From assembly GCF_000170755.1 (NCBI RefSeq), contig NZ_ABCK01000008.1:124001-188000 (forward strand): a DNA stretch of 64,000 nt, given 5' to 3'. Positions within the stretch are counted from its first letter, which is position 1. Every line of letters begins with the position of its first letter. The DNA comes from Lentisphaera araneosa HTCC2155 (GTDB taxonomy: Bacteria > Verrucomicrobiota > Lentisphaeria > Lentisphaerales > Lentisphaeraceae). Shown here one piece after another: positions 1 through 64,000 of this stretch. The translations under genes and the position numbers were made by a program. Below the pieces are notes generated by a model that did not search any database, had not been told where the DNA came from, and saw only the letters and a program-made list of their open reading frames with translations.

Positions 1-1
1 A

Positions 2-268
2 ATAACCGCCTACGATTACTCTGTGTATGGTGGCTTGGATGGTGAGCTTGTTCACATTTCTGCTGACACTCACACAGACGAAAGCACGGGTGCACCATTC
101 TATAAAGTCCTCGTTGAGACCGAAAAGAACTACTTAATGGAAGAAAATAACAAAGTTATTCCAGGAATGACGGCTCAGTTAGATATTTTGACGGGAAAAC
201 GTTCAGTCTTGAACTATTTTATCTCTCCCATTTATAATGCACAAAGCACGGTATTTACTGAACGATGA
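2..268 (+). CDS. HlyD-family type I secretion membrane fusion protein (C-terminal part)
   Basis: Only the last 88 codons are in the window; the frame is open to the left edge, so the gene starts outside it. The visible part begins ITAYDYSVYGGL and continues with a beta-rich stretch ending in PGMTAQLDILTGKRSVL. This is the usual C-terminal signature of HlyD/LapC-type periplasmic adaptors, which link an inner-membrane ABC exporter to an outer-membrane TolC channel. The stop codon overlaps the start of the TolC-like gene (ATGA), so the two are translationally coupled. The ABC ATPase/permease is expected just upstream but cannot be seen. Family assignment is firm; the exported substrate is unknown. 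Confidence 0.9.
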   Translation: MTAYDYSVYGGLDGELVHISADTHTDESTGAPFYKVLVETEKNYLMEENNKVIPGMTAQLDILTGKRSVLNYFISPIYNAQSTVFTER

Positions 269-1638
269 AACTATTCTACAACTTTTTAATCTCTACAGCA
301 ATTTTGACATCTCTGATTGCTGATGATGCAGAGCAGGCAACTGATCCCCAACAAGATGGGGTGAAGTATGAAAACAACACTCTGCAATACGCACTACACA
401 AGGCGCATGTGAGTCATCCTGAACTCAAGACACAAAAATATACTGTAGATGCGTCAAAATATACTTATCAATCTTCCAAAGGAGCTTGGTTGCCAACCTT
501 AGACGTCAGTACAAGCATTGGTCCAGAAAGAAATGTTGACCGAATCACGACAGTGAATGGAAGGCAAAAGGGGACTGAAGATGAAATTTATGAGCTCTAT
601 CAAGCTAGGGTGCGTCAAGTGCTTTTTGATGGAGGCTTGAGAGATAGTCTAATTGACCAAAGTCATGAGCAATTATCTCAATCAAGAAATACCTACGATG
701 AAACGAGAGAAGGCATTAGTTTCTCTGTGATTTCAGCTTACGTAGAAATTTTACGTCAAAGTAAGTTGGTTGTTTTATCTGAAGATAACTTTAACCGACA
801 TAAAGATCTTTATGAAAAAGTAAAGAAACGCTTTGATTTGAAGCGTGAAACAAAAGTGTCTTTAGCTCAAGCACAATCAAGATTGCTAAGATCAGAAAAT
901 GCCATTATTCAAGCAAAGCACAGCCTGAAGCAGGCTAAGGTTGCCTATAGACAGTTAGTGGGTGAAAATCCTCCAGGAACTTTGGTCGATGTGAGGTTAG
1001 TAGATTTTAAAATGGAAGAAAGTCTCTTTGATGCCTTTAGTATTTCTGAAAATCACCCTGCTTTATTGAGAGCGGGTAGTCAAATCACAGAAGCAAGAGC
1101 GGGCATACAAGGAGCCAAGTCACGATTTGCACCTGAAGTTGCCTTAGAAGCTAATGCGTTTTATGATCGTTATGCGAGCGGGATAGATGCCGAGAATGAA
1201 GAATATAACTTATTACTGACCGCTAACTGGAATCTCTTTAATGGTTTTCAAGATAAAAGAAATTATCAAGCCTCTATCAGTAGACTTTATGCTTCGACAA
1301 ATAGTAAGGATGCAGTAAAAATACAGATTTTTGAGAATGTTGAAGATTCTTGGATCGAAATTTCTAAGTTAAAAAGGAATGTCACTATTCTTAAGGAACA
1401 AAAAGAATTGGCTCAATACACAGCAGATGGTTATGTCGAGCAATATGATAAATCGAGTCGTAGCCTTTTCGATGTTTTGAATACTCAAACAGATGCATTT
1501 AACTCAGAGACTGCGTACATCTCAGCTATATATGATGAAGTTGTAGCTTTTGCGCGCTTAGGTTTCTTTATGGGAGACCTTTCTCAACGAGTTGTGGGCT
1601 ATAAATTTGATAAAGAACTATACTTAAAACAAAAATAA
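265..1638 (+). CDS. TolC-family outer membrane efflux/secretion channel
   Basis: Encodes a 457-residue outer-membrane channel of the TolC family, the exit duct of type I secretion. An N-terminal signal peptide of about 19 residues ends near SLIADDAEQ. The remainder shows the two-fold TolC repeat: long heptad-like helices (around 130-230 and 330-440) separated by short strands such as YQARVRQVLFDGG and LLLTANWNLFNGF, with the usual aromatic-X-LF(D/N)G turn in each half. It overlaps the adaptor gene by 4 bases and is followed 14 bases later by a small gene. Together with the adaptor it argues for protein rather than drug export. Length is normal for the family. Confidence 0.93.
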   Translation: MKLFYNFLISTAILTSLIADDAEQATDPQQDGVKYENNTLQYALHKAHVSHPELKTQKYTVDASKYTYQSSKGAWLPTLDVSTSIGPERNVDRITTVNGRQKGTEDEIYELYQARVRQVLFDGGLRDSLIDQSHEQLSQSRNTYDETREGISFSVISAYVEILRQSKLVVLSEDNFNRHKDLYEKVKKRFDLKRETKVSLAQAQSRLLRSENAIIQAKHSLKQAKVAYRQLVGENPPGTLVDVRLVDFKMEESLFDAFSISENHPALLRAGSQITEARAGIQGAKSRFAPEVALEANAFYDRYASGIDAENEEYNLLLTANWNLFNGFQDKRNYQASISRLYASTNSKDAVKIQIFENVEDSWIEISKLKRNVTILKEQKELAQYTADGYVEQYDKSSRSLFDVLNTQTDAFNSETAYISAIYDEVVAFARLGFFMGDLSQRVVGYKFDKELYLKQK

Positions 1639-1652
1639 TTAGGAGAAAAATT

Positions 1653-1922
1653 ATGAGTGTAAATTATGTAGATGGCATTTCAAATGTTGCTTCAATTTCT
1701 GGTAACGTACGTATGGATTTATTCCGCTATCAGTTAGATAAAGATGCTGAGGGTGGAAAAAAAGCTGAAGAAGTTGAGCAGCTTATTATGTCTCACGAAG
1801 GCTTTCTTGATAGCTATAAAAAAATGACGGTTATCTTCAACGCTCTTGCGAGCAAAGGTGTTTACAAAGTAAAGCCTAATGAAGATGCTGAAGAAAGTAA
1901 AGAAGAGAAAAAAGAAGCTTAA
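1653..1922 (+). CDS. Small acidic protein downstream of the type I secretion genes
   Basis: Encodes 89 residues that I do not recognise. AGGAG lies 8 bases before the ATG. No signal peptide or membrane segment is apparent. The first two thirds look folded and partly helical (GNVRMDLFRYQLDKDAEGG, then EEVEQLIMSHEGFLDSYKKM); the last 20 residues are a low-complexity Glu/Lys tail. It follows the TolC-like gene by 14 bases and ends just before a strong terminator, so it is the last gene of the secretion operon. It could be an accessory factor of the exporter or a small cargo. No function is claimed. Confidence 0.8.
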   Translation: MSVNYVDGISNVASISGNVRMDLFRYQLDKDAEGGKKAEEVEQLIMSHEGFLDSYKKMTVIFNALASKGVYKVKPNEDAEESKEEKKEA

Positions 1923-1943
1923 TTCTTTATCTTCAATACTTTG

Positions 1944-1978
1944 AAAAAAGCCTAGTGAATTCTCACTAGGCTTTTTTT
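1944..1978. terminator. Strong intrinsic terminator, probably bidirectional
   Basis: A perfect 15-bp stem has left arm AAAAAAGCCTAGTGA, loop ATTC and right arm TCACTAGGCTTTTTT, followed by further T. The arms begin with A-runs, so each strand ends in a U-tract. It lies between the secretion operon (plus) and the convergent serine hydrolase gene (minus) and can serve both. Confidence 0.93.
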
Positions 1979-1989
1979 GTAAAGAGTTT

Positions 1990-3171
1990 TTACTTTACAA
2001 AAGCGGGGATGATATTTTCAGGTGCTTTACTTAGCATAGATCCCATGCCCTTGTTGTGAGCCGTACTGACAATAATTAGTTCGAGTTTAGGGAACATGAG
2101 AATAAATTGTCCACCGGCGCCTCGTCCTGAAATACAGTGGTAGCTCTTGTCGCCAACTTTTGCTTGATGGCCCCACCAAAAGTAGCCGTAAGTACGATGT
2201 TCATTAACGTCAATGGGGCTTATGGCGACTTCGATAAATTCTTTTGGGATTAAGTCTTTCCCTTGCCATTGACCTTGATCCATGATCAGTAAACCCATTT
2301 TGAGCATGTCTCTCGAACGCCAGCTCGAACCAGCCGCAGATTTAGGTGAACCACTTAAATCATCTTGCCAGGCATAGTTGCTAATGCCCATAGGAGCGAG
2401 GAGCTCATTTTTGATAAAATCTTTAGCTGAACCAGGGACGACGGCTTCTAAAACTTGCATGGCCATAGAGGGGTCCGAGCCTTGGTATTTAAAGCTTTTA
2501 TTTTTCATGGGACTACTGAGTTCCATGTATGTTTGAATTTGTCCCTGGCCCTTGAGGCTATGGGGATTTGTTTTAATAAATTCTTGGGCACGCTTTTTCT
2601 CCACTCGAATACCAGAGCGCATACTCATGGCTTCGTGCAGCGTGATCTTTTTGGTGCCCTCGGCTAAATTTGTTTGATTAATATCTTTTAAGAAGCTAAT
2701 AACGGGTTTGTGAAGGTCATCCATCGTCATATAGCCAAGTTGTATGGCTCTGCCAATCGCCATGGCAGTATAGGATTTGGTAATCGACATTTGGTAATGA
2801 GGGTAGTTGCTACGTCCACGCTTGTAATAAGATTCTAAGAGTAGCTTTCCTTTGTAGGAAATAAGTAGGCTATCAGTATTATTATGCTTATTATCAATGA
2901 TTTCTTGAGTGAATCTAAGGATGTCTTCTTTGTTGCCACCATCAACGCCTAGCTCGCCTACGGTGATGCCATCATTTTTATCTTCAGCTTGAGTACTGAT
3001 AAAAGCCTTTTCGAGGTAGGGAATCTTTTTTTCCAAAGTATAGGATATGTCTTTGGCATTTAAGTCGGTGACTTCTGGTGCGAGGCCGTTGCTATTATCG
3101 GCTTGGAGTAAAAGGCCTCCTATGGATACGAGGCAGAAAACGAATTTATTTGTGCTTGATCTGAACTTCAT
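1990..3171 (-). CDS. Secreted serine hydrolase of the beta-lactamase/class C family
   Basis: Encodes 393 residues with an N-terminal signal peptide (roughly 1-25, hydrophobic FVFCLVSIGGLLL). The class C beta-lactamase/DD-peptidase active-site tetrad SxxK is present as S129-ITK132. A downstream YGYFWWG segment and a C-terminal GRGAGGQFI stretch match the rest of the fold. This family hydrolyses esters or peptides such as muropeptide or D-amino-acid bonds; classical antibiotic resistance is not implied. The gene has its own RBS (AAGGATTCAC before ATG) and is monocistronic, convergent with the secretion operon. Exact substrate unknown. Confidence 0.88.
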   Translation of the reverse strand: MKFRSSTNKFVFCLVSIGGLLLQADNSNGLAPEVTDLNAKDISYTLEKKIPYLEKAFISTQAEDKNDGITVGELGVDGGNKEDILRFTQEIIDNKHNNTDSLLISYKGKLLLESYYKRGRSNYPHYQMSITKSYTAMAIGRAIQLGYMTMDDLHKPVISFLKDINQTNLAEGTKKITLHEAMSMRSGIRVEKKRAQEFIKTNPHSLKGQGQIQTYMELSSPMKNKSFKYQGSDPSMAMQVLEAVVPGSAKDFIKNELLAPMGISNYAWQDDLSGSPKSAAGSSWRSRDMLKMGLLIMDQGQWQGKDLIPKEFIEVAISPIDVNEHRTYGYFWWGHQAKVGDKSYHCISGRGAGGQFILMFPKLELIIVSTAHNKGMGSMLSKAPENIIPAFVK

Positions 3172-3360
3172 GTGAATCCTTTATCTTGTCATGTTTATTA
3201 CACTACGCTTTAAAAGACTGAAATATAACAATCAGGATGAGAAGATCTGCAATTTTGGTCTTTGGGCGTGATTTTTCTTTTCGTGCTTAGCGGCTTGACT
3301 TAGTTGCTGTTTTTGCGAAGCCCGCTATTTTTAGGTAAATTTTTTAGGAGCTTATTCGTC

Positions 3361-6237
3361 GTGTTAGCAAAGTTAAAAGAGTCCTTGCAGGCAGAACTCT
3401 ATTGGGATGATACGCTACGTACTCTTTATGCAACGGATGCTTCCGCTTATAAAGAAATGCCTTTAGCGGTTTGTTTCCCAAAAGACTCCCAAGATCTTCA
3501 GGCGCTTATTTTATTTGCAAAGTCTAATAACTTGAGTTTAATTCCACGAACTGCAGGGACTTCTTTGGCAGGGCAGGTTGTCGGTTCCGGTATTGTAGTT
3601 GATGTGTCAAAATATTTTACTGAGATTATTGAAGTTGACATTGAGCAATCTTTTGTACGTGTTCAGCCGGGTGTTGTACGCAATGAACTCAATAAAGATT
3701 TAGAGTCCTTAGGCTACTTATTCGGCCCAATCACCTCTACGGCAAATAGGGCGATGATTGGCGGTATGTTGGGGAATAACTCTTGTGGTCAAAATTCCTT
3801 GCGCTACGGAAGTGTTCGCGATAAGCTTATTTCAGTCAAGGGTTTTTTGAGCGATGGCTCAGAAGTGGTCTTTAAAAATCTATCCCCCGATGAGCTCAGC
3901 GCTAAATTGACTTTGGAAAGCCTAGAAGGAGAAATTTACAGAGAGCTTTATTCGATTTTAAGTGAATATAAATCGGAGATTGTGGAAGCCTATCCTTACC
4001 CTGAAATTCATCGTCGTAATACGGGGTATTGTTTAGATCTTTTAGCAGCGATGGATCCATTCTCCAATGAAGGCAAAAAGTTTAATATGGCAAAATTGAT
4101 TGCGGGTTCCGAGGGGACCTTATTTTTTGCTACAGAGATATGCCTTGAGATAGAACCTTTGCCTCCCAAATTTCGAGCTTTGCTATGTCCGCATTTTGAT
4201 TCAATTGATAAGGCTTTAGAAGCGAATGTTTTAACTTTAAAGTATCAGCCCATGGCAGTGGAGCTCATGGATCGCTACATTTTGGAATGTACTGCGGGCA
4301 ATCGACTCTATAAAGACTTGCGCTTTTTTGTTAAAGGTGATCCCGATGCGGTGCTTATGGTCGAATTGGATTCGGACTCTGAAGAGGGGGTGAAGAGCAA
4401 AATAGAAGAATTGACGGATGAGTTTAAAAGCCTTGCTTTATGTAATGATATATATTTAGTTAAACAGGAGGATATCGCGAAAGTTTGGGCCTTGAGAAGT
4501 GCAGGCTTGGGGCTTCTTTCTAATGTCCCTGGGGATGCCAAGGCAGTTCCAGTAATTGAAGATACCTGTGTAAGGGTTGAAGATCTTCCTCAGTATATCA
4601 AAGAATTCAATCAAATTCTCGATGAGCACAATTTATATTGCGTCCATTATGCTCACGCCGGTTCAGGCGAGTTGCATCTACGTCCTATTATTGATTTAAA
4701 AACTAGTAAGGGCCATGCCCAATTTAGAGCGATTGCCGAAGATATTGTTGACTTACTGAAAAAATACCGTGGTTCCTTGAGTGGTGAACATGGGGACGGT
4801 CGTTTACGAGGGGAGTTTATTGAGGCTATGTTGGGGTCTGAGGTTTACCAACTCTTGGGAAGGGTAAAAAAAGTCTTTGATCCCCAAGGGGTGTTTAATC
4901 CGGGCAAGATTGTGCAAACCGCACCAATGGATGAAGCCCTGCGTTTTGAGGCAGGGACTTTGACCCCTGATTTCGAAACCATGTATGATTTTTCTCATGA
5001 GCAGGGTTATTTAAGGGCAGCTGAGTTCTGTAATGGCTCAGGAGATTGTCGGAAATCATCTCTCATGGGCGGCACGATGTGTCCTTCTTATATGGCAGAG
5101 AAAGAGGAGAAATACACAACTCGGGCACGAGCCAATATCTTGCGTGAGTACTTGCGCAAGCCTTTCGATAAAAGTGCTTTTGAACATGAAGAAATAAAAG
5201 AAGTTCTTGATACTTGCTTATCTTGTAAGGGCTGTAAATCAGAGTGCCCTTCAAATGTGGATATGGCGAAATTGAAATCAGAGTTTTTATATCAATATTA
5301 CAAAGTTAAAGAAGTGCCCTTACGTACGAGGCTGATTGCGTATTCCGCAAAAATTGCTGACTTAGGGGCTTATGCACCGAGGCTGTTTAATTTTTTGAAT
5401 CAGAGCTCAGCGATGAAAAAGTTTTTGCGAATCTCGCAAAAGCGCCCGACACCTCAGCTATCACTCAATTCATTTAGGTCTTGGTTTCGAACTCATCCGC
5501 AAGAAGCTTTGTCAAAAAAAGTTTATCTCTTTGTGGATGAGCTCAGTAAAAACTACGATAGTGATCTGTTAATTAAGGCCGTTAAGCTACTCAATAAACT
5601 CGGTTATGTGGTCATGTGCCCTGATCATGAAGAGAGTGGTCGTGCAGCTTTTTCTAAAGGTTTTTTAGATCACGGCCGTGCTTGCGCAGAGAGAAACGTG
5701 GAAGTTTTTTCACGTTTAGTAGATGAAGAAAGTCCGCTTATTGGCATTGAACCATCGACACTTTTGTGTTTTCGCGATGAGTACATAGATATTCTGCGTG
5801 GTGATATGAAAAAGCAGGCGCAAAAATTGGCAAAAAACGCTTTTTTACTCGATGAGTTTTTAGCTAAGAATAGTTCAAACTTATCTCAGCAATTGTTTAC
5901 TGATAAGTCTCAGCGAATCGATGTGCATGTGCATTGCTTTCAAAAATCTTTAGCGCAAGCATCGACCTTAGCTACAGCTTTAAGCATCCCGCGTAATTAT
6001 AGCGTTAAGCTAATTGATTCAGGCTGTTGCGGTATGGCAGGCTCCTTTGCTTATGAAGAAGAGCATGAAGAGATGTCCGAAAAAATAGCGAATTTAAGTT
6101 TAATACCCCATATTAATCAAGTTAAACAAGAAGTGCTTATCGTGGCTTCTGGAACGAGTTGTCGCCATCAGATCAATGATCTATCAAAACGCGAGGCTTT
6201 ACATCCAGTGGAAATTCTCTATGATGCACTCACTTAA
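3361..6237 (+). CDS. FAD-binding and Fe-S-binding 2-hydroxyacid dehydrogenase (YdiJ-like)
   Basis: A large flavo-iron-sulfur protein of the glycolate oxidase/D-lactate/D-2-hydroxyglutarate dehydrogenase group. Order: FAD_binding_4 domain (PRTAGTSLAGQ and GGMLGNNSCGQ), FAD-oxidase C-terminal domain ending HGDGRLRGEF, a cysteine-rich ferredoxin-like part (CNGSGDC...MCPSY; then CLSCKGCKSECPSN), and a C-terminal CCG-type motif in DSGCCGMAGSF. It resembles the single-chain E. coli YdiJ arrangement and likely passes electrons to a membrane carrier. I prefer the GTG at 3361 (about 958 residues) because AGGAG lies 10 bases upstream; a TTG at 3304 would add 19 hydrophobic, atypical residues. Monocistronic, convergent with trmO. 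Confidence 0.9.
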   Translation: MLAKLKESLQAELYWDDTLRTLYATDASAYKEMPLAVCFPKDSQDLQALILFAKSNNLSLIPRTAGTSLAGQVVGSGIVVDVSKYFTEIIEVDIEQSFVRVQPGVVRNELNKDLESLGYLFGPITSTANRAMIGGMLGNNSCGQNSLRYGSVRDKLISVKGFLSDGSEVVFKNLSPDELSAKLTLESLEGEIYRELYSILSEYKSEIVEAYPYPEIHRRNTGYCLDLLAAMDPFSNEGKKFNMAKLIAGSEGTLFFATEICLEIEPLPPKFRALLCPHFDSIDKALEANVLTLKYQPMAVELMDRYILECTAGNRLYKDLRFFVKGDPDAVLMVELDSDSEEGVKSKIEELTDEFKSLALCNDIYLVKQEDIAKVWALRSAGLGLLSNVPGDAKAVPVIEDTCVRVEDLPQYIKEFNQILDEHNLYCVHYAHAGSGELHLRPIIDLKTSKGHAQFRAIAEDIVDLLKKYRGSLSGEHGDGRLRGEFIEAMLGSEVYQLLGRVKKVFDPQGVFNPGKIVQTAPMDEALRFEAGTLTPDFETMYDFSHEQGYLRAAEFCNGSGDCRKSSLMGGTMCPSYMAEKEEKYTTRARANILREYLRKPFDKSAFEHEEIKEVLDTCLSCKGCKSECPSNVDMAKLKSEFLYQYYKVKEVPLRTRLIAYSAKIADLGAYAPRLFNFLNQSSAMKKFLRISQKRPTPQLSLNSFRSWFRTHPQEALSKKVYLFVDELSKNYDSDLLIKAVKLLNKLGYVVMCPDHEESGRAAFSKGFLDHGRACAERNVEVFSRLVDEESPLIGIEPSTLLCFRDEYIDILRGDMKKQAQKLAKNAFLLDEFLAKNSSNLSQQLFTDKSQRIDVHVHCFQKSLAQASTLATALSIPRNYSVKLIDSGCCGMAGSFAYEEEHEEMSEKIANLSLIPHINQVKQEVLIVASGTSCRHQINDLSKREALHPVEILYDALT

Positions 6238-6257
6238 TATGGTAATGTTACTTTAAA

Positions 6258-7019
6258 TCAAGCGAAAATTTCTGTGAAACTTCGATGCTCGCCCATGTCC
6301 TGCCATTTGGAATCAGTATCACTATTTAAGGTCTCGGCATCATAGCCCGAATAGATTTTATCTATGTGAATGGCTTGCTCATTTTGATAACATCGCAAAC
6401 GCCAGCTTTTACAGGCCAGTTCAAATTTTTGATCATCGAGTTTTTTGATGCGGTCTCGGCTGGGGCGAATACCTGCCGAAAGGATCTGACTCGCTAAGCG
6501 CTTGATTTGCCATTGAGAATGTTGCTCCAGCCACTGGATTTGTTCATAGGCTGCGTCTTCCCAAAGCACGTCAAAATGTTGGTGGTTTTCCACTTCGTCT
6601 AACCAACCTGCCGCAGAATTTTCAAATGAATCGGCAAAAGGGATGTAGGGTTTGATATCGAAAATGGGGGTTTGATCAATAAGATCGTGTCCACTGATCT
6701 TTAAAGTATTGCCTTTAACTTCAAGGAGTTTAACACAGGAGAGGCCGATGGGGTTAGGGCGATGGGGGCTGCGTGTGGCTAAGACAGAGATTTTTTTATC
6801 GCCTCTGGGGGGGAAGACTTTTCGCTTCCAGCCCTCGCTTAGATGAAAGTGAAAGACCAACCAGAGGCGCTCAATCCCTTTGAGGTCTTCTATAGCCTGT
6901 GACATATCTTGAGTAAAAATGATTTCTGCTTCGAGTTCTCTAAGGGAGCCTTGGCTAGGGAGTTCGTAGAGCTCGCTGGAATTGCAGTGTAGGAAAGCGA
7001 TCGGCTCGAGTTCCATCAT
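6258..7019 (-). CDS. trmO: tRNA (N6-threonylcarbamoyladenosine37-N6)-methyltransferase TrmO
   Basis: Encodes 253 residues of the TsaA/YaeB (UPF0066) beta-barrel methyltransferase family, which N6-methylates t6A at position 37 of certain tRNAs using SAM. The family signature is plain: LATRSPHRPNPIGLS around residues 82-96, followed by SGHDLIDQTPIFDIKPYIPFADS. N-terminal barrel and C-terminal domain are both present and total length is near the 235 of E. coli. It is the last gene of a three-gene minus-strand operon and overlaps the upstream gene by 4 bases (ATGA). Assignment is strong. Confidence 0.93.
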   Translation of the reverse strand: MMELEPIAFLHCNSSELYELPSQGSLRELEAEIIFTQDMSQAIEDLKGIERLWLVFHFHLSEGWKRKVFPPRGDKKISVLATRSPHRPNPIGLSCVKLLEVKGNTLKISGHDLIDQTPIFDIKPYIPFADSFENSAAGWLDEVENHQHFDVLWEDAAYEQIQWLEQHSQWQIKRLASQILSAGIRPSRDRIKKLDDQKFELACKSWRLRCYQNEQAIHIDKIYSGYDAETLNSDTDSKWQDMGEHRSFTEIFA

Positions 7020-8791
7020 TGTTGTGATTCGATCATTTTTTGGAGCTTATCTTTGTGCTGAGGGAAGCGTTTCTCGAAGTTTTTGCGACTTGCATTTAAA
7101 ATCCGATTAAAAGCAGGGATTTGTCGACCTTCACTAAACTTTTTCATTTTAGTTTGATAGTTTTCATGGAGGGTTTTTGCCATCAGAAAAAATTGTGTGG
7201 AGCTTTGTTCAAATTCATCGCCATAAAGCAGCAGTGTCATCGAGCGTTGTAAGAGATTATGGATGCCGTAGAGAACCTCGTTTTCGTCTGAGCTTTGGTA
7301 GAGTTCGAGAAACATTTTACTCACAAAGCTATCGATGTCTGGCGGATTTTTGATGTTTTGAAACTTAATGAGCTCTTTGAGGTAAGCTTGGGATTTTTTC
7401 TTATCTCCTCTCATGTACAAGGCTAAAATGGCTTCTTTTAAGAAGTTGCCATAGCCAGATTTGAACGAGCTTGATTTAGTCTTGTTAATGGCTTCTAGAT
7501 TTAACCTTTTAACCACATCAGCGAGCTTGAGGTTATTTGTCCAATCAATAGATAGTTTGTCGCCATCGCGGTATTCAAGAAGCTTTCCTCCTTGGAAGGC
7601 TGAGTAGAGACTTTGGACAATCATACGTTCACATTTGACCGAGAGTTCAGTGTGACCAGATTGTTTACCTCGCCAAGCCCAATAAATGGCATGAGCTTGT
7701 GGTAGGTGCCAATCAAGATCGGGGCTAATTTCCTTTTCGACTTCTAGAGCAATAGATGGGATGATGCGGTAGTGTTGTTCAGACCAACGACGCTTGAGGA
7801 AGTTTGAAATGAATTGCAAAGTGATTGATCGCGTTTTTGGTTGCAGTTGATTGAAGCTTTCTGCGAAGGCTTGAGGTAGTTTTCCCGAACGACGATAAAA
7901 GGCTTCTACCTTGCTCCAGTCACTTAAGTTCTCATTCATTTTCATGAAGTGATCTTTAAAGAGCGTGATGTCACTTAGAGCTAGTTGTAGCGTGCTAAAT
8001 TCTAGAGGAGCTTCATGACTCGCTTTGGCGTATTGACTTAAGATTTCAAGTTGTTCTTCTGTTATGACTTTTTGAAGAGCTTTGGGCAGATCGCGGCCAT
8101 TGGCAACATCCTCTAAGAGTTGTTTGAGGTTATTGTTGAGTAAATAACTCGTGGCTTGACGAAGACCTGCTTTTTCTAATTTATCGCCGAGGATTAAGGG
8201 GTTGGTATAGAGTTCATCCATGGCTTTCCAGTCGGGTTTCTTGCCATAAATTTTTTGCATTTCGATTGCCCATTGAATCTTATAATAGCGATTGGCATCA
8301 TCGAGATTCTTGTCGATTTTATGGCTGAAAAGCCATCCGAGTTCGTGGTAGAGTTCGGGGTCATTATTGTTGTACTGCATGGCTTCATCACGAATTAAAG
8401 AGATGCCTCTTTGAACCCAGTGCCACCTTTCGGTAGGATCTTCAACGGTTACAGAAATGTTGTAAGCCATATTCCAGGCAAGGTGATTGACTGCTGTGGT
8501 ATAGCGAGGTTGTAAAACTGTAATCAGTTTGGCAATTTGGTACGATTCATGGAAGCGTAGTTCCTCTTGGTTTTTAATATTTCGAATCCAAAGCCAGTTG
8601 GCCATGAGCCCACGAAAGCTACCCAGTGCTACAGTGGTGAAGACAATTTCTGGTGGAGCATCTTTCAAGACCACATCATCATTGAGTTTGTGTTTCTGAC
8701 GAAGCTCGCTGAGTTGACCGATGGAGATATGGGCCATGAACAAGGCGCAAGCCATTACGATAAGGCATATGGGGTAAGTTTTTTTATTCAT
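7016..8791 (-). CDS. Membrane-anchored helical-repeat protein of unknown function
   Basis: Encodes 591 residues. One N-terminal membrane segment (about 5-24) is followed by a long, mostly helical, tryptophan- and tyrosine-rich soluble part that looks like TPR/solenoid repeats (for example AKLITVLQPRYTTAVNHLAW and NNDPELYHELGWLFSHKI). A conserved-looking block near residues 45-75 reads TTVALGSFRGLMANWLW. I do not recognise a catalytic motif. It overlaps both neighbours by 4 bases, the ABC-2 permease upstream and trmO downstream, so it is translationally coupled to the permease and probably works with it at the inner membrane. Function not assigned. Confidence 0.82.
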   Translation of the reverse strand: MNKKTYPICLIVMACALFMAHISIGQLSELRQKHKLNDDVVLKDAPPEIVFTTVALGSFRGLMANWLWIRNIKNQEELRFHESYQIAKLITVLQPRYTTAVNHLAWNMAYNISVTVEDPTERWHWVQRGISLIRDEAMQYNNNDPELYHELGWLFSHKIDKNLDDANRYYKIQWAIEMQKIYGKKPDWKAMDELYTNPLILGDKLEKAGLRQATSYLLNNNLKQLLEDVANGRDLPKALQKVITEEQLEILSQYAKASHEAPLEFSTLQLALSDITLFKDHFMKMNENLSDWSKVEAFYRRSGKLPQAFAESFNQLQPKTRSITLQFISNFLKRRWSEQHYRIIPSIALEVEKEISPDLDWHLPQAHAIYWAWRGKQSGHTELSVKCERMIVQSLYSAFQGGKLLEYRDGDKLSIDWTNNLKLADVVKRLNLEAINKTKSSSFKSGYGNFLKEAILALYMRGDKKKSQAYLKELIKFQNIKNPPDIDSFVSKMFLELYQSSDENEVLYGIHNLLQRSMTLLLYGDEFEQSSTQFFLMAKTLHENYQTKMKKFSEGRQIPAFNRILNASRKNFEKRFPQHKDKLQKMIESQQ

Positions 8792-10374
8792 TTTCTTGCT
8801 ACCTTACCAAATTCTTTTCTTTTGACGCACTGAACCGTGATGGCCAGCAGTGCCGATATTTTTAGTAGAACTTCAATGCTGAGGATTTTTAAAGCATCAA
8901 AATAACTAAGGATTTGTCCTCGAGCTAAGTATTCTCCGCTATGGAAATCGCCAAAGCCTGCAATGATTTTTGAAATGGCTAAGTGGAAATAGAAAATGAT
9001 TTGTTCGAAGAGCCCCGGTGGGGCTGCGGTGGCAATAAACGAGTTGAGAAGAGATCCCAAAATGAAGTAGGTGCCGGCCAAAAGAATGGCCATGCTCGAT
9101 GAAAATAGGAAGCCAAAACTACAGCCCACGGCGGTGAAGGTGGCGAGTAAGCCCGTGTACAATAAGAAAGTTTGAGTCATGGATTGTTTGAAGCTGTACT
9201 GACCCATGACGATGAAGGGTCCTTCATTCTTGCGGATTAAGACTGCATTAGTGTTATTTCTACCGCGTTCGGCATTGGTGATTTTGACTTTGGCTTCGCC
9301 ATCTTTTGAAATAAAATCTGAACGAATGGGAAGGTGATAGTAACGAGCACCACGACCTAACCAGGGGTAGGGGTCGCTCCAGATTTTTTTATTGGGCTCC
9401 CACATAGAAATGAGAACATTAACTTGGCCAGTTTTATTGAGACTGTTTAAATCCATGCCATAGAAGAGGCGCATTTTGAGGTAGATGTCTTTCTCTTGCT
9501 CAGTATCGAGGCCAGAGAAGGTCCATTCTTTTGAATCACTTTGGCCAATGCGGCCTTCTGAGCGAGCAATTTCATCGCGAATAAGGGGGAGCATGTTGTC
9601 GCGCATGTTCTCGCGAGTAAGTCCTTGTTTGAGCCTGCGATCAAAAATTTCCTCAGCACTCGCTTGTCTAAATGAGGGTTCACCATCGTGATGGATTCGG
9701 GCCGTAAGTAGTTCAGTTTTTACTGAGACTAGTTTTTGCATATTGCTTAAGGCAAAGCTTAAGTTGGTGAAGATGTTAGCCTTGTTGATGCCCAAAGTAT
9801 CGACGTCTTTGAAATCTTCTTTACTCAGCTGTTTTTCTGGTTCAACAAGCGAGTAATAGAGGCGGAAGTGTTCGTTGGCCATTTCTCCCAGTTGGCGATC
9901 TTTGACTTTGCCCTGAGGATAATTTTCATAAAACCAAGCAATGACTCGATCGGAGTTTTGGAGATATTCATATTTAAGTTTTTCATAGTCATTTGAAACA
10001 TGCCAAGTGATATAGCAAAAGCTGAGAGCAAGTAAGGATGCAGAGATGCAGAGTGTGCCTAGGAATTTCCCCAGCCAGATTTGCGAAGTTCGCACGGGGC
10101 GCGTAAGCATTAATTGAATTTGGTGTGATTCGACTTCCTGGGAAGATAAGTTGAAGGCACTGAGCCAAAGTGTAATCAGCGCACAAAGCAAGACGGCCAT
10201 GTTGATGGAGTATTCAAGGCGAACCAAGAACATGCTTTTGAGTGTGCCGTCGCCCGAAGTATCAGCAGTAAGAATCCAAATGAGACAAAGCAAAACGGGG
10301 ATGATTGTAAGCAGGGCTTTCGAGCGTAGGTGGGCTCGTAAAGTTTGTTTGGCAATTGTAAATATTTGAAACAT
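8788..10374 (-). CDS. ABC-2-type transporter permease with a large extracytoplasmic loop
   Basis: Encodes 528 residues. Membrane segments lie at about 20-40, 52-75 and 105-125; a soluble loop of roughly 260 residues (about 130-390) follows; three or more membrane segments occur in the last 130 residues. This layout and the N-terminal FTIAKQTLRAHLRSKAL segment fit NosY/GldF-type ABC-2 permeases. The loop is Lys/Glu-rich and contains a beta-rich end (YYHLPIRSDFISKDG). It is the first gene of the operon with the solenoid protein and trmO. No ATP-binding subunit is encoded on either side, so the ATPase must lie elsewhere. Confidence 0.85.
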   Translation of the reverse strand: MFQIFTIAKQTLRAHLRSKALLTIIPVLLCLIWILTADTSGDGTLKSMFLVRLEYSINMAVLLCALITLWLSAFNLSSQEVESHQIQLMLTRPVRTSQIWLGKFLGTLCISASLLALSFCYITWHVSNDYEKLKYEYLQNSDRVIAWFYENYPQGKVKDRQLGEMANEHFRLYYSLVEPEKQLSKEDFKDVDTLGINKANIFTNLSFALSNMQKLVSVKTELLTARIHHDGEPSFRQASAEEIFDRRLKQGLTRENMRDNMLPLIRDEIARSEGRIGQSDSKEWTFSGLDTEQEKDIYLKMRLFYGMDLNSLNKTGQVNVLISMWEPNKKIWSDPYPWLGRGARYYHLPIRSDFISKDGEAKVKITNAERGRNNTNAVLIRKNEGPFIVMGQYSFKQSMTQTFLLYTGLLATFTAVGCSFGFLFSSSMAILLAGTYFILGSLLNSFIATAAPPGLFEQIIFYFHLAISKIIAGFGDFHSGEYLARGQILSYFDALKILSIEVLLKISALLAITVQCVKRKEFGKVARK

Positions 10375-10487
10375 TTAAACCCTGTTTAATCTTCTCATTC
10401 CTATTAATAGAATAAGTTTAGGTCTTTTATAAAGTCAAGGCAATACATGTGGGTGGAGAAAAGGCTAAAAAAGAGCTTTAAAACGAC

Positions 10488-10925
10488 TTAGTCCTGAGGG
10501 CTTAAGCCGAATGCCTCCAAACAACGCTTCGTTTCTTCAAATGAGTCGCTCACGATTGTGAAGCTTTCGTAGACTTGATTATCATTGAGAAGAGAGCTCA
10601 AGCCTAGTAGCTTGTGAATGGCTTGATTGATGGGCTCGTCTTCTTCATAAGAGAGACTAGAGAAATTATAGAGTGAATCAACTTCTTCTGCGATTTTCGC
10701 AATTTTAATCATTTCGGCTTGCTGAGCCCAAAATAGAGCATCGGGACCATAGGCAACGTACCACTCTGTTTTTGAGTGTAAGATTTGCTCAAGAGTATTC
10801 TTCATTTCATCAGGATTGAGACCATCTCTGAGGCTTATATGTAAGATGGGGCAGTTATTTTCGGCTTGATAGTCGTTTGCGTCAAATAGCTTAACTTCTA
10901 TTTTGTCCTTGTGGGTGAATAACAT
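10488..10925 (-). CDS. Unrecognised cytoplasmic protein (145 aa)
   Basis: Encodes 145 residues with no signal peptide or membrane segment. It is acidic, mixed alpha/beta by eye, with a WYVAYGPDALFWAQQAE stretch near the middle and a helical C-terminus. I do not recognise a family. It overlaps the SDR gene upstream by one base and is the last gene of the bcp-queF-prmC-SDR operon. Intact, with normal composition. Confidence 0.78.
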   Translation of the reverse strand: MLFTHKDKIEVKLFDANDYQAENNCPILHISLRDGLNPDEMKNTLEQILHSKTEWYVAYGPDALFWAQQAEMIKIAKIAEEVDSLYNFSSLSYEEDEPINQAIHKLLGLSSLLNDNQVYESFTIVSDSFEETKRCLEAFGLSPQD

Positions 10926-11815
10926 TATTTCTTGGGCTTGAGTAAAGTTTTGATTGTTGGATGAGTGAACTCAAAAGAGCTCGCTTGGATTTTTTGCGGA
11001 GAGATTTTTAGATCACATAAAAATAAGTCATCAGCCATCTCCTTGGGGAGGAGTTTAAAAACTAAGGTGGGGACAGGAAAGATGCTGGGTCGGCCGAGAT
11101 GTCGGGCCAGTGTTTTTGTGAACGTGGCATTGCTAATGATTTCGGGGGCACAGGCGTTGATAGGGCCACGTAGAGAGTCGTCATTTAAGCAGTGAACAAT
11201 CAATTGAACCATATCGCAGAGGGAGATCCAGGGGAAGTAGCGTTTGCCCATCCCAATATTCCCGCCCAAGCCCATTTTGAATACGGGCAGGCATTTGGCT
11301 AGCATGCCCCCGCCAGGGCCAAGAACGACTCCAGTTCTCATGAGGACTCTACGGATTTCGAGTGCTTCGAGACTTTCTGATGCGGCTTCCCATTCCTTAC
11401 AGACATGAGCAAGAAAGCTCTTGCCATTAGGGGAGTTTTCAGTCAGTTTTTGCTCAGATTTGGCGCCGTAATAATTAACGCCAGAAGAGCAAATAAAGAC
11501 TTCGGGTTTATTCTTGCATTCCGCTATGGCACGGCAGAGCGTTTTAGTGCTTTCTGTGCGGCTTTTGAGTAGAGTTTCTTTGTATTTGCTAGTCCATATT
11601 TTATCTGCGACACCGGCGCCGCCTAAATGAATGACTGCGTTAAAGCCTTCAATAGAAGAGGCTTCAAGTTCACCAGTGCTTGGATTCCATTGAATTTCGT
11701 TTTGACTATTCGGTGGCCGTCTAACTAAGCAATGGGTTTCTAGACCGGACTTGCTTAGTTCTCTGATGAGAGCTTGGCCAATAAAGCCGCTGCTTCCTGC
11801 AACAAGTATCCTCAT
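10925..11815 (-). CDS. TIGR01777-type SDR epimerase (YfcH-like)
   Basis: Encodes 296 residues of the atypical short-chain dehydrogenase family that includes E. coli YfcH and human SDR39U1. The NAD(P)-binding start is VAGSSGFIGQALI (residues 5-17). A GVNYYG segment around residue 113 occupies the Ser/Tyr region of the active site, and the C-terminal region matches the DUF1731 domain usual in this family. Substrate is unknown for the family. It overlaps prmC by 4 bases and the small unknown gene by one base, so it lies in the middle of a coupled operon. Confidence 0.9.
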   Translation of the reverse strand: MRILVAGSSGFIGQALIRELSKSGLETHCLVRRPPNSQNEIQWNPSTGELEASSIEGFNAVIHLGGAGVADKIWTSKYKETLLKSRTESTKTLCRAIAECKNKPEVFICSSGVNYYGAKSEQKLTENSPNGKSFLAHVCKEWEAASESLEALEIRRVLMRTGVVLGPGGGMLAKCLPVFKMGLGGNIGMGKRYFPWISLCDMVQLIVHCLNDDSLRGPINACAPEIISNATFTKTLARHLGRPSIFPVPTLVFKLLPKEMADDLFLCDLKISPQKIQASSFEFTHPTIKTLLKPKK

Positions 11816-12660
11816 ACTGGTCTCTGAGCTTTGAGAATGCGGTCGCGAGAACTGTAATCTTTGACGACTTCAACATTTCTATAGTTTGAAGCTTCAAAGA
11901 GTTCTAAGCAACGAGAGCCTTGAGAAGCTCCAATTTCAATCAAAATGTAGGCCTTAGGCTCCATGTATTGAGGAGCCTCTTGGGCAATCCTTTCTATGAT
12001 AGCCATCCCATCGTGATCGGCAAAAAGTGCTGATGGAGGTTCGTGTTTAAGTACGTCTTTGCCCATTTCTGGGCGTTCAGATTCACTTACATAGGGAGGG
12101 TTGGAGGTGATGAGATCGAATTTTATGTCATTTGCGATCTTGGCAAAGAGGTCGCATTGAAGGAGTTCAATATTTTGAGTTTTGTTTTGGGTGATATTCT
12201 CTTGAGCGTAGTTTAGTGCTTTTTCTTCAATATCACAGGCGACAATGCTTAAGCTCTGTTTTTTTTGCTCTTGAATCGCGATGGGGATACAGCCTGAGCC
12301 GGTGCAGAGATCAAGCAGTTTTTGACCTTCTTTGATATGTTTTGTAGCGAGGTCAACGAGGCACTCAGTTTCGGGGCGCGGGATGAGGACTCCGGGACCC
12401 ACAGAAATTTCTAGACCATAGAAGTTTGTGCTGCCACAAATGTATTGCACGGGTTCGTGTCTTGCGCAACGTTGAAGCTTTTCGCGAATAGAGCTCAATT
12501 CACTTTCGCTTAATGGGCGATCGTGCTGTAAGTAGAGGTCGAGTCGCTTGATATTTAATGAGTCGGAAATAATCCACTCGGCATTAACTTTAGGCGATTC
12601 GATTTTATGTTTAGCCAAGTAATCCTCACTCAGAGTGAGGATCTCTCGGATATCTTTCAC
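11812..12660 (-). CDS. prmC: Peptide chain release factor N5-glutamine methyltransferase PrmC
   Basis: Encodes 282 residues. PrmC methylates the Gln of the GGQ motif in release factors RF1/RF2. The N-terminal helical domain is followed by a Rossmann SAM domain with GSGCIPIAI and the catalytic NPPY motif (TSNPPYVSESERPEM, around residue 190). The GVLIPRPETE block typical of PrmC is present near residue 95. prmC usually follows prfA; here it sits between queF and an SDR gene, overlapping each by 4 bases. Family assignment is firm. Confidence 0.95.
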   Translation of the reverse strand: MKDIREILTLSEDYLAKHKIESPKVNAEWIISDSLNIKRLDLYLQHDRPLSESELSSIREKLQRCARHEPVQYICGSTNFYGLEISVGPGVLIPRPETECLVDLATKHIKEGQKLLDLCTGSGCIPIAIQEQKKQSLSIVACDIEEKALNYAQENITQNKTQNIELLQCDLFAKIANDIKFDLITSNPPYVSESERPEMGKDVLKHEPPSALFADHDGMAIIERIAQEAPQYMEPKAYILIEIGASQGSRCLELFEASNYRNVEVVKDYSSRDRILKAQRPV

Positions 12661-13076
12661 GACTCTTTTTTGTGCGAAGCTTCGATGTCGAGGCTAATGC
12701 CTCCGCGCGGCATGAATTCACCATAAACAGTGATTTCGCGAGGATCGCAAACGGCGACAATATCTTCGAGAATTCTATTCACGACTTCTTCATGGAAGCT
12801 GTTGTGGTTACGGAAGGCAAAAAGGTACATTTTGAGTGATTTTGACTCTACGCATTTTTTATCAGCAATGTAGGTGATGGTGATTTTTCCAAAATCGGGC
12901 TGGCTTGTTACAGGGCAAAGAGCCGTGAATTCAGGGCAGTTAAAAGTGATTTTGTAATCGCGACCAACGTAGAGGTTGTCAAAAACTTCGAGTGGCGCAT
13001 CATCTGGAGATGTGAAGTAATTGTTCTCGTTTTTGCTGAGAAGAGTGAGGTCGTTTAGGCGTTCTTTTTCGCTCAT
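12657..13076 (-). CDS. queF: NADPH-dependent 7-cyano-7-deazaguanine reductase QueF
   Basis: Encodes 139 residues. QueF reduces preQ0 to preQ1 in queuosine biosynthesis. It is a short, single-domain (type I) tunnelling-fold protein: the nucleophilic Cys is C54 in ALCPVTSQPDFG with the catalytic Asp at D61, and the NADPH-binding stretch LYLFAFRNHNSFHEE follows. I chose the ATG at 13076, preceded by AGGA; the frame stays open 90 bases further into bcp but those residues are basic junk (RRRRPPP). It follows bcp by 17 bases and overlaps prmC by 4. Confidence 0.95.
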   Translation of the reverse strand: MSEKERLNDLTLLSKNENNYFTSPDDAPLEVFDNLYVGRDYKITFNCPEFTALCPVTSQPDFGKITITYIADKKCVESKSLKMYLFAFRNHNSFHEEVVNRILEDIVAVCDPREITVYGEFMPRGGISLDIEASHKKES

Positions 13077-13093
13077 TATAAATCCTAACTTAA

Positions 13094-13561
13094 TTAAGCC
13101 TGAAGCTCTTTGAGGGCTTCGAGCACTTTTAGGGGGTGGTCTTCGGCGCCGCGTACAGTCTTCCAATGTTTTAGAAGAGTGCCATCAGGAGAAATAATTG
13201 CCGTTGAGCGAATGATTCCCATGTACTTTTTGCCGTAGTTATTTTTTTCGCCCCAAGCATTGTAGGCTTGTAGCATTTCCTTTTCTTCGTCAACTAAGAG
13301 CGGGAAGTTTAAATTGTGCTTGGCAATGAATTTTTCATGGCTGGCTGCGGAGTCCGCAGATACACCTAAAATAGCACAATTAGCTGCAGTGAATTCACTT
13401 AAGTTATCGCGGAAAGTGCAGGATTCCTTAGTGCAACCAGGAGTATTGTCTTTGGGGTAAAAATAAATAACAAGATATTTGCCTTTGTAGTCTGTGAGAG
13501 AATGTGAGTTGCCGTTTTGGTCGAGTAGTGAAAAGTTTGGAGCCTGTTTGCCTTCTTCCAT
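13094..13561 (-). CDS. bcp: Thioredoxin-dependent thiol peroxidase (BCP/PrxQ)
   Basis: Encodes 155 residues, the usual BCP length. The peroxiredoxin motif YFYPKDNTPGCTKESCTF holds the peroxidatic Cys43 and a resolving Cys48 five residues on, the alpha2-type arrangement of BCP. The enzyme reduces hydrogen and organic peroxides with thioredoxin in the cytoplasm. It is the first gene of a minus-strand operon (bcp, queF, prmC, SDR, unknown) and is divergent from the Nudix gene with 87 bases between the starts, where its promoter should lie. Confidence 0.96.
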   Translation of the reverse strand: MEEGKQAPNFSLLDQNGNSHSLTDYKGKYLVIYFYPKDNTPGCTKESCTFRDNLSEFTAANCAILGVSADSAASHEKFIAKHNLNFPLLVDEEKEMLQAYNAWGEKNNYGKKYMGIIRSTAIISPDGTLLKHWKTVRGAEDHPLKVLEALKELQA

Positions 13562-13648
13562 TTTGGTAGTCCTTAGCTAGGGTTGAATAGTTATCGGAGG
13601 GTAATATAATCGCTTTGTCTAATGTAACAAATTTGAGAGTGTAAAATA

Positions 13649-14146
13649 ATGAAAAAGCGAATTGAAGCGACTTTGATCTACCTTATGGATAATGATCAAG
13701 TATTGATGCTTGAGCGGGTGAAGAAACAAGGGGATATTCATATAGGGAAATGGAATGGTTTAGGTGGTAAAGTAGAGTTGGGTGAGTCAATAAAAAAATG
13801 CGCTATTCGAGAGTTGAAAGAAGAATCTGGCTTAAGTGCGGAATACTTTGATTTTGCGGGACATATAACTTTTCCAGGGTTCGATAAGCATGGTAATGAT
13901 TGGTCGGTTTATGTCTTTAGGGCTTATGGACCGAGCGGTGAAATGATTGAGTGTGATGAAGGAGAGCTTTCATGGGTCTCCAGAGACGACATACTTTCAC
14001 TTAACTTATGGGAAGGTGATAAGCATTTTATACCCTATGTTTTGTCAAATAAGACCTTTTTTGGCGAGTTTTGTTATCAATCGGGTGAATTATCTTCATA
14101 TACACTCGATTTTGCCGACTACTTAAGTGGAAAAGATTTGAACTAA
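13649..14146 (+). CDS. Nudix hydrolase, MTH1/MutT-like 8-oxo-dGTP diphosphatase
   Basis: Encodes 165 residues. A perfect Nudix box runs from G40 to L62 (GX5EX7REUXEEXGU). The preceding GKWNGLGGKVE segment and the later FPGFDKHGNDWSVYVF fit the MTH1-type subgroup acting on oxidised purine nucleotides rather than ADP-ribose enzymes. Expected role: nucleotide pool sanitation. Being divergent from the peroxidase gene bcp is suggestive of a shared oxidative-stress context, but no shared regulatory site is visible. Confidence 0.88.
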   Translation: MKKRIEATLIYLMDNDQVLMLERVKKQGDIHIGKWNGLGGKVELGESIKKCAIRELKEESGLSAEYFDFAGHITFPGFDKHGNDWSVYVFRAYGPSGEMIECDEGELSWVSRDDILSLNLWEGDKHFIPYVLSNKTFFGEFCYQSGELSSYTLDFADYLSGKDLN

Positions 14147-14213
14147 GACTTAAGGAGGTCTAGTTTGACTCTATATTATTATAAATAATTTTTAAAACTA
14201 TTAGTAGGTTGTC

Positions 14214-14960
14214 ATGTTATACGGTATTATCTCCGATTTGCACTCCAATTTAGAGGCAGTGCGTGCGGTAATTGAAGAAGGGAAAAAATTGGGGATCCAG
14301 AAGTATATTTGTCTGGGTGATATTGTTGGCTATAATGCCAATCCTAAAGAAGTTATCGATATTGTGAGAGATGAGCTTCAGCCAATTGCCGTAATTAAAG
14401 GTAATCACGATGAATATGTTTCTCAAGAAAATGAGCTCATTGGTTTTAACCCACAGGCTGCTCAAGCGGTTCAGTGGACTCGCGAGCAATTAACTCTCGA
14501 TGACCGTCAATGGTTATATTCCTTGCCAATGACTAAGAACTTATGGCAGTTAAAAACAACAATTGTACATGCGACTCTCGATAGTCCAGAAGCATGGGGT
14601 TACATTTTTGATAAATACTACGCTGAGAACTCATTTTCTTACCAAAGGTTGCCCTACTGTTTTATTGGTCACTCACACGTACCTTTTGCTTATGAGCAAA
14701 TTGGTGGAGCAAAAGGAGTTATCCAAGCAGGTCGTTATGAGCAGATTCGCTTAAATCCTAATCATAAATATTTAATTAATGTTGGTTCGGTTGGTCAACC
14801 ACGTGATGGTGATAACCGCGCAGCTTTTTGCTCATTTGATACTGATGAACGAGTTGTGACGCTTCACCGTGTCGAATACGACATAGAAACGACGCAGAAA
14901 AAGATTTACGAAGCTGGTTTGCCGGAACGCTTGGCTTTACGCTTGCAGGTTGGCCGCTAG
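14214..14960 (+). CDS. Metallophosphoesterase (YfcE/Icc-like)
   Basis: Encodes 248 residues of the calcineurin-like dinuclear metal phosphoesterase fold. All metal-binding motifs are visible: SDLHSN near residue 7, GDIVGYNANP, KGNHDEY, GHSHVPF, and a final NVGSVGQPRDGDNRA that is typical of this subgroup. No signal peptide, so cytoplasmic. Substrate not determinable; relatives include phosphodiesterases and protein phosphatases. It starts a seven-gene plus-strand run containing a Ser/Thr kinase; the next gene begins 16 bases after its stop. The RBS is weak (TAGG). Confidence 0.9.
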   Translation: MLYGIISDLHSNLEAVRAVIEEGKKLGIQKYICLGDIVGYNANPKEVIDIVRDELQPIAVIKGNHDEYVSQENELIGFNPQAAQAVQWTREQLTLDDRQWLYSLPMTKNLWQLKTTIVHATLDSPEAWGYIFDKYYAENSFSYQRLPYCFIGHSHVPFAYEQIGGAKGVIQAGRYEQIRLNPNHKYLINVGSVGQPRDGDNRAAFCSFDTDERVVTLHRVEYDIETTQKKIYEAGLPERLALRLQVGR

Positions 14961-14976
14961 TTAATGGAGCCACTCT

Positions 14977-16152
14977 GTGAATAGAAAGGATAAGGGGGCT
15001 TCAGCTAGTTCAAAATCACGAACTAGAATGAATACCAAAGCAGGGTCAGGGGCGACTGCAGCGCGCTCAATAAAAGAAAGACCTCAGACAAATGCTAGAG
15101 CTAATAGCCGTGCCAATTCAAGATCACACACTCGTGCAAACACTCACTCACCAAGGAAACACAAATCTGGTGGGGGTAGTCTATCTTACATTATTGTGAC
15201 TCTATTGACTTTTGGGGTGATCATTTCTGATATAACAGGACCAATGCAAGGCTGGTTGAGGCCTGCTAAAGCAGTTGAAGAGCCAAAAGAAAAAGTGATA
15301 GAAGAGCCAAAAGAAGAAGTTAAAAAAGCTCCCAAAGAAATTAAGAAAACTTCAGTAAACAAAAAACCTCAGAAAACGGAAGAAAAAGCAGCTGTTTTTC
15401 AAGCGAATATTAGTGCGGACTTAAGTGCTGAAGAAGTCGAGGAAGCTGATGAAGAGAAATTGAAAAAAGCTCGCTATGAGGATCTTTATGCAGAACTGAA
15501 GACTAAAGTTAAACCGCCCCCCATGAATAAAAGGGTCTTAGTTCAGATGAGAAGTGGCCAGAAAATGTATTGTCAAGTAGTTGATATTACCAAGGGAGTA
15601 TTATCCCTAGTGAAGATTGAGCCGTACAATGGTAAGATGAAGGTGAGTGCTTCAAAACTTTCAGATAAAAGTCGAGCTATGTTTTTTGGCGATGAATTTG
15701 CGAAAGCTAAAGCACGAAAAATGGTGGCCGCTGAAGAGCGCGCGGGATTCTTTAGAAAAGATCCAGCAACCGAGTCGGGCTTTTTTAATCCAGACTTAGA
15801 AGAAACACCTGAGAAATTGGTGCATGCGGTTCAAGAAGTGGGGACCTGGCTCAATTTACAAGCTAGCCGTGGAGCAGGAAGTGGAGTGACACGCATGGGG
15901 GCAAAAATTAATGGTCAAGCCAAGATCCTCTACGTGTACGTGGGTAGAGGTTTTTTCAGTAAAACTAAAAATGAAAAAGCTCAGTGGTTAGAAGCTCTTC
16001 GTCAGTTTTGGGTTTTACGCTGTAAAAGTAATAGCTTAGCAAGCGAAGCCAATGCACATGTATGCTTAGTACTAGATGGTAGAAACTTGATTGTAGGTGG
16101 TACTAAAGAAACTGATTCAAAAAAAATATGGCTGAAAAAAAACAGGAGATAG
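14977..16152 (+). CDS. Single-pass membrane protein with basic disordered N-terminus, kinase-linked
   Basis: Encodes 391 residues starting at GTG with GGA upstream. Residues 1-65 are Arg/Ser/Thr/Asn-rich and repetitive (ARANSRANSRSHTRANTHS). One membrane segment lies at about 69-86, followed by a Lys/Glu/Pro linker (about 98-135). The region from about 185 to 225 looks like a small beta domain (KRVLVQMRSGQKMYCQVVD), and a folded C-terminal domain covers about 270-391. No family recognised. The Ser/Thr-rich cytoplasmic tail is a natural kinase target and the kinase gene starts 3 bases after its stop. That partnership is inference. Confidence 0.82.
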   Translation: MNRKDKGASASSKSRTRMNTKAGSGATAARSIKERPQTNARANSRANSRSHTRANTHSPRKHKSGGGSLSYIIVTLLTFGVIISDITGPMQGWLRPAKAVEEPKEKVIEEPKEEVKKAPKEIKKTSVNKKPQKTEEKAAVFQANISADLSAEEVEEADEEKLKKARYEDLYAELKTKVKPPPMNKRVLVQMRSGQKMYCQVVDITKGVLSLVKIEPYNGKMKVSASKLSDKSRAMFFGDEFAKAKARKMVAAEERAGFFRKDPATESGFFNPDLEETPEKLVHAVQEVGTWLNLQASRGAGSGVTRMGAKINGQAKILYVYVGRGFFSKTKNEKAQWLEALRQFWVLRCKSNSLASEANAHVCLVLDGRNLIVGGTKETDSKKIWLKKNRR

Positions 16153-16155
16153 GGA

Positions 16156-17358
16156 ATGAAAGTACAGTGCGAAAGTTGTTTTGGAGTTAATGCTGTAGAT
16201 GAAGCAGATCTCGGTGAGTACCTTCAGTGTGGTCACTGTGGTGAAGCATTTTTAGTTCCTGATGAACGTTTTGCTCCTGGTGTAGTTATTGATGATTACA
16301 TTATCGAGAAGAAAATTGGTCAAGGTGGCATGGGGATCGTCTTTAGAGCCCTGCAGATTAGTTTAGATCGTTATGTTGCCCTTAAAATTTTAATGCTCGA
16401 TAATCAGAGTCAGGACGCAGTGATTGATTTCGTTCGTGAAGCTCGTGCCTCAGCTAAACTCCACCACCAAAATATAGTACAAGCTTATGCAGTGGGTCAA
16501 GCAGATGGTGGTGTTTATTACCTCGCTATGGAATTGGTGAATGGCCAAACGCTAAAAGAAATTTTGGATGTTGAGAAAAAAATCACTGTTGATACAGCTT
16601 TAAATATCACTAAGCAAGTTTCTGATGCTTTGTCCTATGCTTGGGCGCAGCAGAAATTAGTTCACCGCGACATTAAACCTGACAATATCATGGTTGTTGA
16701 CGACATGGCAAAGCTGATGGATCTAGGTCTATCTCGTTTTGCTAATGATAAGCTTGAGTCAACCGACGATGAAGATTCAATTATGGGAACTCCACAATAT
16801 ATCAGCCCTGAGCAATTAATTGGTTCTGAAATGGATTTCCGTGGTGATATTTATTCTTTGGGTGCGACACTTTATCACTTCGTTACAGGTGAATTTGCCT
16901 TTGGTGGTACGTCGGTAACTGAGATCGCTAGAAAGCATTTACAAGAACCTTTGCGACCGGCGCATGACTTAGATAGTACAATTCCTCCTCAAGTTTCTAA
17001 ACTCTTAGACCGTATGATGGAAAAGCAGCCGGAAGATCGCTTCCAGAGTATGCAGGACTTGAGTAAAGAAATCGAAAAAACGCGTAAAGCAATTAGTACC
17101 AGCACAACTTCAACAAAGCGTGGTTTACATTTAAGATCGAGTTCGTCTCGTAGAAGAAATGTCGAAGGTGGTGGTCGTGTAGCTCACCGTCCAGTTAGAG
17201 GTGAAACTCGTGCTCGCGCAAGAGCTGGTGCAGTTGCCCTAAGTCCAGAAGAGTTGAAGTCATACACGGATACATCGGGGCATGGTAAGCTCAAGGCTCT
17301 ATCCGTAGTCTGTTTTGCGGCGACTATAATTTTAGCCTTGGTTATGTTAGTGATTTGA
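16156..17358 (+). CDS. Tail-anchored Ser/Thr protein kinase with N-terminal zinc ribbon
   Basis: Encodes 400 residues. An N-terminal zinc ribbon has cysteines at 5, 8, 25 and 28. The Hanks-type kinase domain follows: glycine loop IGQGGMGIVF (54-63), ATP-binding K77 in VALK, catalytic HRDIKPDN near 172, metal-binding DLG instead of DFG, and GTPQYISPEQ in the activation segment. A basic Ser/Thr-rich linker precedes a single C-terminal membrane segment formed by the last 20 residues, so the kinase faces the cytoplasm with essentially no external domain. It is 3 bases after the basic membrane protein gene and overlaps the second metallophosphoesterase gene by one base. Confidence 0.95.
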   Translation: MKVQCESCFGVNAVDEADLGEYLQCGHCGEAFLVPDERFAPGVVIDDYIIEKKIGQGGMGIVFRALQISLDRYVALKILMLDNQSQDAVIDFVREARASAKLHHQNIVQAYAVGQADGGVYYLAMELVNGQTLKEILDVEKKITVDTALNITKQVSDALSYAWAQQKLVHRDIKPDNIMVVDDMAKLMDLGLSRFANDKLESTDDEDSIMGTPQYISPEQLIGSEMDFRGDIYSLGATLYHFVTGEFAFGGTSVTEIARKHLQEPLRPAHDLDSTIPPQVSKLLDRMMEKQPEDRFQSMQDLSKEIEKTRKAISTSTTSTKRGLHLRSSSSRRRNVEGGGRVAHRPVRGETRARARAGAVALSPEELKSYTDTSGHGKLKALSVVCFAATIILALVMLVI

Positions 17359-18152
17359 TGAAAATTATTCATTTTTCTGATATTCATGAGGGGGCTTTTC
17401 CAGCTCCCTCGTCTTTTTTTAGCAAACGTCTATTCGGTGGTAGCAATTATGTTTTTCGCCGCAAGAAAACGGTTAATTGGTCGCGTCTAGATAAGTTGAC
17501 TGAATATGTTGAGCAAGAAGGCTTTGATTACGCCATTATTTCCGGTGACTTTACTTCTACGGGTTCAGTTCGTGAATTTGAAATGGTCAAGAAACGCCTC
17601 GAAAAGTTACATGCTATAGAGGGCTTGAAGATTTTAGCCGTTCCCGGTAATCATGATAATTATATCGATTGTTCCAAGTCGTATAAAGCTTTAGAAGATT
17701 TCATCACATGGCTCACCAAAGGTTTAGTGAAAAATTTTCCTCTTCGCATTGAAGAAGGAGAGGTGGTTTTTTATTTGAGTAATCATGCAGTTCCCCGGCC
17801 CGTACAACTCTCTAGTGGCTTCGTGAATGAAGAGACACATGAGCGTTTAGTAGAATGGAGTTCAAAAGATGAGCAAAAAACAAAGATCGCCATCGGTCAT
17901 TATCCTCTATTAAATGGTGAAGGCAATTCACTTCCCGAACATAAGCTTTTAGTTGATGGAGAGAAAGTGCACAAGCTATTGCAAAGTGGGGCGATTGACA
18001 TAAATTTGTGCGGACATATTCATCATGCTTTTCTACGAGAAGAAACTGGCGGATCCAAGGAGATCTGTGCGGGTTCTTTAACGATGGGTAGGAAAGCAAA
18101 TATTTTAGAAATTGACGGCAGAAGAATAGAACAGACATGGAAGATTTTTTAG
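17358..18152 (+). CDS. Metallophosphoesterase (CpdA-like), coupled to the kinase gene
   Basis: Encodes 264 residues of the calcineurin-like phosphoesterase fold: HFSDIHEG at the N-terminus, SGDFTSTGS, PGNHDNY, IGHYPL and GHIHHAF. This class III/CpdA-like set is found in cyclic-nucleotide phosphodiesterases and some phosphoprotein phosphatases. No signal peptide. I use the ATG at 17358, which overlaps the kinase stop as TGATG; a TTG one codon earlier is less likely. The tight coupling makes an opposing phosphatase role plausible, but the substrate cannot be read from sequence. It ends inside the start of trpE. Confidence 0.88.
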   Translation: MKIIHFSDIHEGAFPAPSSFFSKRLFGGSNYVFRRKKTVNWSRLDKLTEYVEQEGFDYAIISGDFTSTGSVREFEMVKKRLEKLHAIEGLKILAVPGNHDNYIDCSKSYKALEDFITWLTKGLVKNFPLRIEEGEVVFYLSNHAVPRPVQLSSGFVNEETHERLVEWSSKDEQKTKIAIGHYPLLNGEGNSLPEHKLLVDGEKVHKLLQSGAIDINLCGHIHHAFLREETGGSKEICAGSLTMGRKANILEIDGRRIEQTWKIF

Positions 18153-19681
18153 AAGAGAGCCTTTTGGTGAACATTCATCCTCCAAAGGATGAATTAGCAG
18201 ATTTAGCGAAGCAAGGGACGCTTATTCCCATATACACAGAGTTGATAGCAGATTTAGAAACCCCTATCTCAGCATTTAGTAAAATTGCCTATGATGAGAA
18301 CGGCAAGAAAAAACCTTATGCCTTCCTATTAGAGAGTGCAGAAGGTGGAGAGAATATCGGCCGCTACTCATTTATGGGCGTTGACCCAATTGCTTTAATA
18401 ACTCGTAATGGCGACATGATTGAGTTGAGCGGTGAAACCGAGTCCCGCATAGAAACGACTGATAATACCTTTCAATTTTTAGAAGATTATTTAAAGCCTT
18501 ATAATCAGGTGCAATTAGAAGGTTTAGCACCTTTTAGCGGTGGTGCCGTTGGTTATGCTTCTTACGAAACAATCCAAGAAATCGAACCTCGAGTTAAATG
18601 TAAAGACAAAGAAGATTTTGGGACTCCAGATGCTTTGTTTGGCATCTATGAAACAATTGTTTCTTTTGATCGACTTAAGCAGCGAATTCAAGTGATTAGT
18701 CATATAGATTTGCGCAAAGAAGAGCTTGAGGTCGGTTATCAAAAAGCTATAAAGAATATTTCTGATATCGTTTCTAAACTCGGTCAAGAGCGTTCTGCTA
18801 AGCCATTGGGCTTGAACTTGGCAAGCGAAGCGCTTGAATCGAAATCAAACATGACTCGTGAAGAATTTTGCGATAAGGTCCTCCGAGCAAAAGAATACAT
18901 CCGTTCAGGTGATGTGATTCAGGTTGTGCTCTCTCAGCGTTTTGAAGCTGATGTGGATCCTGAGCCTTTAGATTTGATGAGAACCTTGCGTATGATTAAT
19001 CCCTCGCCCTACATGTTTTGTTTACATTTAGGTGATGACTTTTCATTAGTTGGAGCGAGTCCTGAAGTTCACGCTAAGGGAGAAGAGGGTTTAGTCACTG
19101 TTCGTCCGATCGCAGGTACGCGTAAGCGTGGCGCGAATAAAGCTGAAGATGAAGCTTTATCCGCAGATCTATTAGCCGACCCTAAAGAGAGGGCGGAGCA
19201 TATCATGCTCGTTGATTTAGCTCGCAATGACGTTGGAAGAATCGTTGAAACGGGTTCAGTAGATATTTCTCAATTAATGATTATTGAGAAATATAGTCAC
19301 GTTCTCCATATTGTTTCTGAGGTTCAAGGTAAGTTGCAAAAAGATTTTGGTCCAGGATCAGTAATGAGTTCGACTTTTCCAGCAGGTACAGTGAGTGGTG
19401 CGCCTAAAATTCGAGCCATGGAAATTATCGCTGAGTTAGAGCCCGAAAGACGTGGTGCTTATGCTGGAGCCGTGACCTATTTCTCCTTTAATGGCAATGT
19501 AGATTCATGTATTGCTATTCGAACAGCGGTTTTAAAATCAGGAAAAGTTTACGTGCAAGCAGGAGCGGGAGTCGTCGCTGACTCAGACCCCGAATTTGAA
19601 TACGAAGAAACACGTAATAAAGCTCGAGCAATGCTTGTCGCGTTGAATACTGCGAGTAAAATGAGTGCAGAGAAAAAATAA
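18137..19681 (+). CDS. trpE: Anthranilate synthase component I TrpE
   Basis: Encodes 514 residues, or 504 if the GTG at 18167 (preceded by AGAAGAGAG) is the true start. TrpE converts chorismate to anthranilate with an amidotransferase partner. The tryptophan feedback site is visible as LLES within AFLLESAEGGENIGRYS. The chorismate-binding domain carries NPSPYMF, PIAGTRKRG, DLARNDVGR, GTVSGAPKIRAMEI and GAGVVADSDPEFE. No trpG, trpD or other trp gene is adjacent, so the pathway is split in this genome. It overlaps the phosphoesterase gene and is 11 bases before ilvE. Confidence 0.96.
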   Translation: MEDFLEESLLVNIHPPKDELADLAKQGTLIPIYTELIADLETPISAFSKIAYDENGKKKPYAFLLESAEGGENIGRYSFMGVDPIALITRNGDMIELSGETESRIETTDNTFQFLEDYLKPYNQVQLEGLAPFSGGAVGYASYETIQEIEPRVKCKDKEDFGTPDALFGIYETIVSFDRLKQRIQVISHIDLRKEELEVGYQKAIKNISDIVSKLGQERSAKPLGLNLASEALESKSNMTREEFCDKVLRAKEYIRSGDVIQVVLSQRFEADVDPEPLDLMRTLRMINPSPYMFCLHLGDDFSLVGASPEVHAKGEEGLVTVRPIAGTRKRGANKAEDEALSADLLADPKERAEHIMLVDLARNDVGRIVETGSVDISQLMIIEKYSHVLHIVSEVQGKLQKDFGPGSVMSSTFPAGTVSGAPKIRAMEIIAELEPERRGAYAGAVTYFSFNGNVDSCIAIRTAVLKSGKVYVQAGAGVVADSDPEFEYEETRNKARAMLVALNTASKMSAEKK

Positions 19682-19692
19682 CAGGATATACA

Positions 19693-20706
19693 ATGAGCAC
19701 CATCGATTGGAACAATCTCAAATTTTCATACTTTCAGACGAAATGTTACGTTCAGTATACATATAAAGATGGTAAGTGGTCTGACTGTGAATACGTTGAA
19801 GAACCTTACCTTAAAATGCATGTGGCATCAACGTGTCTTCACTATGGTCAAGCGGCTTTCGAAGGCCTAAAAGCTTATCGCGGTGAAGATGGTCAAGTCA
19901 GAGTTTTTCGCCCAGAAGAAAATGCTAAGCGTTTACAGCGCTCTGCAGAGCGTTTGTGCATGGAGCCGGTTCCTACAGAGGTCTTTCTTGATGCGGTAGA
20001 TAAAGTTCTTCAGTCTAATATTGATTTTTTACCTCCATATGGTTATGGCGCGTCTATGTATATGCGTCCTTTATTGATTGGTACTGGTGCAAGAATGGGT
20101 GTTCAACCTTCTGATGAGTACACTTTTATCCTTCTAGTCGTTCCAGTGGGTTCATACTATAAGGGTGGTTTACAATCAGTTCCGGCTTTGGTGATGGAAG
20201 ATTACGATCGTGCGGCTCCGATGGGAACAGGCAATGTAAAAGCAGCGGGTAACTACGCAACGGGAATGCTTCCTGGAATCATGGCTAATGATCAAGGCTA
20301 TCCCATTAACCTTTACTTAGATGCCAAAGAGCATAAATATATCGATGAATTTGGGACTTCTAATTTTGTAGGCATTAAAGGCGATTCTTATATCACGCCA
20401 AACTCAGCCGCAGTTTTACCAAGTATAACGAATATGTCTCTCATGACTCTCGCAGAAGAAATGGGTATGACAGTTGAGAAGCGCAATGTAAATTTCGACG
20501 AGATAACAGACTTGGACGGTATTGCGGCGTGCGGTACAGCAGTTGTGGTGACGCCTATCAGTCATATTGATAAAGCTGGCAAAACTTATAAACCGGCTAA
20601 AGAAGGGATTCACTCGCGTTTCCAAGACCTTTACACTCGCATGCAGGAAATTCAGTTAGGTCAATGTGACGATAAATATAACTGGTGTCACATTGTCGCT
20701 ACCTAA
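19693..20706 (+). CDS. ilvE: Branched-chain amino acid aminotransferase
   Basis: Encodes 337 residues, a PLP-dependent fold-type IV aminotransferase of the longer branched-chain group. It interconverts Leu/Ile/Val with their 2-oxoacids. Visible signatures: HYGQAAFEGLKAYRG, MYMRPLLIGTG, the PLP-lysine region GNVKAAGNYATG, and EFGTSNFVGIKGD leading to the TPNSAAVLPSITN segment. An AGGA sequence lies just upstream of the ATG. It follows trpE by 11 bases and overlaps the acyltransferase gene, so it is part of the same transcript. Confidence 0.95.
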   Translation: MSTIDWNNLKFSYFQTKCYVQYTYKDGKWSDCEYVEEPYLKMHVASTCLHYGQAAFEGLKAYRGEDGQVRVFRPEENAKRLQRSAERLCMEPVPTEVFLDAVDKVLQSNIDFLPPYGYGASMYMRPLLIGTGARMGVQPSDEYTFILLVVPVGSYYKGGLQSVPALVMEDYDRAAPMGTGNVKAAGNYATGMLPGIMANDQGYPINLYLDAKEHKYIDEFGTSNFVGIKGDSYITPNSAAVLPSITNMSLMTLAEEMGMTVEKRNVNFDEITDLDGIAACGTAVVVTPISHIDKAGKTYKPAKEGIHSRFQDLYTRMQEIQLGQCDDKYNWCHIVAT

Positions 20707-21481
20707 ACCCAGTTTAGAAGGGGATGGCTATAAAACTTTAGAGCCATCTCGCAAGTTCATGGATAAGCTCCTTGGGCTTGGAAATCTTTATTTTTATTAT
20801 AAGGCTTTCAAGCCCATTAATGATTTCTCAAAAATTTGCCAAGCAGGTAATTATGATTTCATCAACCTTGCCAAACACTGTCAGCGCGTTATGCAGGCAG
20901 TAGAAGACAGCGGTGGTTCTGTAGAAATTGATGGCTTAGATAATTTAGTTAAAGAACCTCGTGTTTACGTGGCCAACCACATGAGTTCATTGGAGACAGT
21001 CACTCTGTCTTATGTCATGCAAAAAGCAGGTCCTTCAATCTTTGTGATTAAAGAAAGTTTGATGACTTACCCAGTGTTTGGTCACATTATGCAGGGAATG
21101 AACTGCATTCCCATGACTCGAGATAATCCTATACAAGATTTAAAGACTCTGCTCAAGCAAGGTGGCGAAATGCTGAAGAATGGGACGAGTGTTATCATCT
21201 TTCCTCAAAAAACTCGTGGCGTGGAGTTTATTGGTGATGAATTCAATAGTATCGGCTGCAAACTAGCGCGTCGCGCTGGTGTAAAAATTCAGCCATTCGC
21301 CCTTGATACCAGCTTTTGGGGGAAGGGTAAAATAGTTTCTGACTATGGCCCAATTACGAGGAGTTCAACAGTGCGTTATAGTTTTGGCGAAGGTATGGAT
21401 CTTGATGCCAAGAACCAAAAAGAGGTTCATAATAAATGTGTTGAATTTATCGAGAATAAACTCAATCAATGGAAGAACTAA
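20666..21481 (+). CDS. plsC: 1-acyl-sn-glycerol-3-phosphate acyltransferase-like (PlsC family)
   Basis: Encodes 271 residues from GTG at 20666, overlapping ilvE by 41 bases; a TTG at 20693 is an alternative start. PlsC/LPLAT proteins acylate lysophosphatidate in the membrane. Block I reads NHMSSLET, so the usual HX4D is HX4E here; block III reads FPQKTRG in place of FPEGTR. Both variants are known to me from a divergent PlsC-like subgroup and the surrounding VYVANHMS and INFxR-like spacing is retained. Catalytic competence is likely but the acyl acceptor is uncertain. Its stop abuts the convergent HPr gene. Confidence 0.82.
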   Translation: MTINITGVTLSLPKPSLEGDGYKTLEPSRKFMDKLLGLGNLYFYYKAFKPINDFSKICQAGNYDFINLAKHCQRVMQAVEDSGGSVEIDGLDNLVKEPRVYVANHMSSLETVTLSYVMQKAGPSIFVIKESLMTYPVFGHIMQGMNCIPMTRDNPIQDLKTLLKQGGEMLKNGTSVIIFPQKTRGVEFIGDEFNSIGCKLARRAGVKIQPFALDTSFWGKGKIVSDYGPITRSSTVRYSFGEGMDLDAKNQKEVHNKCVEFIENKLNQWKN

Positions 21482-21754
21482 TTACTTATCAGGGTAATCG
21501 TAGATTTCTTCAAATAATTCAGCAATCTTTTTAGCTGCGGCTTCTTCATCAGAGCCTTCAGCACTTATGCTGACTGAGGCGCCTTGGGGTAAGCCCAGAG
21601 ATATTAATTCAAGAATATTAGTAAGGTTGGCAGTTTGTCCATCAGCATTAACAGTGATGCTTGATTCAAAGGATTTGGCTCCTTTAACGATTGCCGAACT
21701 TGGACGGCAGTGAATGCCGTGAATATTGTTTACTGTTGCATCAATTGTATACAT
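21482..21754 (-). CDS. ptsH: HPr-family phosphocarrier protein
   Basis: Encodes 90 residues, the standard HPr size. The phospho-accepting histidine is H15 in GIHCRPSS; residue 16 is Cys where Ala is common. Position 46, the regulatory Ser phosphorylated by HprK in many bacteria, is Asn here (NLTNILELISLG), with Thr at 45. The PQGASVSISAEG segment and C-terminal helix are normal. No enzyme I, HprK or PTS permease gene is nearby. It may belong to a regulatory or nitrogen-type PTS. It lies 63 bases downstream of rex. Confidence 0.92.
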   Translation of the reverse strand: MYTIDATVNNIHGIHCRPSSAIVKGAKSFESSITVNADGQTANLTNILELISLGLPQGASVSISAEGSDEEAAAKKIAELFEEIYDYPDK

Positions 21755-21817
21755 AGCTGTCTATCTCTCTTTGGCCTTTTTGTCAATAAAAAGCCTCAGT
21801 ATACATTTACAAGTATT

Positions 21818-22453
21818 TTACAGGGAGCATTTATAGGAAAGTTGCATAAAAGAACAAATGATCTGTTCATAGTGAACAGAGACGTGCTCGGGGACTTTGA
21901 GTCGAATACGTGAGTAGTTAAGGATGCCTTTGACTCCAGCGTGAATAGCGAGGTCACAAGTTTTTTGTGCGCGACTCGCAGGAACGCAGAGGGCGGCCAT
22001 GGTGATGTTTTGTTCCTTGATGATGTTCGACATATCGTCTGAATTAAAAATTTCTACACCACCGATCTTTTTCCCTATAACATTTGGGTCCACATCAAAA
22101 GATGCCGAAAGTTTCATGCCATAACGATCAAAAGGGACGTGAGCCGTGATAGCTCGCCCCAAGTTACCCATACCAATGACACAGAGATTTTTCTCGTTTT
22201 GCAGATTGAGGGCAATGCGGATATCTTTGATCAACTCAGAACAAAGGTAGCCATGACTTTGGCTGCCTTTGTGTTCGATTTGGAATATATCATGGCGTAC
22301 TTGGCTCGAGTTATTTCCGTAGACAGTAGCCAAGGCACGACTCGATACGACTTCCTGCTCTTGAGCAATGAATTGCTCAAGAATGAGAAGGTATTCACTC
22401 AGTCTTTGGATAACTGGTGGGGAGAGTGTGCCACTTGGCTTCTTGGGAGGCAT
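21818..22453 (-). CDS. rex: Redox-sensing transcriptional repressor Rex
   Basis: Encodes 211 residues, normal for Rex. The N-terminal winged helix includes LSEYLLILEQFIAQ and the DNA-contact region NNSSQVRHDIFQIEHKG. The Rossmann NAD(H)-binding part begins VIGMGNLGRAI, followed by SASFDVDPNVIGKKIGGVEI and CVPASRAQKTCD; it ends with the domain-swap helix. Rex represses fermentative and respiratory genes until NADH releases it. The gene is 4 bases downstream of the PpiD-like gene and so likely cotranscribed with it. I did not find a convincing Rex operator (TTGTGAA-N4-TTCACAA) in this window. Confidence 0.93.
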   Translation of the reverse strand: MPPKKPSGTLSPPVIQRLSEYLLILEQFIAQEQEVVSSRALATVYGNNSSQVRHDIFQIEHKGSQSHGYLCSELIKDIRIALNLQNEKNLCVIGMGNLGRAITAHVPFDRYGMKLSASFDVDPNVIGKKIGGVEIFNSDDMSNIIKEQNITMAALCVPASRAQKTCDLAIHAGVKGILNYSRIRLKVPEHVSVHYEQIICSFMQLSYKCSL

Positions 22454-22457
22454 GTAA

Positions 22458-24761
22458 TTAATTACTTGTGATGGTCACAGAAGTTTTGATTCCCTGGAAG
22501 ATCTGATCAATCTTCTCGTAGGCCAATCGCGATTTTTCACTCTTCATAAGGCTTTCAAAACTCTCTTTAACTTTATCTTCTTTGCCAGCTTCAATTTTTT
22601 TGATGTAAACTAAAATGCTGTCGTTACCGCTAGTCGTGATGTAAGCTGAATCTTTTTCAAGGATTTCGTCGTTGAGTAGGCCAGTGAATTGAGCTTTGTT
22701 CTCGGGAGTAATGCTTTGTTCTTCAGCAAATGAATTAGCTTTAAAGAAGGCTCCGGTATCTTCAGCTTTTTCGAGTTCAGTTTTTGATGAGTCCGCTTTA
22801 GCTTTAGCAAGAACTTTACCTTGAGCATTAGCTACTTGGAAAGCGATGCTTGACTTAGCGCGTTCAAAAGGAACGTAAGAAGAAGGAACTTCTCTTTCCA
22901 CTAAGAGGTATTGGATGTCGCCATTTTCAGTAACTGAAGGGTCACTTACAGGACGCGAAGCAGAAAGTGCTGAAAGCATTTGGCCAACTTGTGCAAAAGC
23001 TTGTTGGGAGAAACCACCTGGAGGAGTGTAGCCTTGTTGGAGAAGTTGCATAGCGAGCTGCATGCTTTGTTGGTTGCCAGATTGAGGAGTAAGAGGTTGA
23101 AGCTTACGCTCATTGAATTGGTGACTTGCCGCTTCAGTTAAAAAGAGGTTGAAGAAGTTTTCATTGCCGCGATTTGATGAGATGAAAGATTGAAGTTTTT
23201 CAGCAGCGAGACGAGCTTTAGTACTAGCTTTAGCATGAGTGATGCTCGCGCTGATTTCTTTGCTGGCCTCAGCGAAAGGAGTCTCGTCGCGTTTTTCTTT
23301 GATAAGTGTAAAAGTGAATTTTAATTCATTCGCTTCGATGGCAGTTGTTTGACCTTTGGCAATAACAAAGAGGGATTTGTTATTTTCGTTCTCAGAAAGC
23401 CATTCAGTATCTGTTTTTTTAATGTCAGCATTTTTCTTGAGTTCTTCTTCAAGATTCTTCGCCTTACTATCAACTAAATCTTTGATAGCCTTGAGAGTTG
23501 TTTCGGCAGCTGCGAGTGATTTGTCATCCTTAGCAGTGATGGCGTACTCAGTTGATTTGATTTGTGCAACTTTGTACTTCTCGATGTTCTTGTCGTAGTC
23601 TGCTTTGATTTCTTCATCACTTACTGCTACTTCAGAGTAGAGTGTGCTGGGGCTCAAGCTAACGAGACTTAATTGTAGGCTGCGGGGAATGAGGAACTGA
23701 CGCTTGTTATCTTCATTATTGTAGAAAGCTTGGAGAGGATCAGCACCAAAGTAAGCTTCGATCACTTGTTCACGAATTTGAGCGAAGGGAAGAACTCCGC
23801 CTTTAGCAGCAAGGACAGCTACATAGTTGTGTTGAGCACCTTCGATAACTTGGCTAATAGGTTTTTCGCTTGTGAGTTCAATGAGGGCTGTACTTAAAGC
23901 GAAGTCACCTTCTACGAGTTGACCGCCATTGATAGCTGAAACGCGAGTTTTTGGAAGTGTGATCACTTCAAGTTTTTTACTTTTGGCTACGGCTTCAAAA
24001 TTACTTACCTTAACTTTAGCTGCGGCTTCCGCAAAAGTGCTAGCAGCTGTTTTACCTTCAGGGCTTTTTGGGAAGCGAACCACTTGCGCTGAAATGGTAT
24101 CTTCAAAAGTGAACTCTTCTGGTTTCTCTTTGTAATAAGTGACAAGTTTTTCGTCGATAGCTTCTGTTGCTGAGAAAGTTTTTGCTTGAACCGCAATCGT
24201 GCTATTTTGCTGGGCAGCTTTAGCTTTAACTTGTGTTTCATCAACTGTCACACGCTCTTCGAAACTGTCGATGTAATTACGACGAGTAATAATTGTTTTA
24301 ATAGCAGCATCGAGTTCTTGGCCACCAACACCTAAGCGTGTACGGATAATTTTGATGATATCAGGAGTTAATTGATTCTCATCAGCAAATTTGCGCATCG
24401 CTTCGGCATCAACTCCTTCAGCTTTATAAGCACCTGATGCAATGTCTTTTTGCATCTTTTGGTCGAAAGCTTTTTGCGAAAGGACAGCTTCGATGTGAGC
24501 GCTATTACTATTATTGAGCTCAATGATCGCTTTACGTTCAATACTGAAAACGATACTCTCTTTTGCTGCAAGTTGGTCGTAGGTGTCTCTGTCGACGAGT
24601 TCGCCATCAATAGCGCCAACAGCTCCAGATCGAGTCCCGCTGCTTAAATCGGCAATGCTTACATCACTAAGTGTAAGGATAAATGAAAGGGTGAGAAGAC
24701 CGAAAACGACCACAAAAAGATTTTTATTTTTACTGAAAGAGTTGTTGAGTGATGAAAACAT
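22458..24761 (-). CDS. PpiD/SurA-like periplasmic folding factor
   Basis: Encodes 767 residues. One N-terminal membrane anchor lies at about 15-33; the rest is an Ala/Lys/Glu-rich periplasmic part. An N-terminal SurA_N-like segment (AIDGELVDRDTYDQLAAKE) is followed by helical linkers and by regions with parvulin-like spacing: around 395-500, with FVIAKGQTTAIEANELKFTFTLIKEKRDETPF, and a second less clear one near the C-terminus. The usual GG(D/E)LGW motif of active parvulins is not obvious, so the isomerase sites may be degenerate and the protein a chaperone. Longer than E. coli PpiD (about 620). Upstream of rex by 4 bases. Confidence 0.8.
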   Translation of the reverse strand: MFSSLNNSFSKNKNLFVVVFGLLTLSFILTLSDVSIADLSSGTRSGAVGAIDGELVDRDTYDQLAAKESIVFSIERKAIIELNNSNSAHIEAVLSQKAFDQKMQKDIASGAYKAEGVDAEAMRKFADENQLTPDIIKIIRTRLGVGGQELDAAIKTIITRRNYIDSFEERVTVDETQVKAKAAQQNSTIAVQAKTFSATEAIDEKLVTYYKEKPEEFTFEDTISAQVVRFPKSPEGKTAASTFAEAAAKVKVSNFEAVAKSKKLEVITLPKTRVSAINGGQLVEGDFALSTALIELTSEKPISQVIEGAQHNYVAVLAAKGGVLPFAQIREQVIEAYFGADPLQAFYNNEDNKRQFLIPRSLQLSLVSLSPSTLYSEVAVSDEEIKADYDKNIEKYKVAQIKSTEYAITAKDDKSLAAAETTLKAIKDLVDSKAKNLEEELKKNADIKKTDTEWLSENENNKSLFVIAKGQTTAIEANELKFTFTLIKEKRDETPFAEASKEISASITHAKASTKARLAAEKLQSFISSNRGNENFFNLFLTEAASHQFNERKLQPLTPQSGNQQSMQLAMQLLQQGYTPPGGFSQQAFAQVGQMLSALSASRPVSDPSVTENGDIQYLLVEREVPSSYVPFERAKSSIAFQVANAQGKVLAKAKADSSKTELEKAEDTGAFFKANSFAEEQSITPENKAQFTGLLNDEILEKDSAYITTSGNDSILVYIKKIEAGKEDKVKESFESLMKSEKSRLAYEKIDQIFQGIKTSVTITSN

Positions 24762-24898
24762 AGAGTGTCCATTAAAATTGAGGTTAAAACTTGAAAGAGC
24801 CTAAGATAAAATCACAATAAATACCGTCAAGTAGTGCAAGGGGTTAAGCACTATAAAAGCCGTTAAAAAACGCTTATATTTGGAAGGGTATGAAGGAA

Positions 24899-25795
24899 TT
24901 ACATCATTGCGCGTCGTTGACTCATGAAATCGTGGATCGCAAGGTCAAATGGATCAGCGGTATTGATGAAGCACCAAGTGATTTTACTCTCTTGACATTT
25001 ACCTTTGATTTTACTAATAAAATCTTGGATGAGTTTTTGATAAACTTGGCGAATGGAGTCGGGGTTAGCGACGACTTTGGAGTCGGGACGTTCGCTGTCT
25101 TGGAAGCGAGAGAGGTCGCCTTCTTTGAGTTCGATTTCCTCGGGATCAAGGAGGTGGAAAAGCATGATGTCGTGTTTGCCATAACTAAGTGTTTGCAGTG
25201 TTTCTAAGGCTTTGTCAGTATCACCCAAAAGATCGCTGAAGCACACGAGCAAACCTTTGTGGCCCAACATGGAAGCCGCATTTGGCAAGGCAGTACTAAA
25301 ATCGCTGGCTTGTGATTCTTCTTGAGTTCCTAAAGTGTGAATGATTTGCATGAGTTGCTTTTGGCTCGAGCGAGGTTGGATGAAATGACGAACATCATCA
25401 TCGAAAGTGATGAGACCGGGACTGTCTTGCTGTTGAGTGAGTATTAGGCTAAGTGCGGCGCAGAGGCATGTGGCATATTCCAGTTTACTCAGAGCGTGGC
25501 TTTTATAATTCATTGACTCAGAGATGTCGACTAAAAAAGTGCATTCAATATTAGTTTCAGCTTCATATTTTTTGATGTGATATTTGTCTGAGCGAGCGTA
25601 AACTTTCCAGTCAATATCTTTGATGGGGTCGCCTTTTATATAGGGGCGGTGCTGACTAAATTGAGTCGAAAAGCCGTGCTGAGCACTACGATGTCGTCCT
25701 GTTAGGTAAGCTTCAGCAATACATCGAGCTTGGAGGTCGAGGCGTTCAACAGCGTTGACGACTTCGGGGTTGAGGTATTGGCTTAAATCAGACAT
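24899..25795 (-). CDS. DUF58 protein with vWA-like domain
   Basis: Encodes 298 residues. The DUF58 core is clear: RHRSAQHGFSTQFSQHRPY, GDPIKDIDWKVYARSDKY and KKYEAETN, followed by a von Willebrand A-like fold with MIDAS residues in FLVDISESM. DUF58 proteins commonly pair with MoxR-type AAA ATPases in cofactor or complex assembly; no MoxR gene is present next to this one. Cytoplasmic by sequence. There are 137 bases between its stop and the start of the PpiD-like gene, so the two are probably separate units. Confidence 0.92.
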   Translation of the reverse strand: MSDLSQYLNPEVVNAVERLDLQARCIAEAYLTGRHRSAQHGFSTQFSQHRPYIKGDPIKDIDWKVYARSDKYHIKKYEAETNIECTFLVDISESMNYKSHALSKLEYATCLCAALSLILTQQQDSPGLITFDDDVRHFIQPRSSQKQLMQIIHTLGTQEESQASDFSTALPNAASMLGHKGLLVCFSDLLGDTDKALETLQTLSYGKHDIMLFHLLDPEEIELKEGDLSRFQDSERPDSKVVANPDSIRQVYQKLIQDFISKIKGKCQESKITWCFINTADPFDLAIHDFMSQRRAMM

Positions 25796-25852
25796 GAATC
25801 AATCTAATGCCTGTGCAGAGATATTAAATGAATAATGACTTATTTCTTATAT

Positions 25853-25887
25853 CCTGAAACTTGAAACCTGGAACCTGAAACCTGAAA
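25853..25887. repeat. Imperfect tandem heptad repeat (CCTGAAA)x5
   Basis: Five consecutive 7-bp units: CCTGAAA, CTTGAAA, CCTGGAA, CCTGAAA, CCTGAAA. The array fills the short spacer between the DUF58 gene start and the stop of the rhomboid-like gene, ending one base before that stop codon. Non-coding by position. The unit differs from the AGTNNNN heptads near 54312. Confidence 0.9.
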
Positions 25888-25888
25888 G

Positions 25889-26716
25889 CTAAATATGCTT
25901 ATCGCAATAATCATCGCCATCATCGCCTACGCGGAAGATCATGTCGGGGTCTTCATTTTCGGTGATACCACAAGTACTGCACTTGTGAAAGGTAGCTCTG
26001 CCTTGGTTGGGGTCGAGTTGCTTTTGGAATTGTTTACTTCTCTTTTTTAAGCTCGCATCGCTGTAGAGGTAAGGCAAGACAAAAGCAGCGTAGTGAAGAA
26101 GAGGGATGAAATAAATAAGTGCAACAGCACGTGCGGCAAAGGGGCTTAGTTGAGGTGAATTAAGTGCTGAGAAAGCCATAAAGGCAACAAAAAAACCAGC
26201 AATGAAACCAAGATATTTAATTTTGACCGGAATGACAAACATAACCATAATCTCTACATCGGGGAACTTGGTAGCAAAAGCCATGAAGACACCTGCATAG
26301 AGTAAATCTTCAGGGAAAGGTACCGCTCTTGAGAAAAAGCGAATACCTGTAAAGATCGCTAGGTAGAGTAGGGCATAAAAGAGAATATAAAGATTATAAC
26401 GGAACTTGCCCCAAACTTGTTCGAGGCCTCGTCCTGCCATGAGGAAAATGGAGAGTGCAAAAAAGAGCCAAATAATGTTCCAGCCCTGCATAGTTTGAAC
26501 TGGCGGAGTACAGAGAGCTCCAATAAGGTCGCCGATAATATGAATATTAGCGACTTGAATACGCTCTAAAGTAGAAGCATAGGTGTTGGGGTTTCCTTGG
26601 AAAATAAGCTGAATCGAAGCAAAAACAATGACTTTAAGTATGAGGAGCTTCTTGGTGAGGTCGGGGATAGCTAAGTGACCAAACTTGTTTTCCAGCTTAT
26701 TGAGGAAAGTATTCAT
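25889..26716 (-). CDS. Rhomboid-like membrane protein with C-terminal zinc-binding motif
   Basis: Encodes 275 residues with about six membrane segments between residues 25 and 215. The segment GRGLEQVWGKFRYNLYILFY resembles the rhomboid L1/TM2 region, but no GxSG catalytic serine is present, so if related it is a pseudoprotease. The cytoplasmic tail has CSTCG and, about 20 residues later, YCDKH: a CxxC...CxxH zinc-binding pattern. Its start overlaps the panD stop (TAATG), which places it in the panD operon. Function unknown. Confidence 0.8.
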   Translation of the reverse strand: MNTFLNKLENKFGHLAIPDLTKKLLILKVIVFASIQLIFQGNPNTYASTLERIQVANIHIIGDLIGALCTPPVQTMQGWNIIWLFFALSIFLMAGRGLEQVWGKFRYNLYILFYALLYLAIFTGIRFFSRAVPFPEDLLYAGVFMAFATKFPDVEIMVMFVIPVKIKYLGFIAGFFVAFMAFSALNSPQLSPFAARAVALIYFIPLLHYAAFVLPYLYSDASLKKRSKQFQKQLDPNQGRATFHKCSTCGITENEDPDMIFRVGDDGDDYCDKHI

Positions 26717-27075
26717 TACTTAAGTAATTCGATCTCGTTAACTTCGTTGAGAACTGCAACAGTCGGTTTGTGGCCTTTTTTAATATCTTCAATATCGAAG
26801 TAAGCAAAGTTCATGATGATAATGCGGTCGCCAACAGCACCGAGACGGGCAGCTGAACCATTGAGTAAAAAGGAGCGTGAGCCACGTTCTGCCGGAATCA
26901 CATAAGTTTCGAGGCGTTCACCATTATTAAGGTTACTTACCAAGATTTTTTCGTAGGGAAGTAGTCCTACTTTATCCATCAGGTCCTGGTCGATTCCTAG
27001 GCTGCCCTCGTAGTTGAGGTCGGCCTGAGTCACAACGGCTTTATGGATTTTGCTTTTAAGCACTTCGAGTTTCAT
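26716..27075 (-). CDS. panD: Aspartate 1-decarboxylase proenzyme PanD
   Basis: Encodes 119 residues. PanD makes beta-alanine for pantothenate and CoA from aspartate. It self-cleaves between Gly24 and Ser25 (YEGSLGID) to form the pyruvoyl group. Other conserved parts: KIHKAVVTQADL at the N-terminus, LNNGERLETYVIPAERGS and LNGSAARLGAVGDRIIIM. Length is standard. No panB or panC is adjacent. It overlaps the rhomboid-like gene by one base. Confidence 0.97.
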   Translation of the reverse strand: MKLEVLKSKIHKAVVTQADLNYEGSLGIDQDLMDKVGLLPYEKILVSNLNNGERLETYVIPAERGSRSFLLNGSAARLGAVGDRIIIMNFAYFDIEDIKKGHKPTVAVLNEVNEIELLK

Positions 27076-27133
27076 AAAATTTCTCTATCTATTTAATTTT
27101 CGGGAAGATACACTCAAATGTGTTCTTGTAAAG

Positions 27134-28135
27134 TTAGCAGGGGAAACCCGCTGCTTTTCGTAAGCGTGTGATCGTAGACGAGGCAATATCGCGAGCTTTT
27201 TCACCACCTTCTTGAAGGATCTTGTCGAGAGTTTGGCGGTCTTCGATAAGGGCGTCATACTTTTCTCTCATGGGAGCAAATTTGCGTTCGACAGCTTCGT
27301 AGAGTTCCTGCTTGGCGTGACCCCAGCCTAAGCCGCCAGCACGGTAGCGTTCGGCGAGTGTATCTTGTTCGCCTTGGTCAGCAAAGAGTTTATAGAGCGA
27401 AAAGACATTGCATGTATCAGGATCTTTGGCTTCTTCAATTTCCTGAGAATTCGTGGTGATCTTCATGATCTGCTTACGCATTTTCTTAGGAGTCTGAAAG
27501 AGGGGGATCGTATTGTTGTAGCTTTTACTCATTTTACGACCATCGGTACCGATAATGATGTCACAACTCTCAGAGATAATAGCTTCTGGGATGACTAGGA
27601 TTTCTTCACCATAGTTGTGGTTGATGGATTGTGCGATATCCGCTGTAATCTCAACGTGTTGCTTTTGGTCGCGACCCACGGGAACAATATTGGTGTCGTA
27701 GAGTAGGATGTCCGCAGCCATTAACACGGGATAAGTGTAGAGACCCATGTTGACGCCCGAGTCAGTGTCTTTGCCAGCTGCTTGGTTATCTTGAACTTTA
27801 GCTTTGTAAGCGTGTGCTTTATTCATCATGCCTTTTGCGGTAAAAGCCATGAGGAAAGTAGCGAGCTCATGAGTTTGAGGAACATCAGATTGACGATAGA
27901 TCAAGGCATCATTGGGATCGAGGCCACATGCGAGCCAGGTAGCGGCAACTTCGTAGGTATGATCAAGCATCTCTTTAGGATCTTTTACCGTGTTGAGGGC
28001 GTGATAATCGGCAATGAAATAACGTGCTTGATACTTTTCCGTTAATTCCAATGCGGGGTTGATAGCGCCGAAGAAATTCCCAAAGTGAGGAGTTCCAGTC
28101 GGTTTGATACCTGTAAGTGAGATTTTTTTGTCCAC
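27134..28135 (-). CDS. trpS: Tryptophan--tRNA ligase TrpS
   Basis: Encodes 333 residues, a class I aminoacyl-tRNA synthetase charging tRNA-Trp. The ATP site motifs are PTGTPHFGN (HIGH equivalent, about residue 12) and KMSKSYNN (about residue 202). LYTYPVLMAADILLYD and VPVGRDQKQHVEIT are the characteristic TrpRS segments. Length is standard. It lies 58 bases upstream of panD on the same strand and may be cotranscribed. Confidence 0.97.
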   Translation of the reverse strand: MDKKISLTGIKPTGTPHFGNFFGAINPALELTEKYQARYFIADYHALNTVKDPKEMLDHTYEVAATWLACGLDPNDALIYRQSDVPQTHELATFLMAFTAKGMMNKAHAYKAKVQDNQAAGKDTDSGVNMGLYTYPVLMAADILLYDTNIVPVGRDQKQHVEITADIAQSINHNYGEEILVIPEAIISESCDIIIGTDGRKMSKSYNNTIPLFQTPKKMRKQIMKITTNSQEIEEAKDPDTCNVFSLYKLFADQGEQDTLAERYRAGGLGWGHAKQELYEAVERKFAPMREKYDALIEDRQTLDKILQEGGEKARDIASSTITRLRKAAGFPC

Positions 28136-28216
28136 GAATTTACCTTAGAGCTAAGTTTTGATCAGCCCTTTATTAGTCCAAAACTAGCTCTTTTCAAGCT
28201 TAGCTCAGCGATTTAC

Positions 28217-28699
28217 TTAGCTCTCTTTACTTTTTATCATGGCGTCAACTTTGTTCTGAAGCATGCGACGTTCACGTCGTTGCTCAGCAAGCTGAAAACG
28301 TTCTTTTTCTTTTGCCGTTTCTGGGACAAACTTGGGGACTTCAACAGCTTTGCTGCTTTCGTCAACCGCAACCATGGTGAAGTAGCAGGTATTGGTATGA
28401 CGAATGCTCTGTAAGTGGAGGTCTTCTGCAATGACTTTGACGCCAACTTCCATTGATGTACGTCCAGTGAAGTTCACTGAGGCCATGAAGGTGAGCAATT
28501 CACCAATTTTTATGGATTGTTTGAAGGTCACTTGGTCAACAGAGAGAGTGACGGCATATTTGCCACAATAGCGTGTCGCACATGTGTAGGCAACGCGGTC
28601 AAGGAGTTTGAGAAGGTCACCACCGTGCATGTTGCCATTAAAGTTGGCCATTTCGGGTGTAACGAGTACTGACATCTCTGTTTGAGATTTTTTTAACAT
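28217..28699 (-). CDS. Acyl-CoA thioesterase, hotdog fold (YciA/BFIT type)
   Basis: Encodes 160 residues from the ATG at 28699, preceded by AGGTG at a good distance; an in-frame ATG 15 bases upstream is less likely. The hotdog helix motif NFNGNMHGGDLLKLLDRVAYTCATRYC contains the catalytic-region Asn/His/Gly and Asp. The strand FKQSIKIGELLTFMASVNFTGRTSMEVGV is typical of acyl-CoA hydrolases. A charged helical tail (KEKERFQLAEQRRERR) follows. Cytoplasmic, hydrolysing acyl-CoA to free acid. The 259 bases upstream are AT-rich and hold the divergent promoters shared with the ThuA gene. Confidence 0.92.
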   Translation of the reverse strand: MLKKSQTEMSVLVTPEMANFNGNMHGGDLLKLLDRVAYTCATRYCGKYAVTLSVDQVTFKQSIKIGELLTFMASVNFTGRTSMEVGVKVIAEDLHLQSIRHTNTCYFTMVAVDESSKAVEVPKFVPETAKEKERFQLAEQRRERRMLQNKVDAMIKSKES

Positions 28700-28958
28700 G
28701 ATATTCACCTGCAATTGTAAAATAGTTTTCCAATAATGTTATCATAAAATTATTTTTCAAACAAAAATGTAAAAAATAATAAAATAAATTACATAATTGT
28801 ATCTTCAGCGATGCTGTTATTTTGATAAATAAAGATTTCTTTCTTTTAAAGGCTTAGGAGCTGTTAAGAAAAGCTATTTCCTATTTATTATAGAGTTAAG
28901 ACTTTATCCGTCATGCGAAGCTTGGCGATGGGCTTAAAATAACAAATAAGGAATAAAT

Positions 28959-29753
28959 ATGAAAAAAGTAACAACAATGTTTCTCGTGTTCTTTGCGGCT
29001 TTCGCAAGTTTTGCAGCTGAAGTAAAACCGATCAAAGTTCTAATGATCACTGGTGGTGGTTGGCACGATTATAAAACTCAGGCACCACTTCTCAAGAAAA
29101 CGATTGAAAGTCAAGTAAATGCCGAAGTGACAATTAAGTGGACTTCCACAGATGAGCACCCCGTTAAACCATCAGAGAATAAATTGCCAGAAGTTTTTAA
29201 AGGTGATTTTTGTAAAGGCTATGATGTTGTTTTTCACAATCACTGTCAGGTAAAGTTTGAAGATGATGATGCGATTGATAAGGTGATTGATAATCACGTA
29301 AAAAATAAAGTAGGCGTGATTATGACTCATGGCTCATTCCACACTTGGTTTAGAACTAAACGTGAAGCATGGGATCGCCTCTGTGGTGTGAATAGTATTC
29401 GTCATTATCACAAATCAGCCATTAAAGTTGAAGTTACAGATAAAACTCATCCCGTAATGAAAGCTCTTGGAGTTGATGGTTGGGAAACGAAAGAAGGTGA
29501 ACTTTATCAGACAAAGCTAAATCCTACAACAAAATCATTGGCGAAAGGTACCACTCTCAAGGGCAAGGCTTTTACTGAAGATTGCATTTTTTCTCATACA
29601 GAAGAAGGTTTAAAAATGTTTGGGACGACACTTGGTCATCATAACTCTACAATGGAACAAGCTATCTATCAAAAAATGATGGCTTATGCAGTTCTTTGGA
29701 GTGCGGGTAAACTCGATAAAGATGGTAAAGCAGCTGTGGGTTACCTCAAATAG
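28959..29753 (+). CDS. Secreted ThuA domain protein
   Basis: Encodes 264 residues. The signal peptide (1-20, ending FAAFASFAAE) directs export. The rest is one ThuA-like domain, a class I glutamine-amidotransferase-like fold: LMITGGGWHDY near residue 28, CKGYDVVFHNHCQ, GVIMTHGSFHTWF, and a late TTLGHHNSTMEQ. ThuA proteins are associated with sugar use and are very common in PVC genomes; enzymatic activity is not established. RBS AAGGAATAAAT before the ATG. Followed directly by a terminator. Confidence 0.92.
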   Translation: MKKVTTMFLVFFAAFASFAAEVKPIKVLMITGGGWHDYKTQAPLLKKTIESQVNAEVTIKWTSTDEHPVKPSENKLPEVFKGDFCKGYDVVFHNHCQVKFEDDDAIDKVIDNHVKNKVGVIMTHGSFHTWFRTKREAWDRLCGVNSIRHYHKSAIKVEVTDKTHPVMKALGVDGWETKEGELYQTKLNPTTKSLAKGTTLKGKAFTEDCIFSHTEEGLKMFGTTLGHHNSTMEQAIYQKMMAYAVLWSAGKLDKDGKAAVGYLK

Positions 29754-29785
29754 ATTTAAGCTCTAAGTCGTATTGATTTTAATTT

Positions 29786-29815
29786 ATAGGCAGCATTCGC
29801 TGCCTATTTTTTTTG
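29786..29815. terminator. Intrinsic terminator between ThuA and rlmN
   Basis: A 9-bp perfect stem, ATAGGCAGC, loop ATTC, GCTGCCTAT, is followed by a run of eight T. It lies 32 bases after the ThuA stop. Its right edge overlaps the stop of the convergent rlmN gene, so it clearly serves the plus strand and may partly serve the minus strand. Confidence 0.9.
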
Positions 29816-30835
29816 GTTTTTTGCGGCGAGTTGGCCGCAGGCTGCATCGATGTCACGACCGAGTGAATGACGACGAGTAACTTGGAAATCGCTTTCCTGT
29901 AAAACGTCTTGGAAGGCAGACATTTTTTCTTCACTGGAACACTTCCAATTGCCCATGCCCATAGAGTCATTGTAGGGGATGAGGTTGATGATGCAGTTGA
30001 TACCTTTTAAAAATGCAGCGAGTTCCTGAGCTTGTTCAGGACTGTCGTTGAGGTCTTTAATCAGCAGGTACTGAATCATAAGGTCTCCCGAAGCCAGTTC
30101 TTGTGCAGAGAGTAGGGTCTCTTTGATTGTCTCCATGGGGAAAGTCTTATTGATGGGCATCAGGATGTCGCGCACCTGATCATTCGAAGCGTGCAGCGAG
30201 AGCGCTAAATTCACTTCTGGAAAACTATGGCGTAGCTTAGTTATATTATCCGTTATGCCAATAGTCGAAACAGTCACTCGTTTTGAGCTTAATCCCATAT
30301 ACGCTGAAGAAAGCATGATTTCGAGAGATTTTAAAACGTTGTCGGTATTGCGAAGGGGTTCGCCCATGCCCATAAAGACAATGTTGCGAACTTTGCGATC
30401 TTCTTTACGAAGAATTTCTCCAGCTAAGATGACCTGACCAATGATCTCGGCTAAAGTGAGGTTTCGTTTGAAGCCTAAAGTCGCTGTTGAGCAGAAAGTG
30501 CATTTTTCTGTGCATCCAGCTTGGGAAGAGATGCAGAGTGAGGTGCGTCCCGTGCCGATGCGAAGAATCACGGTCTCTATATTGAGGCCGTCTTCAGTTT
30601 GTACGAGCAGCTTACTTGCACCATCAATTTTTGAATCTTGGCGAGAGATGATTTTAAGTTGGGGGATTTCAAAATGATCTCGGACGAGTTCGACAAATTT
30701 AGGATTGTCGAAGGCTGAGTCTAGGTCGAGAAACTCTCTAAAGAATAGGCGACGAAAACTACGGCGTTTACGTTCGGGAAATTGCTGTTTATTGAAAAAG
30801 CTCTCGAGCTCTTGATGGTCGTAGAGGCTAGGCAT
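29804..30835 (-). CDS. rlmN: Dual-specificity 23S rRNA/tRNA adenine C2-methyltransferase RlmN
   Basis: Encodes about 343 residues from ATG 30835 (a GTG at 30853 is also possible; neither has a strong RBS). RlmN is a radical-SAM enzyme methylating C2 of A2503 in 23S rRNA and A37 in tRNAs. The cluster motif CTEKCTFCSTATLGF gives CX3CX2C. The GMGEPL segment binds SAM; the second catalytic cysteine is in the C-terminal ACGQLA. An IQYLLIKDLNDS stretch is also typical. Its start overlaps the end of sixA, so it is translationally linked to it. Confidence 0.96.
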   Translation of the reverse strand: MPSLYDHQELESFFNKQQFPERKRRSFRRLFFREFLDLDSAFDNPKFVELVRDHFEIPQLKIISRQDSKIDGASKLLVQTEDGLNIETVILRIGTGRTSLCISSQAGCTEKCTFCSTATLGFKRNLTLAEIIGQVILAGEILRKEDRKVRNIVFMGMGEPLRNTDNVLKSLEIMLSSAYMGLSSKRVTVSTIGITDNITKLRHSFPEVNLALSLHASNDQVRDILMPINKTFPMETIKETLLSAQELASGDLMIQYLLIKDLNDSPEQAQELAAFLKGINCIINLIPYNDSMGMGNWKCSSEEKMSAFQDVLQESDFQVTRRHSLGRDIDAACGQLAAKNQKK

Positions 30836-31292
30836 AGCTGATGACGGTGGCACAAGTTGGGTGGATATCTTCCCATTTTTCTATGTTGAGACTCATATAG
30901 CACCAGTCAGCGGGGCTAAAGCCTAAGTAGTCATGGGCTTGGTTGAGCTCTTCGGCTAAAAAGCTAACGCCGGGGTTATGCGCTACAATGATGGCGCGTT
31001 GAACACCTTCGGGTATTTCGCTCAAAGCCTCAAGTAAACTGTTTAAGCTGCCATTGTAGATGGATCTAGGTTGCACGATAGGGCAGTTGGGCCAGTTTTG
31101 GCTCGCTAAGTCGTAGGTTTCAATGGTGCGTGCAGCAGGGCTCACTAGGGCATAATCGGGAAAAATGTTTTTCTCTTCAAAAACTTTGCCAACTTGCAAA
31201 GCTTCTTCTCGTCCTTTACCCCGTAAAGGACGATCAAAATCAGTCAGGGCCTCGCCTGCGTGGGCGTGGCGCAGTATGATCAGTTCAAGCAT
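30828..31292 (-). CDS. sixA: SixA-type histidine phosphatase
   Basis: Encodes 154 residues. The phosphohistidine phosphatase motif is LRHAHAGEA near residue 8, with the second catalytic histidine in IVAHNPGVS and the conserved DFDRPLRGKGREEA loop specific to SixA-like proteins. SixA in E. coli dephosphorylates phosphohistidine in PTS/HPt proteins; an HPr gene lies about 9 kb away, so a link is possible but unproven. The gene is 2 bases downstream of the membrane protein gene and overlaps rlmN. Confidence 0.9.
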   Translation of the reverse strand: MLELIILRHAHAGEALTDFDRPLRGKGREEALQVGKVFEEKNIFPDYALVSPAARTIETYDLASQNWPNCPIVQPRSIYNGSLNSLLEALSEIPEGVQRAIIVAHNPGVSFLAEELNQAHDYLGFSPADWCYMSLNIEKWEDIHPTCATVISYA

Positions 31293-31294
31293 TC

Positions 31295-32158
31295 TTAGAA
31301 GGGTTGAAAGCCTTGGTTGCGGCCACGGCGCATTTTTTGCTTCTGTGGTTTAGCTTGAGGAGGAGTTTCTAAATGGAGTGAGTACCAACGCTCAGAATAA
31401 GCTTTATTAGAAAATTTTGATGCTTGGTTATTGCGAAGGACATCGAGGTTGCTTTTGATCACTTCGTCAGCGCATTTGTCGAGGCCTTTTGTGAGGAGCT
31501 CGAGTGCCATTTTACTTTGGTCGGCTTTAGATAGCATCCAGCCGTAAGTATTGTACAGGAAGGCACCTGTAGTACCTTTGGCACGAGAAGTGCCTTTTTT
31601 GAATAACTTTGCAATTTGAGAGCCTTCAATTTCTTTAGGGCTCGACTTCTTGTTGAAAGGTGTGCGCATCCACTCACGAGCCATTCTCATAGCCACAAGT
31701 TGTGGATCGAAAAGCAGCAGGTCATTTTCGAGTTTATCAGCTTTATCAAATTGTTTGAGGCTGAAGTAGAGCTGGTACTTGAAAGTGCTGACTTGTTTTC
31801 TAGCAAGGATACTCCAAGAGAAAAGTTCTTCGGCGGGGTCGAGCATTTTAATAGCTTCTTCAATGCCTTCTTTTTGCATTGCTTCAAGTGTCTTTTGAGC
31901 CGCCGCTTGATTGAGTCCGGGCTTGTTTTGCATGCCGTTCATTTTCTTGCGAACTTTGTCTTGCGTTGACTGAATGTGGTCTTGCGTTGCATTGACAATT
32001 AAAGTGAGCTTTGAATTGATTTTGCGGTTGACGATAAAGTAAGCTGCAAGAGCCGTGATTACACTAGCAAGACTAATGCCCCAAGATGCATCGGGTAAAA
32101 GGCTGTAGGCAACGCCACCGATTGCGCCTGCAATTAGAGCAATGACAAATGATTTCAT
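31295..32158 (-). CDS. Membrane-anchored helical protein of unknown function
   Basis: Encodes 287 residues. Two N-terminal membrane segments (about 4-22 and 27-45) form a hairpin, followed by a helical region with coiled-coil potential (about 55-115) and a TPR-like C-terminal half (FLYNTYGWMLSKADQSKMALELL). The tail is basic (KQKMRRGRNQGFQPF). No recognised family. It is the first gene of the operon with sixA and rlmN, 2 bases before sixA. Confidence 0.8.
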   Translation of the reverse strand: MKSFVIALIAGAIGGVAYSLLPDASWGISLASVITALAAYFIVNRKINSKLTLIVNATQDHIQSTQDKVRKKMNGMQNKPGLNQAAAQKTLEAMQKEGIEEAIKMLDPAEELFSWSILARKQVSTFKYQLYFSLKQFDKADKLENDLLLFDPQLVAMRMAREWMRTPFNKKSSPKEIEGSQIAKLFKKGTSRAKGTTGAFLYNTYGWMLSKADQSKMALELLTKGLDKCADEVIKSNLDVLRNNQASKFSNKAYSERWYSLHLETPPQAKPQKQKMRRGRNQGFQPF

Positions 32159-32288
32159 GTGAGTCCTTAAAATTTGATAAAAAGTAAAAATGTTTTTGGA
32201 AAGTAACTCATAAATTAAATGCGTAAAGACGAACTTAAAACTCTTGTGGGCATCTTCTGTCTGTCACCTTTAGAGTCAAGGCTTAACT

Positions 32289-32316
32289 TTGAATAATTCG
32301 CTTCAGTGCTTATACT
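32289..32316 (+). promoter_or_regulatory. Predicted sigma70-type promoter of the cobA-aat unit
   Basis: TTGAAT at 32289-32294 and TATACT at 32311-32316 are separated by 16 bases, about 30 bases before the ATG at 32346. Both hexamers are close to the consensus. It sits in the 187-base divergent spacer, for the rest of which I see no other element. Confidence 0.45.
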
Positions 32317-32345
32317 CAATGGATTATTAATATGAAGAGATTTTT

Positions 32346-33728
32346 ATGAACTACGCAGGCAACTTTTTTTGCATGAATTTGGCTAAGGACTTGGTAGCGA
32401 AATTTGCTGAGCTTATGCCAAAAGCAGAGTTTGTCCTACAAGAAAATACTGAACCTAAAGATTATCATACTACCCTAAGTGATTTGAACGCGGGACGCAT
32501 TGATTTTTTTGTTTGGCCTAAAGAAGATTTTCCTGGTTCGGTAGAGGCGACTTATGACTATTTCATTCACGAAGAAGCCACAGTGGTTTTCATGAAGGGA
32601 AATCAAGGCTTTGTCAATTTACGAAAAGCTTTCTCTTTTCCCGTTAGTTTCGTTGGTGCGGGTCCTGGTGAGCCGGAATGGATTACTGTGGAAGGCTTGA
32701 ATTACCTAAAAAATTGTGATGTCTGTTTCTACGATGCCTTAGTAAATCCTCAAATTCTCAATCACATTGGTCCTGAAACTGAAAGAAAGTATGTTGGTAA
32801 GCGCGGTGATTCAACCTCCTTTGATCAAGGTAAAATTAATGAATTAATTTTCAATGCCGTTCGCGATGGTCACAAAGTTTTGCGCTTGAAGGGCGGAGAT
32901 GCAGGTATCTTGGGTCGAATTCAAGATGAAGTTGACTTCCTCCAAGAATACGAATTGTCTTGGTCAATTAGCCCAGGAATTACGGCAGCACAGGCTTTGG
33001 CTCCTTGTACAGGAACTTATTTAACTTCACGAGGTGTGAGCGATCGAGTGATTTTGACCACCGCGCGTCAGGCGGGTGGAGGCCTCAATCAGCTTATGCA
33101 TTTTGATCGCGCGACTTTAGTGATTTACATGGGGATTTTATCCATTAAAAAAATCTGTTCACAATTACTCGAAGCAGGCTATCCCGAAGATTTGCCCGCC
33201 ATGCTCGCGATGAACTTGGGCCGTAGTGATTGTCAAGAGTTACGCGGTCAGCTCAACACAATTGCGGAGCTCGCAGAAGAAAATAATTTACGCCCTCCAG
33301 GTCTTGTGGTGTTTGGTGATACAGCAGGAATAAAAAGCTTCCCGACTTATTCCCCTCTCTTGGGGCGTCGCGTTATTGTTTGTGGTGGTAGCGAGAGTGC
33401 ATGGCAGCAAGAAGAAAAATTCTTGCGCTATGCTGGAGCCAAGCCCGTTTATATTCCCAATCTAGATCTTTATCAAGATAGTGATTTGCGTTTCCCAGAA
33501 TACGATGATGTGATCTTTTTAGATGCACGTGCGGTTTATGCTTTTCAGGGTATGTATAAAGAGCTTCATGATGAAGTGACTTACCTCTGCTTAAATGAGG
33601 AGGTCTCGGTGAGTTTTGAATGTCTTTATGGTCAGCAGGCACAAGTGACAGAAAACTCGAGTCTTGTGGGTGAGAGCTTGCGTCAGTATTTATCTCGGAA
33701 GTACTTGGATGCTCTTTCTCCTCAATGA
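32346..33728 (+). CDS. cobA: Uroporphyrinogen-III C-methyltransferase fused to HemC-like and HemD-like remnants
   Basis: Encodes 460 residues. The middle (about 95-335) is a SUMT/CobA domain: VGAGPGEPEWITVEGL, FYDALVNPQIL, VLRLKGGDAGILGR and SPGITAAQALA, which methylates uroporphyrinogen III to precorrin-2 for siroheme or B12. The first 90 residues resemble a shortened hydroxymethylbilane synthase domain (LNAGRIDFFVWPKEDFP compares with the HemC G-xIDIAVHS-KDVP region) but lack its catalytic motifs. The C-terminal 120 residues (GRRVIVCGGSESAWQQEEK onwards) look like half of a HemD-type uroporphyrinogen-III synthase. The end assignments are inference. It overlaps aat by 20 bases. Confidence 0.85.
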   Translation: MNYAGNFFCMNLAKDLVAKFAELMPKAEFVLQENTEPKDYHTTLSDLNAGRIDFFVWPKEDFPGSVEATYDYFIHEEATVVFMKGNQGFVNLRKAFSFPVSFVGAGPGEPEWITVEGLNYLKNCDVCFYDALVNPQILNHIGPETERKYVGKRGDSTSFDQGKINELIFNAVRDGHKVLRLKGGDAGILGRIQDEVDFLQEYELSWSISPGITAAQALAPCTGTYLTSRGVSDRVILTTARQAGGGLNQLMHFDRATLVIYMGILSIKKICSQLLEAGYPEDLPAMLAMNLGRSDCQELRGQLNTIAELAEENNLRPPGLVVFGDTAGIKSFPTYSPLLGRRVIVCGGSESAWQQEEKFLRYAGAKPVYIPNLDLYQDSDLRFPEYDDVIFLDARAVYAFQGMYKELHDEVTYLCLNEEVSVSFECLYGQQAQVTENSSLVGESLRQYLSRKYLDALSPQ

Positions 33729-34392
33729 AGAACTCAGTTTTCCTCCCGTAGATTACGCGGATGAAAATGGGCTGTTGGCTGTGGGCGGAGATTTAGACCC
33801 CCAACGGCTCATTCTTGCTTATCAGTCTGGAATATTCCCTTGGCACGACGAGCCACCCATGTGGTACAGCCCCGATCCTCGCATGGTTTTGGATTTGGAG
33901 AATTACAGACCTTCAAAATCTTTATTACGCCGTATTAAAAAGGGTGAGTTTGAAGTGAAGTACGACTCTGCTTTCGGTGGAGTGATTCGATGCTGTGCAG
34001 CTTTGCGTGATGATACCTGGATTTCGGAAGATTTTATTGAGTCCTATACCAAGCTCCATGAGATGGGGCTTGCTCATAGTATAGAAACTTATCAAGATGG
34101 GCAGTTAGTCGGTGGCCTCTACGGCTTATCAATTGGACAAGCTTTTTTTGGGGAATCCATGTTTCACACTGTGACGGATGCCTCGAAAGTTGCCTTTCAC
34201 TACCTTGTGCGACAATCGCAAAAATGGGCTTTCGATTTGCTGGATTGCCAAATCAATAATGATCATTTATTGAGTCTTGGGGGAAAAGATATCCCACGTG
34301 ATGATTATATGGATCTGCTCAAAGAGGCTTTGAGTAAGCCTAAAAAAAATGAATCCTGGAAAAAGTACTCTCCCCAGGATATCTATCTTTGA
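33709..34392 (+). CDS. aat: Leucyl/phenylalanyl-tRNA--protein transferase
   Basis: Encodes 227 residues from the ATG at 33709 inside the end of cobA; an upstream in-frame start would add 15 atypical residues. Aat attaches Leu or Phe to proteins with N-terminal Arg/Lys, marking them for ClpS/ClpAP degradation (N-end rule). Signatures: FPPVDYADENGLLAVGGDL, YQSGIFPWHDEPPMWYSPDPR, and YGLSIGQAFFGESMFH. Complete and of normal length. Convergent with lpdA. Confidence 0.96.
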   Translation: MLFLLNEELSFPPVDYADENGLLAVGGDLDPQRLILAYQSGIFPWHDEPPMWYSPDPRMVLDLENYRPSKSLLRRIKKGEFEVKYDSAFGGVIRCCAALRDDTWISEDFIESYTKLHEMGLAHSIETYQDGQLVGGLYGLSIGQAFFGESMFHTVTDASKVAFHYLVRQSQKWAFDLLDCQINNDHLLSLGGKDIPRDDYMDLLKEALSKPKKNESWKKYSPQDIYL

Positions 34393-34512
34393 GCTCTAAT
34401 AAAAAAGGACTAAAAATCAAAGGTTCCTGATCTTTAGCCCATACCTAAACAAACGCGATCAATGGAGTTCGCATATGAGATTCTATAATAAAGGCTCTTA
34501 GTGTTATGACAA

Positions 34513-34543
34513 GTTAAACTTGATAAATTTAATCAAGTTTAAC
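34513..34543. repeat. Perfect 12-bp inverted repeat between aat and lpdA
   Basis: GTTAAACTTGAT, 7-base AT loop, ATCAAGTTTAAC. It lies 11 bases beyond the lpdA stop in the 162-base convergent spacer. There is no T-run on either side, so it is a weak candidate for a factor-independent terminator; RNA 3'-end protection is an alternative. Confidence 0.6.
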
Positions 34544-34554
34544 AAACACTTAAC

Positions 34555-35958
34555 TTAAATATGTATCGGACGATTTTCCGTCGCCATTAAAGCAGCTTCT
34601 TTAAAAGATTCTGTATAAGTCGGGTGAGCGTGACAAACTCGACCAATATCCTCAGCAGAAGCCCGGTATTCCATCGCAAGAACCGCTTCGGCAATTAGAT
34701 CGGCACAACGTGGGCCAATCATATGAACGCCTAAAATTCTATCGGTTTCCGCATCGGCGAGGACTTTGACAAAGCCTTCTGATTCTTCTGAGGCACGAGC
34801 GCGGCCAGAAGCACGGAAAGGGAATTTACCCGTTTTATATTTGATCCCAGCTTCTTTAAGCTGTTCCTCAGTTTTGCCTACGCTTGCCACTTCAGGCCAA
34901 GTGTAAACAACACCAGGAATGAGATCGTGATCCATGTGCGGCATTTCGCCATTCATGAATTCAACTGCGCAAACGCCTTCTTCTTCCGCTTTGTGAGCTA
35001 ACATAGCGCCACCAATGACATCGCCAATAGCGAAGATGTGTGCTGCCGATGTTTGTCCGTGATTGTTGACGGGGATAAATCCGCGTTCACCAACTTCAAC
35101 GCCAGCGGCTTCGAGATTGAGTCCATCAGTGAAAGGTCTACGGCCAACAGAAACGAGTGCGTGGTCTGTCTCAAAAGAGAGTTCATTCCCCTTCTTGTCT
35201 TCAGCCGTTACAGTGACTTTGTCGCCTTTCACGGTAGCGCCTGTCACTTTCGTAGAGAGGTGGAATTTAATTCCAAGCTTTTTAAGTGAACGTTGAAGAG
35301 TTTTGCCGAGCTCTTTATCCATAGGAGGGACAATGCGATCCATGAATTCAACCACAGTGACTTCAGTTCCTAGACGAGCGTAAACACTACCGAGTTCGAG
35401 GCCAATAACACCACCGCCAATAACAACCATTGATTCAGGAAGTTTTTCAAGTGTGAGCGCTTCAGTAGAAGTGATGATACGCTTTTTGTCGCAGGGCATG
35501 AAAGGCAGGTCAACGGGCTTTGAGCCAGTGGCAATAATGAACTTGTCACCTTGGTACTGAGATTCTGAACCGTCTTGTGCCGTCACTTTTACTGTATTAG
35601 CATCGACAAATGAACCTAGACCTTCGAGACGAGTGATTTGGTTTTTGCTAAAGAGATAGTTGATGCCTTCAGTTGTATTAGATACAACGTCAGTCTTTCT
35701 TTTGATCATTTGAGTGAAGTCAACTTTTAAGTCGCCAGTTTGAATGCCGTGTATAGCAAACTTTTCTTTGGCTTGGTGAAAGTGCTCAGATGAATCGAGA
35801 AGAGCTTTTGAAGGGATGCAACCCACGTTAAGGCAAGTGCCGCCGAGTGTCGAGTATTTCTCTACGCAAGCGACTTTCATGCCCATTTGAGCGCCACGAA
35901 TCGCAGCTACGTAGCCACCAGGGCCACCACCAATAACGATTAAATCAAATTTTTCCAT
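34555..35958 (-). CDS. lpdA: Dihydrolipoyl dehydrogenase (E3)
   Basis: Encodes 467 residues, the flavoprotein that reoxidises dihydrolipoamide with NAD+. FAD-binding GGGPGGYVAAIRG is at the N-terminus, the redox-active disulfide is C42-C47 in GGTCLNVGCIPSK, the NAD-binding motif is VIGGGVIGLELGSVYA, and the His-Glu pair is in CHAHPTYTESFKEA. It is 11 bases behind odhB in the odhA-odhB-lpdA operon, so it serves the 2-oxoglutarate complex and perhaps others. Confidence 0.97.
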   Translation of the reverse strand: MEKFDLIVIGGGPGGYVAAIRGAQMGMKVACVEKYSTLGGTCLNVGCIPSKALLDSSEHFHQAKEKFAIHGIQTGDLKVDFTQMIKRKTDVVSNTTEGINYLFSKNQITRLEGLGSFVDANTVKVTAQDGSESQYQGDKFIIATGSKPVDLPFMPCDKKRIITSTEALTLEKLPESMVVIGGGVIGLELGSVYARLGTEVTVVEFMDRIVPPMDKELGKTLQRSLKKLGIKFHLSTKVTGATVKGDKVTVTAEDKKGNELSFETDHALVSVGRRPFTDGLNLEAAGVEVGERGFIPVNNHGQTSAAHIFAIGDVIGGAMLAHKAEEEGVCAVEFMNGEMPHMDHDLIPGVVYTWPEVASVGKTEEQLKEAGIKYKTGKFPFRASGRARASEESEGFVKVLADAETDRILGVHMIGPRCADLIAEAVLAMEYRASAEDIGRVCHAHPTYTESFKEAALMATENRPIHI

Positions 35959-35969
35959 GAGTTCAGATC

Positions 35970-37217
35970 CTAGAGTTCTAAGAGCATGCGAGTCGGATCT
36001 TCGAGAAGAGTCTTGATCTTCACGAGAAAACGTACAGCATCAGAGCCATCAATGATACGGTGATCATAACTGACAGCGAGGTACATGATAGGACGAACTT
36101 CAACTTGGCCATTAACTGCCACAGGACGTTCTACAATATTGTGCATACCGAGGATAGCGCTTTGGGGACGGTTTAAAATTGGCGTTGAAAGCATAGATCC
36201 AAAAGTGCCACCGTTGGTGATAGTGAAAGTACCGCCAGTCATTTCTTCTGGGGTGAGGTCCATGTCGCGACCCTTGAGTGCGAGCTCACGAATCTTTCTT
36301 TCTATACCGCTGAAGTTGAGTTGATCACAATCACGAATCACTGGAACCACAAGACCTTTCGGAGTTGATACGGCAATACCCATGTCAACGAAGTCGTGAT
36401 AGATGATGGAGTTGCCGTCAACTTGTGCATTCATGATCGGGAATTCTTTAAGAGCAATCGCAGTTGCTTTTGTGAAGAAAGACATGAAACCAAGTCCGAT
36501 TTCGTGCTTGTCTTTAAACTCATCTTTGTGCTGCTTACGCAAATTCATGACAGCAGACATATCAATTTCGTTGAAAGTTGAAAGGATAGCGGCTTCTTGT
36601 TGAGCATCAACAAGGCGCTGAGCAATCGTACGTCTAAGACGAGACATTTTTTCTGTGCGTGTTCCGCGAGCTTCCGGAGCAGTAGCTGGAGTGGGTGCCA
36701 CAGCAGGTACTGGTGCAGGACTAGCATTCTTGTTAGCAACATCTTGAACATTCGGAATTGAACTTGGGATATTGAGAACTTTTTCACGAGCAGCTAAATG
36801 CTGAATAACGTCTTCTTTAGTGATGCGGCCATCTTTACCAGTAGCCACAACATCTTGGGCACTAATATTGTTTTCGGCAATAAGTTTACGGGCAGCAGGA
36901 GAAGCCATGTCAACGCTTGGAGCGGCTTCGACTTCTTCCTCTGTTTCTTCCACTTCTGCTGTGCTTTCAGCAGCAGAGCCTACACCTTCTTCTAATACAG
37001 CGATAACTTCACCAACTTGAACAGTTTCATCTTCTTCAACTTTAATGTGAAGTGTACCAGCTGCAGGAGCTGTAATTGTTAAAGATGCTTTGTCAGTTTC
37101 GAGCTCTACCATTGGTTCATCAAGCTCGAGGAATTCACCATCTTCTTTGAACCAGCGAGCGATATCGGCTTCTGTTACTGATTCGCCAGCGGCCGGAACG
37201 ATAATTTCAATACTCAT
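35970..37217 (-). CDS. odhB: Dihydrolipoyllysine-residue succinyltransferase (2-oxoglutarate dehydrogenase E2)
   Basis: Encodes 415 residues. Order: one lipoyl domain with lipoylated K43 in [10 protein letters not shown]; a Glu/Val linker; an E1/E3 subunit-binding domain ([15 protein letters not shown]... [10 protein letters not shown], about 105-145); a Pro/Ala linker; and the catalytic acyltransferase domain ending in [16 protein letters not shown] with the catalytic His and Asp. One lipoyl domain is the usual number for E2o. It lies between odhA (15-base gap) and lpdA. Confidence 0.97.
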
Positions 37218-37232
37218 TTCAAAAATCCTTGC

Positions 37233-39974
37233 TTATTTTTTGCTGCTGAGGCCTTCGAAAGCCCCTTTAATAATTTTTTCCTGGAAGGCAATTTCGCGCT
37301 TCATGAGACCATTTGCAGGACTCGCACTCTTTTTGCGGGAGATGAACTTCATGTCGTGGCGTAGGTGATCCAAACGCGCTCTCATGTAATACCAGCCACC
37401 CATATTTTGCGGTTCTTCTTGAACCCAATACCAATCTTTACAGTGGCCGTACTTTTTGTGAAGTGCGGTGTCTTGGTCTTTTGGCGTAGGATAAAACTGT
37501 TCAATACGGACGATGGCGACGTTTTCGAGGCCTTGTTTTTCTTTCTCGTCGAGAAGTTCGTAGTAGATCTTACCAGAACAGAGGATGAGGCGTTCGATTT
37601 TTTTCGCGTCTTTTACTGAATCGTCATCAATCGTTTCTTTGAATTCACCTTTTGTTAAATCGCTTACTGGCGAAACAACTTTTGGGTGACGAAGAAGACT
37701 CTTTGGAGTCATGACGATAAGAGGGATTCTATAAGTTGCTTTAAGCTGACGTCTAAGTAAGTGGAAAAGGTTAGCAGGAGTTGTTGGGTTTGCAACAATC
37801 ATATTGTTTTCAGCTGCAAGGGATAAAAAGCGTTCGAGGCGGGCACTTGAGTGCTCGGGGCCTTGGCCTTCGTAACCGTGAGGTAAGAAGCAAGTTAAGC
37901 CATTCATACGCTGCCATTTTGATTCTGCAGAGGAAATGAATTGGTCGTAAATGACTTGAGCGCCATTGGCAAAATCACCAAATTGAGCTTCCCATACTGT
38001 GAGCGAGCTTGGTAGTGTGTGAGCATAGCCGTATTCAAAACCTAAAACACCGTACTCAGAAAGGTGTGAGTTATAGGCTTTGTACTTGGCTTGGTCTTTA
38101 TCAATGGAGTTGAGTGGAACGTATTCCATCTCATCTTTTTCGTCAATTAAGTAAGAGTGACGATGTGAGAATGTGCCACGACGTGAGTCTTGACCAGAAA
38201 TTCTAACTGGGTGACCTTCGAGAAGGAGTGAGCCAAAAGCTAAGTGCTCGGCAATACCCCAGTCGACTATGTTGCTGTCGAAGTAGACGTGACGACGTTG
38301 GTCGATGATTTTACGTAATTTTCTGAGGATGTTGAAATCTTCAGGGATATCTGTTATACCCTTAGCGATTTTGTTGAGAGTCGTCTTTTTAACACCTGTT
38401 TTTGGTGATTTCTCAAAATCAGCTTGCGTTGCTTTGCGAATACCGCTCCACTGCTTCTTAAGGAAGTTAACTTGGATCGTTTTATCTTGAAGTTCACGAG
38501 TCGTATCGAGAGCTTCCTGTAACTGAGAGTTAAATGTTTTGACGATGCCAGAAGCTTCTTTTTCGATAATTTCACCACCGTTTACAAGACGTTTAATGTA
38601 CATGTCGAGCACGGTTGGGTGCTTTGTGATGGCATTATAAAGGAGAGGTTGAGTGAAACGAGGTTCATCACCTTCGTTATGACCATGACGACGATAACCA
38701 AGGATATCGATGTAAACGTCGCAAGCGAATTTTTGACGAAGCTCAATAGCTGTCGTACAGGCATGAACAACGGCTTCAGGATCATCTGCGTTGACGTGGA
38801 AAACTGGGGAGTTAAGCACTTTTGCGATGTCTGTACAATAGAGGCTTGAACGGCTCTCGCGGTAGTTTGCAGTAAAGCCTACTTGGTTATTAAGAACGAC
38901 GTGGACCGTGCCGCCTGTACCATAGCCGTCGAGATTAGCCATGTTACAGATTTCGTAAATAATGCCTTGGCCAGAAATCGCTGCGTCACCATGAACAAGA
39001 ATAGGAACAATTTTATTAGGGTCATTTTCATAGAGTTCTTCAATTTTGGCGCGTACGCGACCAAGGACAACGGGATTAACAGCTTCGAGGTGAGAAGGGT
39101 TGGCTGCTAGTGAAAGGTGCAAGGGGTTACCATCTTCCGTCACAACATCAGCTGAGTGACCCATGTGATATTTTACATCGCCATCACCACCGACGTCGTC
39201 GGGAAGGGCGTGGCCTTCAAACTCTTGGAAGAGAGCTTTGTATTCTTTTTCAAAAAGATTAGCGAGAACGTTGAGGCGGCCACGGTGTGCCATGCCCATA
39301 ACGAATTCTTGAACGCCTAGGCGTGAACCTTGATTAAAGAGTTCAGTCATTGCGGGGATAAAAGCTTCTAGACCTTCGAGAGAGAAACGCTTTTGGCCAA
39401 CGTATTTAACACCGAGGAATTTCTCGAAACCTACACCTTGTGTAAGTTTTTTGAGAATATTCATTTTTTGTGTTTTATTGAAGTTGGGCTTATTGGCATT
39501 TGATTCCATTTTTTCATGGAGCCATTGGCGCATTTCAGAACTTTGGCTATAGCGATATTCAACACCAATAGAAGAGCAGTAGGTGTCTTCAAGGTGAGAG
39601 ATAATATCTTTAAGTTTTGCTCGGCCGAGACGGATTTCGTGGCCTACATCAAATTCTTCTTCTAAATCAGCTTCATCTAGACCAAAATAGTCTAGAGTTA
39701 AGTCAGCTTGGTGAAGACGCCTAGGACGGATCGGATTCGTTTTTGAAATGAGGTGACCTCGAGAACGGTAAGCATTGATCAACTTCATGATCTTGACTTC
39801 CTTTTCTACATAAGAGGTGGCTTCGAGAGTTTCTTGCTTGTCTATACCTAGTTCATAACCTTGAAAAAATTGCTGCCAAGAAGCGTCCACCGAATTTGGG
39901 TCGGTTTTGAACTTTTGGAGCATCATTTCAATGTACGCCGGATTGGCGTTGTCCGTGACGTTTGAGCTGCTCAT
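37233..39974 (-). CDS. odhA: 2-oxoglutarate dehydrogenase E1 component
   Basis: Encodes 913 residues, a normal length for SucA/OdhA. The thiamine-diphosphate enzyme decarboxylates 2-oxoglutarate in the TCA cycle. Seen: N-terminal helix YIEMMLQKFKTDPNSVDASWQ that binds E2, GMAHRGRLNVLAN, HGDAAISGQGIIYE, and the C-terminal transketolase-like part with GQDSRRGTFSHRH and LPHGYEGQGPEHSSAR. First gene of the operon; its promoter must lie in the 169-base AT-rich divergent spacer before the helicase gene. Shows the organism has an oxidative TCA step. Confidence 0.97.
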   Translation of the reverse strand: MSSSNVTDNANPAYIEMMLQKFKTDPNSVDASWQQFFQGYELGIDKQETLEATSYVEKEVKIMKLINAYRSRGHLISKTNPIRPRRLHQADLTLDYFGLDEADLEEEFDVGHEIRLGRAKLKDIISHLEDTYCSSIGVEYRYSQSSEMRQWLHEKMESNANKPNFNKTQKMNILKKLTQGVGFEKFLGVKYVGQKRFSLEGLEAFIPAMTELFNQGSRLGVQEFVMGMAHRGRLNVLANLFEKEYKALFQEFEGHALPDDVGGDGDVKYHMGHSADVVTEDGNPLHLSLAANPSHLEAVNPVVLGRVRAKIEELYENDPNKIVPILVHGDAAISGQGIIYEICNMANLDGYGTGGTVHVVLNNQVGFTANYRESRSSLYCTDIAKVLNSPVFHVNADDPEAVVHACTTAIELRQKFACDVYIDILGYRRHGHNEGDEPRFTQPLLYNAITKHPTVLDMYIKRLVNGGEIIEKEASGIVKTFNSQLQEALDTTRELQDKTIQVNFLKKQWSGIRKATQADFEKSPKTGVKKTTLNKIAKGITDIPEDFNILRKLRKIIDQRRHVYFDSNIVDWGIAEHLAFGSLLLEGHPVRISGQDSRRGTFSHRHSYLIDEKDEMEYVPLNSIDKDQAKYKAYNSHLSEYGVLGFEYGYAHTLPSSLTVWEAQFGDFANGAQVIYDQFISSAESKWQRMNGLTCFLPHGYEGQGPEHSSARLERFLSLAAENNMIVANPTTPANLFHLLRRQLKATYRIPLIVMTPKSLLRHPKVVSPVSDLTKGEFKETIDDDSVKDAKKIERLILCSGKIYYELLDEKEKQGLENVAIVRIEQFYPTPKDQDTALHKKYGHCKDWYWVQEEPQNMGGWYYMRARLDHLRHDMKFISRKKSASPANGLMKREIAFQEKIIKGAFEGLSSKK

Positions 39975-40143
39975 GTGATTTAGTCTTTTTTGTTGTATTT
40001 ATGTGGTATTAATTTATAAACTTGCTTATAATGGAACAGGTATTTAAGAAATCAAAGAGATGTCATAAATTCTCAATAAAAAATGTAAATGTTTTTAAGC
40101 TTATAACAATAATGTAAAGACTTTTCTTCATGAAGGCTAAAAA

Positions 40144-41592
40144 ATGAACAAAAATGTACAGTTTCAGGATTTGGGGCTAAAGAAAACGATCCTTAGTGCT
40201 ATTTATACAGCTGGGTATAAAAAACCAACTCCGATCCAAAATAAATCATTAAAGATAATTTTACAGGGCCAAGATGCTCTCGTGCGTGCTAAAACTGGAA
40301 CGGGAAAAACGGCGGCTTTTGCGATCCCCGCATTGCAGCATTTGCGTGCTGAGGTTCAGCACCCACAAGTATTAATTCTCACGCCAGGCAGAGAACTCTG
40401 TAAACAAATCTCCCAGGAATTCATAAAACTCGGCAAGGGCTTAGAAAATTTTCGTGTCGCGGAAGTGACTGGTGGCGGTAAATTATCGGGAGTTAAGAAA
40501 TCTTTGCATGGAGCGCAAGTTATCTCGGCAACTCCAGGGCGCTTGATAGATATTAAAGAACAAGGTTTGCTCAATAGCAATTGTATAAACATGCTTGTGA
40601 TCGATGAAGCCGACCGCCTTTTTGATATGGGTTTCAGAGAAGCCGTAACGAGTATTTTAAAAGATCTGCCTAAATCAGTGCAGACAGTTTTATGTTCGGC
40701 TACATTTACAGATGATATAAAGAATTTTTCTAAGACGCTTTTAAAGAAGCCCGTGATTATTGAAGACCGTTCAAATATTGGCTCTGAAGAAAATTTAGAA
40801 GAATGGGCGGTTTCGGTTTATCCTGAAAATCATTTAAAGCTCACAGAAAAACTACTGAAGAAGCATAAGAATGATCAAGTCATTGTGTTTTGTAATCACA
40901 AGGAACGCGTTGATGAAGTAGCTGAAAAGCTCGATGATATGGGCTTTGATGTTCACCCACTTCATTCTGGGATGGAAAAAAATGTTCGAAACCAAGCACT
41001 CAAGCTCTTTCGGGATAAACAGGTTCGAATACTCGTTGCAACTGACGTAGCTTCACGAGGGATCGATATTCCTGGCTTACCGCTAGTTGTTAATTACGAT
41101 TTACCCTATGACTTCCCCGATTATGTTCACCGTGCGGGCCGTACTGCTCGTGCAGGTAAAAGTGGTTTAGTGATATCTTTTTATAATGGCCGTAAAGAAA
41201 AAACGATCAAATCCTTTGAAGAACGCACCGGACGTCAAATGTTGCGCGTGAGCTTCAATCAAATTATGGATGAGAAACAAGTCTCGCAAAAACCATTGGC
41301 AAAAAAGAAACAAGATTCCGTGCGCAAGAAGGCGAATATTCGGGATTGCTCTCGCATCATTGTTTATGGTGGGAAAAAGCAGGGTTTAAATAATGGCTTA
41401 CTCAAAAAGATCTTAGCAAAAAATTGTGGTTTGGACGACTCGGATATCGGCTATATCGAAGTTAATGAGAAGCATACACTACTCGGGGTTCTTCGCGAAA
41501 AATCGAGCCGAGTCCTCACAACATTGCAAAAAACAAAGATTTCTGGCCATATTCTCAAGCTTGAATTGCGAAGAACGCAAAAACGTAGGTAA
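40144..41592 (+). CDS. DEAD-box RNA helicase with DbpA-like C-terminal domain
   Basis: Encodes 482 residues. Motifs in order: Q motif (TPIQNKSL), I (AKTGTGKTAA), Ia/GG, II (VIDEADRLFD), III (SAT), IV-VI (VATDVASRGID, HRAGRTARAGKSG). After a Lys-rich linker (380-405), residues 408-480 (RIIVYGGKKQGLNNGLLKKIL...) resemble the DbpA/CsdA RNA-recognition domain that targets rRNA. Likely role: ribosome assembly or RNA remodelling. Monocistronic or lead gene of the following plus-strand run; a TATAAT-like box lies at 40027-40032 but with a poor -35. Confidence 0.92.
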   Translation: MNKNVQFQDLGLKKTILSAIYTAGYKKPTPIQNKSLKIILQGQDALVRAKTGTGKTAAFAIPALQHLRAEVQHPQVLILTPGRELCKQISQEFIKLGKGLENFRVAEVTGGGKLSGVKKSLHGAQVISATPGRLIDIKEQGLLNSNCINMLVIDEADRLFDMGFREAVTSILKDLPKSVQTVLCSATFTDDIKNFSKTLLKKPVIIEDRSNIGSEENLEEWAVSVYPENHLKLTEKLLKKHKNDQVIVFCNHKERVDEVAEKLDDMGFDVHPLHSGMEKNVRNQALKLFRDKQVRILVATDVASRGIDIPGLPLVVNYDLPYDFPDYVHRAGRTARAGKSGLVISFYNGRKEKTIKSFEERTGRQMLRVSFNQIMDEKQVSQKPLAKKKQDSVRKKANIRDCSRIIVYGGKKQGLNNGLLKKILAKNCGLDDSDIGYIEVNEKHTLLGVLREKSSRVLTTLQKTKISGHILKLELRRTQKRR

Positions 41593-41624
41593 ATTAAGTC
41601 CAAGATAATAATATTAGAGAATTT

Positions 41625-42440
41625 ATGAAAGAAAAACTCATTTATTACCCCTTACTTCCCGATCCCAAAGAGCTCGGCTTTGAGCGCTCTAACTTTGTTC
41701 GACGCTGGATTGAAGAAGATCTTTTTGACGCGGGACTTGTCACTGACGATGAATCAAAAGCTAATGCTTATTTAGTTGCCTCTGGTGATGGCGGCATGAC
41801 TCGTGCGGCACGAACTACTTGCGATAGTGGCAAAGTTTTGTTCGGTCTCAATTGTGGTACACTTGGTTTTTTGATGAACCAAATTGAGCAGCCTCATCAA
41901 ATTCCTTTATTTAAAGAAGAGCTTCACCTCGTCAGTGTAAAGTTGATGAAAGGACATTTTTATAATGCCGCGGGCGACAAAACCTCGTATTTAGCCTTTA
42001 ACGATATTTTTTGTGGGGGCAATATTGCCGACTTTATTTCCTTCGAAATAACCGGTGAATTGAGTCATTTTCGTAATCGTACAGTAAAAGGCAATGGCGT
42101 CTTTGTTTCGACACCTCAGGGTACGACGGGTTTTGCTCTTAATGCCCGTGGCTCATCTGCTGTTCTACCCTTAGATACACGTACTTGGTATGTGGGGGGC
42201 GTCGCAACGGGACCTTATCCTTCAAGCGTATGTTCTCCTCAAAAGATCACTATCAAATGTACCTCGCGTCGAAAAATTAATGCTTATGCTGATGGCTATG
42301 AGCAAGAAGCTAAAGAAATTGACCAAATCATTATTGAACCCACCGATCACGAAGTCACTTTAGCTTTCCGTACAGGAGTTGATTTTGAAGCAAGACGTCG
42401 TGAATTGGCCGAAGCCGTAGAGCGCGGATTAACCCATTAG
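41625..42440 (+). CDS. nadK: NAD kinase
   Basis: Encodes 271 residues of the NAD(+)/NADH kinase family, which makes NADP. The GGDG motif is altered to SGDGG in VASGDGGMTRAAR, while the rest of the site is normal: FGLNCGTLGFLMNQIE, and the NADK C-terminal fold with VSTPQGTTGFALNARGSS. The segment YADGYEQEA late in the chain is also usual. The protein is slightly shorter at the N-terminus than E. coli NadK. It starts 32 bases after the helicase and is 8 bases before a Nudix gene that may also act on nucleotide cofactors. Confidence 0.87.
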   Translation: MKEKLIYYPLLPDPKELGFERSNFVRRWIEEDLFDAGLVTDDESKANAYLVASGDGGMTRAARTTCDSGKVLFGLNCGTLGFLMNQIEQPHQIPLFKEELHLVSVKLMKGHFYNAAGDKTSYLAFNDIFCGGNIADFISFEITGELSHFRNRTVKGNGVFVSTPQGTTGFALNARGSSAVLPLDTRTWYVGGVATGPYPSSVCSPQKITIKCTSRRKINAYADGYEQEAKEIDQIIIEPTDHEVTLAFRTGVDFEARRRELAEAVERGLTH

Positions 42441-42448
42441 GATTCACC

Positions 42449-42967
42449 ATGGAAGAAATCTATAAGGGCAAATTTTTACATTATATAAAAACGGGAAATT
42501 GGGAATGGGTCACTCGACCCAATGATATTTCCGCCGCAGTAATTGCGGCTGTAACGGACAAAAAAGAATTAGTCCTCATTGAACAATTTCGCGTTCCCAT
42601 GAATGCACCCGTCATTGAATGGCCCGCAGGCCTCGTTGGAGACGGTGATTATGAGGGTGAAGAGAGTTTTATAGCGGCTCAGAGAGAGCTAGAGGAAGAG
42701 ACGGGCTATTACGCCAAAAATTTCAAAAAAGTGGTTCACGGCCCCGTATCGGCGGGAATGAGCGACGAAGCCAATGATCTTTACATTGCTTGGGACCTCG
42801 AAAAAGTGTCCGAGGGTGGCGGTGTTGATGACGAAGAAATTATAACTCATTTGGTTCCCTTTGCAGAACTACACGAATTTATTGAAAAGAAACAAGCACA
42901 AGGTTGTGCCCTAGATCTAAAAGTCTTTGTGGGCGTTTATTTTTTACAAAAAGAAGGATTGATATAA
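42449..42967 (+). CDS. ADP-ribose pyrophosphatase-type Nudix hydrolase
   Basis: Encodes 172 residues. The Nudix box is present as EX7REUXEEXGU ([17 protein letters not shown]), preceded by [22 protein letters not shown], the layout of the ADPRase/NudF subgroup. It probably hydrolyses ADP-ribose or related NAD-derived sugars. It sits 8 bases after nadK and 1 base before the redoxin gene, consistent with an NAD-metabolism operon. Confidence 0.88.
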
Positions 42968-42968
42968 C

Positions 42969-43544
42969 ATGGCATTTACACTCGAAATTGGCAAGGAAGC
43001 CATTGATTTTGCGCTCCCCGCAACTGATGGCAAAACTTATTCACTCAAAGATTTTCAGAAAGACTACTTAGTGATCTTTTTTACTTGTAATCATTGCCCT
43101 TACGTTATTGGTTCGGATGAAAGCACTCGCAAGACCGCCGAGGCTTTTGCGGACATAGCAGATTTTGTTGGCATCAACTCAAATTCAGTGAATACCTACG
43201 CAGAAGATTCTTTTGAGCACATGGTCACACGCATGGAAGAACATCAATTCCCATGGACTTACCTCCATGATGAGCGTCAAGCAGTGGCCAAAGTCTATGG
43301 CGCTTTGCGAACTCCGCATTTTTACGTTTTTAATAAAGAACGCCAGCTGGTCTACACAGGCCGTGCCGTCGATAAGCCTCGCGTTGGTCAAACTCCCTCG
43401 ATTTTTGATCTCGATCGTACCCTTGAGGAACTCAAAGCAGGTAAAGAAGTTTCTACACCCCAAACCAACCCTATTGGCTGCAATGTGAAGTGGGATGGCA
43501 AAGATCATCACTGGATGCCCATCGAAGCCTGTGATTTGGTTTAA
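42969..43544 (+). CDS. AhpC/TSA-type thioredoxin-family protein
   Basis: Encodes 191 residues of the redoxin fold. A CxxC-like active site is [10 protein letters not shown] near residue 38; the protein ends with [14 protein letters not shown] and EACDL, carrying extra cysteines usual in this subfamily of redoxins. No signal peptide, so cytoplasmic. Reductase or peroxidase role not resolved. It starts 1 base after the Nudix stop and is 6 bases before the DUF3010 gene. Confidence 0.88.
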
Positions 43545-43550
43545 GCGTCG

Positions 43551-43937
43551 ATGAAGAGTTTAGGTGTCGAAATTAAGAGCAGTACTTGTGTTTTAGTCTT
43601 GCTTGATTCGGCAGACGAAATCAAAGAAGCAACAAAGATTGAATTAGAAGACCCTTATTGCGCGACGAGTGTAAAGGAATTCTTTGATGATTTAAAAACT
43701 TGGCTCGAGAAATGTAATGCCGATGTGGTGAACATTAAAAAGCGTTTGGAGAAGGGCAAGTTTGCGGGTGGCGCGAGCTCCTTTAAAATTGAGGGCTTGA
43801 TTCAATTGGCTGCCTTGGTCTCTGTTAACTTAGTTGGTGGGCCTGAACTCAATCGCTTAGCTAAATCAGTTGAGACTTTGCCAGCAATGAAAAAGTACCA
43901 AGAGCAGGCTTATTTAGCAGCGTTGTCAGCGCTTTGA
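43551..43937 (+). CDS. DUF3010 family protein
   Basis: Encodes 128 residues. The start MKSLGVEIKSSTCVLVLLD and the segment IKKRLEKGKFAGGASSFKIEGLIQLA match what I know of DUF3010, a RuvC/RNase H-like small family of unknown function otherwise best known from gammaproteobacteria such as Vibrio. Residues E7 and K72-F73 region could be part of an active site but this is not established. It is the fourth gene of a tight run (nadK, Nudix, redoxin, DUF3010). Confidence 0.75.
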   Translation: MKSLGVEIKSSTCVLVLLDSADEIKEATKIELEDPYCATSVKEFFDDLKTWLEKCNADVVNIKKRLEKGKFAGGASSFKIEGLIQLAALVSVNLVGGPELNRLAKSVETLPAMKKYQEQAYLAALSAL

Positions 43938-44007
43938 TTTTATGTACGAGAGGGACAGAGTCCCTTTCATTTGCGGAACATCATTCAATTAAATGAAGGT
44001 ATAAAAA

Positions 44008-44685
44008 ATGCATAAATTATTTTTAGTTCTCACTTTTTTTACTTTTGCGGTCTTCGCAGAAAACAAAATCAATACTTCAAAGCCCAAGGTTTACATGGGG
44101 CGTCAAATTGCTTGGACTATGCATTGCAATGCGGCTCATTGGCTGACGCGTACGGAGCGAGAAAAAGAAGAAAACACCTCCGAAATGCTTCGCGAACTCA
44201 AGCTCAAACCCGGCATGGTGGTAGCGGATGTGGGTTGTGGCAATGGCTATCACGCATTAACTATGGCAAAAACTGTTGGCGAAAAAGGCAAAATTCTCTG
44301 TGTGGATGTTCAGCTCAAGATGCTCGAATTCCTTCAAGAGAGAGCGAAGGAAGCAGGAATAAAAAATTGCGTATCAATTCTAGGTGAATTCACTGATCCC
44401 AAACTGCCGAAAAACTCTGTTGATCTCATCTTACTCGTCGATGCCTACCACGAATTTACTGAACCTGAATCCATGCTCAAAAAGATGCGCGAGTCCCTCA
44501 AGCCCGAGGGAGTTTTGGTACTGGTTGAATTTCGCAAGGAAGATAAGAAAGTTCCCATTAAAGAAGATCACAAAATGAGCAAGGTCCAAATGGATAAAGA
44601 ACTCACTGCCAATGGCTTCAAAGTTGTGCGATCTTACGATAAACTTCCCTGGCAACACATGGTTTTCTACGGTAAAGATAAGTAG
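44008..44685 (+). CDS. Exported class I SAM-dependent methyltransferase-like protein
   Basis: Encodes 225 residues. A short but clear signal peptide is present (MHKLFLVLTFFTFAVFAENK). The rest is a Rossmann methyltransferase: motif I VVADVGCGNGYHALTMA, then ILCVDVQLKMLEF, a DLILLVDAYHEF post-motif and VLVLVEFRKED. Export of a SAM enzyme is odd because SAM is cytoplasmic; secreted members of this family nevertheless occur in planctomycete-like bacteria. An alternative is that the hydrophobic start is only a membrane anchor. It is 70 bases after the DUF3010 gene. Confidence 0.82.
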   Translation: MHKLFLVLTFFTFAVFAENKINTSKPKVYMGRQIAWTMHCNAAHWLTRTEREKEENTSEMLRELKLKPGMVVADVGCGNGYHALTMAKTVGEKGKILCVDVQLKMLEFLQERAKEAGIKNCVSILGEFTDPKLPKNSVDLILLVDAYHEFTEPESMLKKMRESLKPEGVLVLVEFRKEDKKVPIKEDHKMSKVQMDKELTANGFKVVRSYDKLPWQHMVFYGKDK

Positions 44686-44734
44686 AACTAAGCGCTTAAA
44701 TTCATTATCCCAAAAGTTTTAGAGACCATTAATT

Positions 44735-44934
44735 CACCACAGAGGACTCAGAGTTCACAGAGAAAAGTTTGGGTTCGTGATTTATCGTGAATGGTGAAGT
44801 CATCATCATAAAAACTCATCTAATCTGTTAGTGTTTCAGCTCTATGTTCTCGGTGTACTCTGTGGTAAATATGTTTTTGATTAACTGTTTACGCATGTAT
44901 GTCCATATATAAATTCTCGGTGAACTCGGTGGTG
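44735..44934. repeat. Interspersed repeat: three copies of CACCACAGAG-type motif in the pre-tex spacer
   Basis: The 373-base gene-free stretch 44686-45058 holds one direct copy (44735-44764, containing CACCACAGAGGACTCAGAG) and two copies in inverse orientation (44847-44866, TTCTCGGTGTACTCTGTGGT; 44914-44934, TTCTCGGTGAACTCGGTGG). The inverse copies can pair with the direct one. Similar ACCACAGAG...CACAGAG motifs are widespread non-coding repeats in environmental bacteria. A weak tex promoter candidate lies downstream (TTGGTT 44978, TATAAG 45002, 18-base spacer). Nothing else is seen in the stretch. Confidence 0.85.
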
Positions 44935-45058
44935 TGATTGTTTTGTAGATGAGTTCCTAAACTAAGTTGAGGCTCTTTTGGTTCAATATGTTCAAACTTG
45001 GTATAAGTTTTTTCTCTTGGAAGTAATGTGTTGCATTCTGAATTAATTAGGTTCCCCA

Positions 45059-47176
45059 ATGTCTGAAATCCTTTCTTTTATTAGTGCTGAATTAGCCATT
45101 CAATCATCTCAAATAAGCAAAACAATTGAGCTCTTAGATTCTGGGGCGACGCTGCCATTTATAGCGCGTTATCGAAAGGAAGCCACGGGAGGCTTAGACG
45201 AAGTGCAAATTGGCGCCATTCGCGATTTAAAATCGAACTTTGAAGAACTCGATAAAAGAAAACAGGCCATCTTTAAGTCACTAAAAGAACGAGATCTACT
45301 CACTGAAAATCTAAAAGCTAAACTCGAACAAGCCAAGAACCTCAATGCGCTCGAAGATTACTATCTTCCTTATAGACCGAAGAAGAAAACGCGAGCTTCG
45401 CAAGCACGAGAAAAAGGTTTAGAACCTTTGACTCAAGTTTTGATGCAGCAGAGTGGTGATCGCATTGATTTTCATAAGTTTATCAATCGCGCTAAGGGCG
45501 TGAATAATCGCGATGAGGCCTTGGCCGGTGCTCGTGATATTTTGGCTGAGCAAATGAGCGAAGATTCTAAAACGCGTTCGCAATTGCGCAATGCTTTTGA
45601 GACTCATGCCCGCTTGAGTTCAAAAGTCATCAAAACTAAAATTGAAGATGCGCAAAAGTATCGTGATTATTTCGATCTAGAAGAAAAATTGAGTCGTGTG
45701 CCAGGGCACCGACTCTTAGCGATTTTACGTGGCGAACGCGAAGGTTTTTTACGAGTAAAAATGCGACCGGATCAAGAAAGAACTCAAAAGATTGTCGAGC
45801 GCAATTTTGTGAAGGGTCGAGGTTTGGCCTCTAGCCAAGTTCAACTGGCTGCCGAGGATGCCTATAAGCGACTGCTCCTCCCATCTTTGGAGAAAGAGGT
45901 TCAAAAGAAAGCCCAAGAGAAAGCCGATATAGAATCAATTCGTGTCTTTGTGGCGAATTTACGCGAGCTCTTGTTAGCCGCACCCTTAGGTCGAAAAAAG
46001 GTTTTGGCCTTTGATCCAGGCTTTAGGACAGGAGCGAAAGTCGTTTGTTTAGGGTCGGCCGGTGAGCTTTTGTACAACTGCAATTTATTTCCCGTGGGGA
46101 ACTCAAAAGAGAAAGAGCAGCAAGCAGCGGATGAGACGCGTCGCTTAGTCAAAAAATATGCTATCGAAGCTCTTGCGGTGGGCAATGGTACGGCAGGTCG
46201 TGAAACAGAACTCTTTCTCAATGAACTCGATTTGGGGCTTCCAGTGATTTCGGTGGATGAGAGTGGGGCATCAATTTATTCAGCCAGTGAGAGTGCCCGC
46301 AATGAATTTCCCAATCATGATTTAACTGTGCGAGGCGCGGTTTCAATTGGTCGTCGACTGCAGGATCCCTTAGCAGAACTCGTGAAGCTCGATCCCAAAA
46401 CCATTGGCGTTGGCCAGTATCAGCATGACGTGGATCAAAGTGCTTTGAAAAAGGCTTTGGATGATCAGGTACTCAGTTCCGTGAATGCAGTGGGCGTAGA
46501 TCTTAATACTGCCAGTGTGGAGCTCTTGAGTTATGTATCGGGCATTGGGCCAAAACTAGCCGAAGCGATTCTCAACTATCGTTCATCTGAAGGGCTTTTT
46601 AAAAATCGTAATGAATTAAAGAAAGTGCCCCGTTTGGGTGATAAAGTCTTTGAGCAAGCCGCGGGTTTCTTGCGTGTCTTTGATGGGGATCAAGTTTTGG
46701 ATTCCAGTGCCGTTCACCCAGAATCCTATGGCCTAGTCAAGCGCATGGCAAAAGACTTAAATTGTTCCGTGACTGATTTACTTAATAGCGGGGAATTCAG
46801 ACAGCAAATAAAGCTCGAGTCATATGTGAACTCATCAGTAGGCTTGCCGACCTTAGAGGATATTAAGCAAGAATTAGAAAAGCCCGGTCGCGACCCTCGT
46901 CCAAACTTTAGTGCTTTTAGCTTCTCCCAAGATATTCATGAAATCAGTGACCTTCATGTGGGGATGAAAGTTCCAGGTTTAGTGACGAATGTGACCAAGT
47001 TTGGAGCCTTTGTCGATGTCGGAGTTCACCAAGATGGTCTGATTCATATCAGTAAACTCAAACATGGCTTTGTTGCGGATCCCGCAGAAGTTGTCCGGGT
47101 GCGTCAACAAGTGGAAGTCAAAGTCATTGAAGTGGATGCCAAACGCAAAAGGATCTCTTTATCCCTGATTGATTAA
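45059..47176 (+). CDS. tex: Tex-family transcription accessory / RNA-binding protein
   Basis: Encodes 705 residues. Tex order is visible: N-terminal helical domain (ELLDSGATLPFIARYRKEATGGLDE), YqgF/RNase H-like domain (VLAFDPGFRTGAKVV; GNGTAGRETE), helix-hairpin-helix pair (SYVSGIGPKLAEAILNYR) and a C-terminal S1 RNA-binding domain (GLVTNVTKFGAFVDVGVHQDGLIHISKL). The family average is a little longer (about 770), since the S1 domain is nearly at the C-terminus here. It binds RNA and aids transcription/rRNA processing. Its stop is 1 base from the convergent esterase stop. Confidence 0.95.
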   Translation: MSEILSFISAELAIQSSQISKTIELLDSGATLPFIARYRKEATGGLDEVQIGAIRDLKSNFEELDKRKQAIFKSLKERDLLTENLKAKLEQAKNLNALEDYYLPYRPKKKTRASQAREKGLEPLTQVLMQQSGDRIDFHKFINRAKGVNNRDEALAGARDILAEQMSEDSKTRSQLRNAFETHARLSSKVIKTKIEDAQKYRDYFDLEEKLSRVPGHRLLAILRGEREGFLRVKMRPDQERTQKIVERNFVKGRGLASSQVQLAAEDAYKRLLLPSLEKEVQKKAQEKADIESIRVFVANLRELLLAAPLGRKKVLAFDPGFRTGAKVVCLGSAGELLYNCNLFPVGNSKEKEQQAADETRRLVKKYAIEALAVGNGTAGRETELFLNELDLGLPVISVDESGASIYSASESARNEFPNHDLTVRGAVSIGRRLQDPLAELVKLDPKTIGVGQYQHDVDQSALKKALDDQVLSSVNAVGVDLNTASVELLSYVSGIGPKLAEAILNYRSSEGLFKNRNELKKVPRLGDKVFEQAAGFLRVFDGDQVLDSSAVHPESYGLVKRMAKDLNCSVTDLLNSGEFRQQIKLESYVNSSVGLPTLEDIKQELEKPGRDPRPNFSAFSFSQDIHEISDLHVGMKVPGLVTNVTKFGAFVDVGVHQDGLIHISKLKHGFVADPAEVVRVRQQVEVKVIEVDAKRKRISLSLID

Positions 47177-47177
47177 G

Positions 47178-47945
47178 CTAGTTCTTTTCTTGCTTAAAGA
47201 GCCACTTCATGAAGTGACTTTCGGGGTCACAGCGACTTCCACTCATGGTGGTTACGCCACTCTCGTGACCAGGAATGAAGCGGTCGGAAACTCCGTGATT
47301 TCCTCCTTTCCATGAAGTGAGTTTGAACTTGCCATTGAGCTTTTTCATTTCTTCCATGATTTTGACAATTCTATCATAGGGGCAAACTCGGTCTTGATCG
47401 CCGTGACTCGTCCAAATGGGGATGTCCTTAATGATTTTAGGGTCGATGAAGTCTGCAGTGGATTTCAAACCTGTTCCGGCGGAGGGAGCTGCTGCAGCAA
47501 AATAATCGGGATCTGCCTGGATGTAAATGAAAGTTCCGTGTCCCCCCATGGAGTGACCGAGAATATAAATGCGCTTCATATCGGCGTTCGGTAAAGCGGC
47601 AATGACTTCTTTGATTAAACTTAGCATATCAGTGTCCCATAAACCGGGGGATTGAGGCGCCAAAACATAAGCTGGATAATCTTGACGAATTTTAGCATCT
47701 GCAAGCTGTTGATTCCAGGGTTTGAGTTGACGTTTATTATCACTGCCTTTGCCGCCCGCACCATGAAGAGAGAGTATGACGGGGTACTTTTTAGATGAGT
47801 CCATGTTGAGGGGCGTCATCAAGCGATAAGGCATGCTTTTATAGTTTTTTGCTACGTAGAGTTTTTGCCAGCTTCTATCCTTTGCTTGTGAGTGGATTTG
47901 GAAAGAACTAAAAATGAAAAGAAGCGAGATGATGAGTTTATGCAT
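47178..47945 (-). CDS. Secreted alpha/beta hydrolase (esterase)
   Basis: Encodes 255 residues with a signal peptide (1-21). The oxyanion region is ILSLHGAGGKGSDNK, the nucleophile elbow is GHSMGGHG (Ser), DQDR and GNHG near the C-terminus supply Asp and His. This matches PHB-depolymerase/feruloyl-esterase-like secreted hydrolases. It likely cleaves acyl or feruloyl ester groups from polysaccharides or polymers; exact substrate unknown. Monocistronic. Confidence 0.87.
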   Translation of the reverse strand: MHKLIISLLFIFSSFQIHSQAKDRSWQKLYVAKNYKSMPYRLMTPLNMDSSKKYPVILSLHGAGGKGSDNKRQLKPWNQQLADAKIRQDYPAYVLAPQSPGLWDTDMLSLIKEVIAALPNADMKRIYILGHSMGGHGTFIYIQADPDYFAAAAPSAGTGLKSTADFIDPKIIKDIPIWTSHGDQDRVCPYDRIVKIMEEMKKLNGKFKLTSWKGGNHGVSDRFIPGHESGVTTMSGSRCDPESHFMKWLFKQEKN

Positions 47946-48030
47946 GGCCTATCCTTATTTAAATGATTGTTTACATAAACACTACGAAAGCTAAAAGCTG
48001 AATATTACTTCTTTGAATTAAATTTGTTGT

Positions 48031-49095
48031 TCAATACAACTTTGCAGATGGCGCACGTTTCCAGCGTTCGGCATTCAGGCGCTTGTTGATGACTTGGCGT
48101 AGGTTTTGTGAGTAGTTGTCATCGAGGGCTAAGGCATTGCTGGTTTCACTGATGTAGCAGCAGCGCTTGAGAACGTCGAAGGGAAGGTCAGTGGGGATGC
48201 CTTCGAGTTGGTAGGCGTAGTAATCTGAGATGCCATTGAGGATGATTTTTTTCGAGGTGGGAATTTTGAAGTCACGAATAGTATTAAGGTGATCGACCAT
48301 GCCTGTTGTGCAATTGCGGCCAATGGAGTGATAAAACTGAGGTGAATCGTGCAGGCTATTGGCGGCTCTTATGATGTCGAGTAAAAAGAGTTTGGAATGC
48401 TCGATATTGAGATTCATGGGATACAGGAAAGTCTGTTCTTTACGTACTTTGGTACGGAGTGGGATGAGGTCGCGCTCATCACCCATAACATAAATGAGTT
48501 CATATTGTTTAAAAATACCCTTGAGGGGATGATAACTTTCTCCTTCTTGTTTGCGAACCTCTAAGGAAATGGCGATGTTTTGACCATCCTTAAAGCGGAA
48601 GCTCAGAAAAGTATGGCTGATGGTGCGGTAATTATCCCAATAAGAGATGATGAGATCAGTACCTTCGAGTTGTCCTAAGTCAAAAGTTCGATTATCAAAT
48701 TTTACTTCGACTTCCTTGCCTTCAGCGTACTTAAAGTTGCGGAAGTTTTTTATGCTCAATAAATCACCATTTTGTTCAATGAGTGGTAGCTTTGCGACTT
48801 CCGCATCCCAGTTACGCTCATTGGAGGCGGGGATAAAGATAAACCACAGAATGACAAATAAATTGATTAGCGAAAAGATCTTTAAGGCTTTGCGAAATCG
48901 TTTCACTAAGAGCAGTAGGATTCCACTGCTGATTACATAGAGAATGATGGACAGCAATCGTATGGCATCATGAAAAGTGAAGTGAATGATTAAACAAGCG
49001 ACAGCCAGCGTAAGGGGGATGTACAAACCGCAGACTCCAAATAAAGAGAGTCGGAATAGGGCGAGTTTGAGTTGTTTGATATGCTTAGTTTTCAT
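48031..49095 (-). CDS. DUF4105 multi-pass membrane protein
   Basis: Encodes 354 residues. Three N-terminal membrane segments lie between about residues 17 and 90. The following soluble domain matches DUF4105/Lnb-N: SHTFLSFRFKDGQNIAISLEVR and a late GRNCTTGMVDHL. Lnb proteins of this type act in lipoprotein N-acylation in some bacteria; whether this one does is unknown. The conserved His/Cys (HTFLSF, NCTT) are consistent with a Cys/His catalytic site. It is divergent from the next gene with 85 bases between starts. Confidence 0.83.
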   Translation of the reverse strand: MKTKHIKQLKLALFRLSLFGVCGLYIPLTLAVACLIIHFTFHDAIRLLSIILYVISSGILLLLVKRFRKALKIFSLINLFVILWFIFIPASNERNWDAEVAKLPLIEQNGDLLSIKNFRNFKYAEGKEVEVKFDNRTFDLGQLEGTDLIISYWDNYRTISHTFLSFRFKDGQNIAISLEVRKQEGESYHPLKGIFKQYELIYVMGDERDLIPLRTKVRKEQTFLYPMNLNIEHSKLFLLDIIRAANSLHDSPQFYHSIGRNCTTGMVDHLNTIRDFKIPTSKKIILNGISDYYAYQLEGIPTDLPFDVLKRCCYISETSNALALDDNYSQNLRQVINKRLNAERWKRAPSAKLY

Positions 49096-49180
49096 AGACT
49101 TAGTTTAGAAAGAAAAGACATTTTTCCAAGGTTGAACTATGGTGGAAAGACAAAAACTGCCAATAATTAGAGGTCTTTCG

Positions 49181-50050
49181 ATGAAGTTAATCGCCATGCT
49201 CATGATCACCATATTTAGTTTTACGGTAATATCTGCCGATTCAGAATATAAATATGGACCCGATTCATCTCGACAAGAAGGAGTGCCACAAGGCAAAATT
49301 CACGACTTCGTTTTTAGTACGAGCAAGATTTACCCCAATACAATTAGAAGGTATTCGGTATACGTTCCAGAACAATACAAGGGTGAAGCCACCGCCTTGA
49401 TGGTTTTTCAGGACGGACATGCATTTTTGAAAGAGAAAGGGCATTTTAGAACGCCGACTGTTTTAGATAACCTCATTCATCAAAAACGCATTCCTGTGAT
49501 GATCGCAATTTTTATAGACCCAGCTTATCTAGGCAGCGAGTTACCTAAAAATCGAGGATGGCGGCCAAAACCAGAAAATCGCAGTGTGGAATACGATAGT
49601 CTCGGAGATAAATATGCCCGTTTCCTAATAGAGGAAATTATACCCGAAATAAGTAAGACTTATAAGCTCACTGAGGATCCCGAGAAAAGAGCCCTTGCGG
49701 GACTAAGCTCTGGCGGGATATGTGCATGGACAGCTGCGTGGGAACGACCCGATTACTTTCGTAAAATTTTGAGCTGTATCGGTAGTTTCACTAATATTCG
49801 CGGTGGTCATGTATATCCAGCGATGATTCGCTCTAATCCAGCTAAGCCCATTCGCGTCTTTCTACAGGGAGGTGCCCGTGATTTAGATAATCAATTTGGA
49901 AATTGGCCTCTTGCGAATCAACAAATGGCAAAATCTTTAGCCTTTGCTAAGTACGATTATAAATTCGTGTTTGGAAATGGGGGCCATAGTGGATTACACG
50001 GAGGGACTATTTTACCTGAGGCTATGGAATGGCTGTGGCGAAAAGAATAA
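49181..50050 (+). CDS. Secreted esterase D/enterochelin-esterase-like hydrolase
   Basis: Encodes 289 residues from the ATG at 49181; upstream in-frame starts lack an RBS and would displace the signal peptide (MKLIAMLMITIFSFTVIS). The alpha/beta hydrolase fold of the putative esterase family (PF00756-like) is visible: YSVYVPEQYKGE, VFQDGHAFL, nucleophile GLSSGGICAW, and C-terminal GNGGHSG containing the catalytic His. Likely an acetyl- or feruloyl-esterase on carbohydrate. Divergent from the DUF4105 gene. Confidence 0.87.
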   Translation: MKLIAMLMITIFSFTVISADSEYKYGPDSSRQEGVPQGKIHDFVFSTSKIYPNTIRRYSVYVPEQYKGEATALMVFQDGHAFLKEKGHFRTPTVLDNLIHQKRIPVMIAIFIDPAYLGSELPKNRGWRPKPENRSVEYDSLGDKYARFLIEEIIPEISKTYKLTEDPEKRALAGLSSGGICAWTAAWERPDYFRKILSCIGSFTNIRGGHVYPAMIRSNPAKPIRVFLQGGARDLDNQFGNWPLANQQMAKSLAFAKYDYKFVFGNGGHSGLHGGTILPEAMEWLWRKE

Positions 50051-50150
50051 TTTGCCTTGAATTTAAGAATATTTTGTGATTAGCTGTTACTATTGGGGAT
50101 CGGCGGTCATAAATAGTTTAAGCACTTTAACTACACAGGACATATAAGAT

Positions 50151-51599
50151 ATGAAAATTTATTTAGCTTTATTTTTCTTTTCACTTTCACTTTTTGCAGG
50201 CGATTTGCGTTTAGCTTCGCTCTTTCAAGACAATATGGTGGTGCAAAGAGATCAAGAATTTGTAATTTGGGGCGAAGCTCCAGCTAATAAAAAAGTTGAC
50301 GTGCAGGTAGCTGGGCAAAATGCCTCTGTAAAGGTTTCAGAATTGGGTAAATGGATGATTAAGCTTCCCGCATTAAAAGCGAGTAGCGCTTTTGAAATTA
50401 AAGTGACTGCGGGGTCTGAGAAAAAACTGATTAAAAATGCGGTTCTTGGTGAAGTTTGGATTTGCTCTGGGCAATCGAATATGCAGATGGGCTGGGGCGG
50501 CATTCCCGAAATCAAGAAGATGGCGGTGAATGCGAAAAATATTCGCACTTTTAAAGTTAATAATACGGTTTCATACCAAGAGGAAGATTATTGCCAGGGT
50601 TCTTGGGTCGAAGCTGCACCAGGTAGTGCTGTAGCAGCGGCTTTTGCCGTGAATCTTCAAAAATCTATTATTTGCCCAATAGGTATTATTCAGGCTTCTT
50701 GGGGCAGCTCATCAGTTGAAGGTTGGATGCCAATGGATATGGCAGAGAAATTGCCTCACTTTAAAAAAGAGCTCGAAGATTGCCGTGCGAATGACAAAGA
50801 TAAGGTTGCGGAGATTTTAGCAAAGAAAAAAATGTCTGGCAAAGACAATATCTTTCTGAGAACACGTCCAAACTTATTATACAATGCGATGATGCACCCT
50901 TTGATCCCTTATTCACTCAGAGGAGTCGTTTGGTATCAGGGCGAGGCAAATACGAAGAGCGTCGAGGCGATGTTGCAATATGGCCAAACTCTTCCCATGT
51001 GGTTTCAGCGTTACCGTCAAGAGTGGGACAATGAAAATCTTCAGTTAATGGCTGTGATGCTTCCTGGGTTTGGTCGTAACTTTACCAAAGGGACGACAAT
51101 AGAATCACCTGATGCGCAAACGTGGGCTTTGATGCGTGAATCGCAAATGAAAGTTTTAGAACTCGACCACACTTCAGTGGCAACGACAATTGATTTAGGT
51201 GATGTGAAGAATATTCACCCTAAGGATAAAGCTCCCATTGGCGAACGCTTGGCATTGTTGGCGCGTCGCGATGTCTTAAAAGAAAATATTGTGGCTGAAG
51301 GCCCGGTGTTTAAATCGCAGCAAGTGAACGGTTCAAAAATTGAACTGAGTTTTGATAACTCTAAGGGGATGAAAGCTAAAGATGGCGAAGCTATTAAAGC
51401 ATTTTGGATTTGCGATGATAGCAAAAGTTGGAAGTTAGCTAAGGCTGAAATTGTTGGAGAGAAAGTCGTTCTCAGTAACGCTGAAGTGAAGAAACCCCTC
51501 TATGTTCGCTATGCTTATGCAGCAATGCCAGCAGTGAATTTAGTGAATGAAGCAGACTTGCCTGCACGTCCCTTTAGAACAGACTCTTTCACTCCCTAA
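50151..51599 (+). CDS. Secreted sialate O-acetylesterase-like SGNH hydrolase
   Basis: Encodes 482 residues with a signal peptide (1-17). The SASA/DUF303 domain is clear: GEVWICSGQSNMQMG (nucleophile Ser and oxyanion residues), VVWYQGEANT, and a catalytic Asp/His-type region near VATTIDLGDVKNIHPKDK. It removes O-acetyl groups from sialic acids or, more likely here, from plant or algal polysaccharides. An AGGA lies 11 bases before the ATG. It follows another secreted esterase by 100 bases. Confidence 0.92.
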   Translation: MKIYLALFFFSLSLFAGDLRLASLFQDNMVVQRDQEFVIWGEAPANKKVDVQVAGQNASVKVSELGKWMIKLPALKASSAFEIKVTAGSEKKLIKNAVLGEVWICSGQSNMQMGWGGIPEIKKMAVNAKNIRTFKVNNTVSYQEEDYCQGSWVEAAPGSAVAAAFAVNLQKSIICPIGIIQASWGSSSVEGWMPMDMAEKLPHFKKELEDCRANDKDKVAEILAKKKMSGKDNIFLRTRPNLLYNAMMHPLIPYSLRGVVWYQGEANTKSVEAMLQYGQTLPMWFQRYRQEWDNENLQLMAVMLPGFGRNFTKGTTIESPDAQTWALMRESQMKVLELDHTSVATTIDLGDVKNIHPKDKAPIGERLALLARRDVLKENIVAEGPVFKSQQVNGSKIELSFDNSKGMKAKDGEAIKAFWICDDSKSWKLAKAEIVGEKVVLSNAEVKKPLYVRYAYAAMPAVNLVNEADLPARPFRTDSFTP

Positions 51600-51681
51600 T
51601 AAAATGGTTAAAAAGTGGCTTATTTAAACTTTGAACTGAGCCACTTTGAGGTATAGTTGCAGCGATCAAGTATGAGAAATA

Positions 51682-51712
51682 AAAAGCCTGAGTTTTTAAC
51701 TCGGGTTTTAAT
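51682..51712 (+). terminator. Probable weak terminator after the sialate esterase
   Basis: Stem AAAAGCCTGAG / CTCGGGTTTT with a 7-base loop and two G-U pairs, followed by only a short T-run. A second, T-less hairpin (AAAGTGGCT...AGCCACTTT, 51612-51647) precedes it. Together they fill the spacer between the sialate esterase and the NTF2-like gene. Confidence 0.45.
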
Positions 51713-51757
51713 GAGCTTGGACGCTAATAAACATCCATAAATTAGGAGAAGACAAAC

Positions 51758-52123
51758 ATGGAAAAAGAAATTACAGCACTTTTTGACGTTTGGAATAAGG
51801 CACTACAGACAGGTGACCCAAATAAAGTTGCTGAACTTTATGAATATAACGCTATTTTACTCCCCACAGTTTCAAACAAAGTTCGTCACAATCACGACGA
51901 AATTGCAGATTATTTTGTAACTTTTCTTGCTAAAAAACCAGTTGGTAAAATCGATGAGGGTAACGTTCGTACTTTCGGCGATATTGCTATCAATTCTGGT
52001 GTTTACACTTTTACATTTGAAGATGGTTCTGCAGTAACTGCACGTTTTACTTACGTTTACCGTTGGAATGGTCAGGACTGGAAGATTATAGAGCACCACT
52101 CTTCTGCAATGCCTGAAAAGTAA
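51758..52123 (+). CDS. NTF2-like protein (SgcJ/EcaC, CaMKII-association type)
   Basis: Encodes 121 residues forming a single cone-shaped NTF2-like domain: N-terminal helix EKEITALFDVWNKALQTGD, then AELYEYNAILLPTVSN, a strand-rich centre and a C-terminal FTYVYRWNGQDWKIIEHHSS. This matches the SgcJ/EcaC/CaMKII association-domain group, usually homo-oligomeric. No signal peptide; enzymatic role not assignable. It has a strong RBS (TTAGGAGAAG) 9 bases before ATG and its own terminator, so it is a monocistronic unit. Confidence 0.85.
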   Translation: MEKEITALFDVWNKALQTGDPNKVAELYEYNAILLPTVSNKVRHNHDEIADYFVTFLAKKPVGKIDEGNVRTFGDIAINSGVYTFTFEDGSAVTARFTYVYRWNGQDWKIIEHHSSAMPEK

Positions 52124-52144
52124 ACGATTAAATAGTTTTACTTT

Positions 52145-52173
52145 AAACTCCTCAATTTGAGGAGTTTTTTTTG
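52145..52173 (+). terminator. Intrinsic terminator after the NTF2-like gene
   Basis: Stem AAACTCCTCA, loop ATT, TGAGGAGTTT followed by a continuous T-run to about 52172. It lies 22 bases after the stop. Confidence 0.9.
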
Positions 52174-52211
52174 TATAGAAGTATTGAGTAAATGAGTAGA
52201 TTTGATAAAAA

Positions 52212-53789
52212 CTATAGACCTAATTCGTAAAGCTTGAGGATCTCTTCCTCGCTTAGAATTTGGTTAAATATAGCTATTTCATCTAGGCTACCATCCCAGT
52301 GGCCAGGTACTTTGCGATCAAAACCATGATCTTGATCCGAAATTTTGGTTCCGATACCCAATGATTTTAATTTACCTTGGGTGTTGAGGCCGTTGACTTG
52401 TTCAGAAGCCATGAGTTTCCCGTTTCTGTAGAGGCGGACTTCAGAGCCCGTGTGAACAAAGGCGACATGTTGCCAGGAACCAGTAGGGAATTTGTCTTTT
52501 TCTTTTATATGAATTTTCTGACCATCTTTATCCATGACTTCGACATCGAGAAAACCAGTTTGATTAAGGCCAAAATGGAATTGCCCCCATTCTCGCATGC
52601 CCCAGTTTTTGACGATTGTCGCCCAACTAGGTCGACTTTTTGCGTAAACCCATGCAGATACAGTAATTTCTCCTAATGGGCTCTTTGGATAGTCAGGGAC
52701 ATAAAGAAAGCCTTTATGGTTAGCTCCCGAGAGGTGTAAAGCATTACCAGATTTCCCTCGAACGAGTAAGTTGTTTTTATGAGCAATTCGATTGGCCGAG
52801 GCATCGTTTTTATAAGTTGACCAATCGCTAAGAGTTGAGCCATCTTTACTCATTTCCATAGGGAAGTAGGCCACAGGGCCTAGTTGAGATATGTACTTTG
52901 AATAATCATTGTCGGGTTCCTGAAGATTGCGAATGAAAAAATCATTTTTTAAATCTATATCATTGATGGAAATGTTTTGAACAACTTGTCTTTCATCTTT
53001 TTCGAAGATGATACGAACAGCTTCTTGAGCTTTTAATTCTCTTGATCTCTCTTCTTGAGTGGCCGTTAACCTAACATCAATTAAGCCTTTATAGACATGG
53101 GTTTCAACAAACTCATTTTCTACAACCCAAACAGAGAACTCAGTGCCCAAGTCGACGACGTCAGCGACAGCAGTACGAATAGTAAAGTTTTTGGCTTCTG
53201 GAGGCACAAAAGCTGAGATTTTTCCCTGAGAGCAGGTGATCAATAAATCAGAATCAAGAGAGAAATGGGCGGGAGCTTCAATGATAGCTTGAGCGCCATT
53301 TTGGTAGTTGAGTTGGATTATGCCCTGCTCAAGAGTGTAGAGTCCTTGAGCGACTTGTTCGCCAACCTTGGGTTGTTGACCATTTTGGTTACCATAAGTA
53401 AATTGACTGCCAATGCTTCTATCTAATTTAGCTAGGATAGTACCTCGGTATGGGGCCTGACTAAGGGTCTCAGCTTCAATTTGAGGAACTTGGCTTTGGC
53501 TTTGAATGAGAGTGAAAACAAAGAGGGAGATTGCCGCGAGGCTCGTGGCCCAAAGCAAGTATCGAAAAGCGCCTTTGTTGGATTGTGATTTTGGAAGGTC
53601 AGTATTTTGTGGTAATTCGAAGTTTTGATGATAATCCTTGAGTAAAGCATGGGTTTCACAGAGCTCATAATAAACTTGGCGCGCTTGGCTAGAGGATTCA
53701 AGATGCTTTCCGAGTTCTTGTTTTTCTTCACCAGTAATCTCACGATTCAGCATTTGATTACTCAGTTCAATAATCCGCTCCTTATTCAT
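52212..53789 (-). CDS. FecR-like membrane regulator with LamG domain
   Basis: Encodes 525 residues. Order: cytoplasmic N-terminal helical region with the anti-sigma-like NKERIIELSNQMLNREITGEE start (1-73); one membrane segment (about 75-95); FecR domain (about 150-265) with VADVVDLGTEFSVWVV and YKGLIDVRL; LamG/concanavalin-like domain (about 310-525) with VAYFPMEMSKDGS, VSAWVYAKSRP and LDEIAIFNQILSEEE. It probably senses an extracytoplasmic sugar or glycan and controls the sigma factor. It overlaps the sigma gene by 4 bases (ATGA). Confidence 0.92.
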   Translation of the reverse strand: MNKERIIELSNQMLNREITGEEKQELGKHLESSSQARQVYYELCETHALLKDYHQNFELPQNTDLPKSQSNKGAFRYLLWATSLAAISLFVFTLIQSQSQVPQIEAETLSQAPYRGTILAKLDRSIGSQFTYGNQNGQQPKVGEQVAQGLYTLEQGIIQLNYQNGAQAIIEAPAHFSLDSDLLITCSQGKISAFVPPEAKNFTIRTAVADVVDLGTEFSVWVVENEFVETHVYKGLIDVRLTATQEERSRELKAQEAVRIIFEKDERQVVQNISINDIDLKNDFFIRNLQEPDNDYSKYISQLGPVAYFPMEMSKDGSTLSDWSTYKNDASANRIAHKNNLLVRGKSGNALHLSGANHKGFLYVPDYPKSPLGEITVSAWVYAKSRPSWATIVKNWGMREWGQFHFGLNQTGFLDVEVMDKDGQKIHIKEKDKFPTGSWQHVAFVHTGSEVRLYRNGKLMASEQVNGLNTQGKLKSLGIGTKISDQDHGFDRKVPGHWDGSLDEIAIFNQILSEEEILKLYELGL

Positions 53790-54304
53790 GCGGAGTCCTC
53801 ATCTAAGGATTTAACGCATTGCGAGAGGTTGGTTCGAGCACGAAAAAGTGTTTGTCGAATGGTGTTGGCTGAATTCTTGAGCTCTTCGGCAATTTGTACA
53901 ATGCTTGTTCCCAAGCGGTAGCGTTTGGTGATTAATTCTTTCTGACGGTCAGGGAGTTTGGCTATGCACTTTTCTAAACGTGACTTCTTCAATTCATAAT
54001 CTTCTTCACGGTCAGCTTGTTCATGAACCATGAGTGAAATTACTTCATTATTGAAAATGAGTGGGTCGCGCATTTGCTTTTGACGCCAAGCCATGACCTG
54101 AAATGAGGCAATGCGAAATGACCAACTCTTAAAACTCGTACCCAATTCAAATTCATGTGCTTTGCTCCATAGAATGAGATTGGTCTCCTGCAAAATATCA
54201 TTGGCCGCATCAGGATTGGCGACGAGACTGAGGATCAAGCCATAGAGGCGTCCTTGAAAGGAACTCATGAGTTCAACGAATTCGTCTGTGTTGTTTTTGG
54301 GCAT
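53786..54304 (-). CDS. ECF RNA polymerase sigma factor (Rhodopirellula/Verrucomicrobium-type)
   Basis: Encodes 172 residues. Sigma region 2 is around ILQETNLILWSKAHEF and SFRIASFQVMAWRQK; region 4 is LPDRQKELITKRYRLGTSIVQIAEELKNSANTIRQTLFRARTNL, a helix-turn-helix of extracytoplasmic-function sigma factors. The pattern fits the PVC-specific sub-group that pairs with FecR/LamG proteins; the partner follows with a 4-base overlap. Its promoter would lie in the 107-base spacer behind the cytochrome gene, which also holds heptad repeats and two hairpins. Confidence 0.93.
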   Translation of the reverse strand: MPKNNTDEFVELMSSFQGRLYGLILSLVANPDAANDILQETNLILWSKAHEFELGTSFKSWSFRIASFQVMAWRQKQMRDPLIFNNEVISLMVHEQADREEDYELKKSRLEKCIAKLPDRQKELITKRYRLGTSIVQIAEELKNSANTIRQTLFRARTNLSQCVKSLDEDSA

Positions 54305-54311
54305 AAGTTAA

Positions 54312-54403
54312 AGTCTTTAGTTGGCAGTAGTCAGTTTTTTATGGGAGTTTGCCAAGCTAGTGCTTGCCGTTCCCAGTTTGTGATTGCGCAGCAGTGGCTG
54401 CGC
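54312..54403. repeat. AGTNNNN heptads and two hairpins between cytochrome and sigma genes
   Basis: Four 7-bp units starting AGT (AGTCTTT, AGTTGGC, AGTAGTC, AGTTTTT) lie at 54312-54339. A short hairpin CAAGC-TAGT-GCTTG is at 54353-54366 and a stronger one GCGCAGC-AGTG-GCTGCGC at 54386-54403, directly past the stop of the large cytochrome gene. No T-run follows, so termination is uncertain. Confidence 0.7.
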
Positions 54404-54411
54404 GGTACGAA

Positions 54412-57400
54412 TTATTTTAGTGTATTGATGTACTCAAAGATAGCCTCAAATTGCTTAGCTGCATCATTGTTATAGTCGGGGAGGGGAGATTTACCTTTTT
54501 CATCCGCATATTTTGGCATCTTGGTGTTGGGTACAATATGAGCGGGGTTGAGCATCCAACGCATATAGAAGTCCTTGCCAAGTCGATCGGCAGTGTACTT
54601 CAGGTTCACACCTTTAACTTCGAAAGCCGCAATAGCTTTTTCCTTGCCAATGTCATGGCAAATAATACAGCCAAAACCAGAGGTGCCGACCAATTTTTTG
54701 CCCACGGCAATTATGTTTTTGTCAGCATTCAGTGAATCTTTTTTGCCCTGTTGAGCATGCTGATAAGCCAAACTCTTGGCCATCATTTCAGCTCTTGCTG
54801 GGAAACTCGGCATGCGGGCCAGTAACCATTCACGACTATCATAATCTAGTGAGCCATCGAGGTATTTCTTAATCGTACCTTCTTTGATCTTTTCACCAAC
54901 AAAAGTGAGTTGAGGGCGACTTTGATCTAAATGGCCCTTGTCTTTGTAGTGGGTTTTTAAGTCCTTGATCTCATTGGCGTACTTCTGCCATTTAGCTGAA
55001 GCATTATCGCGGCTGTGACAGGCATTGCAATTGAGGGTCTTGAACTGACGCTCCGCAAATTCACTTGGGGAGTGATTTTTGAGTGAATGGGCTTTTTGAG
55101 CAAAGACTTTTCTTATGGGTTCCATTTCTTTTCGAGAAATACCAAAATTGATTTTGGGTTTTCTGGATAAACATCCTTTTTGTTGACCCTTGATTTGCTC
55201 AAAGGGAATAGTGCTTAGCATGCTGGATTCCTTGCCTCCGTGACAATCAATACAGCCACGTTCTCTAAAGAGTTTGTGGCCGACTTTTGCATCGGCTTTA
55301 AATTCGGCCATTTTGGGGCCCTTAGCACGTTTAAGCAGGAAGCTCGCAAGATCGATCGCTTCATCATCTGATAAGCTAAAGTTGGGCATCTTGGTCCATT
55401 TGTAGAGCTTCTCAGGTGACATGAGAAATTCTTTGAGTGCTTGGGGTTTAAATTTATTAGCTACATTGCTGAGGAGAAGGCGTTCCCCCTTTTGATTTTT
55501 TTCCTCTGGGCGAGTGTGACAGGAAATACAACCTAGATCGTAAAAGAGCTCAGACCCGCGTTTACTATTGCCAGTTAAAGCCGCTGATTTGTCTGCTTGT
55601 ATATCACTAGCAAGAAATTCTGCAATATTTTTGGCTTCCTGTTTATTCAAGACGACTTTGGGCATGTGCGCATGCTTGTTGAGGTTTTTTGGGTTGGCAA
55701 TCCACTCTGCCATCCAACTTTTGTGAAGACGTCCACCCGCATTCTCGAGTGAGGGGGAATCCATTTGAGCGAGCTCGGGCATGAGTTCTTTTGATTCGCT
55801 TTTGTGGCAGGAAATACAGCGAGCTTCGGCAATCATCATACGACCTTTGCGGTGACTTTGGAATTCATCGCTCGTAGCTCCTGTGCTATAGCGCAAATTA
55901 TTTGGGCTTATGGGTTCTAGGGGGAATTTACTGCCTTGCCATTTGAGATTGAAGTAAGACTTCTTTGCCGTATCGGACTTAAAACTCAAGCGCAAATCAT
56001 GGGCACCGGGATCGAGTTCAATCATTGAAGATTTGATCAGCTCGCCATTCTTATTTTCGTCAAAAATGACTTTGCCATTGAGTTCAAAACGCAAAGCTCC
56101 CGTGAGCTCAGTTTGAAAGTGAACTTTTTCTTTTTCAGTGACGATGAGGTGGCCATTATAAATTGCTGTGAAAGCACCGCTCATTAGGAAGGGGCTTGGG
56201 AGCTCATCTTTTTTGAGCTGAATATTGAGTAAGCGAGCGACTTTGTTATCGTATTCCCAGACGTGTTTCCCTTTCATCTCAACAGTTATGCCTACAGGAT
56301 AATTATTGATTTTATCTTGGAGTTCCATTTCTTTGACTGATACCATGTCGGGAACTTGGGAGTCGTCGGGGGAGAGATTATAAATGGTGTTGATTATCTC
56401 CGAATTGAGATCCTTTCCCTTAGCCGTTTTGAGTTGATAGACCACTTTCATATTATCGACGGGCTTCATATCGTGCAACTTGAGAAAAACAGTCTTGCCA
56501 TCGCGCATGAGTTTAAGTGCAGTGACGTAAACTTTTTCACCTTCCTGATTACGGCTGAATCCAATGCGTCCAACGCGCTTACTCTCAGTTGTTTTGAATT
56601 TATCGAGTTCTTCTTGAGGCGTATTTGTCGCAAAGTGACCAGAACCATATTGCTCTGAATAAACATAGTTCCATCTTTGAACGGAGAAGTTATTAACATT
56701 CTTTAAGGTTTCGGGGTCGAGCATTTCATTAAAAGTCAAATAAAGGCCTTGAGTTGTGGCTTTGACTTCCAAAGGACGGATCATTTTATTGCCCTTGTAA
56801 CGTACACGATTAATGGCGCTCATGCGGCTGGCGTTTGTTTGCCAACCCTTGAAGCCAGTGATAATTGCTGAGTCAGTATTTTTCGGATTAAAGCGTATGC
56901 GCATGCCAGAAGACATGAGGCGAATGGGAAGGGCGACGACTCCGCCTTGAACTTGGCCATTGACTTTTTCTTGGAAAGTTGTGTAGGCTTTACTTTGACC
57001 ATAGGAGAGATGAATAAGTTTGCCACCGAGGTCGCCCCAAGAGTTCTTTGGAACCCAAATTTGTGAACCCCCAGAGTTATCTCTATTCATCGGGATAAAG
57101 CAAAGAGGTTTTTTGTAGCCTTCAGACTCTTTTTTGCCATTTCCGGGGTGAATCACCCCCGCAAAATCGCCTTTCTCGAGATAATTGATTTTGCAGGCCG
57201 GTACATAAGTTCCTTCGTTCTCACCTGTGGTCGCAATCGTGCCTTCGGCATTAATCGACATGCCACCCGGGGCGCGTAGGCCACTTGCAAAGATTTCGGA
57301 GTGTTGTCCATCTTTGCTGACTTTAAAAATAACCCCATGATTATCGTGAGTCTTATCGAAGCCACGACCACCCTGCAGAACGGGAGCAGCTTTGGCTACA

Positions 57401-58587
57401 TAAAAATTGCCGGCGGCATCGGTATGGAGATCAAAAGTGAATTCGTGAAAATTTTTGGTGATTTTGCAATCGTTATTGAAGTTCTCGTAGAAGTCGGCTT
57501 CACCATCGTTATTAAAATCGTGGAGGCGGGTGATTTGGTCCTTGCCACTGACGTAAATCACGTCATCGACAATGCGTAGCCCTAAAGTTTCATTCATGCC
57601 CGCGGCATAGCGTTTCCATACGATGTTTTTGAGGTCTTTGTCAAGATTGGAAGCAATCCACACATCGCCATTCCAAGTACAGAAAGCAGCGCGTGAGCCA
57701 TCTGAAAAATAATCAAAGCCACCAAATTTCATGACCGAGCCCCAGGGATTCCTTTCAGGGATGGGGATCTGATCAACTGCAAAGATGTCGGATTCGAAGT
57801 CATTCAATTTCCCTTGGGCCTTTACGGTTTGAGGCCAGCGAGTTTTTCCACCCTGAGTTAAAGCTTTTAAATCCATCGCAGCTAGCGAAGGAGCTGGAGA
57901 GCCTTTTTTGTATGAGATGGCGAATTTTAAGTTTTTAGAACCAGCAGGGATGCGGATGAATTGAATAGCTCCCTCTTTTTCCAGCTTCATTGAAGTAGTA
58001 TTGAGCTGAAGGCTGGGCTCAGGGCTATCCAGTACTTTGAGCAGAAGCTCTTCTTTGGCGACCGCAATATTGAAGTGACGCACAAAAGCCCCGTCTTTCA
58101 TTGCAGGCATTTCTAAGATGGCGCTTTTCTGATCGCCAACTGTGTAGGAAAAGACCACCTGCTCATTGTGACGATATGTACCTAGGAATTTCACATAGTG
58201 ATGGGGTAGTGGAGCGTAGTCAAAGTCACGAGGGTCATTCCATGAACTCTTATAAGCCCATGCTAAACTAGGGGCTGAATTAAGCAAGACTTCACTTTTA
58301 ATATTTGAGTTGCCACCATGGGAACCATTCCAAGGAGTTCCGTTAAAGTTGATCCTACCTTTGGCAACAAAACGCAAGTTCATACTGCCCGAATCGTAGT
58401 AAGCTGAGTATTGGTCTTTACCTTGCCCCATTAACACGGACTTACCGCGCAGGATTGTGTCATCTCCGAGACTGACAACTTGTGATGAGACTTGGCTGAA
58501 GTCGTAGGATTCGTACCATTGTTTCGCTTGTGCGGAAATCGCACAAAGCCCAAGTCCTAGAGCTAACTTTGATGCTCGCTTCAGCAT
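54412..58587 (-). CDS. Giant secreted beta-propeller/PA14/multiheme c-type cytochrome protein
   Basis: Encodes 1391 residues with a signal peptide (1-22). The first 200 residues contain beta-rich domains; about 280-600 look like a six-bladed propeller (FDYFSDGSRAAFCTWNGDVWI, ITRLHDFNNDGEADFYENF, LRAPGGMSINAEG) as in sorbosone-dehydrogenase-like domains; about 790-900 is PA14-like. The C-terminal 480 residues carry five CXXCH heme c motifs (CISCH about 924, CISCH about 1022, CIDCH about 1115, CNACH about 1190, CIICH about 1309). Such proteins are PVC-specific and probably oxidise sugars outside the cytoplasm. One base after DUF1080. Confidence 0.92.
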   Translation of the reverse strand: MLKRASKLALGLGLCAISAQAKQWYESYDFSQVSSQVVSLGDDTILRGKSVLMGQGKDQYSAYYDSGSMNLRFVAKGRINFNGTPWNGSHGGNSNIKSEVLLNSAPSLAWAYKSSWNDPRDFDYAPLPHHYVKFLGTYRHNEQVVFSYTVGDQKSAILEMPAMKDGAFVRHFNIAVAKEELLLKVLDSPEPSLQLNTTSMKLEKEGAIQFIRIPAGSKNLKFAISYKKGSPAPSLAAMDLKALTQGGKTRWPQTVKAQGKLNDFESDIFAVDQIPIPERNPWGSVMKFGGFDYFSDGSRAAFCTWNGDVWIASNLDKDLKNIVWKRYAAGMNETLGLRIVDDVIYVSGKDQITRLHDFNNDGEADFYENFNNDCKITKNFHEFTFDLHTDAAGNFYVAKAAPVLQGGRGFDKTHDNHGVIFKVSKDGQHSEIFASGLRAPGGMSINAEGTIATTGENEGTYVPACKINYLEKGDFAGVIHPGNGKKESEGYKKPLCFIPMNRDNSGGSQIWVPKNSWGDLGGKLIHLSYGQSKAYTTFQEKVNGQVQGGVVALPIRLMSSGMRIRFNPKNTDSAIITGFKGWQTNASRMSAINRVRYKGNKMIRPLEVKATTQGLYLTFNEMLDPETLKNVNNFSVQRWNYVYSEQYGSGHFATNTPQEELDKFKTTESKRVGRIGFSRNQEGEKVYVTALKLMRDGKTVFLKLHDMKPVDNMKVVYQLKTAKGKDLNSEIINTIYNLSPDDSQVPDMVSVKEMELQDKINNYPVGITVEMKGKHVWEYDNKVARLLNIQLKKDELPSPFLMSGAFTAIYNGHLIVTEKEKVHFQTELTGALRFELNGKVIFDENKNGELIKSSMIELDPGAHDLRLSFKSDTAKKSYFNLKWQGSKFPLEPISPNNLRYSTGATSDEFQSHRKGRMMIAEARCISCHKSESKELMPELAQMDSPSLENAGGRLHKSWMAEWIANPKNLNKHAHMPKVVLNKQEAKNIAEFLASDIQADKSAALTGNSKRGSELFYDLGCISCHTRPEEKNQKGERLLLSNVANKFKPQALKEFLMSPEKLYKWTKMPNFSLSDDEAIDLASFLLKRAKGPKMAEFKADAKVGHKLFRERGCIDCHGGKESSMLSTIPFEQIKGQQKGCLSRKPKINFGISRKEMEPIRKVFAQKAHSLKNHSPSEFAERQFKTLNCNACHSRDNASAKWQKYANEIKDLKTHYKDKGHLDQSRPQLTFVGEKIKEGTIKKYLDGSLDYDSREWLLARMPSFPARAEMMAKSLAYQHAQQGKKDSLNADKNIIAVGKKLVGTSGFGCIICHDIGKEKAIAAFEVKGVNLKYTADRLGKDFYMRWMLNPAHIVPNTKMPKYADEKGKSPLPDYNNDAAKQFEAIFEYINTLK

Positions 58588-58588
58588 A

Positions 58589-59290
58589 TTATTTTAACTC
58601 CAAAACTTTAAGGTTTTTGAACCAAACCACATCGTTGTGGTCCTGTAGTCCTAAGTGTCCCTTTTTGTTCATGCCAAAACCTTTCCAGTTTTTAAATTTG
58701 CTTTTACCCACGAGTTCTTTCCATTCATCGGAGTGCATGACGATGTCCACAGTTTGAATTCCGTTCTGCCATACTTGTAGGTGACTCTTGTTGAGTAAGA
58801 TTCTAACTTGGTTCCACTCACCGGCTTTTTTGTGCGATTCAGCAGGAGAAGTAATCATATCGTAGAGCGAACCTGAGCGGTGATTCGGTTTTTTACGATC
58901 GTTATGTTTTTCATTGTCGAGAATCTGAATTTCCGGTGCATGAGAATAAATGCGCTTGCCCTTTTCGTCGGCGAGGATAAAAATGCCGCTATTGCCCGCT
59001 TCAGAAATTTTCCACTCCATACGGAAATCAAAATTTTCATACTGCTTTTTAGTCATGATGTCGCCACCACCGCCACCCGAGAGCTTCATAGTGCCTCCTT
59101 CAACGACCCATTTTGGATTAATATCTTGTTTTTTGAAATTTCTCCACTGGCTCATATCCTGACCATTGAAGAGAAGTTGCCAACCTTCTTTAGCCTCGGC
59201 TTTTGACAAACTATTATCTGGGATCGGTGTACTTGTACAGGAAGTGATAAGTGCAGTTGTAGCAATTGAAAGGAAAGCGAGGAATTTCAT
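58589..59290 (-). CDS. DUF1080 (3-keto-disaccharide hydrolase) lipoprotein
   Basis: Encodes 233 residues. A lipoprotein signal ends at the lipobox ITSC (Cys18). The DUF1080 lectin-like jelly-roll follows: WQLLFNGQDMSQWRNF, FDFRMEWKISEAGNSGIF, HAPEIQILDNEKH, HRSGSLYDM and GHLGLQDHNDVVWFKNLKV. Some members hydrolyse 3-keto-glycosides made by oxidation of sugars. It starts the transcript whose next gene, one base on, is the five-heme propeller protein, which could generate such keto-sugars; this coupling is inference. RBS GGAG 6 bases before ATG. Confidence 0.92.
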   Translation of the reverse strand: MKFLAFLSIATTALITSCTSTPIPDNSLSKAEAKEGWQLLFNGQDMSQWRNFKKQDINPKWVVEGGTMKLSGGGGGDIMTKKQYENFDFRMEWKISEAGNSGIFILADEKGKRIYSHAPEIQILDNEKHNDRKKPNHRSGSLYDMITSPAESHKKAGEWNQVRILLNKSHLQVWQNGIQTVDIVMHSDEWKELVGKSKFKNWKGFGMNKKGHLGLQDHNDVVWFKNLKVLELK

Positions 59291-59544
59291 GTGGTACTCC
59301 GTGTATTTTTATTTAGTTGCCCTCGTATATAAGCGGAAATCGCAAACGTTACGGTGAATCTTTAAAATAATAAAATTTTTTTGGAGCTAATGCGAGCTTT
59401 TGCGATCTTCGCAAGTGAAAAAGTGGTGAAATAAATAATAAAAACTCACTGCTTCATTAGTTTGTGTTGCTATTAAGTTATATTAGTTTTTGTCACTTTT
59501 ATAATTTTTTTTCGTATTCATTGTAAAACAATTAAAGGATGACC

Positions 59545-60387
59545 ATGAAATATTTCTTAATCGCTATCTTATCTATTTCTCTTTTTGCTCAGAAAGACCT
59601 TAAAGATATTACCTTTGCTATTACAGTTGAAAAAAAATTAGAAATGGACATCTATTTTCCTAAGGGCAAGCAGGAAAATAGACCTATGCTGATGTGGATT
59701 CACGGTGGAGGCTGGAAAGGCGGTAGCAAGAAGGATTGTAAGTTACAGTGGCTCACGGAGTATGGTTATGTGGTTGCAAGTGTTTCTTATCGTTTTTCCC
59801 AAGAAGCTAAGTTCCCTGCGCAAATTCACGATTGTAAAGCAGCACTAAGGTTTTTGAAAGCAAATGCCGTAAAATATGGCTTGGATAAAAAACGTTTTGC
59901 AGTTGGCGGATCAAGTGCTGGCGGACAGTTGGCGGCTTTGATGGCTACCTCTTCAGGAGATGATTTTTTAGATGGAGAACTTGGAGATTATAGTGAGGAA
60001 AATACACAAGTATCAGCAGTTATAGATTTTTATGGAGCTAGCGATTTTCTTTTACGTGAAAAGAATCAACCTGAAAAGGTTAATAAAAAGGGAGGGGTAG
60101 TTTACGAGCTTTTAGGTGGAAACATTCAAGATAAAAAAGATCTCGCCAAGAAGGCGTCAGCGGCATATCAGGTAGATCATAAAGATTCACCTATTTTGAT
60201 CATTCATGGATCTAAAGATCGGGTTGTTCTTCCTGGGCAATCCAAGCGGCTTCATGAGGTCTACCAAAGTAAAGGTCTAAATTCACAATTACATATTTTA
60301 GAAGGGGCTAGTCATGGTGGAAAAGCTTTTGGGGATGAGGAGGTGAAAAAAAATATTTTGAAATTTCTAAAGGCAAATGGTGTTTGA
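59545..60387 (+). CDS. Secreted alpha/beta hydrolase (HSL/BD-FAE-type esterase)
   Basis: Encodes 280 residues. I take ATG 59545 (AAAGG about 7 bases upstream); the ATG two codons earlier is too close to the RBS. Signal peptide 1-16. The HGGGWKGGS oxyanion motif, the GGSSAGGQLAAL nucleophile and HGSKDRV/ASHGG with Asp and His fit carbohydrate acetyl- or feruloyl-esterases. It stands alone on the plus strand between minus-strand PVC genes, with 248 AT-rich upstream bases shared with DUF1080. A 6-bp hairpin TTGCGA-TCT-TCGCAA at 59400-59414 in that spacer might be an operator; nothing else stands out. Confidence 0.9.
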   Translation: MKYFLIAILSISLFAQKDLKDITFAITVEKKLEMDIYFPKGKQENRPMLMWIHGGGWKGGSKKDCKLQWLTEYGYVVASVSYRFSQEAKFPAQIHDCKAALRFLKANAVKYGLDKKRFAVGGSSAGGQLAALMATSSGDDFLDGELGDYSEENTQVSAVIDFYGASDFLLREKNQPEKVNKKGGVVYELLGGNIQDKKDLAKKASAAYQVDHKDSPILIIHGSKDRVVLPGQSKRLHEVYQSKGLNSQLHILEGASHGGKAFGDEEVKKNILKFLKANGV

Positions 60388-60403
60388 GTAAAGAGTGGAG
60401 TGC

Positions 60404-60691
60404 TTACTTAAGGTAGCGGTATTCCTGTTTCGGCATGAGTGCAACTTTTATAGTCTTTACTTCAGGGGCTTTTTTCGGCTTATATGAGATTATTTGAAGG
60501 GTAAGGTTCTGGCCATTTCGTTCGGTAATGGTTCCCTCGCTGTAAATTTCTTTAAAGAGAGTGTTTTCAATTCTGACTTCACCATTTGATTTCACAATGA
60601 GGACACTGTTTTCTGTGAAGTAATGCTTACTGCTATCGAAAGCGCCGCATGAGATAAGAGTTAAAAGGCTAAGTGTGTATAAAAATTTCAT
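60404..60691 (-). CDS. Small lipoprotein of unknown function
   Basis: Encodes 95 residues. The signal peptide ends with the lipobox LISCGA (Cys15). The remainder is beta-rich and basic (VLIVKSNGEVRIENTLFKEIYSEGTITERNGQ, then a KPKKAPEVKTIKV segment). No family recognised. It has no close partner: it is separated from the esterase by a convergent 16-base gap and from the next minus-strand gene by a terminator. Confidence 0.72.
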   Translation of the reverse strand: MKFLYTLSLLTLISCGAFDSSKHYFTENSVLIVKSNGEVRIENTLFKEIYSEGTITERNGQNLTLQIISYKPKKAPEVKTIKVALMPKQEYRYLK

Positions 60692-60748
60692 TGTTCCTCA
60701 AGTAATAGTTTTTTGAATGTAAGTGGCCATTTATATAGAGACAAATAG

Positions 60749-60781
60749 AAAAGCCCTAATCGTGGTTCGATTAGGGCTTTT
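60749..60781. terminator. Intrinsic terminator upstream of the lipoprotein gene
   Basis: A perfect 14-bp stem AAAAGCCCTAATCG / CGATTAGGGCTTTT with a 5-base loop. It ends in T on both strands and lies about 30 bases past the stop of the minus-strand repeat protein gene, which it most likely terminates. Confidence 0.85.
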
Positions 60782-60810
60782 AAAATTAGAAAATTGAAGT
60801 TGAGGAGGAC

Positions 60811-61329
60811 TTATGGACGCTGGGGTTCAATGCCCTCTGGTTTTACGTCTTCAATCTTTTTCTTTTTACCACCATTATCTTCACGTTTACCTTTTTTCTT
60901 TTCCATGAAGGCTTTTTTATCTTCGTCGCTCATGTTTTCCATTTTAGCTTGCATTTCAGCACGTTTTTTCTTCATTTGCTCAAAGAAAGCCTTCTTTTCT
61001 TCTTCACTCATGCCTTCGAGTTGTTTTTTGATTTCTTCTTTTCCTTTACCATTCATGCCGCCTTTGCCACCGCGTTTTTTACGTTGCTCTTTAATGAAGG
61101 CTTCTTTCTCTTCGTCACTCATGCCTTTCATTTTTTCTTGCATTTCGGCACGACGTTGTTTCATTTTTTCTTTGAAGGCCGCCTTTTCTTCGTCACTCAT
61201 GTTCTGCATGCGTTTTTCCATTGCGGCTTTGCGATCACCGCCTTTATTACCTTTGCGTTCTTTTTTTTCTTCGGCAAACATGCTGTGGGCTAAAAAGAGA
61301 GATAATGTGATAATAAATAATTTTTTCAT
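60811..61329 (-). CDS. Exported Lys/Glu-rich protein with four MS(D/E)EEKxAF repeats
   Basis: Encodes 172 residues from ATG 61329 (GGAAC 8 bases upstream); upstream in-frame codons precede the signal peptide and are rejected. Signal peptide KKLFIITLSLFLAHSMFA. The mature chain is highly charged and helical, built from four repeats starting MSDEEKAAF, MSDEEKEAF, MSEEEKKAF and MSDEDKKAF. Start-to-start spacings are 26, 37 and 26 residues; the longer one carries a Gly/Lys-rich insert. It ends in KPEGIEPQRP. Not recognised; resembles Spy/CpxP-like or other helical periplasmic proteins only in composition. Confidence 0.8.
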   Translation of the reverse strand: MKKLFIITLSLFLAHSMFAEEKKERKGNKGGDRKAAMEKRMQNMSDEEKAAFKEKMKQRRAEMQEKMKGMSDEEKEAFIKEQRKKRGGKGGMNGKGKEEIKKQLEGMSEEEKKAFFEQMKKKRAEMQAKMENMSDEDKKAFMEKKKGKREDNGGKKKKIEDVKPEGIEPQRP

Positions 61330-61413
61330 TTTTTGAGTTCCTTTTTTGAGTCTGTAAAAGCTATATCGCAGTAAAGATGAATGATCTTTCACCAAATATA
61401 AAAAAACGTTTAT

Positions 61414-62754
61414 TTATAATAGAATATCTTTGGCCACATCGCCATAGACATCGGTAGGGCGGAAGTCACGACCAGCGTATTTATAGGTTAAATTTTCATG
61501 GTTTAAGCCAAGGATATGCAGAATGGTCGCGTGCCAATCGTGGATAGAGAGTCGGCCTGCTACAGCTTCGTAGCCAAATTCATCTGTGGCGCCATAGCGG
61601 AAGCCACCTTTGACTCCGGCACCAGCCATCCAAGTCGTGAATCCTTTGGGGTTGTGGTCGCGTCCATCCATGTTAGGTGACTCAGGTGTACGCCCAAATT
61701 CAGTACACCAAACCACGAGGGTGTCTTTTAAAAGTCCTCTTTGCTTTAAATCAGCGAGTAAACCTGCAATAGGCTTGTCGATTTCGCTACAACGTGCCGT
61801 GAGGTCATTTTTCAGGTTCGAGTGATGATCCCAGCCACCATGGCCAAGCTCGATATAACGTGCACCCGCTTCAGCAAAGCGTCTAGCAAGGAGGCATTGG
61901 CGTCCCACTTTTGAAGTGAGGTCATTATCCACTCCATAAAGAGCCAGTGTTTTTTTCGATTCTTTACTGATGTCTAAGATTGCGGGCATGGAGCTTTGCA
62001 TACGGAAAGCCATTTCATAGGAGTCTTGAACCGCATTGATTTCAGGACTGTGTTTATCTTTTTGGAGCTTGCGTTTATTGAGGGCTGAAATAAAATCGAG
62101 TTGGGAGCTTTGAAGTTTTGTGGAGAATTCTTCATTTTTGATATTTGGGAATGAAGCAGGGTCTCCAGAGGCACGATTCCCACGAATAGATCCTCCGACG
62201 GCGGTTCCTTGGTATTTAGAAGGAAGGAAAGCACTACTAAAATGGGCACCAGCACCTGAATTGGGGTTGAGTGTAATAAACCCAGGGATTGATTTATTCT
62301 CACTTCCCAAACCATACATGACCCACGCACCGAGTGAAGGGCGAGCGAACTGCACATTGCCCGTGTGGATTTTAGTCTGTGCTTGGGGGTGATTGGGTTG
62401 GTCAGTTGAATGACCATGAAGTAGGCAGAGCTCATCAGCTTGCTGACCAAGGTTAGGGAAAAGAGTCGAGAGCGGTAAACCGCTTTTTCCGTAGCGTTTA
62501 AATTCCTTGATCGGGGGCATGAGCTTACGGCCGTATTTACCGCGCTTTTCAGCGTTTTTAATGAGGCTAGGTTTGTAGTCAAAGGTGTCGACGTGAGAGG
62601 TCGCGCCACCCATGTTAATGACAATGACACGTTTGGCTCTAGGAGTAAAATGAGGTTTTTGTGGGCTTTGTGAACTAGAAAATGCATTTATATTAAGCCC
62701 AGTGAGGGCAGCTGTTGAACCTAAGTTTAAAAATTGTCTACGATTAAAATTCAT
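61414..62754 (-). CDS. DUF1501 protein with Tat-like signal
   Basis: Encodes 446 residues. The N-terminus NFNRRQFLNLGSTAALTG is a twin-arginine-type signal. The DUF1501 (sulfatase/alkaline phosphatase-like) fold follows: VIVINMGGATSHVDTFDYKP, CLLHGHSTDQPNHPQAQTKI, ELGHGGWDHHSNL and VVWCTEFGRTPESPNMDGRDHNPKGF. The family is found next to DUF1553 proteins in PVC bacteria; function is unknown but metal ligands (Asp, His) are retained. It starts 9 bases after the DUF1553 stop with the RBS TAGGAG overlapping that stop codon. Confidence 0.93.
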   Translation of the reverse strand: MNFNRRQFLNLGSTAALTGLNINAFSSSQSPQKPHFTPRAKRVIVINMGGATSHVDTFDYKPSLIKNAEKRGKYGRKLMPPIKEFKRYGKSGLPLSTLFPNLGQQADELCLLHGHSTDQPNHPQAQTKIHTGNVQFARPSLGAWVMYGLGSENKSIPGFITLNPNSGAGAHFSSAFLPSKYQGTAVGGSIRGNRASGDPASFPNIKNEEFSTKLQSSQLDFISALNKRKLQKDKHSPEINAVQDSYEMAFRMQSSMPAILDISKESKKTLALYGVDNDLTSKVGRQCLLARRFAEAGARYIELGHGGWDHHSNLKNDLTARCSEIDKPIAGLLADLKQRGLLKDTLVVWCTEFGRTPESPNMDGRDHNPKGFTTWMAGAGVKGGFRYGATDEFGYEAVAGRLSIHDWHATILHILGLNHENLTYKYAGRDFRPTDVYGDVAKDILL

Positions 62755-62763
62755 ATGGATCTC

Positions 62764-64000
62764 CTAGTTGAGGTAGCGGAATTCGGAACTAGCAAAAAGT
62801 GCTTGGACGATAGCGGCTAAAGATTGAGTTTTTCTATCGTTTGAGTTTTTCTGACGCATTTCAGAACTTTGATAAAATTTTTGATAGAGTTGACGAGCTC
62901 CAATGAGTTCACCTGAGTCTGGGCTTCTGCCAAGACAAATAATAAAAGCAGTTTTGATTTGCTTGTCGAGTTCGGAGCTGTGATTTATGAGCCTCTCTGC
63001 AGTTAGTTGGCTACTATTGATCACGAAGTCATTGTTCAACATATAGAGCGCCTGGGCAGCATTGTTGTTGACTTCGCGTTGGCTCGTAGTTGTCATCGAC
63101 TCGGGAAAATCAAAAGTTTTTAAAAGGTCGGGCAGGAAGTCGCGAACAACGGGGAGGTAAACTGAGCGATAAGGGGCGCCGATATCAATGTTTAATTGAT
63201 TGGCTCGACCAATGGTGGTTTGGCCTTTTTCGGCTAATTGAGAACCTGTGGGTTGTGAGACACTGATTTTTCCTGATATTTGAAGGATTGCATCTCTAAA
63301 GGACTCAGCTTCAATTCGTCGTTTATCCATTCTCCAAAACTGTTTGTTATCGGGATCGAGTTTGAAGTTATCTGAATTAAATTCTGAATTACTGCGATAA
63401 GATCTGCTAAGGACGATACTCTTAATAATACTTTTGACTGACCAATTATTGGTCATGAATTTAAGGGCTAAATAATCCAATAATTGCTGGTTAGTGGGTG
63501 CCGATCCAGTAGTTCCAAAATCATCGGGGCTCCTAACGATGGCCTGACCCATGAGTTTCATCCAGATGCGGTTTACCATCACTCGAGCTGTGAGAGGGTT
63601 TTCCTTTGAAGTAATCCAATCGGCGAGTTCTAAACGACCATTGGAGTTTTGGTTTATGGTGATATCGAAAGGTCCAAGGACTTGCACTAAGCCACGCTTA
63701 ATTTCTTGTCCTGGACGGTGAACTTCGCCTCGTTCGAGTAATTTAGCATTCGTTAAAGTACTTGGTTGAACGCCCATGCAATAAGCTACGGCTTGCCCAG
63801 AGCTATCGACGGAATTGATTTTTTCTTGAAGGGCAAAATACTTGTTTTGGGAACGAGCAATGTCTCGTTGAATTTGATTGGCGTCGACATTTTGCATATT
63901 TCGCGAATTCCGACGAGCCATACGGGCTTTCTGCATATCGTCCTCAGCATTTTTTAACTGAGACTTAAGTTGACTGAGTTCGTTTGGGCTCATAGGTGAG
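62764..64000 (-). CDS. DUF1553 (PSD1) protein, C-terminal part
   Basis: The frame is open to the right edge, so the N-terminus (often signal peptide, cytochrome-like PSCyt1 and DUF1549 domains) lies outside. Visible: a coiled-coil (first about 50 residues), AYCMGV region, then DUF1553 with ELADWITSKENPLTARVMVNRIWMKLMGQAIVRSPDDFG, NWSVKSIIKSIVLSRSYR and RRIEAESFRDAIL, ending in YLN. DUF1553 proteins are paired with DUF1501 in Planctomycetes, Verrucomicrobia and Lentisphaerae. It is the gene just upstream of DUF1501 in the same operon. Partial, not broken. Confidence 0.93.
   Translation of the reverse strand, partial: SPMSPNELSQLKSQLKNAEDDMQKARMARRNSRNMQNVDANQIQRDIARSQNKYFALQEKINSVDSSGQAVAYCMGVQPSTLTNAKLLERGEVHRPGQEIKRGLVQVLGPFDITINQNSNGRLELADWITSKENPLTARVMVNRIWMKLMGQAIVRSPDDFGTTGSAPTNQQLLDYLALKFMTNNWSVKSIIKSIVLSRSYRSNSEFNSDNFKLDPDNKQFWRMDKRRIEAESFRDAILQISGKISVSQPTGSQLAEKGQTTIGRANQLNIDIGAPYRSVYLPVVRDFLPDLLKTFDFPESMTTTSQREVNNNAAQALYMLNNDFVINSSQLTAERLINHSSELDKQIKTAFIICLGRSPDSGELIGARQLYQKFYQSSEMRQKNSNDRKTQSLAAIVQALFASSEFRYLN

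Follow-up and report, generated by a model that had tools for sequence, protein, structure and literature searches.

A propeller-pentaheme protein and a DUF1080 lipoprotein encoded side by side in Lentisphaera araneosa: a possible oxidation-hydrolysis unit for glycans

In the 64,000-nt stretch of Lentisphaera araneosa HTCC2155 analyzed here (the window), a lipoprotein of the DUF1080 family is encoded next to a large secreted protein with a propeller and five heme motifs, which raises the question whether the two act in succession on the same glycan, one as an oxidoreductase and the other as a hydrolase. The genome (6.0 Mb, 81 contigs) belongs to Lentisphaerales, an order represented by six genomes in our collection.

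The locus and the domains of the two proteins

Both genes lie on the minus strand. The upstream one (58589..59290), identified as an ORF with a PF06439 match, encodes a DUF1080 / 3-keto-disaccharide hydrolase family lipoprotein of 233 aa; the downstream one (54412..58587) encodes a secreted protein of 1391 aa, in which the ORF, Pfam matches, CXXCH motifs and AlphaFold models delineate DUF6797, a propeller, a PA14 domain and a five-heme part. A single base separates the TAA stop codon of the DUF1080 gene (58591–58589) from the ATG of the large gene (58587). A GGAG (58598..58601, minus strand), 10 nt upstream of this ATG and still within the DUF1080 gene, close to its 3' end, is the likely Shine-Dalgarno sequence of the large gene. 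Judging from the sequence, co-transcription and translational coupling of the two genes are likely. A promoter and terminator scan of the region 53500–59800 yielded fewer matches than shuffled sequence, and hence carries no information on transcript ends there. Esterase, DUF1501 and PSCyt genes are found in the neighborhood of the pair.

The small protein scores 169.8 bits with PF06439 (cut-off 26.8; E 8.9e-50, Pfam), has a lipobox read from the sequence (LITSC18), and has 14 relatives with solved structures, the best being 4jqt (E 1.9e-50). Residues E120, Q122, Q216 and H218 are kept in the window protein, in the paired copies and in most fused copies. By its score and by these conserved residues it is an ordinary PF06439 family member, with hydrolysis of 3-keto-glycosides as the predicted activity. 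In this it is like the 3-keto-disaccharide hydrolases of PF06439, such as the 3-ketotrehalose hydrolase BT2157 (cited in PMC9007349), while the partner oxidoreductase differs.

The large protein starts with a signal peptide (residues 1–21, MLKRASKLALGLGLCAISAQA; 58525..58587, minus strand), read from the sequence, with probable cleavage between SAQA and K. It is followed by DUF6797 (residues 63–154; 58126..58401, minus strand), recognized by PF20601 with 48.2 bits (cut-off 24.9) and matched in all 51 relatives searched; this N-terminal domain was overlooked in the first-pass annotation. Two AlphaFold models built from alignments of the relatives cover residues 20–760 (pLDDT 93) and 765–1391 (pLDDT 92). 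In the second of these ranges, the PA14 domain (residues 765–908; 55864..56295, minus strand) scores 14.2 bits in a single-sequence Pfam search, which is below the cut-off; the profile of this region matches the PA14 domain of RsgI3 (6qe7) with E 2.2e-18, and its predicted fold superposes with Z 18.6 on 6qdi and Z 14.6 on the trehalose-bound PA14 domain 6xa5. The domain is thus confirmed by profile and predicted fold, and sugar binding is predicted for it.

Five CXXCH motifs follow, at residues 924, 1020, 1112, 1187 and 1307, and the Cytochrom_C family is matched with 73.8 bits (Pfam). As each motif is retained in 43–47 of 47 relatives, their occurrence is not due to chance. Motif scanning and conservation give CISCH 924–928 (55804..55818) with the candidate distal ligand Met975, CISCH 1020–1024 (55516..55530) with candidate Met1067, CIDCH 1112–1116 (55240..55254), CNACH 1187–1191 (55015..55029) with candidate Met1259, and CIICH 1307–1311 (54655..54669) with candidate Met1357, all on the minus strand. 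A conserved Met thus accompanies four of the five motifs, all but the third, in whose region Cys1139 is conserved in 46 of 47 relatives; the second motif is the one absent from four 4-heme relatives. With five CXXCH motifs in cytochrome c folds provided with candidate distal ligands, the large protein is a predicted c-type cytochrome. The one-base gap between two ORFs, the signal peptide, the DUF1080 assignment, the PA14-like domain and the five CXXCH motifs had all been proposed in the first-pass annotation, and all of them hold.

Fold, profile and cofactor of the propeller

The six-bladed propeller (residues about 266–600; 56788..57792, minus strand) is defined by the AlphaFold model (pLDDT 93), VIA, hhalign and conservation; H381, G406, R438, N457, G459 and R563 are invariant in it, and E382, R408, E458 and R565 nearly so. 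A sugar-dehydrogenase-like propeller had been claimed earlier, and a structure prediction of the 1391-residue protein suggested as a check. The assignment escapes Pfam, as PF07995 (GSDH) has no match in the large protein and matches only two of the 51 relatives (E 0.0014 at best), but it is backed by the confident models and by profile comparison.

The best three Foldseek matches of the propeller model are PQQ-type sugar dehydrogenases, and such enzymes also rank among the top VIA matches, with Z 18.8 for 2ism and Z 18.6 for 3a9g; NHL and SMP30 propellers also reach Z 16–18, so that the fold by itself does not decide the identity of the propeller. The profile of 88 propellers aligns by hhalign to the PF07995 set with E 2e-10 over 303 columns, compared to 3e-6 over 64 columns for the lactonase (SGL) set and about 0.4–0.9 for column-shuffled decoys. 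The first such comparison, made with a narrow alignment, was weak (Prob 8%), and the addition of single-heme relatives raised it to 97%. A sequence search of the PDB with the propeller profile gave no convincing enzyme match, the one result being an S100-like calcium loop (DxNxDGEADxxE).

In the PF07995 alignment GLRAPGG is aligned to GHRNPQG, and GENEG to the calcium-binding EHGP loop. With the register uncertain, the positions of PQQ-binding Arg residues coincide with or lie close to R408 and R563, N457-E458-G459 map to the calcium loop, and the catalytic His is at most one residue away from H381/E382. The roles of the PQQ and calcium ligands and of the catalytic residues in GSDH-type sites are taken from PMC6881789 and PMC6881810. 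Lys377 of sGDH has no evident counterpart in the propeller profile alignment, and it is likewise missing in AA12. Comparison of predicted fold and profiles supports the PQQ sugar dehydrogenases as the nearest known group, and polar residues are conserved in the corresponding pocket. We consider the assignment of the propeller to the sugar dehydrogenases probable, if by no means assured.

The overall organization resembles two known types of proteins. The AA12 PQQ pyranose dehydrogenases (CcPDH, TrAA12) also have a six-bladed propeller, which superposes on the present one (Z 15.5 to 6i1q), and CcPDH likewise is a single secreted protein in which the propeller is combined with a heme domain and a sugar-binding module (PMC6881789, PMC6881810). 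These enzymes are, however, fungal and PQQ-dependent, carry a b-type heme domain (AA8) and CBM1, oxidize at C1 and have no hydrolase partner, whereas the window protein has five c hemes and PA14, and no PQQ synthesis accompanies it. The second type is TIGR02604, PVC-type heme-binding CxxCH proteins, which share the combination of a propeller with a c-type heme and give a remote match in all 51 relatives (E <= 0.1). As the window protein scores 18.5–19.9 bits against a cut-off of 122.2, it is to be classified as a relative and not a member of this family; the TIGR02604 proteins examined contain one heme, compared to five, plus DUF6797 and PA14, in the window protein.

PqqC is absent from all 21 genomes of the phylum Verrucomicrobiota that contain the large protein (match at E <= 1e-100), and positive in 6 of 388 genomes of this phylum, all from one other family. 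PqqC served as the sole marker of PQQ synthesis, chosen because the search also yielded these six true positives. Matches to PqqE were discarded as sub-cut-off radical-SAM proteins, found equally in all 14 controls. E. coli is known to scavenge PQQ for its own apoenzymes. The propeller may accordingly use scavenged PQQ, some other cofactor, or none.

It is doubtful, though worth weighing, that the propeller itself cleaves glycosides, acts like a lactonase, or serves without catalysis as a platform for glycan binding, the electron transfer by the hemes being unrelated. The missing PQQ synthesis would fit a protein that is not a dehydrogenase, and SGL is matched by 12 of 51 relatives in the same single-sequence searches that gave two matches for GSDH; profile comparison, on the other hand, prefers GSDH over SGL. 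Purified Lac161_ORF7 from a Verrucomicrobium, with TIGR02604, HEAT and cytochrome c domains, reportedly liberates glucose from lactose (PMC5342196), but it was produced in IPTG-induced BL21(DE3)pLysS, and contamination by the LacZ of the host, to whose Km the observed one is close, may explain the activity. Further, frequent pairing of the propellers with c-type cytochromes indicates redox work, against an unrelated role of the hemes.

Linkage of DUF1080 to heme propellers

Eighty relatives of the large protein were collected from Verrucomicrobiota, Planctomycetota and Lentisphaerota. Across the PVC superphylum this architecture is maintained, mostly divided between two neighboring genes: in the majority of relatives one gene encodes the DUF6797-propeller part and an adjoining one the PA14-heme part, compared to the single gene in the window. 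What stays constant, whether the layout is split or joined, is thus the propeller/pentaheme unit.

The DUF1080 gene is immediately upstream of the orthologous gene in G004, G005 and G003 (76, 72 and 58% identity to the large protein, respectively), and immediately downstream of it in G001 (37%), so that orthologues with a DUF1080 neighbor span three genera, the gene order being flipped in one. G001, which is the same as L107, is a MAG of the same family, labeled Lentisphaera. Among the 80 relatives, DUF1080 is fused N-terminally to the DUF6797-propeller part in nine (the fusions tested are confirmed by Pfam), adjoins the large-protein gene in two, and is located about 2 kb downstream in six, all of them Opitutae, as a tandem DUF1080 gene which, where examined, is separated from the five-heme pair by a Gfo/Idh gene and followed by a sulfatase gene. 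No linked DUF1080 was seen in the available flanking sequence of 63 relatives, some of which are on short contigs, nor beside the 64%-identical paralogue of the large protein in the window genome. On the tree of relatives the presence and absence of DUF1080 requires at least nine changes of state. The linkage is therefore real but facultative.

The same tendency is observed within the window genome, where family searches identify 25 DUF1080 genes and 44 genes of PVC-type heme propellers. Thirteen of the 25 are fused to such a propeller or located within 3.5 kb of one on the same strand (two of them sharing one propeller gene), whereas random placement yields 0.76 on average and at most seven in 20,000 trials, that is, a 17-fold enrichment. 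In three loci (L205, L206 and L207) DUF1080, a monoheme cytochrome c and a propeller are encoded by consecutive genes; these triplets reduce the unit to three components, and the propeller is then likely to be the oxidizing one. The counts among the 80 relatives, together with the in-genome enrichment, reject chance adjacency of DUF1080 and propellers, and we regard functional coupling of DUF1080 and heme propellers as highly probable. The recurrent pairing across genomes that was named earlier as a support is thus seen, as adjacency, as fusions and as triplets.

Oxidation, cleavage and the order of steps

We propose that the two genes encode a single unit in which glycan cleavage is coupled to redox chemistry. 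Once secreted, the large protein would dock on a glycan via PA14 and perhaps DUF6797, and the propeller would oxidize a glycoside hydroxyl, presumably at C3 given the DUF1080 partner; the electrons would leave via the five c-type hemes for an acceptor in the periplasm or outside the cell, and the DUF1080 lipoprotein would then cleave the 3-keto-glycoside, the direction of electron flow and the order of steps being those that seem most plausible to us. For the whole scheme, oxidation at C3, electron transfer through the hemes and cleavage of the 3-keto product by DUF1080, our estimate of the probability is about 0.5. This oxidize-then-cut reading had been put forward in the first-pass annotation. 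Recurrent pairing, fusions and triplets, the similarity of the propeller to PQQ dehydrogenases, PA14 and the hemes all favor it; its simple PQQ version fits poorly with PqqC found in none of the 21 genomes, and the pairing is not obligatory, being absent in 63 of 80 relatives.

LacA is a GMC flavoprotein, and LacABC includes a c-type cytochrome. DUF1080 proteins act downstream of an oxidation step. In Caulobacter, mutant fitness shows that growth on lactose depends on a DUF1080 protein as well as on LacABC, a lactose 3-dehydrogenase (Price et al., 2022, PMC9007349). Like the unit proposed here, this system combines neighboring genes, periplasmic sugar oxidation and subsequent action of a DUF1080 3-keto-glycoside hydrolase; it differs in relying on a GMC oxidoreductase, where the window has the DUF6797/propeller/PA14/pentaheme protein. 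The earlier statement that no such pair had been described therefore stands only in part, since LacABC with DUF1080, as well as the TIGR02604 cytochrome protein, are precedents for the general idea. Oxidation followed by DUF1080 cleavage being already known from LacABC, what is added here is the enlargement of a gene-pair reading, itself partly supported, to a genome-wide association.

GMC oxidoreductases (LacA-type, PF05199) occur in none of the six Lentisphaerales genomes, while the same search detects them in Caulobacter. A LacABC-type GMC dehydrogenase encoded elsewhere in the genome is thereby ruled out as the true partner of DUF1080. Gfo/Idh genes number 17 in the window genome, but are neighbors of only two of the 25 DUF1080 genes. 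Given both observations, the propeller with its cytochrome would be the most economical producer of the keto sugar.

The order of steps could nevertheless be reversed, as the chemistry of GSDH-type enzymes is directed at C1 rather than C3: a Gfo/Idh/MocA protein would make the 3-keto-glycoside, DUF1080 would cleave this product, and the freed sugar would then be oxidized at C1 by the propeller with its hemes, which would pull the pathway forward and feed electrons to respiration. This agrees with the oxidation of aldoses at C1 by GSDH and AA12 enzymes (PMC6881810), with the six Opitutae that have DUF1080 about 2 kb after the five-heme pair and Gfo/Idh between them where examined, and with the abundance of Gfo/Idh genes in the window genome. 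We consider it unlikely, as DUF1080 genes near propellers outnumber those near Gfo/Idh 13 to two, and the triplets contain no third oxidoreductase. Mere co-localization of glycan-degradation genes, with the large protein and DUF1080 acting on different bonds or substrates, would account for the esterase, DUF1501 and PSCyt genes around the pair and for the relatives, the majority, that want a linked DUF1080, but repeated gene fusions, the flipped adjacency and the 17-fold enrichment make it highly improbable.

Returning to oxidation at C3 followed by cleavage, we tentatively extend it to a broad class of secreted propeller-cytochromes of the PVC superphylum, which may act as glycoside 3-dehydrogenases independently of PQQ made by the cell itself (the cofactor being scavenged or as yet unrecognized), each in physical association with a DUF1080 3-keto-glycosidase. 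PVC genomes may hold dozens of heme-propeller and DUF1080 genes, almost none of them with an assigned function. If correct, the proposal would provide a function for many unexplained "PVC-type heme-binding" proteins and a respiration-linked, oxidize-then-cut route of polysaccharide breakdown; an oxidation-hydrolysis pair would account for both families, coupling marine glycan degradation directly to respiration. The triplets and the single-chain fusions are short, testable constructs. A related case may be the PSCyt cytochromes encoded near sulfatases, which occur in the same phyla and in a glycan context and for which a role in carbohydrate metabolism has been proposed (He et al., 2017, PMC5615132); these belong to other domain families (PSCyt/PSD), and DUF1080 is unmentioned in that study.

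The gene of an ECF-type sigma factor (172 aa; 53786..54304, minus strand; Sigma70_r2 and r4_2) is located 107 bp downstream of the large gene and is overlapped by the gene of a membrane LamG protein (525 aa; 52212..53789, minus strand; Laminin_G_3 E 2.5e-25, with a sub-threshold match to PF06439). The sigma factor is a possible regulator of the pair, although the proposal stands without it, and the LamG protein, which looks FecR-like by eye, a possible sensor or anti-sigma factor. The gene order including both of these genes is kept in two congeners (L076 and L077).

Relatives of the pair in Opitutae and in the same genome

A cluster of a propeller gene, a pentaheme gene, a Gfo/Idh/MocA gene and a gene with two DUF1080 domains in tandem is found in six Opitutae loci (L121, L130, L174, L179, L180, and L181); in L121 (9809–19280) the genes stand in this order, and a sulfatase gene comes after the cluster. 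The L. araneosa genome itself encodes an 827-aa protein in which a propeller and DUF1080 share one chain with an EF-hand stretch at the C-terminus (locus L073, 4711–7194), its gene adjoined by a monoheme cytochrome gene; the lanmodulin match of the EF-hand stretch is sub-threshold (31 bits vs. 135). A paralogue of the large five-heme protein, 64% identical, is also present (locus L065, 5350–9540), and no DUF1080 neighbor was found at that locus.

Candidate heme ligands of the large protein

Heme motif 3 of the large protein (54412–58587; residues 1112–1139) lacks a conserved distal Met. Cys1139, following this motif, is retained in 46 of 47 relatives and is a candidate axial ligand of heme 3, of the His/Cys type. 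In the four relatives with four hemes, the absent motif is that of heme 2.

Genes surrounding the pair

An ECF sigma factor gene and an overlapping gene of a membrane LamG protein (52212–54304, same strand) are possible regulators of the pair; two congeners have both genes in the same order and on the same strand. The LamG protein is FecR-like by eye, and has a sub-threshold PF06439 match. Carbohydrate-esterase-like genes (PF00756, SASA, BD-FAE) on either side of the pair (49139–51599 and 59539–60387) are consistent with a glycan-degradation setting. Further along, a 194-aa secreted protein consists of imperfect MSDEEKxAF/MxxKKKRAEMQ repeats (60811–61395), and a DUF1501 gene adjoins that of a PSCyt1/PSCyt2/PSD1 diheme protein (61414–63993, covering only part of the latter gene, which extends beyond the window end), a frequent planctomycete-type pairing.
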